Shown piece by piece: positions 1 to 32,734 of a DNA stretch of 32,734 bases. The position numbers and the translations under genes are program-made. Origin of the DNA: Patescibacteria group bacterium (GTDB lineage: Bacteria; Patescibacteriota; Minisyncoccia; Moranbacterales; SCTJ01); NCBI GenBank assembly GCA_004297805.1, contig SCTJ01000019.1, positions 1 to 32,734 of the forward strand, given 5' to 3'. Within the stretch, counting starts at the first letter, position 1. Each line of letters opens with the position of its first letter. Under the pieces are notes generated by a model. That model worked only from the letters and a program-made list of their open reading frames with translations. It did no database searches and was not told the DNA's origin.

Positions 1-1006
1 TAAGCGCTCCCTCAAGTTCGCGGATATTGTTTTTGATATTTTCTGCAATGAAAAGAATAACCGCGTCATCTAAGCGGAGGCCTCGGTCAACCGATTTGGC
101 CTTTAAAATAGCCATTCTCGTCTCGATGTCTGGCCGGCTCACGTCAGCAATCATCCCTCCCTCAAAGCGGGAGCGAAGACGCTCTTCGAGGGTGGGGATT
201 TCCTTGGGAGGACGGTCACTGGAAATAACAATTTGTTTGTTAATTTGGTAAAGAGCGTTGAAAATGTGAAAAAACTCATTTTGTGTTTTTTCTTTACCGG
301 CTAAAAACTGGACGTCATCAATAATTAGGAGATCAATTTTTTGATATTCATTTTTGAATTGAGCGATTTGTTGGTTTTTGATAGAATCTATTAATTCATT
401 GGCAAATCGCTCGGAGGTCATGTAGCGAATCTGTTTGGTAGGATCGTGTCGCAGAACTTCATTGCCAATAGACTGTAATAGGTGAGTTTTCCCAAGGCCT
501 ACCCCACCGTAGATGAAAAGAGGGTTGTAAACGCGGCCGAGATTTTGGGAAACGGCAAAACAGGCCGCCCGGGCCAGCTCATTGTTTTCGCCGACAATAA
601 AACTCTCAAATGTGTAGCGAGAGTTGAGATTCGAATCGAAGCCAGCAGAAGGAGCGGTAGGCTTGACTAGATGGTCGATTAATGGTCTGGCATAACGGAC
701 AGATTGAGCCGGACTCATAATGGCGTCCACGTTTTTGGCTTCAGAGAGGGATGATTCCTGAGGACTGTAGATGTGGCAACTGATTTCTCGAATAGATTCA
801 TCGGCGCCACGCAGTGCTCTTAATATATAGGCGTTATATTTATTTTCCAACCACTCCTTGGCAAAACCATTGGGAACACCAATGACAACCGCCCCGTTTT
901 CCACAGAAAGAATGCGGGTATTTTTGAACCAGGTGATGAAGTTGGCCCGTGATATAGACAGCTCTATTTCCCCCATGGCAGTCTGCCAGAGCTCCTCATT
1001 GGTCAT
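1..1006 (-). CDS. dnaA: Chromosomal replication initiator DnaA (3' end truncated by window edge)
   Basis: Reverse-strand reading from ATG at 1006 gives MTNEELWQTAMGEIELSISRANFITWFKNTRILSVENGAVVIGVPNGFAKEWLENKYNAYILRALRG..., and near the edge ...LFIAENIKNNIRELEGAL, typical DnaA; runs off the window so is absent from the ORF track. Confidence 0.95.
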   Translation of the reverse strand, partial: MTNEELWQTAMGEIELSISRANFITWFKNTRILSVENGAVVIGVPNGFAKEWLENKYNAYILRALRGADESIREISCHIYSPQESSLSEAKNVDAIMSPAQSVRYARPLIDHLVKPTAPSAGFDSNLNSRYTFESFIVGENNELARAACFAVSQNLGRVYNPLFIYGGVGLGKTHLLQSIGNEVLRHDPTKQIRYMTSERFANELIDSIKNQQIAQFKNEYQKIDLLIIDDVQFLAGKEKTQNEFFHIFNALYQINKQIVISSDRPPKEIPTLEERLRSRFEGGMIADVSRPDIETRMAILKAKSVDRGLRLDDAVILFIAENIKNNIRELEGAL

Positions 1007-1311
1007 AGAAAGCTGTTTAAAAGAGTTAGATTAGTCTCGGTAGTATACCACAGCCAGAAAAAATGTCGCAACCTGAGGTTTTGTTGACAACCTGTTGACA
1101 AGGTGTTTATAGCTGAATGTCCACGGGTTGTGCACAGGAGGCGCCGCTGGGCCTCAGCGCATCTCCCGAAGAATAAATTGAGACATGCCCGGGGGTGTCA
1201 TGGTGACGACGAGTTTAAAGCCAGGTGGCCAAAAGGTGCTTAAAATATAGACAAAACGAGTTTACAGAATCAGAAATGAATGATAGTGTGAAAGGACAGT
1301 AAGAGGGAAAT

Positions 1312-1833
1312 ATGCAAGCTTTCTATCAGTTTATCCAAAATAACGTTGTTTGGGTGGCCCTGGGCTCAGGAGCGCTAAGTTTGGTGGCGCTTTTTATTGC
1401 CATAAGCGCTCTACTGCGAGCGAGAGCTGCTCAAATTAAGAGCCGTGCTTTTTTTGAAGGAAAAAATGGCAAGGATCTGGAAGAGGTCATGGTGAATAAT
1501 GCCGAGGAATTAAGCAACCTAGACAAAGATATCCAGGAATTGTACGCCATCTCTAACAAGATTAACGCACTAGCGCTAAGGAGCATCCATAGAGTGGGAG
1601 TGATTAGATTTAACCCCTTCAAGGATATTGGAGGGGATCAAAGTTTTTCTGTGGCCCTGCTGGACGGCAAGGGAAGCGGGGCAACTATCTCCTCTCTTCA
1701 TACCCGGGAGGGGACGCGAGTCTACGTAAAGCCTATTTTATTGGGGAAATCAGAGAAATATCCATTAACTGACGAAGAGCAACAGGCAATTAAGATCGCT
1801 AGCATTACCAAGGGCGAAAAGACAACCGAGTAA
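1312..1833 (+). CDS. DUF4446-like protein with N-terminal TM helix
   Basis: N-terminal hydrophobic helix, then VIRFNPFKDIGGDQSFSVALLDGKGSGATISSLHTREGTRVYVKPI, the DUF4446 signature as I recall it. Confidence 0.8.
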   Translation: MQAFYQFIQNNVVWVALGSGALSLVALFIAISALLRARAAQIKSRAFFEGKNGKDLEEVMVNNAEELSNLDKDIQELYAISNKINALALRSIHRVGVIRFNPFKDIGGDQSFSVALLDGKGSGATISSLHTREGTRVYVKPILLGKSEKYPLTDEEQQAIKIASITKGEKTTE

Positions 1834-1864
1834 CTTTTTTATCTAGTTTATCTAGTTATCAATC

Positions 1865-3643
1865 ATGCAACAACCAGAAGGCACAACGAAGGCTGTCAAA
1901 ATCCCATCCTCAGTTACCGTGAAGCGGTTCGCCGAGATTCTTGGCGTGCCCGTAGCGCGGGTGATTACGGAGCTTATGCGCAATAAGATCCTAGCGACTA
2001 TTAATGAGGAAATTGACTTTGAAACAGCCGCGATTATTGCCCAAGACCTGGGTTTTGTGACTGAAGAAGACCTTGGCGAACAAGGTGATGCGATGACTTT
2101 GGAAAAATTAGTAGAGATCTGTAAAAAAGAAAGCGAATCTGGGGATAAATTGCCGGAGCGACCGGCCGTAGTGACTATTTTGGGGCATGTTGACCACGGC
2201 AAAACCACCCTACTAGATGCTATCCGTAAAACAAGCGTAGCCGCTGGGGAGGCAGGAGGGATTACTCAGCACATCCGGGCCTACCAGGTCAAGAAGAAAG
2301 GCAAGACGATCACTTTTGTTGATACGCCTGGGCACGAGGCCTTTTCGGCTATGCGCGAACGAGGCGTTAGCATTGCGGACATAGCTATTTTGGTGGTAGC
2401 CGCCGATGACGGGGTGCGCCCACAAACCAAGGAGGTTATTGAATACCTGAAAGAGAAGAAAATTCCAACAATTGTGGCAGTAAATAAAGTTGATAAGCCC
2501 GAAGCAAATGTTCCGCGAGTTAAGCAAGAGCTGTCTGATAACGGTATTTTAATTGAAGAATGGGGTGGGCAGACCATGAGTGTTGAGGTAAGCGCCAAAC
2601 AAAACAAGGGAATCGATGATCTATTGGAGCGAGTTATGTTACTGTCTGAAGTAGAGAACTTTCGGGCTGACACAAAGCGCGACGGATTGGCAGTGGTGCT
2701 CGAATCGCACTTAGACCCTCAGAAGGGTCCCATCGCCACAGTGCTAGTGAAAACCGGAACGCTGAAAGTCGGGCAAGATATTGTGGCGGGGAGCGTATTT
2801 GGCCGAATCAAAAAAATCGAAGATTATGCCGGAAAAAACGTGCCGATGGCTGGACCATCGGTTCCTGTTTCTATCCTGGGATTGGGTGGCGTAGCTAACG
2901 TGAATGATATTGTTCAAATAGCCGATCGAAATATCACTCGGGCTAAGGCACGAGAAGGTGCGCAGAGTGGCATGCAGCGGCGGAAAGAAATGATCAAATC
3001 CAATAGCGAGACCTCAGGCGAGGGTGAGTTGAAGAAATTTCGACTGATCGTTAAAACGGACGTGCAGGGGTCCCTAGAGGCGATTGAACAGATCTTAGGG
3101 ACCATCAAATCTGACGAAGTGGTGCTGGAATATGTGGCCACCGGCATCGGGAATATTACAGAATCGGATGTTAAGCTAGCCGAAAGTGCCAGTGCTAAAA
3201 TATTTGGATTTAATGTGGTAGCTACGCCAGTGGCTAAACGCTTGTCTGAAGGGAGTGAGACAGAAATTAAAGTCTACAGTATTATCTATGAGTTGGTGGC
3301 CAAGATCAAAGAAGAAATGGCAGCGCTATTGCCGCCAGAATTAGTGCGAACCGATTTTGGACGGCTGGCTGTCTTGGCGATTTTCAAAACTGGCAAACGA
3401 GACATGATTGTGGGTGGGCGAGTCTCCGAAGGCAAGGTGATGCGGGGATCGCTGATCGAAGTCAAACGAGAGGATGAAATTATTGGCAAGGGACGTTTGG
3501 GCAACTTGCAACAAAACAAAGAAAACGCAGATGAGGTTGGCCAGGGGAATGAATGCGGGCTAACGTTCGATGGGGAAACAAAGATAAAGATAGGCGACAC
3601 CCTCTTGTTTTATAAAGAGGAGGAGAAGCGCCGGGCGCTCTAA
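1865..3643 (+). CDS. infB: Translation initiation factor IF-2 (short form)
   Basis: GTPase motifs GHVDHGKTTLLD, DTPGHEAF, NKVDKP; C-terminal IF2 domains; followed by rbfA. Confidence 0.98.
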   Translation: MQQPEGTTKAVKIPSSVTVKRFAEILGVPVARVITELMRNKILATINEEIDFETAAIIAQDLGFVTEEDLGEQGDAMTLEKLVEICKKESESGDKLPERPAVVTILGHVDHGKTTLLDAIRKTSVAAGEAGGITQHIRAYQVKKKGKTITFVDTPGHEAFSAMRERGVSIADIAILVVAADDGVRPQTKEVIEYLKEKKIPTIVAVNKVDKPEANVPRVKQELSDNGILIEEWGGQTMSVEVSAKQNKGIDDLLERVMLLSEVENFRADTKRDGLAVVLESHLDPQKGPIATVLVKTGTLKVGQDIVAGSVFGRIKKIEDYAGKNVPMAGPSVPVSILGLGGVANVNDIVQIADRNITRAKAREGAQSGMQRRKEMIKSNSETSGEGELKKFRLIVKTDVQGSLEAIEQILGTIKSDEVVLEYVATGIGNITESDVKLAESASAKIFGFNVVATPVAKRLSEGSETEIKVYSIIYELVAKIKEEMAALLPPELVRTDFGRLAVLAIFKTGKRDMIVGGRVSEGKVMRGSLIEVKREDEIIGKGRLGNLQQNKENADEVGQGNECGLTFDGETKIKIGDTLLFYKEEEKRRAL

Positions 3644-3672
3644 AGGGCTTTTAGCTGATCAATTATCTTTAG

Positions 3673-4023
3673 ATGGCAACGCATCGAATCTCAAAAATAA
3701 ATGAGCTTCTCCGGCAGCATCTAGCCGAGCTTATTGAACGCGAACTCTCCTTGAAACCAGGCGTTCTGTTGACGATTGCCAAGGTTGACACTAGTCGAGA
3801 CCTTCGCTATACTCGGGTGTTCGTGAGTGTGTTTCCGGAGCAAGAGCTAAACTATGGCCTGGAGACCCTTCGAAAAGAAATCCATACAATTCAGGGCAAA
3901 TTGAACAAATTACTGAGCATGAAACCATTACCGAGAGTGGAATTCGTTTCGGATACCACCGAGGTTAGGGCGAATGAAGTAGAGTTGTTACTTGCCAAAA
4001 TTAAGGACGAACATGCGAGTTAG
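3673..4023 (+). CDS. rbfA: Ribosome-binding factor A
   Basis: RISKINELLRQHLAELIERE...VTIAKVDTSRDLRYTRVFVSV-like RbfA pattern, immediately downstream of infB. Confidence 0.93.
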   Translation: MATHRISKINELLRQHLAELIERELSLKPGVLLTIAKVDTSRDLRYTRVFVSVFPEQELNYGLETLRKEIHTIQGKLNKLLSMKPLPRVEFVSDTTEVRANEVELLLAKIKDEHAS

Positions 4024-4046
4024 TGGAGCCTGATATTTTGTGAGGT

Positions 4047-4073
4047 CGCCCGCATTGCATGCGGGCTATTTTT
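4047..4073 (+). terminator. Hairpin GCCCGCAT-TGC-ATGCGGGC followed by TATTTTT, abutting the next start codon
   Basis: 8-bp perfect inverted repeat plus T-tract. Confidence 0.7.
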
Positions 4074-5042
4074 ATGCACACTTTTTCTTCAGAGTTTCAT
4101 ACTCTCCAATACATTATAACCAAGGCCGAGCGAATTCTGCTGATGGCCCATTCAAGTCCGGACGCTGATACTGTGGGGGCAGTTTTGGCGCTGAAAAATT
4201 ACAGCTTAGGAATGGGCAAGCAAGTTGACGTTGCCTGTTTTGATCCTTTCCCGGAATTTTTGAAAGATGTTGTTGAGGGAATCTTTATTGTTCCCGATCG
4301 ACTCGAGTTAACATCGTATGACGCGGTGATTGCCTGCGACAGTGTGGAACGGGGTTTTCATAAGATTGTCGGGAAGCTTAACGCGGGACAGGTGACAGTG
4401 TTGATCGATCATCACCCGGATATTAATCTGAAAGGGGATTTAAGCCTTATCGATGCCAGCTATTCGTCGGTGTGTGAGCTGCTGTACGACTTCTTCATAG
4501 CCACCAAAACGCCAATCTCAAAGCAAATGGCGACCTGTCTAGCATTGGGGATTTTGGGCGACACGGGGGCTTTTCAGCATTCAAACACGACCGCTCGGGT
4601 CATGGAGGTAGCCTCGGACTTAATGCGGCACGGGGCGCCCGTAGCGCGCATCATCGAGTCTGTTTTTTCCAATAAAAAGTTATCGACGCTCAAACTTTGG
4701 GGACGCGCTTTCGAACGAGCCAAGATAAATCAACGGAATGGCATGATCGTCACGGTGGTTACTCACGAAGACTTGGTCGAGTGCGGCGCCACATCCGATG
4801 ATATTGCTCAAGTAGCTTCTATTCTCAATACCGTTCCGGGCACAAAGTTTTCACTCATTCTTTCAGAGCGTGGCAACGGTTTGGTGAAGGGCAGCCTGCG
4901 CTCCGAGGAATATAAAAATACGGATGTGTCAGAAATTGCACATCAGTTCGGAGGTGGTGGTCACAGGCTCGCCAGTGGCTTTGAAGTGCAGGGCCGGATC
5001 AGCGAAACGCCCGAGGGCTGGGAAATTATTCCGGGAGTCTAA
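4074..5042 (+). CDS. DHH/DHHA1 phosphoesterase (NrnA-like oligoribonuclease / pAp phosphatase family)
   Basis: HSSPDADTVGAVLAL, DHHPDINL, GGGGHRLASGF motifs; start moved from 4059 to 4074 because the upstream part is a hairpin. Confidence 0.9.
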   Translation: MHTFSSEFHTLQYIITKAERILLMAHSSPDADTVGAVLALKNYSLGMGKQVDVACFDPFPEFLKDVVEGIFIVPDRLELTSYDAVIACDSVERGFHKIVGKLNAGQVTVLIDHHPDINLKGDLSLIDASYSSVCELLYDFFIATKTPISKQMATCLALGILGDTGAFQHSNTTARVMEVASDLMRHGAPVARIIESVFSNKKLSTLKLWGRAFERAKINQRNGMIVTVVTHEDLVECGATSDDIAQVASILNTVPGTKFSLILSERGNGLVKGSLRSEEYKNTDVSEIAHQFGGGGHRLASGFEVQGRISETPEGWEIIPGV

Positions 5043-5772
5043 AATCGTGAACACTGACATCTTCGTCAACGACCACAAATGAGCAGGTCTCAAGCCAGTC
5101 CCCAGTGTTGGCATAGACCAGTCCCTGGCTGTCATGAACCAACTCTGACCAGTGAGTGTGTCCCACAATAATTCCGTCAACTCCGCGAGAGTGGGCATAG
5201 CGCAAGGCGGCTTTGCGAATCTTTTCGACGATACTGGCATAGCGTTGTGAATGTTTTTGTGCGGCCAAGGAGATTTGTAAACCGACAAAACGTTTACAGA
5301 AAGCTGCGAATTTGATAAGGGCCACATAGGCTTGGTCGAGAATCAAAGAGAGCACCACGTGGTTGCTGGTGAAGGCATCAAACTCATCTCCATGCAGGAC
5401 TAGATACCTTTTGTGATGGCTTTTAAGTGTGTATTCGTTACGGATCTTTATTTTTCCCAAGGTTACCTTACGGAAGCCGCGAAAGGCACGATCATGGTTG
5501 CCCGGAATGTAAACCAGATGCGTTCCCTGTTCAGCCAGAGAAAGAATCTTGTTCACCACCCGATATTCAGCTGGACCAAGCCTTTTGTAATTAGCATTCC
5601 ACAGTTCAAATAAATCGCCAGCCAGAATCAGGCGCTTGGGCGGCTTAGCGATCAATACATCCAAAAATTTGGCGAAACAATGCGGTCGACTGGCAGCCGA
5701 GCCCAAGTGTTGATCACTCACTATGATGGTGGCATTTCGTGAGTAGTGAGGATCGATGATTTTATCTGGCAT
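5026..5772 (-). CDS. Metallophosphoesterase (LpxH/UDP-2,3-diacylglucosamine hydrolase-like)
   Basis: SDQHLGS, LAGDLFELWN, GNHDR, LHGDEFD, GHTHWSEL motifs; convergent overlap with the upstream gene. Confidence 0.88.
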   Translation of the reverse strand: MPDKIIDPHYSRNATIIVSDQHLGSAASRPHCFAKFLDVLIAKPPKRLILAGDLFELWNANYKRLGPAEYRVVNKILSLAEQGTHLVYIPGNHDRAFRGFRKVTLGKIKIRNEYTLKSHHKRYLVLHGDEFDAFTSNHVVLSLILDQAYVALIKFAAFCKRFVGLQISLAAQKHSQRYASIVEKIRKAALRYAHSRGVDGIIVGHTHWSELVHDSQGLVYANTGDWLETCSFVVVDEDVSVHDFRLPE

Positions 5773-5814
5773 AGCCTAGCCATTGTAGCATTAATATGAT
5801 AGCAAGAAAACGTT

Positions 5815-5850
5815 TTGTCAGGGTCACGTAGCAGTGCTACAATCAAATTT
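5815..5850 (+). promoter_or_regulatory. Promoter TTGTCA-N17-TACAAT, 7 nt before ATG
   Basis: Near-consensus sigma70-type hexamers with optimal spacing; implies leaderless mRNA for nfo. Confidence 0.6.
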
Positions 5851-6678
5851 ATGACCATGCATATTGGGTGCCACGTATCTATTGTTGGGGGCGTGCAAAA
5901 CGCTCCAGAACGAGCTGCGGCGCTAGGCGCCGAGGTAATGCAGATTTTTACGCGCTCTCCACAAGGAGGAAAAGCACCCGAGTTGACGGCGGATATCATT
6001 CAGGAGTTCAAAGCTCAGGTTGCGAAACACAAATTGCAAGGGATATACGTCCATACCCCGTACTATATTAATTTTGCCTCAGGCAACAATCGGATTCGTT
6101 ATGGATCGGTGAGTGTGGTGCGGGATGAACTAGAACGAGCCTCGCTGCTCGGAGCTAAATATGTGATGACTCACTTGGGTTCAGGCAAGGACCTGGGCAG
6201 GGCCGGCGCAATTCAAAAAACTGTTGAAATGCTAGACAAGACACTCACTGGATATATTGGATCAACCAAACTCTTGATTGAAAACAGTGCCGGAGCGGGT
6301 GAAATTATCGGGGACACCCTGGAAGAAATCGCTGAAATTATCCGGTTAGTTGGAAGTAGTACTATAGCCGGAATATGCCTGGATACGCAACACTCCTTTG
6401 CTTCTGGCTATGATTGGCGGGATTTCACCGAAACTATTCAGCGGGTAGATAGCGAACTGGGAATTGATAAAATAAAGTTAATGCACGCGAATGATAGTCA
6501 GACGGAGCTTGGTTCCAAAAAAGATCGGCACGAGCATATTGGGGAGGGCAAAATCGGTAGCGAGGCTTTCAGGAATATCGTGACCTTTGCCAAGCAGCAC
6601 GACATAGACATGCTCTGCGAGACGGAGCATGATCGGGTGGTTGAGGACATGCAATTATTGGCCAAAATGCGCGACTGA
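5851..6678 (+). CDS. nfo: Deoxyribonuclease IV (AP endonuclease, Nfo family)
   Basis: MTMHIGCHVSIVGGVQNAPERAAALGAEVMQIFTRSPQG, LLIENSAGAG, CLDTQHSFASGYD, HANDSQTELGSKKDRHEHIGEG. Confidence 0.95.
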   Translation: MTMHIGCHVSIVGGVQNAPERAAALGAEVMQIFTRSPQGGKAPELTADIIQEFKAQVAKHKLQGIYVHTPYYINFASGNNRIRYGSVSVVRDELERASLLGAKYVMTHLGSGKDLGRAGAIQKTVEMLDKTLTGYIGSTKLLIENSAGAGEIIGDTLEEIAEIIRLVGSSTIAGICLDTQHSFASGYDWRDFTETIQRVDSELGIDKIKLMHANDSQTELGSKKDRHEHIGEGKIGSEAFRNIVTFAKQHDIDMLCETEHDRVVEDMQLLAKMRD

Positions 6679-7939
6679 AAAAGTTAAACCTCTAAACACA
6701 AAGCATGTGGACCAATTCAAAAGAATTATCCAAAGACTAGAGAAAGTAAAAGAATTGGCCGGGTTGGATGACAAGGCCTTTGCTCTACTGAGCGAGCCGC
6801 AAAAGGTTTTGGAGGTAAACATACCCGTCAAAATGGACGACGGAACCATGAAGATATTCAAGGGTTATCGTGCCCAGTTCAATGATGCGCGCGGACCGTT
6901 TAAGGGTGGAATTCGATTTCATCCAGCGGTTACTTATGACGAAGTAAAAACTCTCTCGGCCTGGATGACTTTCAAAACGGCCGCCGTTAATCTTCCGTTG
7001 GGCGGAAGCAAGGGAGGCGTGGTTGTCGACCCCAAGGAACTCTCGGATCGGGAACTGGAGGCATTGTCGCGTAGATATGCTCAGGCCATTCACAAGTTAA
7101 TTGGTCCAGAGGTGGATGTGCCAGCGCCAGATGTGGCGACGGACCCACGGATTATGGCCTGGATGATGGATGAATATGAAAAAATAGTTGGTCGACACCA
7201 GCCAGGGGTTATTACTGGCAAACCCCTCAGTATCGGTGGATCTGCCGCTCGCTCTTACTCGACAGCTCAAGGTGGCGCCTTTGTGTTGGATGAGGCGGCC
7301 AAGAAAATCGGTTTGCACAAGGGCGCCACGGTGGCCATTGAAGGATTTGGGAATGCGGGCAGCCACATGGCACTCATCCTGCAAAAAATGGGCTACAAAA
7401 TTACGGCGGTAAGTGATTCACGGGGCACAGCGGTAAATTGCATGGGGCTGGATGTGCAAGGATTGATCGAACATAAAGAGCAGACTGGTTCGGTGCGCAA
7501 CTACGTGGGTGGAGAAAAATTTGTGGGTAGTCATTGTTTTGAGCAGGACACGGATATTCTCATTCCGGCGGCCCTCGAAAATTCGATTACTCAAGAGAAC
7601 GCCGAGATTATCAAGGCCAAGCTGATCGTAGAGTTGGCCAACGGGCCGATTACCCCAGAAGCTGACGAAATATTATTACAAAAAGGGAAAATGATTGTAC
7701 CCGATATTTTGGCCAATGCCGGCGGGGTAATGGTGAGTTATTTCGAACAGGTCCAAAATGCCTACGGATACTATTGGACGGAGCATGAAGTGCTGGCGAA
7801 GCTAGAGGGTGGCATGCGTAAATCTTTCGAAGAGATTTGGGCAGTCAAAGAAAAATATCAAACGGACCTACGCACCGCCGCGTATATTTTGGCGACCGAA
7901 CGCATCGTACAGGCGATGAGGGATCGAGGTTGGATATAG
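6629..7939 (+). CDS. gdhA: Glu/Leu/Phe/Val dehydrogenase family (glutamate dehydrogenase-like); exact start uncertain (6629..~6710)
   Basis: ARGPFKGGIRFHP, NLPLGGSKGGVVVDP, EGFGNAGSHMA, ANAGGVMVSYFE; short overlap with the 3' end of nfo. Confidence 0.93.
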   Translation: MIGWLRTCNYWPKCATEKVKPLNTKHVDQFKRIIQRLEKVKELAGLDDKAFALLSEPQKVLEVNIPVKMDDGTMKIFKGYRAQFNDARGPFKGGIRFHPAVTYDEVKTLSAWMTFKTAAVNLPLGGSKGGVVVDPKELSDRELEALSRRYAQAIHKLIGPEVDVPAPDVATDPRIMAWMMDEYEKIVGRHQPGVITGKPLSIGGSAARSYSTAQGGAFVLDEAAKKIGLHKGATVAIEGFGNAGSHMALILQKMGYKITAVSDSRGTAVNCMGLDVQGLIEHKEQTGSVRNYVGGEKFVGSHCFEQDTDILIPAALENSITQENAEIIKAKLIVELANGPITPEADEILLQKGKMIVPDILANAGGVMVSYFEQVQNAYGYYWTEHEVLAKLEGGMRKSFEEIWAVKEKYQTDLRTAAYILATERIVQAMRDRGWI

Positions 7940-7980
7940 CGCCTCGCTCAAATTAAAAATTTAAATCTCAAAATTCAAAA

Positions 7981-8005
7981 TAACCCCGATACATGTCGGG
8001 GTTTT
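7981..8005. terminator. Hairpin AACCCCGA-TACATG-TCGGGGTT
   Basis: Perfect GC-rich inverted repeat with T/A flanks between convergent genes. Confidence 0.8.
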
Positions 8006-8020
8006 GGGTATAGAAAACTC

Positions 8021-8764
8021 TTAGTTAATACTCTGTGCCCCGAGCCAGGCTAGTTCAAAGATGGCTCTTTGGGAATTGGTTATCTCTTCTGATTCGATGA
8101 GCATCCCGAACATTTCCTGGCCATAACTAGCGATGGCTACTTTGTTGGCGTATATATTAATCTCGTTATCTAAGGGAAAGTATTTTTGATCCAAAATTAC
8201 CGCCTCCCGTAGTTGCTCGTCATTGTGAACCATATAATCCATGGTTTCTTTGGCGCGCTTGAAAATGCCCCTCACTTTAATTCCACTAGCCACTCGCCTT
8301 TCGACATAGTCACTCACATAGTTGGGCAGATCACTCAATCCATCTTCGCCGACATAAACCAAAATGGTGTCTCCGGACTTCAAAGTGCGCAAACTGTCTT
8401 CATACATTTCTTTGATCCCCTCCCGGCCGTTAAAATATCGGATGGCTGGTTTCGATTTGGGAGAATGATAAATCTTTTGTAGATCAGGAATAATGGCTTT
8501 TATTGTAGCTTCTTTTTCCCTTATTAGCTTCAGCAGTTTTTCTGGATCAGCCGGGGAAAAATGTTTGGCTCCGTGCTCAATTGATTTATACAGTAGGCCT
8601 TCTTGCATCAGCTGATCGACCAGATCATAGACCGTCGGTCGTTTAATGCCCGTCTTTTTGGCGATTAAATAGGCTGTTGAACCCCCTGATTCTAGACATG
8701 ACAAATAAACCTCGGCTTTTTTGCCTTCAATATTAATCTGTTTCAGGGCTTCTAAGATATCCAT
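8021..8764 (-). CDS. TrmB-family transcriptional regulator (paralogue 1)
   Basis: N-terminal wHTH (KAEVYLSCLESGGSTAYLIAKKTGIKRPTVYDLVDQLMQEGLL) plus C-terminal sensor-like domain; paralogue of 24937..25674. Confidence 0.85.
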   Translation of the reverse strand: MDILEALKQINIEGKKAEVYLSCLESGGSTAYLIAKKTGIKRPTVYDLVDQLMQEGLLYKSIEHGAKHFSPADPEKLLKLIREKEATIKAIIPDLQKIYHSPKSKPAIRYFNGREGIKEMYEDSLRTLKSGDTILVYVGEDGLSDLPNYVSDYVERRVASGIKVRGIFKRAKETMDYMVHNDEQLREAVILDQKYFPLDNEINIYANKVAIASYGQEMFGMLIESEEITNSQRAIFELAWLGAQSIN

Positions 8765-8771
8765 AAGAGCA

Positions 8772-8800
8772 TAATAGTCGTAATAAACCGACTACTATTA
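8772..8800. promoter_or_regulatory. Inverted repeat TAATAGTCG-N8-CGACTA(CTATTA), candidate operator over the TrmB1 promoter
   Basis: TAGTCG/CGACTA perfect arms; minus-strand TATTAT lies 6 nt from the TrmB1 ATG. Confidence 0.5.
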
Positions 8801-8887
8801 AGCTATAGCCAAATGGCCAAAATGTCAATAATAAAGGTAGATTACAGGAATAAGCGCTATCCGAATATCTACATAAGACGGTAATTA

Positions 8888-8915
8888 TTGACTATCAATA
8901 AAAACGGACTATTAT
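8888..8915 (+). promoter_or_regulatory. Promoter TTGACT-N16-TATTAT for the small-protein cluster, with GACTAT half-sites overlapping both hexamers
   Basis: ttattGACTATcaataaaaacgGACTATtatcac. Confidence 0.5.
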
Positions 8916-8980
8916 CACATGTCGTAGATATGACAAAGAGTTCTTTGAAAATAACGATCTAAGCAAGGAAGGAGTTTGGG

Positions 8981-9157
8981 ATGAAAACATTAGTAATGAC
9001 ACGAAGAATGGTAGTAAGCCTGGTCTCTATTTATTTCCTCGCAAAACTACCGCCCACTGCATTGATCACTGGAACTGTCCTGGGGGCGGTATGTCTCTGG
9101 CCAGTTATCAGACACAGTATCAAAAATAGTATCAAAAACAGGAGGAACAAGAAATGA
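8981..9157 (+). CDS. Small membrane protein, 58 aa
   Basis: MKTLVMTRRMVVSLVSIYFLAKLPPTALITGTVLGAVCLWPVIRHSIKNSIKNRRNKK; SD AAGGAAGGAG; ATGA overlap with the next gene; below the ORF-track length cut-off. Confidence 0.65.
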   Translation: MKTLVMTRRMVVSLVSIYFLAKLPPTALITGTVLGAVCLWPVIRHSIKNSIKNRRNKK

Positions 9158-9597
9158 ACACTCTGACGTGGATCGTCTCGGTAGTCGCCTACTTTGTCTT
9201 CAATTACGCTTTCGCCCTACTCAATCTGTGGGTATGGAAGAAACGGGTGAGAATAGAGAAAGTCTACGAGAAGAGATACGGAGAACCCTACGAGATAGAG
9301 GTTGTGAGGATGAGCCGCTTCGTGGCAATACTCTGGCCAAGCTATTTGCACCTAACAATGCCAGAGTCGAAAGAGGATGTCCGTGCAAACAGCTTTCTGA
9401 TCAACGATTCGGAGGACAAGGGCGGTTATCTCTTGTTGATGACTGTCGCCGGGTCGACCATTGAAGTCATGCACCTAGTCATCTTCTGGTTGTATATGGC
9501 TCCAATTGTTATAGCCCTCCCCTTTTTGCTCGGGAAGCTCTTCCGATTCGGGCTAGAAATAGTTACTCGGTTACCCGGAGCCAAGAAGGTTCTCTAG
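9154..9597 (+). CDS. Hypothetical membrane protein, 147 aa
   Basis: Two hydrophobic segments, SD AGGAGGA, translationally coupled (ATGA) to the upstream small ORF. Confidence 0.75.
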   Translation: MNTLTWIVSVVAYFVFNYAFALLNLWVWKKRVRIEKVYEKRYGEPYEIEVVRMSRFVAILWPSYLHLTMPESKEDVRANSFLINDSEDKGGYLLLMTVAGSTIEVMHLVIFWLYMAPIVIALPFLLGKLFRFGLEIVTRLPGAKKVL

Positions 9598-9686
9598 CGA
9601 CAGAAGAGGGAGGAAGGAAAACGAGGAAAGAGGTTCTTTTTGTGAGCATAATTCAAGGCGCGTGGCGCCAGGGGAGGTAAAATAAC

Positions 9687-9842
9687 ATGGGAAGGTGGCT
9701 TTGGAAAGCAATTTGTGAGCGTCCCGACCTTCTAGAGTTACTAAAGAAGGAAGTGCCATCCGAGGTCTTGGACCGTATCAGGGATGATTTACCACCCAAG
9801 GTTCCTGAACAAATAGAACAACCGGAAAGCAAAAAGGAGTAG
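9687..9842 (+). CDS. Small hydrophilic protein, 51 aa
   Basis: MGRWLWKAICERPDLLELLKKEVPSEVLDRIRDDLPPKVPEQIEQPESKKE preceded by SD GGGGAGG. Confidence 0.55.
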   Translation: MGRWLWKAICERPDLLELLKKEVPSEVLDRIRDDLPPKVPEQIEQPESKKE

Positions 9843-9915
9843 CCCCACTCTTGTCCACGGCCGACCCGGAGCCAATAAGGTTCTTTAAATTACGCAACTA
9901 CAGAGGGAGGCAAAA

Positions 9916-10008
9916 ATGATTGCCCCCAAGGATAAATTGGAAATCTTTACGCTCGCCATGCTTTATGGGGCGTTCTGGTTTTCAATTTTGTACCATCCCA
10001 AGAAGTAA
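9916..10008 (+). CDS. Micro-protein, 30 aa, one predicted TM helix
   Basis: MIAPKDKLEIFTLAMLYGAFWFSILYHPKK preceded by SD GAGGGAGG. Confidence 0.5.
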   Translation: MIAPKDKLEIFTLAMLYGAFWFSILYHPKK

Positions 10009-10015
10009 CAAACTC

Positions 10016-10049
10016 ACCCGCCAAGGCGAATGCCAAGGCGGGTTTTGCT
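10016..10049 (+). terminator. Hairpin ACCCGCC..GGCGGGT + TTTTGCTTT ending the small-protein cluster
   Basis: Inverted repeat with T-rich tail. Confidence 0.65.
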
Positions 10050-10078
10050 TTGGGCGGTAGGTATAGTAGACTTAGGCT

Positions 10079-10582
10079 ATGAAGATAGCGATCATATCGG
10101 ACGTTCACAACAACGACACCAATCTCAAAAAGGTGCTTGATTACTGTGCGAAAGAAGAAATAAAAACTATTATTTGTTGCGGGGACTTGGCATCGAACGA
10201 AACCCTGGATTTTTTGAATGATAACTTTGCTGGCGAGATTCACTATGCTCTTGGCAATATGGATAACGAACAACTGCAAGAGCACCGGTTCGACAAGAAA
10301 TACAAGAACACAAACATTTTTGAAAATGTTGGGGAGGCTGAAATTTCCGGGAAAAAAGTGGCTTTTGTGCATTATCCGTGGATAGCTGATAAGCTAGCGA
10401 GAAGTGGAAAATATAAGTTTGTCTTTTACGGTCACACCCACAAGCCCTGGACGGAAAAGGTTGGTGAGTGCGAAATGCTTAACCCGGGCAATGTGGCCGG
10501 GGATATATACCCGCCAACGTTTGCAGTGTGGAACACAGATGATGACAAGTTTGAGTTGATTAGAGTTCACGATCTTCAGTAG
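10079..10582 (+). CDS. Metallophosphoesterase (YfcE/MJ0936-like)
   Basis: MKIAIISDVHNN, CCGDLASNE, GNMDNE, FYGHTHKP. Confidence 0.88.
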   Translation: MKIAIISDVHNNDTNLKKVLDYCAKEEIKTIICCGDLASNETLDFLNDNFAGEIHYALGNMDNEQLQEHRFDKKYKNTNIFENVGEAEISGKKVAFVHYPWIADKLARSGKYKFVFYGHTHKPWTEKVGECEMLNPGNVAGDIYPPTFAVWNTDDDKFELIRVHDLQ

Positions 10583-10618
10583 ATTTAGATTACCAGGTTG
10601 CGAAAAGTGTTGAAAATT

Positions 10619-11206
10619 ATGAACAAGTCAGAACAACTGGCCGAGCTTAATACCAAAATGGCGCACTGTTCCGGATGTGTTTTGCGATCTTCCTGCACCC
10701 AAGTCGTTCCCGGAGAAGGTTCGGCCGAGGCAGAAATTATGTTTATTGGTGAAGGGCCAGGACAAAAGGAAGATGAGTTGGGGCGACCCTTTGTGGGTGC
10801 GGCCGGAAAGTTTTTAGACGAAATGTTGGGTGTTATCAAATTGAAGAGGCAAGATGTTTATATCGCTAACGTAGTTAAATGTCGGCCACCACAAAATCGA
10901 GACCCGTTGCCAGAGGAGGCCGAGGCTTGTTGGCCATGGCTTTTGGAACAAGTGAGGATTATCCAGCCCAAACTGATTGTGACACTGGGTCGACACAGCA
11001 TGGAACGCTTTTTGCCAGGGCAAAAAATTTCCCAAATTCACGGGCGAGCCTTGCGTCGGGAGGTGCCGGGCTTGGGAAAACAGGTGTTTTTGGCACTTTA
11101 TCATCCAGCCGCAGCGCTATATAACGGTTCGATGCGGCAAACGTTGATTAAAGACTTTCGAAAAATACCCAAAGTACTCAAGGCTATCGAGACAGAAAAA
11201 CCCTAA
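10619..11206 (+). CDS. Type-4 (Fe-S) uracil-DNA glycosylase
   Basis: CSGCVLRSSCTQVVPGEG, MFIGEGPGQKEDELGRPFVGAAGKFLDEML, NVVKCRPPQNRDP, LYHPAA; start chosen at MNKSEQ (ORF opens at 10598). Confidence 0.93.
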   Translation: MNKSEQLAELNTKMAHCSGCVLRSSCTQVVPGEGSAEAEIMFIGEGPGQKEDELGRPFVGAAGKFLDEMLGVIKLKRQDVYIANVVKCRPPQNRDPLPEEAEACWPWLLEQVRIIQPKLIVTLGRHSMERFLPGQKISQIHGRALRREVPGLGKQVFLALYHPAAALYNGSMRQTLIKDFRKIPKVLKAIETEKP

Positions 11207-11225
11207 TAATAGCCAAAAACGCATA

Positions 11226-11250
11226 AAAGTCCGCTGAAGCGGACTTTTTT
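11226..11250. terminator. Hairpin AAAGTCCGC-TGAA-GCGGACTTT, bidirectional
   Basis: Perfect inverted repeat with T-tract on both strands; ends the UDG gene (+) and the tRNA transcript (-). Confidence 0.85.
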
Positions 11251-11251
11251 G

Positions 11252-11335
11252 TGCCTGGGGCGAGACTCGGACTCGCAAGGCCTTGCGGCCGAGGGATTTT
11301 AAGTCCCTTGTGTATACCAATTCCACCACCCAGGC
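11252..11335 (-). tRNA. tRNA-Leu (anticodon TAA)
   Basis: Reverse strand folds as a cloverleaf with long variable arm; GCCTGGG/CCCAGGC acceptor; anticodon loop CTTAAAA. Confidence 0.93.
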
Positions 11336-11349
11336 AGGTGTGAATCTTG

Positions 11350-11420
11350 AGGTCCGAGCCGGAATTGAACCGGCGTACGAGGTTTTGCAGACCTCTCCCT
11401 AACCACTCGGGCATCGGACC
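11350..11420 (-). tRNA. tRNA-Cys (anticodon GCA)
   Basis: GGTCCGA acceptor, anticodon loop CTGCAAA, discriminator U typical of Cys. Confidence 0.93.
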
Positions 11421-11435
11421 TTATTGTAAAAACTG

Positions 11436-11578
11436 TGTTTCTGAGTGGTTCCCGGGTTGCCTTTTGCAACCCGCCCCGATATTAAATCGAGACCCACCCA
11501 CCGCATTCTGCGGGGTCCCGCCATAGGCGGTGATCGGCCACCGGACCAGCTTATCAACTGAAGCTACCAAGCTGCATG
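11436..11578 (-). ncRNA. Candidate structured RNA (copy A) upstream of tRNA-Cys/tRNA-Leu
   Basis: Series of GC-rich hairpins on the minus strand (GGTCC[..]GGGACC; CCGCA-GAAT-GCGG; CTCGAT-TTAAT-ATCGGG; GGGTTGC-AAAAG-GCAACCC); shares GTAGCTTCAG, GGCYGATCACC and TGGRTCTC in order with 32391..32472; preceded by promoter TTGCCA-N17-TATCAT. Confidence 0.6.
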
Positions 11579-11584
11579 CTGCTC

Positions 11585-11613
11585 ATGATATCAAAGGGCG
11601 CACGGTGTGGCAA
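11585..11613 (-). promoter_or_regulatory. Promoter TTGCCA-N17-TATCAT driving candidate ncRNA A and tRNAs
   Basis: Hexamers with 17-nt spacer just upstream of the first structured element. Confidence 0.6.
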
Positions 11614-11661
11614 GAATGCTATTGTGTACGATGAGTGGCTTATGGTATAATTTCAAGCAGA

Positions 11662-12687
11662 ATGAAAATAAAACAAGCACAAGTTGTCTACTTTGTTTTT
11701 GCGGGACTTCTTATATTTGGTTTTGCTGTTTTGGCGATGGCCGAAGATCATGCTGCGAGTACACAGAATGTTTTTCAGGATGCTGATCAGGATGGATTGT
11801 CAGATGAGGAGGAGCGTGTCATCGGCGCCGATCCTTTGAAAAAAGATACTGATGGAGACGGGTATTCAGACGGCGCTGAAATTAAAAGTGGATATGATCC
11901 GTTGAAGCCTGCGCCCGGAGACAGACTGGTTTCCACTATGCAAGCTGAAGCCATAGGTCAGGTGGCAGGGGTCAGCACGGAAGGCAAAGCTGACTCTACT
12001 GCTGCTGCCAACACCGAGGCTGGCCAAGCGGGTGAACAGGAAAAGAATTTGACGAATGTTTTGTCTGCCAAAATTGCAACCCTGGTTCAGGAAAAAAAGG
12101 ACGTGAGCATCAATGATGTCGACTCCGTGATTAGCGAAACAATGGCGAAAGACGTTACTTTTGAAGATTTACCGGAAGTCGACCCGGCCCTAATCAAAAT
12201 CAAAAAGCAGGATTACGGAAAACTTTCGGAGGCGGAACGAATTGCCAAGGAGCGTGAAGATGCTCTGAAATATCTGACGGCAGTGGGTTATATTTTGTTG
12301 AACAATGCTCCCACCAAAATAACTTCTATGGCCGATCTTAGTAATTTATCCAGCAATTTTCAGAGTCAGGCGCTAATGCTTATTTCCAACTTTTCAAACG
12401 CATCATATTTTTCTCAGTTTGAAGGTATGGCGAAAAATGTGACCGAGCAGCTTTCAGTAGTGGAGGTTCCGCAACAATTCATTTCACTGCACATCAAGGG
12501 CTTAAAGCTGGCCAAGTATGGAGAAACCCTTAAAGACAAGATTCGCCCAAACCCTAATGATCCGGTGGCAAGCATTGTGGGTTTTTCAGAGGCACGTGGG
12601 TTTGCCCTGCTGCTGGGATCATTTGGATCTGAGGTGCAATCGGAATTTGAAAAACTGGGAATCAAAGAACTACCCATTGAACTATAG
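11662..12687 (+). CDS. Secreted/anchored protein with TSP3-like Ca-binding DxDxDG repeats
   Basis: N-terminal signal/TM helix, then DADQDGLSDEEERVIGADPLKKDTDGDGYSDGAEIKSGYDPLK; TATAAT at 11646 favours the start at 11662. Confidence 0.75.
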   Translation: MKIKQAQVVYFVFAGLLIFGFAVLAMAEDHAASTQNVFQDADQDGLSDEEERVIGADPLKKDTDGDGYSDGAEIKSGYDPLKPAPGDRLVSTMQAEAIGQVAGVSTEGKADSTAAANTEAGQAGEQEKNLTNVLSAKIATLVQEKKDVSINDVDSVISETMAKDVTFEDLPEVDPALIKIKKQDYGKLSEAERIAKEREDALKYLTAVGYILLNNAPTKITSMADLSNLSSNFQSQALMLISNFSNASYFSQFEGMAKNVTEQLSVVEVPQQFISLHIKGLKLAKYGETLKDKIRPNPNDPVASIVGFSEARGFALLLGSFGSEVQSEFEKLGIKELPIEL

Positions 12688-12718
12688 CTAGAAGGAAAAA
12701 TTGAGAAGGTGAAATTGT

Positions 12719-13711
12719 ATGCGAATGCAGAAAATGGCTAAAAGAAAAATTTTGGCATGGGCGATGCTGTTGGCGCTAAGCAGTAATGTTTTTTTGGTGC
12801 CCATGACAGCTAAGGCAGATATCTGGGGCTCGGCTTATGCCTCGCAAATGATGAAGCAGGTTTTGGAGGAGGTTGTAAAGGCAGTTGAAGAAGCCATTCG
12901 TAGTTCGCTCAAACAAGCGGCTGCCAAGGCTATCAAAAAAGTCGTCTACACCATTATGGGTAAATCACAGGACGCAGTGGGTGGCTTGTTCATCTCGAGC
13001 TGGGAACAAGCGCTGCGTTATGTACCCATCAAGGAAGCGCGAACCTATATGGATGACTATTTCAAAATGATGACCCGGGCTACTTCGTCGCTATCGAATT
13101 ACGTTGCTTATACGGGGGCGGCTTATGGGACTAGCTATACGACCGATCTGGTGGACAGCGCAATGAATGCTACGGTTGGCTATACGCGGCCGCGACCTAA
13201 TTTGAATGAAATGGTGCCTGATACCGCTAACCCAACCAATACGGGCGACTGGACGGGTCTGACGGTGCTGGTGCTCAACCCAGCTAACAACCAGACTGGA
13301 TTTAACATGATGGCCTCAGAGGCCTATGAGAAGCGCTTGAATGAACTGCAAGAGAAGCACAAAGCCATGGCAGTTGCCTATCAAGGTTTTCGTCCAGTGT
13401 TGAATAAGAGCGGCAAGGTGGCAACGCCAGGTTCTGTGATAGCGGAAATAGAGTTCGGGTTTCAGGATTTGTATAACAAAATTTTGGCTGATGCTCAGAG
13501 CATCCCAGAAGTAATCGCTGCTGCTGCTGGCCGATTAGCCGCAGAGGCGGTTGAAGAGGGCATCTCAAATATTGAAGAAAGTTTCGAATCTAAAGTAGAC
13601 GATGTATTCGACTCGAATAGCTCTGACTACAGTAAGTACAAAAGCGATATTGACGGAATGTTTGGAGATGTGGAGCGTGAAGAGAAGGCGCAGCGAGAGC
13701 GTGAAAAATAA
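12719..13711 (+). CDS. Hypothetical exported protein, 330 aa, same orientation as the TSP3-repeat protein
   Basis: Signal peptide (ILAWAMLLALSSNVFLVPMTAKA), long coding ORF, charged coiled C-terminus. Confidence 0.7.
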   Translation: MRMQKMAKRKILAWAMLLALSSNVFLVPMTAKADIWGSAYASQMMKQVLEEVVKAVEEAIRSSLKQAAAKAIKKVVYTIMGKSQDAVGGLFISSWEQALRYVPIKEARTYMDDYFKMMTRATSSLSNYVAYTGAAYGTSYTTDLVDSAMNATVGYTRPRPNLNEMVPDTANPTNTGDWTGLTVLVLNPANNQTGFNMMASEAYEKRLNELQEKHKAMAVAYQGFRPVLNKSGKVATPGSVIAEIEFGFQDLYNKILADAQSIPEVIAAAAGRLAAEAVEEGISNIEESFESKVDDVFDSNSSDYSKYKSDIDGMFGDVEREEKAQREREK

Positions 13712-13740
13712 ACAAAGTTTCTTTGCGATACAACAAGAAA

Positions 13741-13768
13741 ATCGCCCCGACAAACATCGGGGCGGTTT
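13741..13768 (+). terminator. Hairpin CGCCCCGA-CAAACA-TCGGGGCG + GTTTTG
   Basis: Perfect 8-bp inverted repeat and T-tract. Confidence 0.85.
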
Positions 13769-13778
13769 TGATTATGTG

Positions 13779-13852
13779 TGGGCATACCCTGACTCGAACA
13801 GGGGACCTCTACAATGTCAATGTAGCGCTCTAACCAACTGAGCTATATGCCC
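13779..13852 (-). tRNA. tRNA-Val (anticodon GAC)
   Basis: Reverse strand GGGCATATAGCTCAGTTGGTTAGAGCGCTACATTGACATTGTAG...CTGTTCGAGTCAGGGTATGCCCA. Confidence 0.95.
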
Positions 13853-13900
13853 TTGGCTTATTGATTTTGGGTACTCGTCCACTCTACACTAAAATATAAC

Positions 13901-14863
13901 TCAAAGGCAAGACTTGGTTTGGGATATGCTTTCTGAGGGAGCTTCTCTTGTCTCTGGGATAGATTCTTGTGTCACGGCTTCTATTTCAACTGGAGGGAGG
14001 GTTGCGATTAGATGAAAGAATTGATACCAGGCAACATGCTCGAAGGTTGCAAGTATCCCAAATATTCCGAGTGGACCCAGAAGTAAAAGTAACCAATCAA
14101 GAGTTGCAATCAGAGTGGATCCGCCTGCATGGCCGAGAGATAATTGGATCGGCAATATAACAATGCCGACGACGATGCTGACGAGCAATTCGATAACCGT
14201 GAGGATGAATAACAACAAGAGACTGGACAGGAAGTTATCGCGGAGGAGCGCATAGGCGATTCCGATGGATTCAACTGGGCGCAGCTGACCGAGCATTACA
14301 TAGAGCTGAGCGTAGGTCCTGATGAATGAAAGCGTCAAAACAATTCCCAAGAAAACGGCCAGCGCATAGGTAGTGATGATTGTAGCCGACTCGTTCAAAT
14401 TATTGGCCATCAATGAAACAATGGGTAGGGCCAAGAGTCCAAAGCAAATCGCGAGCACGCCCACGATCGCGGCCTCGATTACAATAAATTTTTTGAGTGA
14501 ACGAAATCCGGCGATCCAGCCCGTCCGTAGGGGGCGACTGTTTTTTTCATTGAGATGTTGCAAAGAGGAAAAGATCGCTCCCTTTGCGGCGAGTCGTATA
14601 GCCCAGACCCCGGCAATTATCAAAAGGGCGAAGGCTACGGCCAGAAAGACTAGGTTCGGATGCTGAGCATAGGTCATGCAGAGCGTTTCCCAGGCGCTAG
14701 TAGCTTGGCTAGCTGGGTCAGTGGTAGGCTGATTATAGCTGGCTCGTGGAACAGTTGAGCCCAGGGTTAATACTATTCCAAACAGCCAAAGAAATGGCTT
14801 TTCTCGGATAACTTTCCAAGCCGTGGAAATGACAGTAATGTATTGGGCACCAGTTAGTCTCAT
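13901..14863 (-). CDS. Polytopic membrane protein, unknown function
   Basis: Several hydrophobic helices; overlaps the ftsH stop by 4 nt. Confidence 0.7.
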   Translation of the reverse strand: MRLTGAQYITVISTAWKVIREKPFLWLFGIVLTLGSTVPRASYNQPTTDPASQATSAWETLCMTYAQHPNLVFLAVAFALLIIAGVWAIRLAAKGAIFSSLQHLNEKNSRPLRTGWIAGFRSLKKFIVIEAAIVGVLAICFGLLALPIVSLMANNLNESATIITTYALAVFLGIVLTLSFIRTYAQLYVMLGQLRPVESIGIAYALLRDNFLSSLLLLFILTVIELLVSIVVGIVILPIQLSLGHAGGSTLIATLDWLLLLLGPLGIFGILATFEHVAWYQFFHLIATLPPVEIEAVTQESIPETREAPSESISQTKSCL

Positions 14864-16737
14864 AGAACTTCAGCTGATGATGCGGGCGGGACTGCGGCTG
14901 CGGTCTCTGTGGGAGCAGCACTTGGTCTGCCAAGCAACGCATCAAACTCGTCTTTTTCAAGAGTTTCCTTTTCCAAGAGGGTCAAGGATATTTTTTCAAG
15001 TATTTCTCGGTGATCAGTCAGCAGCTTGGTGGCTACCTGCTCTGCTCCTGCAATAAACTTGGTTACTTCGCGATCAATTTCTAGTGCTGTGCCTTCAGAA
15101 TAATCTTGTTCCTCACTAATTTCTTTGCCTAGGAAAACTAGCTCTTCTTTTTTCCCAAAAGTGCGCGGACCCAGTGGGCTCATTCCATAGCGAGTCACCA
15201 TGCCACGAGCAATCCGGGTGGCTCGTTCCAAGTCGCTAGAAGCGCCAGTGGTCACCTCGCCAAATTTTAAGCGTTCGCTCACATGCCCGCCCAGGAGGGT
15301 GGCTAGTTCCGCTACAAGATATGAATATGAATGCAAGCGGCGGTCTTCGCTCGGCACAGCCATAGTATATCCGCCGGCCTGTCCGCGAGAAATGATCGAT
15401 ACCTTGTGGACCGGATCGGCTTTGGGCAAGAAGGAGGCAACCAAAGCATGGCCCGCTTCGTGGTAGGCGATGATTTCCTTCTCTGTTTTGCTGATAATCT
15501 TGCTTTTGCGTTCTGGGCCGAGCATCACTTTTTCAATCGAGTCACGCAGTTCAGTCATACCAATAACTTTTTTGTTGTGCCGCGCAGTCAAGATGGCGGC
15601 CTCGTTAAACAAATTGGCGAGGTCTGCGCCGGAAAACCCCGGGGTTCTTTCGGCTAAGGAGCGTAGCTCCACATTGCTTTCGAGAGCTTTATTTTTACTG
15701 TGAATCTTGAGGATATCTTCGCGCTCACTGATGTCTGGGAGATCAAGCACCACGCGGCGATCAAAGCGGCCTGGTCGCAGCAGAGCCGGATCCAAAACAT
15801 CTGGCCGATTAGTCGCAGCCATCACAATCACATTAGTGTCACCTTCGAAGCCATCCATTTCTACCAAAATTTGATTGAGGGTTTGTTCACGTTCATCGTG
15901 ACCACCACCGAGTCCTGCTCCGCGGTGTCGGCCGACGGCATCGATTTCATCGATAAAGACAATGGCCGGAGCCATTTTTTTGGCTTGCTTGAAAAGATCT
16001 CGGACGCGGCTGGCTCCCACGCCGACGAACATTTCCACGAATTCAGAGCCGCTAATATTGAAGAAGGGCACACCTGCTTCGCCGGCCACCGCTTTGGCCA
16101 AGAGTGTTTTTCCAGTGCCGGGTGAACCCAATAGCAGAACTCCTTTAGGAATTTTGGCGCCTAGATCAATAAACTTTTTTGGGTGTTTCAAAAATTCAAC
16201 AATTTCTTGCAGTTCTTCTTTGGCCTCTTTGGCTCCGGCCACATCCTTGAAAGTGGTGCGCTTCTTTTTATCCTTCGGATCAATCATGCGCGCGCGACTC
16301 AGACCGAAAGAAAGGGCCTGGGAGTTGCCACGCTGCGCTTGTCGCAGCATGAACCAAATGAAAGCCCCGATTAAGAGGACAGGGATCAAGAATGGCACAA
16401 TGGTGCCGACCCAAAAGGTAGTCGAAGAAACACCCTTAATCTCTAGCTGTACGCCGGCGAGTTTTTCCTTATCCACGCCGTAGTTGTTGAGTGATTCAGT
16501 GAGCGAACTTTCAAGTTCCTTGGTGGATTTTTCTTTGGTTCCGTCTTTCAAGTCTACCAGCAGGTTGTTTTCCTCGACCGAGATTTTCTGGACTTCCTCC
16601 TTGTTAATCTGACTCACGAGGTCGCCTAAGGTCACATCTTTGGGCTTTTTTTCGGGAGCACTATAGAGAATGAATATCCCCGAAACGAGCAGGAAGAGCA
16701 GGATCACCACAAAAAGGTTTTTGATCAACTTATCCAT
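14860..16737 (-). CDS. ftsH: ATP-dependent zinc metalloprotease FtsH
   Basis: [47 protein letters not shown]. Confidence 0.98.
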
Positions 16738-16758
16738 AGAGAATAGATAATAAAAAAT

Positions 16759-17736
16759 TTAAATAGACAATAGGGTCACTGTATCACCTTTCCGGACGAA
16801 TTTCAACCCGCGGAATTTGATCGTTTGGTGCTTGCTTTTCGTGCTTTGCAAGGCGCGAATGATCTCATGCGATTGAGAAAAACTAATGTTTTCCTGGGAC
16901 CCGGTCGTCTGCTGAATGGCCAGTCGTACCACTCGAGCTTGCAAGGCTGGGTCTAGCGATAGGAGCCGGCGAGCGCTGGAAAAGTATCCTTGTCGGTAAC
17001 GTTTCTCAGCTTGGATTTGTAAAAATAGCTCGTCGCGGCCAAGTGTCGTGGCGGTGTCAGCCAGGACCTCTTTGATGGATGGATTAAAATCTTTTTCTAG
17101 GGAAGGGATTAGTTTGTTACGGATTTTATTGCGCAAATAGGCGCTTTTTAGGTTAGTTTTGTCGGTTCGGAAGGGTTGTCTGGCCAGCGCTAGATGTTGC
17201 AAAATCTCCTGGCGGCTAGTGTTGAGAAGCGGCCTAATTAGGTGGTTTCTCCTGGGCTGAATGCCCGCCAAACCTCGCAGTCCGGCCCCGCGAATGAGAT
17301 GGAGAAGCACTGTCTCTGCTTGATCATCGCGATTGTGGGCGACAGCGATTAAGTCAAATTTATTTTCTTGGCGTACTTTTTCGAAGAATGCATAGCGAAT
17401 ATCGCGCAGCTCGTTTTCTGATGGCAATTTACTAAAGCTAAGCTGTAGGTTTTTCCAAAGCTTAGCTTTAGAAAACTTTAGAACCTCAATTTTAATTCCA
17501 TAATTCTCCGCTAACTTGCGTACAAATTGTTCATCTTTCTCACTATCCTTTCCGCGCAGGCCATAATTGACATTGGCAATGAGAATCTCCAGCGCATATT
17601 TTTTTTGCAGTTTCAAAAAAATATCCAAAAGACAGACCGAGTCCGGTCCGCCTGAAACACCGATGACAATTTTGGAACCCTTCTGCCAAAGATTGTTTTG
17701 GAAGGAAAAGTTCTGGATCCTTTTAATCAAGCTCAT
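16759..17736 (-). CDS. tilS: tRNA(Ile)-lysidine synthase
   Basis: IGVSGGPDSVCLLDI PP-loop, AHNRDDQAETVLLHLIRGAGLRGLAGI. Confidence 0.93.
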   Translation of the reverse strand: MSLIKRIQNFSFQNNLWQKGSKIVIGVSGGPDSVCLLDIFLKLQKKYALEILIANVNYGLRGKDSEKDEQFVRKLAENYGIKIEVLKFSKAKLWKNLQLSFSKLPSENELRDIRYAFFEKVRQENKFDLIAVAHNRDDQAETVLLHLIRGAGLRGLAGIQPRRNHLIRPLLNTSRQEILQHLALARQPFRTDKTNLKSAYLRNKIRNKLIPSLEKDFNPSIKEVLADTATTLGRDELFLQIQAEKRYRQGYFSSARRLLSLDPALQARVVRLAIQQTTGSQENISFSQSHEIIRALQSTKSKHQTIKFRGLKFVRKGDTVTLLSI

Positions 17737-18310
17737 AACCGGCCTGTTTTAGAATTTCTATTATCTCTTCCAATGCCTGATCCATCTTCCCATCTTTGTT
17801 TAGTACGCGATAATCATAGAGGGGACCTTCCTGTTCAATTTCGTGTTGGGCGTTGGCTAGTCTTTTGGCTAGTTCCTCGGCAGACAGTGACCCATCTCTA
17901 TTCTCGAGTCTGTGCTGCAGCTCCTCGAGCGAACTCGGGATGACGAAAATTGTAGTAGCGCCGTAATTCTTTTTGTAGTATTGAGCGCCGACCAGATCTG
18001 GGTTCACGATAACGATGTAGCCAGCGTTGAGTTTAGCATCCAAATCAATTTTATAGGTGCCGTAGTAAGTGTCGCGATTTTGAACGTAAGTATGTTCGAG
18101 AATGTTTCCAAGCTCAAGCTCATTCTGAAATTGTGACTTCGAGAAAAAATAATAATCATGCCCAGATTGTTCTTTGGCGCGCGGTGGACGAGTGGTCGCT
18201 GTGACCAAGCGTCGCATTCTAGGATAGCGCGTTAACAGCATCCGCGTTAGAGTGCTCTCGCCACTGCCGGTTGGGCCAGCAATAACAATTATTTTTTTGG
18301 GAGTAGTCAT
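17723..18310 (-). CDS. gmk: Guanylate kinase homologue with variant P-loop (GPTGSGEST)
   Basis: VTATTRPPRAKEQSGHDYYFFSKSQF, GNILEHTYVQNRDTYYGT; P-loop Lys replaced by Glu (codon GAG). Confidence 0.85.
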   Translation of the reverse strand: MTTPKKIIVIAGPTGSGESTLTRMLLTRYPRMRRLVTATTRPPRAKEQSGHDYYFFSKSQFQNELELGNILEHTYVQNRDTYYGTYKIDLDAKLNAGYIVIVNPDLVGAQYYKKNYGATTIFVIPSSLEELQHRLENRDGSLSAEELAKRLANAQHEIEQEGPLYDYRVLNKDGKMDQALEEIIEILKQAGYELD

Positions 18311-18372
18311 GACTTTATTTTAGCATTTTGCCCACATAAGTTTAAGTAGCAAGCGAGCGGGAGATACGACTA

Positions 18373-18404
18373 CTAAAAAAGCCGATAAAATCGGCTCTTT
18401 TAGC
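18373..18404 (-). terminator. Hairpin AAAGAGCCGAT-TTT-ATCGGCTTTTTT after the S1-domain gene
   Basis: Inverted repeat GAGCCGAT/ATCGGCT with T-tract on minus strand. Confidence 0.75.
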
Positions 18405-18422
18405 ACTAATAGAAAGCCGAAA

Positions 18423-19667
18423 CTATTTCTCTTTTTTGGCCTCCTTAGTCTCTCCATCTTTGACTATCATTAGACCCATGCGGTGCTCGCGCGGCTCGAT
18501 GGAAAGTATTTTCCAGTTGTAGGCTTCTCCGGAGCGGAGGACTTCTTCAATGCGTTTGTCTGGATAGACTTCACGGAACTCACTCACATGCGCTAGGCCA
18601 TGAATGTTTTCGTCTAAATAAACGAAAGCTCCGAAAGGATTGATCTTGTCGACTTTGCCAGACACAATTTCACCAACCTTATATTTATCACCGATCTCAG
18701 TCCAAGGATCTTTTTTGAGAGCCTTCATGGAGAGTGAGATGCGAGTGTCATCGATGCCGATAATTTGAGCGCCAATCTTGTCTCCCGTTTTGACAATCTT
18801 GCGTGGGTCATCAATGAGTTGCCAGGCCAGTTCAGAAATGTGGACCAAGCCCTCCAGTCGATCAGCCTCATTGGTGGAATCTTTCAGCGCTGGTGGGAAA
18901 AATTTAACAAAGGCTCCAAAATCAACCACGCCACTCACTTCGCCTTCGATTACATCGCCCGGCTTCAGCTGGGAAATGGCTTTGCGATCGCGGTCACTCA
19001 CGGCTGCCTTTTCACTCACAATCAACTTCTCGGCAGCTCGATCGACGTCAATTACGCGCACACTCAATTCTTGGCTAACCAACTTTTTGAGTAGGGCCAG
19101 GATTTTAGTCTTGTCACCATCTTCAACGCGTGGGTAGTGTTCATTGGAGAGCTGAGAGACTGGCAGAAATCCGGTAATGCCATTGAGCTCCACCATGAGC
19201 CCTCCCTTGTTAGCATCCAAAATTTTGATGCCGAGAGTCTCTTGCAAATCACGCTTGGATTCGAGGTCATCCCAGGATTTCTCATAGGAAGCTTCGCGGA
19301 TGGAGAGTTCAATGTTGCCATCTTCATTTTCCAAAGAGGTCAGAGTAGCACTCACTACATCTCCCACGCGGAGTTTATTGTGCATGCGGGTCCCATCCTT
19401 GATTTCTTTGCCAATGACGACGCCCGTACCGACTGGTCCCAGGTCTAGCAGAATTTGGCTAGAGGCAATATCAATCACAGTTCCATGCACCACATCGCCC
19501 ACTTCTGGGATGCGAATCGTGTTAATTGCCAGCAATTGGCCCATAGGCGAATCGTCAACCTGATCGGCCACTGCTACCGGGGTGGCAGCGCTGGTTATTT
19601 CTGGTTCCTTGATCTTGTCCACCTCTTCAACCAATTTGTTGAAGATGTCTTGTTGATTCGAGCTCAT
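18423..19667 (-). CDS. rpsA: Ribosomal protein S1-like protein (about four S1 domains)
   Basis: Repeated GDVVHGTVIDI / GDVIEGEVSGVVDFGAFVKF / GEIVSGKVDKINPFGAFVYLDENIHGLAHVSE. Confidence 0.92.
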   Translation of the reverse strand: MSSNQQDIFNKLVEEVDKIKEPEITSAATPVAVADQVDDSPMGQLLAINTIRIPEVGDVVHGTVIDIASSQILLDLGPVGTGVVIGKEIKDGTRMHNKLRVGDVVSATLTSLENEDGNIELSIREASYEKSWDDLESKRDLQETLGIKILDANKGGLMVELNGITGFLPVSQLSNEHYPRVEDGDKTKILALLKKLVSQELSVRVIDVDRAAEKLIVSEKAAVSDRDRKAISQLKPGDVIEGEVSGVVDFGAFVKFFPPALKDSTNEADRLEGLVHISELAWQLIDDPRKIVKTGDKIGAQIIGIDDTRISLSMKALKKDPWTEIGDKYKVGEIVSGKVDKINPFGAFVYLDENIHGLAHVSEFREVYPDKRIEEVLRSGEAYNWKILSIEPREHRMGLMIVKDGETKEAKKEK

Positions 19668-19727
19668 ATTATATAGATATTGAGCGAGTGCGCCGATCTC
19701 GCATTATAAATTATTGGCGCAAAAAAC

Positions 19728-19835
19728 AAAAAATCCTATGTGTAAAAACAAATAGGAAATACCAACTAAGCAACTTCGGGATTAAGGCATCCCGTATTCA
19801 GTTGTTTAATAGTTATCCCCTAGCTCACAGACTAG
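19728..19835 (-). ncRNA. Candidate small RNA with intrinsic terminator, upstream of the S1-domain gene
   Basis: Minus strand: nested helices AACTA..TAGTT, CAACT..AGTTG, CGGGAT-GCCTTA-ATCCCG, then TCCTAT-N12-ATAGGA-TTTTTT terminator; no convincing ORF. Confidence 0.5.
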
Positions 19836-19951
19836 CGGATTATGTCTTTTTTGGCAAGGCCCGGCTCGACAAGCCGCTCCACACATGATAAAATAGTCAT
19901 GCTGGAACTGAAAAAAGTTAACTTAAATAGGCCAATTTTCCTGAAAAAACT

Positions 19952-20614
19952 ATGAATATTGTCTACTACGGGCACTCTTGTTTTAAGGTAACTACCAAGC
20001 CATCTGGACGTGCGACTGACGACGTGGTGGCGTTTTTTGATCCATTCGATCGTTCGGTCGGTTTGCGTCCGCCACAAGGGCATGCCGATGCGGTGTTTGT
20101 GTCTCACCACCATCCAGACCACGACAATATTAGTCTATTAAAGGACGATCCAGTCGTGATTGACACCCCCGGAGAATATGCGATTAAAGGCATGAATGTG
20201 GTCGGAATCGATGCTCCGCATGACAGCCAAGACGGGGCGGAACGGGGTCGCGTCACGATTTTTGTAGCGGAAACTGAGGAATTACGTTTATGCCATCTGG
20301 GTGATTTGGGCGGAGATCTGACTGGTGAGCAACTTGAGCAATTGGAGGGCGTGGATGTTCTTTTCATCCCGGTTGGCGGAGTTTATACGATTGATGGACG
20401 ACAAGCCGCTGATTTAGTGCGTAAAATAGAGCCAAAGATCGTGATTCCCATGCACTACAAGCTTAAGGATACGACCATTAAGATTGAAGATGAGAAGAAA
20501 TTTTGCTCGCAAATGGGCAATTGCCCCAAAGAGCGGGTGGCCAAACTAACTATCAAAAAGAAGGACCTGGAGGGCAAAAACATGGAAGTGGTGCTGATGG
20601 ATCTGGTAAACTAG
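19952..20614 (+). CDS. MBL-fold metal-dependent hydrolase (UlaG-like)
   Basis: GHSCFKVTTKP, VSHHHPDHDNISLL, IPVGGVYTIDGRQAADLVRKIEPKIVIPMHYK. Confidence 0.88.
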   Translation: MNIVYYGHSCFKVTTKPSGRATDDVVAFFDPFDRSVGLRPPQGHADAVFVSHHHPDHDNISLLKDDPVVIDTPGEYAIKGMNVVGIDAPHDSQDGAERGRVTIFVAETEELRLCHLGDLGGDLTGEQLEQLEGVDVLFIPVGGVYTIDGRQAADLVRKIEPKIVIPMHYKLKDTTIKIEDEKKFCSQMGNCPKERVAKLTIKKKDLEGKNMEVVLMDLVN

Positions 20615-20638
20615 CTGTCCGATGGATCGGATTATCCT

Positions 20639-21028
20639 ATGAAAATCAGTGAACGAATAGAAAAAGTGCGCCAAGAGCCGGAACATGTCCGTGTGCGTTA
20701 TGTTTGGGGTTCAGTGGTTGCCTCGATGGTCGTGGTGCTATTGATCTGGGTTGTTTCCCTGAAGGCCAACATGGCCAAGATTAAAATTGAGGTCCCGGCT
20801 TCCAACGGATTGTCACAAGAATGGGATCAGTTGAAGGGGCAATCGCAATCAATTCGGTCACTGATGGAAACTGAACCCATGTCGGATGATAGTATCGGCC
20901 AGGACAGTAGCGGGAATCTCGATTATAATCTCGTACCGGACGAAAATAGTGCGCCGTTACCAACAGCAACACCTAGTCAGCCGGCAGCAACTAGTTCCCC
21001 AGATTTGAAAACGACACCAGTCAAATAA
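20639..21028 (+). CDS. Hypothetical single-TM protein
   Basis: 129 aa ORF with one TM helix and Pro/Ser/Thr-rich C-terminus, directly upstream of gyrA. Confidence 0.65.
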
Positions 21029-21050
21029 TATATCAAAAGTAAAAGATCTT

Positions 21051-23489
21051 ATGGATCAGATAAACGGGCAAATTAGCGCTCGGGAGATTACCGATGAGGT
21101 GCAGCAGTCATATTTGGATTACGCCATGAGCGTGATTGTTTCGCGCGCCCTTCCGGATGTGCGAGACGGTTTGAAGCCGGTACACCGCCGCATTCTCTAT
21201 GCGATGTGGGACATGGGGCTCAAGCACAATGTGAAATTCCGCAAATCAGCCACGGTGGTCGGAGAAGTGCTGGGTAAATATCATCCCCATGGCGATGTGG
21301 CGGTTTATGACTCCATGGTGCGTATGGCGCAAGACTTCTCTCTGCGCTATCCACTGGTGAATGGCCAAGGAAACTTTGGATCGATGGATGGCGACGGCGC
21401 AGCAGCTATGCGTTATACCGAGGCCAAACTGACAGCCATGGCCGAGGAGATGCTAATGGATATTGATAAAGATACGGTTAATTTTGTCGATAACTACGAC
21501 GGAACCAAAAAAGAACCATCCGTGTTGCCGGCGCGTTTGCCGCAGTTGCTGCTCAATGGCACTGTGGGTATCGCCGTGGGCATGGCCACTAATATTCCGC
21601 CGCACAACTTGACCGAAGTTATCGATGCCACTACACACCTGATCGACAATCCAGAAGCGACGGTGGATGATTTGATGCAGTTTGTGAAAGGCCCAGACTT
21701 TCCAACTGGCGGTATTATCTATAATTCGCGAGATATCAAAGAGGCCTACTCAGTGGGTAAGGGTCGGATTATCACGCGGGCCAAAGCGGAAATTGTGGAA
21801 ACCAAGGCGGGTGCCTTCCAGATTATTGTGACTGAGATGACCTATGCGACCAACAAGGCAACGCTGCTGGAAAAGATTGCTGACTTGGTGCGCGATGGCA
21901 AGCTGCAAGGCATCCGGGATCTGCGCGATGAATCCAATAAGGATGGTGTGCGCATTGTGGTGGATTTGAAGAAAGATGCTTTCCCGCAGAAGGTGCTCAA
22001 CAAATTGTATTCCATGACGGACTTGCAAAAGAATTTCGGAGTCAACATGCTGGCCCTGGTGAACGGGATCGAGCCGCAGATTTTGAGCCTCAAAGCGATT
22101 CTGGAGCATTACGTGGCTCACCGCAAAGAAGTGGTGACACGCCGCACGCAGTTTGATTTGGATCGGGCCAAAGAGCGAGCCCACATTTTGGAGGGACTCA
22201 AGAAAGCCCTCGATCACATTGATGCTATCATCGCTCTGATTAAGAAGTCTCCGGATCGGGATGTAGCGCATGCCAATTTGATGAAGGCCTTCAAATTCTC
22301 AGAGCGACAGGCCACGGCGATTTTGGAAATGCGCTTGCAGACCTTGGCTGGCCTGGAACGCAAAAAAATCGAAGACGAACTCAAAGAAAAATTGATTCTG
22401 ATTGCTTTCCTGGAAGATCTCTTGAAGCATCCCAAAAAGATTTTGGCCATCATCAAAACCGAATTGGCTGAAATCCGTGAAAAATATGGCGATGAGCGTA
22501 AGACGAAGGTGGTGAAAGGCGGTATTGGAGAATTCAAGCAGGAGGATTTGATTCCCAATGAAGAGGCTATTATCACATTGTCCCAGGATGGCTATGTGAA
22601 GCGCATGAACCCGTCGGTCTATCGCGTGCAAAAGCGCGGCGGCAAAGGTGTGATTGGCGCCACCACCAAAGAGGGCGATTCAATCGACCAAATGACGAGC
22701 GTAATGGCGCATGACAACCTCATGTTTTTCACTGACACTGGCAAGGTTTTCCAAACCAAGGCCTATGAAATTCCAGAATCATCTCGCACGGCCAAGGGTC
22801 AGGCGGTGGTGAACTTCTTGCAACTTTCGCCAGAAGAAAAAATCACGGAGATGATTGCCTATAACAAAGACGACAATTATAAATTCTTCTTCATGACTAC
22901 GGCCAACGGCAACGTGAAGAAATCCAATATCGCGGAATTTGATAACGTGCGCCGCAGTGGTCTTATTGCTATCAAACTGGACAAGGGCGATACGCTGGGC
23001 TGGGTCAAGCCGACTACTGGGACGGATGAAGTGGTGATTACCACGGCCAATGGTCAGGCCATTCACTTCAAAGAATCAGACGTGCGCGCTATGGGCCGGA
23101 ACGCAGCCGGTGTGCGCGGTATCAAGTTGCGCAAGGAGGATCGTGTGGTGGGTACGGACGTGGTATTCAAAGGTCAAAAGGGCAATCAGCTGATGATCAT
23201 TTCTGAAAACGGATTTGGGAAGCGCACGGATCTCAAACAATACAAAATTCAAAAGCGTGGCGGGTCTGGGATCAAGACCTCCAGCGTCACGGCCAAGACT
23301 GGCAAATTGATCGGCGCTAATGTGGTGAATATGGATGACATGGAAGTTGATCTGATTATCACCTCTGAGCAGGGCCAGATCATTCGCATCCCGCTCAAGA
23401 GCGTCTCGGCCCTTGGTCGCGCCACGCAAGGGGTGAGAATCATGAAGCCGGCACCGGGTGACAAAATCTCAGCCTCCGCAGTATTATGA
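21051..23489 (+). CDS. gyrA: DNA gyrase subunit A
   Basis: [42 protein letters not shown], GyrA-box-like QKRGGKG in the C-terminal domain. Confidence 0.96.
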
Positions 23490-23522
23490 GCTAGATTCTA
23501 GGATTTAGTTTGTAGCTTTTAG

Positions 23523-23552
23523 GAAGGGCGATCCAGGTGGATCGCCCTTTTA
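23523..23552 (+). terminator. Hairpin AAGGGCGATCC-AGGT-GGATCGCCCTT + TTAG after gyrA
   Basis: 11-bp perfect inverted repeat. Confidence 0.9.
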
Positions 23553-23564
23553 GTAAAACAAGAA

Positions 23565-23596
23565 AACGCCCCATTGCAGTTTTGCAACGGGGCGTT
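23565..23596 (-). terminator. Hairpin AACGCCCC..TTGC/GCAA..GGGGCGTT for the radical SAM gene
   Basis: Inverted repeat followed on the minus strand by TTTTCTTGTTTT. Confidence 0.8.
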
Positions 23597-23614
23597 GGGC
23601 ACCTCCTTGGGTGA

Positions 23615-24742
23615 TTACTTTTTGCGAAAGTTCCAGCAGCCGATAGTCGTCACGCAGCCGTCAGTTTGTAATGATGCGTTGGTGAGGTTGACGGTCCTCC
23701 GTCCCAGGCAAGAATTGCACTTGCCTTCGGCGAAGTTGGCGCACTCATCACCGCACCTGCCGTGATACTTGCGGTTGCGGATGATCTGCATCTCCGACCG
23801 ATTCCACGCCTGCTCGAGACCAGTCTCGGTGACATGTCCGAGTTCGACACCCATCGCACCCACGCAAGGGTGGACAATGCCATACTGGTCGACGTAGAGG
23901 TGGTGGAAGCAGCGGTCGCAGGCCGGTCCGCCGACATAGGACTGGGTGGGCGTCCACTCGTTGCTGAACTCTTCGCGGTCGATCCGCTGAAGTTCAAAGA
24001 CCTTCTGCTTGTACTCCTCGTCGCCGAGTGACAAGCCGCAGGCGATACCCCGGCCGCGCTTCAGCACTGAGTCGCTGTCGAAGATCAGGTTGTTCCGGCG
24101 GCAGAATCGCAGGATGTTCGCCACATGATCGAGATTGGAGAGCTCGCCCTCTTCACTCGTCATGATGGAGGTCACGAGACCCAGGCGGGACTTGCGACCA
24201 AACATCGCCCGGCATTTGGCTTCATCCGCGAAGCCCTTCTCCATCAGGAGTTGGATTCGGGCATTGCGCTTGGTACCATAACCGTGGATGATGCGTCCGC
24301 GTTTCGGGTCGGAGACAAACCGATCCTGGAGCTCCGGGTCTAGCGTGTTGCATTTGACCAGGAGTTCTACCGGCAGATCGAAGAGTTCGTCTGCCAGCTC
24401 TTCAGTGATGAACTCGCTCGTGGTGAAGAGTGAAACGAAAATCTTGAGCTCGGCGCACTTGCGGATGATTCGCATGGTCAGGCGCTGGTTGACTGGAAGC
24501 AAAGGCTCACCTGCTCCAGGGATGCCAAACGAGGTAACGCCCAGGCGAGCGGCCTCTTCCAGCATCTTCTCAATGGTCTCCCAAGTCATCAGTTTTGCTT
24601 CCTCCAGCTTCTCTCCGGCACAGGCGAAGCAATAGCGACAGGCCAAGTTGCACCTGCCCGGAATCTCCATCCACAGTGACTGGAGCTTGCCGGTGATCTT
24701 GCGCAGCAGGCCGTCCTGGATTGCCCAACTGAACTTTTCCAT
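23615..24742 (-). CDS. Radical SAM protein with C-terminal SPASM-type cysteine domain
   Basis: CNLACRYCFAC (CxxxCxxC), then CDRCFHHLYVDQYGIVHPCVGAMGVELGHVTETGLEQAWNRSE...CGDECANFAEGKCNSCLGRR; SD GGAGGAAATC. Confidence 0.88.
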   Translation of the reverse strand: MEKFSWAIQDGLLRKITGKLQSLWMEIPGRCNLACRYCFACAGEKLEEAKLMTWETIEKMLEEAARLGVTSFGIPGAGEPLLPVNQRLTMRIIRKCAELKIFVSLFTTSEFITEELADELFDLPVELLVKCNTLDPELQDRFVSDPKRGRIIHGYGTKRNARIQLLMEKGFADEAKCRAMFGRKSRLGLVTSIMTSEEGELSNLDHVANILRFCRRNNLIFDSDSVLKRGRGIACGLSLGDEEYKQKVFELQRIDREEFSNEWTPTQSYVGGPACDRCFHHLYVDQYGIVHPCVGAMGVELGHVTETGLEQAWNRSEMQIIRNRKYHGRCGDECANFAEGKCNSCLGRRTVNLTNASLQTDGCVTTIGCWNFRKK

Positions 24743-24835
24743 GATTTCCTCCCTGTATTTTCAAGTTGCGAGTTGCCATGACCCATTTCAAGGCAACGGA
24801 CAAGTCTAGCACTTTTAGAAAATATGTCAGAAATA

Positions 24836-24882
24836 ATGACTATGCATTTTGGGCATAGTCATAAATAGCTTATAATAAGCTA
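24836..24882. promoter_or_regulatory. Divergent regulatory region: ATGACTATGC-N7-GCATAGTCAT and TAGCTTA-TAA-TAAGCTA
   Basis: 10-bp and 7-bp perfect inverted repeats between the radical SAM gene and TrmB2. Confidence 0.65.
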
Positions 24883-24901
24883 AAATAGTGCATATCGTGA
24901 G

Positions 24902-24936
24902 TTGACATTAATGGCGACAAACAGTATCATAAGTGC
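24902..24936 (+). promoter_or_regulatory. Promoter TTGACA-N17-TATCAT, 6 nt before the TrmB2 ATG
   Basis: gagTTGACAttaatggcgacaaacagTATCATaagtgcATG. Confidence 0.65.
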
Positions 24937-25674
24937 ATGTTAGAGAAAGAACTCAAAAAGGCTGGCTTAACCGAGAATGAGGCTAAAACTTATTTGGCGG
25001 CCTTGGAGTTGGGCGAAACGACCATTAGTCGCATTGCCAAGAAGTCCGGAATCAAGCGAACCACGACCTATCTGGCTATTGATTTACTCAAAGAAAAAGG
25101 CCTGATTAGCGCTATTAAAAAGAAAGACAAAGCCTTTTTCTATGCTGAAGACCCCAGAAAAATCCTGGAGAATATCGAGGAAACCAAAAGGGAGGTGGAA
25201 AAGTCGATTCCGGAACTGTTGTCGCTGGCCAATTTGATCGATAAAAAGCCAAAAATCCGGTATTTCGAGGGGTTTGATGGGTTAAAAGAGGTGTATAAGG
25301 ATACTTTGAATACTCCTGGGCAGGAAATTTTACTCTGGGCCTCCGATGATCGAATCGACTATTTTGATGAAGAATTCGTGCTAGACTACTATGTGACCAA
25401 GAGGATGGCCAACAAAATTCATATGCGGGTTTTGGCGGTCGAGTCTGAGTTCATGAGCTATCAGCACTCTCTGGATCCGCAAAAACTGCGTCAGATGAGA
25501 CTAATTCAACCCGGACAGTGCATTTTTTCAGCCGAAATCAATCTTTATGGCAGTAACAAGATCGCCATTATCTCTCATCGCGAAAGCATCGGCCTTATTA
25601 TGGAAAGCCAAAAGATATTCGAAACTCTCAAGGGCATGTTCGAAGTTATGTGGGCAGGCTTGCCAGAACGCTAA
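24937..25674 (+). CDS. TrmB-family transcriptional regulator (paralogue 2)
   Basis: LTENEAKTYLAALELGETTISRIAKKSGIKRTTTYLAIDLLKEKGLI; alignable by eye with 8021..8764. Confidence 0.87.
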   Translation: MLEKELKKAGLTENEAKTYLAALELGETTISRIAKKSGIKRTTTYLAIDLLKEKGLISAIKKKDKAFFYAEDPRKILENIEETKREVEKSIPELLSLANLIDKKPKIRYFEGFDGLKEVYKDTLNTPGQEILLWASDDRIDYFDEEFVLDYYVTKRMANKIHMRVLAVESEFMSYQHSLDPQKLRQMRLIQPGQCIFSAEINLYGSNKIAIISHRESIGLIMESQKIFETLKGMFEVMWAGLPER

Positions 25675-25758
25675 AAGTGTGTAATAATGGCATATAATCA
25701 ATCAATAGCAAACATCAGTCTCGGCTCTAGGCCAGACGATAGTTTCGCCGAAAAATCC

Positions 25759-26025
25759 ATGCTGACAAGCAAGCAGAAGGACAAAGTGACGAAAGAACTG
25801 AAGCGTCACGAGAAGGATTCCGGGTCACCGGAATATCAGATTGCGATGTTCACTGAGCGAATCAAGAAGCTCACCGGTCATCTCAAGAAGAATGCCAAAG
25901 ATTTCACTTCACGCCGCGGCCTACTCAAGATGGTTGCCAAGCGTCGGAAGCTCATGCAATATCTGGAAAAGAAAGACGAAAAGGGCTTCAAGAAAGTGAT
26001 CAAGAAGTTGGAATTGAAGGGTTAG
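25759..26025 (+). CDS. rpsO: 30S ribosomal protein S15 (ORF opens at 25687; likely start 25759)
   Basis: MLTSKQKDKVTKELKRHEKDSGSPEYQIAMFTERIKKLTGHLKKNAKDFTSRRGLLKMVAKRRKLMQYLEKKD. Confidence 0.95.
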   Translation: MLTSKQKDKVTKELKRHEKDSGSPEYQIAMFTERIKKLTGHLKKNAKDFTSRRGLLKMVAKRRKLMQYLEKKDEKGFKKVIKKLELKG

Positions 26026-26035
26026 GATCTTGCGT

Positions 26036-26068
26036 GAGAGGCAGCGAAACTGCCTCTCGCATTTTTTT
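26036..26068 (+). terminator. Hairpin GAGAGGCAG-CGAAA-CTGCCTCTC + ATTTTTTT
   Basis: 9-bp perfect stem and T-tract. Confidence 0.9.
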
Positions 26069-26088
26069 GTAAAGAGTAAAATTTTTTT

Positions 26089-26586
26089 ATGTCAAAGTTC
26101 AAAGAACAGCGAGTGGGAGTGTTGGTCGATGTGTCAAATCTTTATCACAGTGCGCGTGCGATCTATGGTCGCAAAGTTAATTTCCAGAATGTGTTGATTG
26201 ATGCAGTGGCCGGTCGCAAATTGGTGCGAGCGATTGCCTATGCTATCAAGACCACGGAAGGCTTGGAAGAAAAGTTTTTCGATGCTCTGGAAAAGAGCGG
26301 TTACGATTTGAAAACCAAAGATCTGCAAGTGTTCGCCGGTGGCCAGAAAAAGGGCGACTGGGATGTGGGCATCACAGTGGATGCCATCAAGATGTCCAAA
26401 AGTTTGGATGTGATTGTGTTGGTTTCCGGTGATGGTGACTATGTTCCCCTAGTGGAATATCTGCAAGCCACGACTGGTTGTCGCGTCGAAGTGATGGCCT
26501 TTCAAGAATCGACCAGTTCGAAATTGATTGAGCAGGCTGACGATTACACCAATCTTTCCTCAAGCAAGAAAAAGTTTCTGATCTAA
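26089..26586 (+). CDS. NYN/LabA-like domain protein (PIN-like nuclease fold)
   Basis: VGVLVDVSNLYHSAR, KKGDWDVGITVDAIKMSKSLDVIVLVSGDGDYVPLVEYLQ. Confidence 0.88.
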   Translation: MSKFKEQRVGVLVDVSNLYHSARAIYGRKVNFQNVLIDAVAGRKLVRAIAYAIKTTEGLEEKFFDALEKSGYDLKTKDLQVFAGGQKKGDWDVGITVDAIKMSKSLDVIVLVSGDGDYVPLVEYLQATTGCRVEVMAFQESTSSKLIEQADDYTNLSSSKKKFLI

Positions 26587-26607
26587 ACTAAAAATACTTT
26601 TTAAAAA

Positions 26608-26635
26608 ACCGCCCATACAATGGGCGGTTTTTTGT
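26608..26635 (+). terminator. Hairpin AACCGCCCAT-ACA-ATGGGCGGTT + TTTT
   Basis: Perfect inverted repeat and T-tract. Confidence 0.9.
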
Positions 26636-26666
26636 CAGCAGCTAGAACTGTATAAAATAATGGTAA

Positions 26667-27635
26667 TTATCTTTTACTTGCTGTTTTTTGCTTGCCTAGG
26701 TTGTATATTATAATTCTTATGTTTCGCTGGAGTGGATCGCTCGAAGTGTGTTGGTTTTTTACAAGCACAAGGGCTAAATCCGCGTTGCCTTTGAGGGCTG
26801 GCTTGTTAAACCATTCACATTTATAATTTAATACACAATAAAACCCATACGTAGAGCCTTTATTTCTCATGTATTTTGGTAGCTGATGTAGTAACCCATG
26901 CCCCAAATCTTTAGAGTGTGCATTTTTAAACTCTGCGCATATTTTGGAGATTCCCTTGTTCCTTATGTTTGCAACAAATATAAAGTCTAAAGTACCCACG
27001 CCGGTTTTATATTCAGGAATAATTTCGATCGAAGATAGCAATAACTGATCAGATAGTAGGCATTGAATAATAGGCTGCACCTCTGTTTCCTTTTTAGGCT
27101 TGCGATTAGCGATGGCGCTTCCACTGTATTGATAATTCCAAAATGGAGTTATTGCGCCATTGGTTTCATCAATCTTGGTTTGGATTGTTTGCAAACAACT
27201 GCATACTTTTTTCCGGAATGACTCCTCTGTATCATATTCTATGTTGGGGATCAGGTTTTCTCTCCGGGCCCAGTTGAGCAGCGAGGCGGGTGGGGCACAT
27301 GGGACAGTTTCCACTTCAGTCACCTTTGTTTTATCATCCTGAAGACAATATAGGACTAGTTTATCAAAAGTCCATATAACAAAAATTCCAAGCATGGCAG
27401 TATCCGTAAATTCGTCTAAGGTTAATATAGACACCGTACTGTTTCTCTGCAAAACCAAGCTGCTATTTTGGAAGCTCAGTGTGAAAATGAACGTCTCATC
27501 TGAAATTCTAAATACCAGACCGCCAGTAGATATAGCTGCTTTGCTGATTTTGAAGTGTAGGGTTCCGGCTGAGTTCAAAAAATCTTGCGCAGTCGCAAAT
27601 CCTTTGAAAGCTGGTGTTATTTCAAAGCTTGCCAT
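26667..27635 (-). CDS. Hypothetical protein with PD-(D/E)XK-like C-terminal region
   Basis: EVQPIIQCLLSDQLLLSSIEIIPEYKTGVGTLDFIFVANIRNKGISKICAEFKNAHSKDLGHGLLHQLPKYM: LDF...(A)EFK...Q pattern. Confidence 0.6.
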   Translation of the reverse strand: MASFEITPAFKGFATAQDFLNSAGTLHFKISKAAISTGGLVFRISDETFIFTLSFQNSSLVLQRNSTVSILTLDEFTDTAMLGIFVIWTFDKLVLYCLQDDKTKVTEVETVPCAPPASLLNWARRENLIPNIEYDTEESFRKKVCSCLQTIQTKIDETNGAITPFWNYQYSGSAIANRKPKKETEVQPIIQCLLSDQLLLSSIEIIPEYKTGVGTLDFIFVANIRNKGISKICAEFKNAHSKDLGHGLLHQLPKYMRNKGSTYGFYCVLNYKCEWFNKPALKGNADLALVLVKNQHTSSDPLQRNIRIIIYNLGKQKTASKR

Positions 27636-27654
27636 GGTCTAGGAGATTTAAATA

Positions 27655-29376
27655 TTACAGTGATATAATATCACTACTTCTCAGCTTTTGTCCAGCAATT
27701 AGTCCGAATATCACCCAAAGCATCAGCTGTCCTTGTTGGATATCCCAGAGGTAATGATCGAAAAGCATGATGAATATGAAACCCAAGAGAATACCTTCAA
27801 AAAGTCTAACTGTTAAGCTTGTGCTAGCCGTTGCAATTGTTTTGGATTGTTCCATGCTTGCCCTGTGTATTGTTCCATCCGCCTTCGAATGTTCCACGCC
27901 TGCCCCGTATAATGTTCCACGTGGAACATTTGTATCGGGGTGGAACATTCTTCGGACGGACAGGCGTGGAACATTGAAGTCTGAGTGAAATAATCTGTAT
28001 AAGATATATATGAATAGAAATAGGCCGATGATTCCTAACTCGCTCCAAATCAGTAGAAATACATTGTGAACCGGTTGATATTGCCACGATTCTAGGTTTT
28101 GATACTCCGGGTAACTCCAAACCAAATTTCCATTACCAACTCCAAGTAAAGCGTGATCGGTAATTGTTCCACGTGAAACATTTGCATACAGTTGACGCTC
28201 TTCCAGGCTTTGGCTCTTAAAATTGACTATATTTGGGAAAATAGAAATTAAAGCGGAAACTATAAAGAATATTATTAGCAAGTTTCTAGATATATGTTTC
28301 ATTTTAATATCATATAATGTTCCGTTTGGCTTACTGGCTGGCGGGCGCTTACCCGGTATAATGTTCCACGTGGAACATTCGCATAGAGACGGAACATATA
28401 TGTATAGCAAGGCGATCAATAGTCCGAGTATGGCTGATTTCGAAAAAGTCAGGATTAGGGCAGTCAATTGCAAGCAAACAAGGGCCTTACCAAAATAGTC
28501 TACTTTTCCAGAATGTTCCACGCCTGCCCCGTATGATGTTCCACGCCTGCCTAGTATGATGTTCCACGTGGAACATTTGTACTGGGGTGGAACATTTGTA
28601 CTGGGGTGGAACATTTTTCTATATGACAAAGTTAAGATTATAGATAGTGCCAGGAAACCGCCTAATATATTGGGATGTGGGAAAAAGCCATAAGCCCGGA
28701 TCATCTTTTGCCCGTCCAGAATAACTTTGGCTACGCCCGAGATATCGGGTGAGATAATGCTTTCCCTGAGGAAGTTTAATCCAACCGAATTTTGAATAGC
28801 AAATTGCCAAATAGCAAGGACAGAGTTAATTACTCCTCCTAAGACGATAAGTTTGAAAGCGTCCTTTAATAATGTTCCACGTGGAACAATTCTATAAGTT
28901 ATGTAGATTGACAATAGATAAAGCTCCAATAGTTTGATGGAGTGGAAAATGGAAAGCGGTTTGTTTTCTGACCACCAAAATGATGAAAAAGACCATAGTA
29001 CGAAGATTAGGCCAACTGAAGCCAAAGGGTTGTGCAAGATAACCTGTGGATAGTGTTTTGTCCACAAGTTGTCCTTGTGTATAACATGGGGGTTATCTAT
29101 TGACAGTATGTAATATTTATTGCATAATATAAATAACCAGGAAAGGATGGTCAGAGCGGCGAAAATGTCGCTCAAATAAAGATAAATTCCGGAGTATTCA
29201 TTGAAACCACCGGCTATTGGGTAATTGATCAAGACCTTGCGGATACTGAAAGGCAAAGTGAGGAGGAGGCCAAAGAAAAAGAACAAGTCTAGGTTGTGGA
29301 AAAGTCTTTTTGCTTGTGTTTGCCAAAAAGTGTTCATTGTCTGGATTATATCACCTTTTCTGGAAGCGCAAGACAC
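27655..29376 (-). CDS. O-antigen ligase/polymerase-family membrane protein with embedded parS-like repeats
   Basis: Polytopic; GFFPHPNILGGFLAL and HNVFLLIWSELGIIGLFLFIYILY typical of the Wzy/WaaL superfamily; hydrophilic loops encoded by TGTTCCACGTGGAACA repeats. Confidence 0.8.
   Translation of the reverse strand: MSCASRKGDIIQTMNTFWQTQAKRLFHNLDLFFFFGLLLTLPFSIRKVLINYPIAGGFNEYSGIYLYLSDIFAALTILSWLFILCNKYYILSIDNPHVIHKDNLWTKHYPQVILHNPLASVGLIFVLWSFSSFWWSENKPLSIFHSIKLLELYLLSIYITYRIVPRGTLLKDAFKLIVLGGVINSVLAIWQFAIQNSVGLNFLRESIISPDISGVAKVILDGQKMIRAYGFFPHPNILGGFLALSIILTLSYRKMFHPSTNVPPQYKCSTWNIILGRRGTSYGAGVEHSGKVDYFGKALVCLQLTALILTFSKSAILGLLIALLYIYVPSLCECSTWNIIPGKRPPASKPNGTLYDIKMKHISRNLLIIFFIVSALISIFPNIVNFKSQSLEERQLYANVSRGTITDHALLGVGNGNLVWSYPEYQNLESWQYQPVHNVFLLIWSELGIIGLFLFIYILYRLFHSDFNVPRLSVRRMFHPDTNVPRGTLYGAGVEHSKADGTIHRASMEQSKTIATASTSLTVRLFEGILLGFIFIMLFDHYLWDIQQGQLMLWVIFGLIAGQKLRSSDIISL
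27890..27973. repeat. parS-like cluster 1: perfect site 27913-27928 plus flanking half-sites
   Basis: TGTTCCACGcctgccccgtataaTGTTCCACGTGGAACAtttgtatcgggGTGGAACAttcttcggacggacaggCGTGGAACA. Confidence 0.75.
28165..28180. repeat. parS-like site TGTTCCACGTGAAACA
   Basis: Matches the bacterial parS consensus TGTTNCACGTGAAACA. Confidence 0.75.
28362..28396. repeat. parS-like cluster 2: perfect palindrome 28362-28377 plus half-site 28389-28396
   Basis: TGTTCCACGTGGAACAttcgcatagagACGGAACA. Confidence 0.75.
28514..28613. repeat. parS-like cluster 3: perfect palindrome 28560-28575 flanked by inverted arrays of direct-repeat half-sites
   Basis: Two tgttccacgcctgcc-n-gtatga units to the left, two ctggGGTGGAACATttgta/t units to the right. 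Confidence 0.8.
28873..28888. repeat. parS-like perfect palindrome TGTTCCACGTGGAACA
   Basis: 16-bp perfect palindrome. Confidence 0.75.
29045..29084. promoter_or_regulatory. Cluster of three DnaA-box-like 9-mers inside the ligase ORF
   Basis: TGTGGATAG (29045), TTGTCCACA (29058), TGTGTATAA = TTATACACA reverse (29076). Confidence 0.5.
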
Positions 29377-29416
29377 CCGGCATAATTTTGATAATGAGAT
29401 TTTGTTAGTTTTGGAA

Positions 29417-29445
29417 TTGACCGGATCGCTACACTTGAGTATGAT
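29417..29445 (+). promoter_or_regulatory. Promoter TTGACC-N17-TATGAT upstream of tRNA-Ala(GGC)
   Basis: Consensus-like hexamers with 17-nt spacing, 29 nt before the tRNA. Confidence 0.6.
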
Positions 29446-29474
29446 GAATTTATTGCTTAAGATGGTTTATTTTA

Positions 29475-29545
29475 GGGCCTATAGTAAAGCGGTATTACGC
29501 GTCCATGGCATGGATGAGTCCAGGGTTCGACTCCCTGTAGGTCCA
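29475..29545 (+). tRNA. tRNA-Ala (anticodon GGC)
   Basis: GGGCCTATAGTAAAGCGGTATTACG cloverleaf; loop ATGGCAT; G3:U70 alanine identity pair. Confidence 0.92.
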
Positions 29546-29589
29546 CAAACATGTTTTTCTGAGTAATTTAATAGTTTTTAATAGCCACT

Positions 29590-29667
29590 ATGTATAAAAA
29601 GAAAAAGGTTGTGGCGCGGAAGCACCGCAAGAAGCAAGGCAAAACAGTCTCAACTCGACATCGATAG
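29590..29667 (+). CDS. 25-aa highly basic micro-protein, possible ribosome-associated (AURKAIP1/COX24- or bTHX-like) peptide
   Basis: MYKKKKVVARKHRKKQGKTVSTRHR, bounded by a tRNA/promoter upstream and a strong terminator downstream. Confidence 0.6.
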   Translation: MYKKKKVVARKHRKKQGKTVSTRHR

Positions 29668-29669
29668 AA

Positions 29670-29699
29670 AAAAGTACGGCGCAAGCCGTACTTTTTTGT
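29670..29699 (+). terminator. Hairpin AAAAGTACGGC-GCAA-GCCGTACTTTT + TT
   Basis: 11-bp perfect stem, GCAA loop, T-tract. Confidence 0.92.
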
Positions 29700-29719
29700 G
29701 AAGAGGTTCTGTTTGTAGA

Positions 29720-30250
29720 TTACTCGATGCAGCAGTCGATAGCCTTCTTGACGAGTTCTCCGAGTTTACCCATGAAACCAGTTTTCTTTTCATCATGCTT
29801 GTCTAGGGCGCCTTCATCGATTTTCTTTACGTCTGATACGCCCACGACGTGCATGTTGATTCCCCAGAAAAGCGAATACAAATCATAAGCTTTTTGAAAG
29901 AGATTTTGCGCCTCTTCTTTTTTACCCATGCCTTGCTGTTTGGTCCCGACCTCCATTAAGCGCATGGAAGCGGCCAATAAATGCTTGGAAATACACCATT
30001 GCTCTCCCTCTGGATTTTTGACAATCATGCGCAGCAAGTCGCCACGCATTTTCCGGACTTCCTGCAATAGATCGAAGTATTCTGGCTTTTGGAGTTTGGC
30101 GCCAGTGAAAAAGAAATGTTCTTCGATGCTCACCAGATTCATGATGGCAATGGAAAGATCCTGATCGGATGACAGGTCTAATTTGTCCTGCTTCTTCATG
30201 TGATCGACCTTTTCGATCAGTTCGTTCAAATTCTTTATTTTGTCTTCCAT
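29720..30250 (-). CDS. Hypothetical cytoplasmic protein, 176 aa
   Basis: Long ORF, helical/charged composition, adjacent to 30255..30809 in the same orientation. Confidence 0.65.
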   Translation of the reverse strand: MEDKIKNLNELIEKVDHMKKQDKLDLSSDQDLSIAIMNLVSIEEHFFFTGAKLQKPEYFDLLQEVRKMRGDLLRMIVKNPEGEQWCISKHLLAASMRLMEVGTKQQGMGKKEEAQNLFQKAYDLYSLFWGINMHVVGVSDVKKIDEGALDKHDEKKTGFMGKLGELVKKAIDCCIE

Positions 30251-30254
30251 GGAA

Positions 30255-30809
30255 TTATTTGGTTAGGATATAAAATAACAAACTGAGAATAGCGATGGCT
30301 CCGACTGGCATAACTACTTTCTGAAAAGGGAATTGAGCGTGACCAGCATTCTTGGTTTTCAATTGTTCATACCACTTGGCACTGCCATAGAAAGCAGCGC
30401 TGCCCGCTATGATTCCCAAAAGGAGCTTATCAATGCCCCAAATCTTGTTGAGTTCATGTCCCATGATACCGGTATAGAAAAGCGGAACAACAATAAGAAG
30501 ATAGTAGCCAACAACGGTCAGGCTGGTTCGCCACGGGAAATTCCAAGATTTTTTCTCGAACCAAGATAGTGTCCACATAATCATGGAAACAGTTAGTGCG
30601 CCGATCCAGAGACCAGCGATGGTGTCATCGATGCCCAACCAGCGCGAAAGTCCCACTCCGGCCCCGATGGCGATAGTGCAAACTGGGCAAACAGCGCTAG
30701 CCTTGGCAACTCCCAAGATCAACCAAAAAATAATCAAGAAAGAAACTGCGAGAATGGTCATATATATAAGTAAAGAATGTTTATCAAATAGGCCAATTTT
30801 TGGCTGCAT
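30255..30809 (-). CDS. Polytopic membrane protein with CPVC motif
   Basis: About five hydrophobic helices; SAVCPVCTIAIGAGVGLSRWLGIDDTIAGLW. Confidence 0.7.
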   Translation of the reverse strand: MQPKIGLFDKHSLLIYMTILAVSFLIIFWLILGVAKASAVCPVCTIAIGAGVGLSRWLGIDDTIAGLWIGALTVSMIMWTLSWFEKKSWNFPWRTSLTVVGYYLLIVVPLFYTGIMGHELNKIWGIDKLLLGIIAGSAAFYGSAKWYEQLKTKNAGHAQFPFQKVVMPVGAIAILSLLFYILTK

Positions 30810-30856
30810 ATTGCTTATTGATTATATCAAGCTATAATGAAAAAGCCAATTCAGAG

Positions 30857-31123
30857 ATGGAATTGGCGATAATTTATTCCAACGCCAAAAGCAATATGAG
30901 TATTTTAAGGGACCTAGCTTTGTTGCCAGTGCTCGGTCGGCCGTTATTTACCATTATCGGGATGCTAGCCTTCCTATCGTTTGCAGTCACAGCTTACATT
31001 GGCATGCGTAATATGAAAGGCGACAATCGTATCTCAATTCGTTGGCATTTTCGTTTGGCAAAAGTGGCCCTGGGACTAATGGTGTTGCACGTAGTGCTTG
31101 CTTCCTCGCTGCTTTTTAAATAA
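30857..31123 (+). CDS. Small membrane protein (start at 30857 or 30896)
   Basis: Two hydrophobic helices (LFTIIGMLAFLSFAVTAYIGM, VALGLMVLHVVLASSLLF); TATAAT promoter at about 30833. Confidence 0.6.
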   Translation: MELAIIYSNAKSNMSILRDLALLPVLGRPLFTIIGMLAFLSFAVTAYIGMRNMKGDNRISIRWHFRLAKVALGLMVLHVVLASSLLFK

Positions 31124-31134
31124 ACTGAAACTCT

Positions 31135-31205
31135 GGGCCTATAGTAAAGTGGTATTACGCGGCATTCGCATTGCTGAGGCGGGAGTTCGATTCTCCCTAG
31201 GTCCA
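31135..31205 (+). tRNA. tRNA-Ala (anticodon CGC)
   Basis: GGGCCTATAGTAAAGTGGTATTACGCGGCATTCGCATTGCTG cloverleaf; G3:U70 pair. Confidence 0.9.
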
Positions 31206-31216
31206 CTCAAAATATT

Positions 31217-31759
31217 ATGAAAACCTTGCTAGTTCCCGGCTGGATGAAATCTGTAAGTTTTTACAAAAACTTCGAGGGGCTGGATGTTTGGAAGAAAGAT
31301 TTTATCTTGGCTGACCATCGTTCAGTCGAGTGTGTGGTGGCGCACAGTATGGGAGCAGCCTATGCTTTAGTAGAAGAGAGCATCGGGAATGAAAGCACCT
31401 TTTATGTGCTGGTGAATCCGGTGACAACCAAAATTAGTTTTGTGTCGTGGCTTTGGCGCTGGATAAAGTTTGCGTTTGCAGGCGGAATCAGAATCGATCC
31501 CAGCATGAGCCCAAAAAACATATTCTCTGCTGCAAGAAAGGCCATCAAAATTTCTGGTCACGATCTTGATAGTATCGTGGCGAAAATGCCAAAGGAAAAC
31601 ATTGTAATTGTGAGGGGAAATCGTGACAGATACTTTTGCGATGAAGGGGTGGTGAGATCTGCCAGAAAATCTGGACTCGAGGTTGTTGAAGTCGATGGTT
31701 TGGGGCATGAGTGGGATGAAAAGTTTGAAAACGTGATTAGTGAATTGGTTTCACGCTGA
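31217..31759 (+). CDS. Alpha/beta hydrolase, RBBP9/YdeN-like
   Basis: VECVVAHSMGAAYAL nucleophile elbow, IVRGNRDRYF, GLGHEW. Confidence 0.75.
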   Translation: MKTLLVPGWMKSVSFYKNFEGLDVWKKDFILADHRSVECVVAHSMGAAYALVEESIGNESTFYVLVNPVTTKISFVSWLWRWIKFAFAGGIRIDPSMSPKNIFSAARKAIKISGHDLDSIVAKMPKENIVIVRGNRDRYFCDEGVVRSARKSGLEVVEVDGLGHEWDEKFENVISELVSR

Positions 31760-31777
31760 AACAATTAGAATATCGGT

Positions 31778-32380
31778 ATGACAAAATATATTTTGAACTC
31801 AGGAGGCGCAAGGAAAGACTCGGAGAAACTACGACTTTTTTTGGATGAAATTGTGCGGGATTTGGGGCAAAGTCCGCGAATATTATTTTGCTTCTTTGCG
31901 CAGAAGCGAGAAGACTGGGAGGGATATTTCGCAGAATATCAGCAAGGTTTCTTGAGGCGGGTAGATAAAAGTTTGCAGCCAACCTTTGAATTGGCTTTCC
32001 CAGAAAAATTTGTCCAGCAGATTCAGAATTGCGACGCGGTCTATCTGGGTGGAGGCGATGATCATTTGTTGCAGTTTTGGCTGAGAAGATATAATCTACC
32101 AGAGGCCTGGAGAGGCAAAGTGGTGGCTGGCACCTCGGCTGGCTCAGATGCGCTGGTGAAGCATTTTTGGACCTGTGATTGGCGACAGTGCCTGGATGGA
32201 TTGGGAATTCTGCCCATCAAGTTTATTCCACACTACAAATCGGATACTTACGGCAAAGATGATCCTCGCGGTCCAATTAATTGGGAGAAAGCTTACCAGG
32301 AGTTATCGGAATATGGAGACAAGTCATTGTCGCTTCATGCTCTGGAAGAAGGCGAGTTCATAGTTATTAACCAGGAGTAG
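31778..32380 (+). CDS. Peptidase S51 (peptidase E-like) / class I glutamine amidotransferase-like
   Basis: YLGGGDDHLLQFWLR, VVAGTSAGSDAL, LGILPIKFIPHY. Confidence 0.87.
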   Translation: MTKYILNSGGARKDSEKLRLFLDEIVRDLGQSPRILFCFFAQKREDWEGYFAEYQQGFLRRVDKSLQPTFELAFPEKFVQQIQNCDAVYLGGGDDHLLQFWLRRYNLPEAWRGKVVAGTSAGSDALVKHFWTCDWRQCLDGLGILPIKFIPHYKSDTYGKDDPRGPINWEKAYQELSEYGDKSLSLHALEEGEFIVINQE

Positions 32381-32390
32381 TTTAACAAAG

Positions 32391-32472
32391 GTCCTTGTAG
32401 CTTCAGCCCCAGGCTGATCACCCGTAAGGGTGACAATGGATCTCAGCACCAGAGCAAAGCCCGGTGCAGGAC
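32391..32472 (+). ncRNA. Candidate structured RNA (copy B) upstream of tRNA-Arg
   Basis: Closing stem GTCCT/AGGAC; CAGCC-CCA-GGCTG; TCACCC-GTAA-GGGTGA; GCACC/GGTGC; shares ordered blocks with the reverse strand of 11436..11578. Confidence 0.6.
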
Positions 32473-32506
32473 AAGTGCCGCAAATCCTAAAATATTAAGG
32501 TTATCT

Positions 32507-32578
32507 CTCCTCATAGCTCAACGGATAGAGCAGTCCCGTCCTAAGGGAAAGATGGGGGTTCAATTCCCTCTGAGGAGA
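32507..32578 (+). tRNA. tRNA-Arg (anticodon CCT)
   Basis: CTCCTCA/TGAGGAG acceptor, loop GTCCTAA, TTCAATT T-loop. Confidence 0.9.
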
Positions 32579-32589
32579 CAAATAATAGT

Positions 32590-32734
32590 ATGATCAAAAA
32601 AATACCTCAACAGGTCATTGATGTATTGAACCAACTGGCTAAAGCCGGTTTCGAATCTTATGTTGTGGGCGGGTGCGTGCGCGATTTGATCATGAACCGC
32701 GAACCCAAAGACTGGGATGTGACGACCAAGGCTA
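32590..32734 (+). CDS. cca: CCA tRNA nucleotidyltransferase / poly(A) polymerase family, N-terminal part (truncated by window edge)
   Basis: MIKKIPQQVIDVLNQLAKAGFESYVVGGCVRDLIMNREPKDWDVTTKA. Confidence 0.92.
   Translation, partial: MIKKIPQQVIDVLNQLAKAGFESYVVGGCVRDLIMNREPKDWDVTTKA

Follow-up and report, generated by a model that had tools for sequence, protein, structure and literature searches.

Copies of a predicted tRNA-linked RNA in a Patescibacteria genome are hairpin-filled tRNA 5′ fragments, probably left by homing-type insertion

Two structured segments, copy A and copy B, each lie ahead of a tRNA gene in a 32,734-nt stretch of Patescibacteria DNA (hereafter, the window), and this arrangement raises the question of whether they are copies of one tRNA-linked RNA. 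The original prediction, which took them for members of a single RNA family, was based on short blocks shared between the two. These blocks were indeed found at the positions given for them, and beyond chance: GTAGCTTCAG occurs twice in the window (11558-11567, minus strand, and 32397-32406, plus strand; 0.04 expected), as does GGCYGATCACC (11529-11539, minus strand, and 32412-32422, plus strand; 0.01 expected), with both copies of each lying ahead of a same-strand tRNA. TGGATCTC (32437) and TGGGTCTC were also present. The genes described downstream of copy B, a tRNA-Arg and cca, were recovered as tRNA-Arg(CCT) and a following ORF that starts like a CCA-adding enzyme/poly(A) polymerase (PF01743).

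Judged from its sequence, copy B is a partial tRNA-Arg gene filled with hairpins (Table 1). From 32391 to 32452, it consists of GTCCTTGTAGCT, hairpin 1, hairpin 2, CAATGGAT, CTC, and AGCACCAG; the entire segment (32391-32472) stops 34 nt short of the intact tRNA-Arg(CCT). Hairpins 1 and 2 form a 31-nt double hairpin, inserted at T12^C13 of tRNA-Arg. We identified copy B as a tRNA-Arg 5′ part with a double hairpin because its first 20 nt, hairpins removed, matched tRNA-Arg best: the five tRNA-Arg genes outscored the other 39 tRNAs (44 compared, all from this genome), with 18 of 20 nt matching tRNA-Arg(TCT) and 16 of 20 the neighbouring tRNA-Arg(CCT). Over the first 12 nt, the match to this neighbour was 9 of 12. 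AGCACCAG resembles ..GAACACCAG.. or ..GAGCAC.. of tRNA-Arg genes, a short likeness that is weaker than that of the other parts. The double hairpin is of the TCMSCC..GGSKGA type with one additional loop base, and the hairpin-1 unit recurs at the identical spot (TAGCT^CA) in other genomes. Copy B had a folding z of -3.3; its fold splits the first GATC between hairpins 1 and 2 and leaves the second unpaired, giving no support to the GATC..GATC pairing formerly proposed.

Read in the same way, copy A is a tRNA-Cys 5′ fragment, and the same kind of thing as copy B. It carries a looser form of the TCMSCC..GGSKGA double hairpin, and its best fold (z = -3.5) retains the second hairpin, the first one being paired differently. 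The same layout was observed at the tRNA-Cys locus of a relative (L271 of G071), which reads GGTCCGTTGGCCGA, a 35-nt double hairpin, and GTGGTTA. The resemblance once seen between GCAAAGCCCGG of copy B and GCAAAAGGCAACCCGG of copy A looks accidental, as the latter holds the tRNA-Cys anticodon-loop-like GCGGGTTGCAAAA.

Since A is a tRNA-Cys and B a tRNA-Arg 5′ fragment, each with its own hairpins, they are not homologous copies of one RNA, and the assignment to one family is abandoned. Block 1 (GTAGCTTCAG) differs in origin between the copies, and the agreement in blocks 2 and 3 reflects the tRNA D-arm that both carry beside a hairpin starting with TCACC. In the window, only tRNAs scored above the Rfam gathering score, and at E ≤ 10 the region 32370-32734 gave the tRNA and weak chance matches only. 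A T-box, riboswitch, or ribozyme at copy B was rejected, with no Rfam match even at E ≤ 10.

Table 1. Features of copies A and B and of the intact tRNA genes downstream of them
Feature	Position	Strand	Basis or remark
Copy B, displaced tRNA-Arg nt 1-12 (GTCCTTGTAGCT)	32391-32402	+	Best match is tRNA-Arg, hairpins removed
Copy B hairpin 1, TCAGCC-CCA-GGCTGA	32403-32417	+	Perfect 6-bp stem
Copy B hairpin 2, TCACCC-GTAA-GGGTGA	32418-32433	+	Perfect 6-bp stem
Copy B, tRNA-Arg D-loop resumed (CAATGGAT)	32434-32441	+	Matches tRNA-Arg CAATGGATAGAGC
Copy B, tRNA-Arg D-stem 3′ side and anticodon stem 5′ side (AGCACCAG)	32445-32452	+	
Copy B hairpin 3, GCACC..GGTGC	32446-32467	+	Minimum-energy fold
Copy B, AGGAC, pairing possible with GTCCT at 32391-32395	32468-32472	+	Minimum-energy fold; 5 letters, maybe chance
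Intact tRNA-Arg(CCT)	32507-32579	+	ARAGORN and Rfam
Copy A, displaced tRNA-Cys nt 1-14 (GGTCCGGTGGCCGA)	11534-11547	-	10/12 to first 12 nt of downstream tRNA-Cys
Copy A double hairpin, CCGCC-TAT-GGCGG and CCGC-AGAAT-GCGG	11501-11530	-	Sequence
Copy A, tRNA-Cys anticodon-arm-like GCGGGTTGCAAAA	11462-11474	-	By eye; 10/13 to own tRNA-Cys, 12/13 to that of G071
Intact tRNA-Cys(GCA)	11349-11420	-	ARAGORN and Rfam

As a search motif, GGCYGATCACC alone was discarded, its matches in relatives being mostly coding or otherwise due to chance; the third match in this genome (L003) was likewise coding and unrelated. The addition of TAGCTTCAGCC made the motif specific. With at most one mismatch, TAGCTTCAGCCNNNGGCTGATC was found in 11 of the 131 genomes of the order (reversed-pattern control, 0), and the exact motif in 2 of 380 genomes sampled across the phylum. 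A collection of 85,000 species yielded 36 exact matches to TAGCTTCAGCCNNNGGCTGATC, in Patescibacteria, Omnitrophota, some Deltaproteobacteria, and a few other bacteria; the Deltaproteobacterial ones were set aside as a separate intergenic repeat without tRNAs. A tRNA started within 450 nt on the same strand on the 3′ side of 19 of these 36 matches, on the 5′ side of 3, and on the other strand in 1 case. In 16 of the 19 (Asn, Lys, Arg, Ala, His, and Met), the 12 nt ahead of the hairpins were identical to the start of the downstream tRNA. The seven acceptor letters agreed at 6.4 of 7 with the fragment's own tRNA versus 3.0 of 7 with other tRNAs, a result equalled by 0 of 20,000 shuffles. Fragments with other hairpins were found at 3 of 18 tRNAs in a genome of another class (G286), and fragments at 0 of 19 tRNAs in a distant genome (G179). 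The element is therefore recurrent, tRNA-linked, and structured in other genomes, as had been predicted, but it does not constitute a single RNA family with a common fold.

We surveyed 202 tRNA genes from five genomes of the order for displaced pieces, covering 450 nt on each side, with intact tRNAs excluded, and requiring at least 10 matches to the first 12 or last 12 nt of the tRNA; the 44 tRNAs of this genome were assembled from loci. Copies of a tRNA's own first 12 nt were observed 36 times upstream, 4 times downstream, and 0 times on the opposite strand, with a few fragments counted twice, for neighbouring tRNAs, and copy B (9/12) outside the 36. Copies of the last 12 nt were found 23 times downstream and 4 times upstream (Fisher, 5e-8 and 2e-4 for first-12 and last-12 copies, respectively). 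This genome had upstream first-12 copies at 14 of its 44 tRNAs. The upstream copies begin at tRNA nt 1, with flanks that are barely similar: identity to the tRNA was 0.96-1.0 at nt 1-11 and 0.93 at nt 12, about 0.6 at the two preceding bases, and mostly 0.2-0.45 beyond. The 12 nt were required by the search itself; the fall in identity ahead of nt 1 is independent of this requirement. GC-rich stems of 6 bp or more lay within 70 nt of 23 out of the 37 fragments, versus 5.9% of distance-matched windows before other tRNAs. Nine fragments (Thr, Tyr, Gln, Asp, Arg, Asn, Cys, Val, and Lys) exhibited exact inserts of 30-36 nt, with the tRNA resuming after them: a 35-nt insert after nt 34, then TAAACAGTA, in the Thr fragment; a 35-nt insert after nt 22, then 17 nt of tRNA, in the Asp fragment; and a 30-nt insert after nt 12, then 16 nt of tRNA, in the Asn fragment of G128.

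The double hairpin, in which TCMSCCNNNGGSKGA occurs twice, is a dispersed repeat, present in 53 of 124 genomes with up to 20 copies per genome (reversed-pattern control, 0). Its stems are kept, because the variable pairs were complementary in 197 out of 200 cases (50 distinct elements). Within tRNA pieces, the hairpins were located in the D-stem, the D-loop, and the anticodon loop, and in some pieces in the T-loop. In relatives, double hairpins were also observed within DnaK- and DnaJ-like genes (L147:1501-1530 and L137:1501-1530; named by eye from the protein sequence), where they keep the reading frame and add SAQGGSASGG. Given this dispersal and the presence in DnaK and DnaJ, the double hairpin is a mobile palindrome and no tRNA-specific RNA, though few positions are used within tRNA pieces. 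Another double hairpin (L027:1347-1376) lay shortly 5′ of a gene with a threonyl-tRNA synthetase-like start, as recognised by eye.

Ten GIY-YIG genes were found in this genome, one of which, a 444-aa ORF, is probably UvrC, judging from its length. Six of the nine small ones lie 31-151 nt before a same-strand tRNA, and genes of this kind were also found directly 5′ of tRNAs in G005, G009, G016, and G025; the one ahead of tRNA-Asp at G000:C6:1947-2156 is an example of a tRNA-adjacent GIY-YIG gene. At the Asp, Gln, and Ser-GCT loci, a displaced 5′ piece with a hairpin is followed by a GIY-YIG ORF and then by the intact tRNA. This order was also observed at Gln in G005 and G025, at Asn in G016, and at Asn in contigs of Dojkabacteria, Omnitrophota, Nealsonbacteria, and Yanofskybacteria, where the ORFs were recognised by their start and two proteins were checked with PF01541. 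A mirror case (L299) comprised an intact tRNA-Ile, an ORF, a hairpin, and a tRNA-Ile 3′ half. The spacing suggests that a nuclease gene is absent between fragment and tRNA in about three quarters of the upstream cases; copies A and B have none either, the gap to the tRNA being too short to hold one. At L285 (G004), overlapping pseudo-tRNA-Gln copies lie on either side of an intact tRNA-Gln and a GIY-YIG gene; in these copies, a hairpin of the TCCCGAT..ATCGGGA type takes the place of the anticodon arm, and hairpins like it were seen in the displaced tRNA-Gln of G000 and G071. SegB, a GIY-YIG enzyme from phage, cuts within tRNA genes and is itself co-localised with tRNAs (PMC13096335).

For the fragments observed here, with their orientation rule, their start at nt 1, their hairpins, and their association with nuclease genes, we favour homing-type insertion: copies A and B are probably displaced, non-functional tRNA 5′ fragments, the scars of such an insertion, filled with mobile double hairpins. 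A homing-type element, often still with a small GIY-YIG endonuclease gene, would enter a tRNA gene and bring or regenerate the missing 5′ or 3′ part, resulting in one intact tRNA, and the original part would be expelled, 5′ pieces upstream and 3′ pieces downstream. The nuclease presumably makes the cut, and a small GIY-YIG nuclease probably made the scar. The expelled piece, being free of selection, would acquire double hairpins at the tRNA loops and decay, which we infer to be the cause of their accumulation; the nuclease gene would mostly be lost, leaving short scars such as copies A and B. Homing-type insertion is favoured because 5′ pieces are nearly confined to the upstream side and 3′ pieces to the downstream side, a choice that a randomly decaying tandem copy would not make. 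Several findings speak against it: most upstream fragments, by their spacing, lack an intervening nuclease gene; some 3′ fragments share their downstream flank with the intact tRNA, as in plain tandem duplication; pseudo-tRNA-Gln copies lie on both sides at L285, which a single split would not yield; copy B is slightly closer to tRNA-Arg(TCT) than to its neighbour; and none of the 19 tRNAs of G179 has a fragment. Only tentatively would we go further and propose a class of tiny mobile elements invading tRNA genes in Patescibacteria and Omnitrophota, in which a GIY-YIG enzyme may cut at conserved loops, repair may restore the tRNA, possibly by copying from tRNA given the start at mature nt 1, and the expelled piece may be capped with a hairpin in the same process.

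The shared downstream flanks (Asp, Leu-CAG, and Ser-CGA), together with two tandem units at L118 and the spread of double hairpins over genomes and into protein genes, could also indicate plain partial tandem duplication by replication slippage, the spare piece being neutral ground for hairpins that insert anywhere and the GIY-YIG genes separate visitors. We consider this rather unlikely: random decay predicts equal numbers of 3′ and 5′ pieces upstream (4 versus 36 observed), the upstream flanks are unduplicated, with identity dropping at tRNA nt 1, and the hairpins occupy few exact positions across unrelated tRNAs. As an addition to the homing-type reading, the hairpins might be selected, by blocking pairing of the displaced piece with the tRNA 3′ half or by removing the nuclease site. 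Their excess near fragments over the 6% background (23/37) and their fixed positions in the D-stem, D-loop, anticodon loop, and some T-loops are consistent with selection, which nevertheless seems improbable, as the acceptor strand, which could compete best, stays intact, and folding with and without the insert gave an equal outcome.

tRNA genes are the classic integration sites, with one end regenerated, and the pieces could thus be remnants of attachment sites of a tyrosine recombinase (integrase); however, at attachment sites it is the 3′ part of the tRNA that is duplicated, over kilobases, whereas here mostly 5′ parts within 450 nt are involved, accompanied by hairpins and GIY-YIG genes, and we regard this origin as highly improbable. 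Hardly more credible is a leader RNA with a role in regulating or processing the tRNA, for instance by competition between the displaced 5′ strand and that of the tRNA itself. The stable folds (z of -3.3 and -3.5), the same-strand position just 5′ of the tRNA, and a 5′ strand often identical to that of the tRNA would fit, but nothing is conserved in sequence or fold besides tRNA pieces and variable hairpins, truncation points vary, matching 3′ pieces lie downstream, the majority of tRNAs have no fragment, and Rfam gave no match. A regulatory RNA is unlikely, and nothing pointed to the role in tRNA supply or processing that had been suggested. Energy folding of fragment plus tRNA gave a decoy pairing with and without hairpins, which we take to be an artefact of multiloop terms, the energy model probably favouring extra branches. 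The idea that the hairpins neutralise this decoy was rejected, since the pairing persists either way.

Integrative elements in tRNA genes insert with one gene part restored; unlike them, the present elements mostly restore the 5′ part, and the insert is tiny, with about 30-330 nt between the pieces. Rickettsia palindromic elements are short mobile palindromes found across the genome, also within genes. REP/RAYT repeats are short extragenic palindromes whose REP units come after GTAG, whereas GTAG at the elements described here derives from tRNA sequence (GTAGCT). The double-hairpin elements of fungal and sponge mitochondria (for example, PMC2800124 and PMC4478555) are similarly short, mobile, and genome-wide, also occurring inside genes; ours differ in being bacterial (Patescibacteria and Omnitrophota), with a TCMSCC/GGSKGA stem, a 30-nt unit, and fixed positions in displaced tRNA pieces. 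A small nuclease gene beside tRNAs is likewise typical of free-standing GIY-YIG homing endonucleases (phage T4 Seg family; SegB of T6, PMC13096335), from which our loci differ in lying on bacterial chromosomes, in the displaced, hairpin-bearing tRNA piece across the gene, and in that cutting is putative. The same source reports that SegB cuts tRNA genes at RAWTSGAAC, which, by our own reading, would be the complement of the tRNA T-loop sequence GTTCSAWTY. No such tRNA pieces were described for Patescibacteria in the accessible text of open-licence papers dealing with this group, with palindromic or double-hairpin elements, with homing endonucleases in tRNA genes, or with GIY-YIG together with tRNA genes. 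GIY-YIG homing genes beside tRNAs and double-hairpin repeats were already known, and their combination appears to be new.

Among these tiny uncultured bacteria, about one sixth of the tRNA genes have a scar of this kind beside them. The genomes are very small and contain few tRNA genes, mostly in single copy, yet up to one third of these carry displaced pieces of themselves (14 of 44 here), an indication that essential genes have been invaded repeatedly by elements that mend their own damage. The remnants mimic novel tRNA-linked regulatory RNAs and call for caution in annotation, and the loci supply nuclease-target pairs ready for testing.

Other inserted sequences were also noted at tRNA genes. 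Displaced 3′ pieces at L169, L056, L265, L274, and L278 (after tRNA-Asp, Leu, Ala, and Arg) were preceded by a common insert of about 110 nt, which reads GGGGTCGGGAAAAC..GGGTTTCAAAGAGCGAAGCGAGTGAGAT and for which Rfam searches of five of these loci-sets gave no credible match. At L085 and L127, the tRNA gene seemed, by eye, to be split after the anticodon by a group I intron-like sequence.
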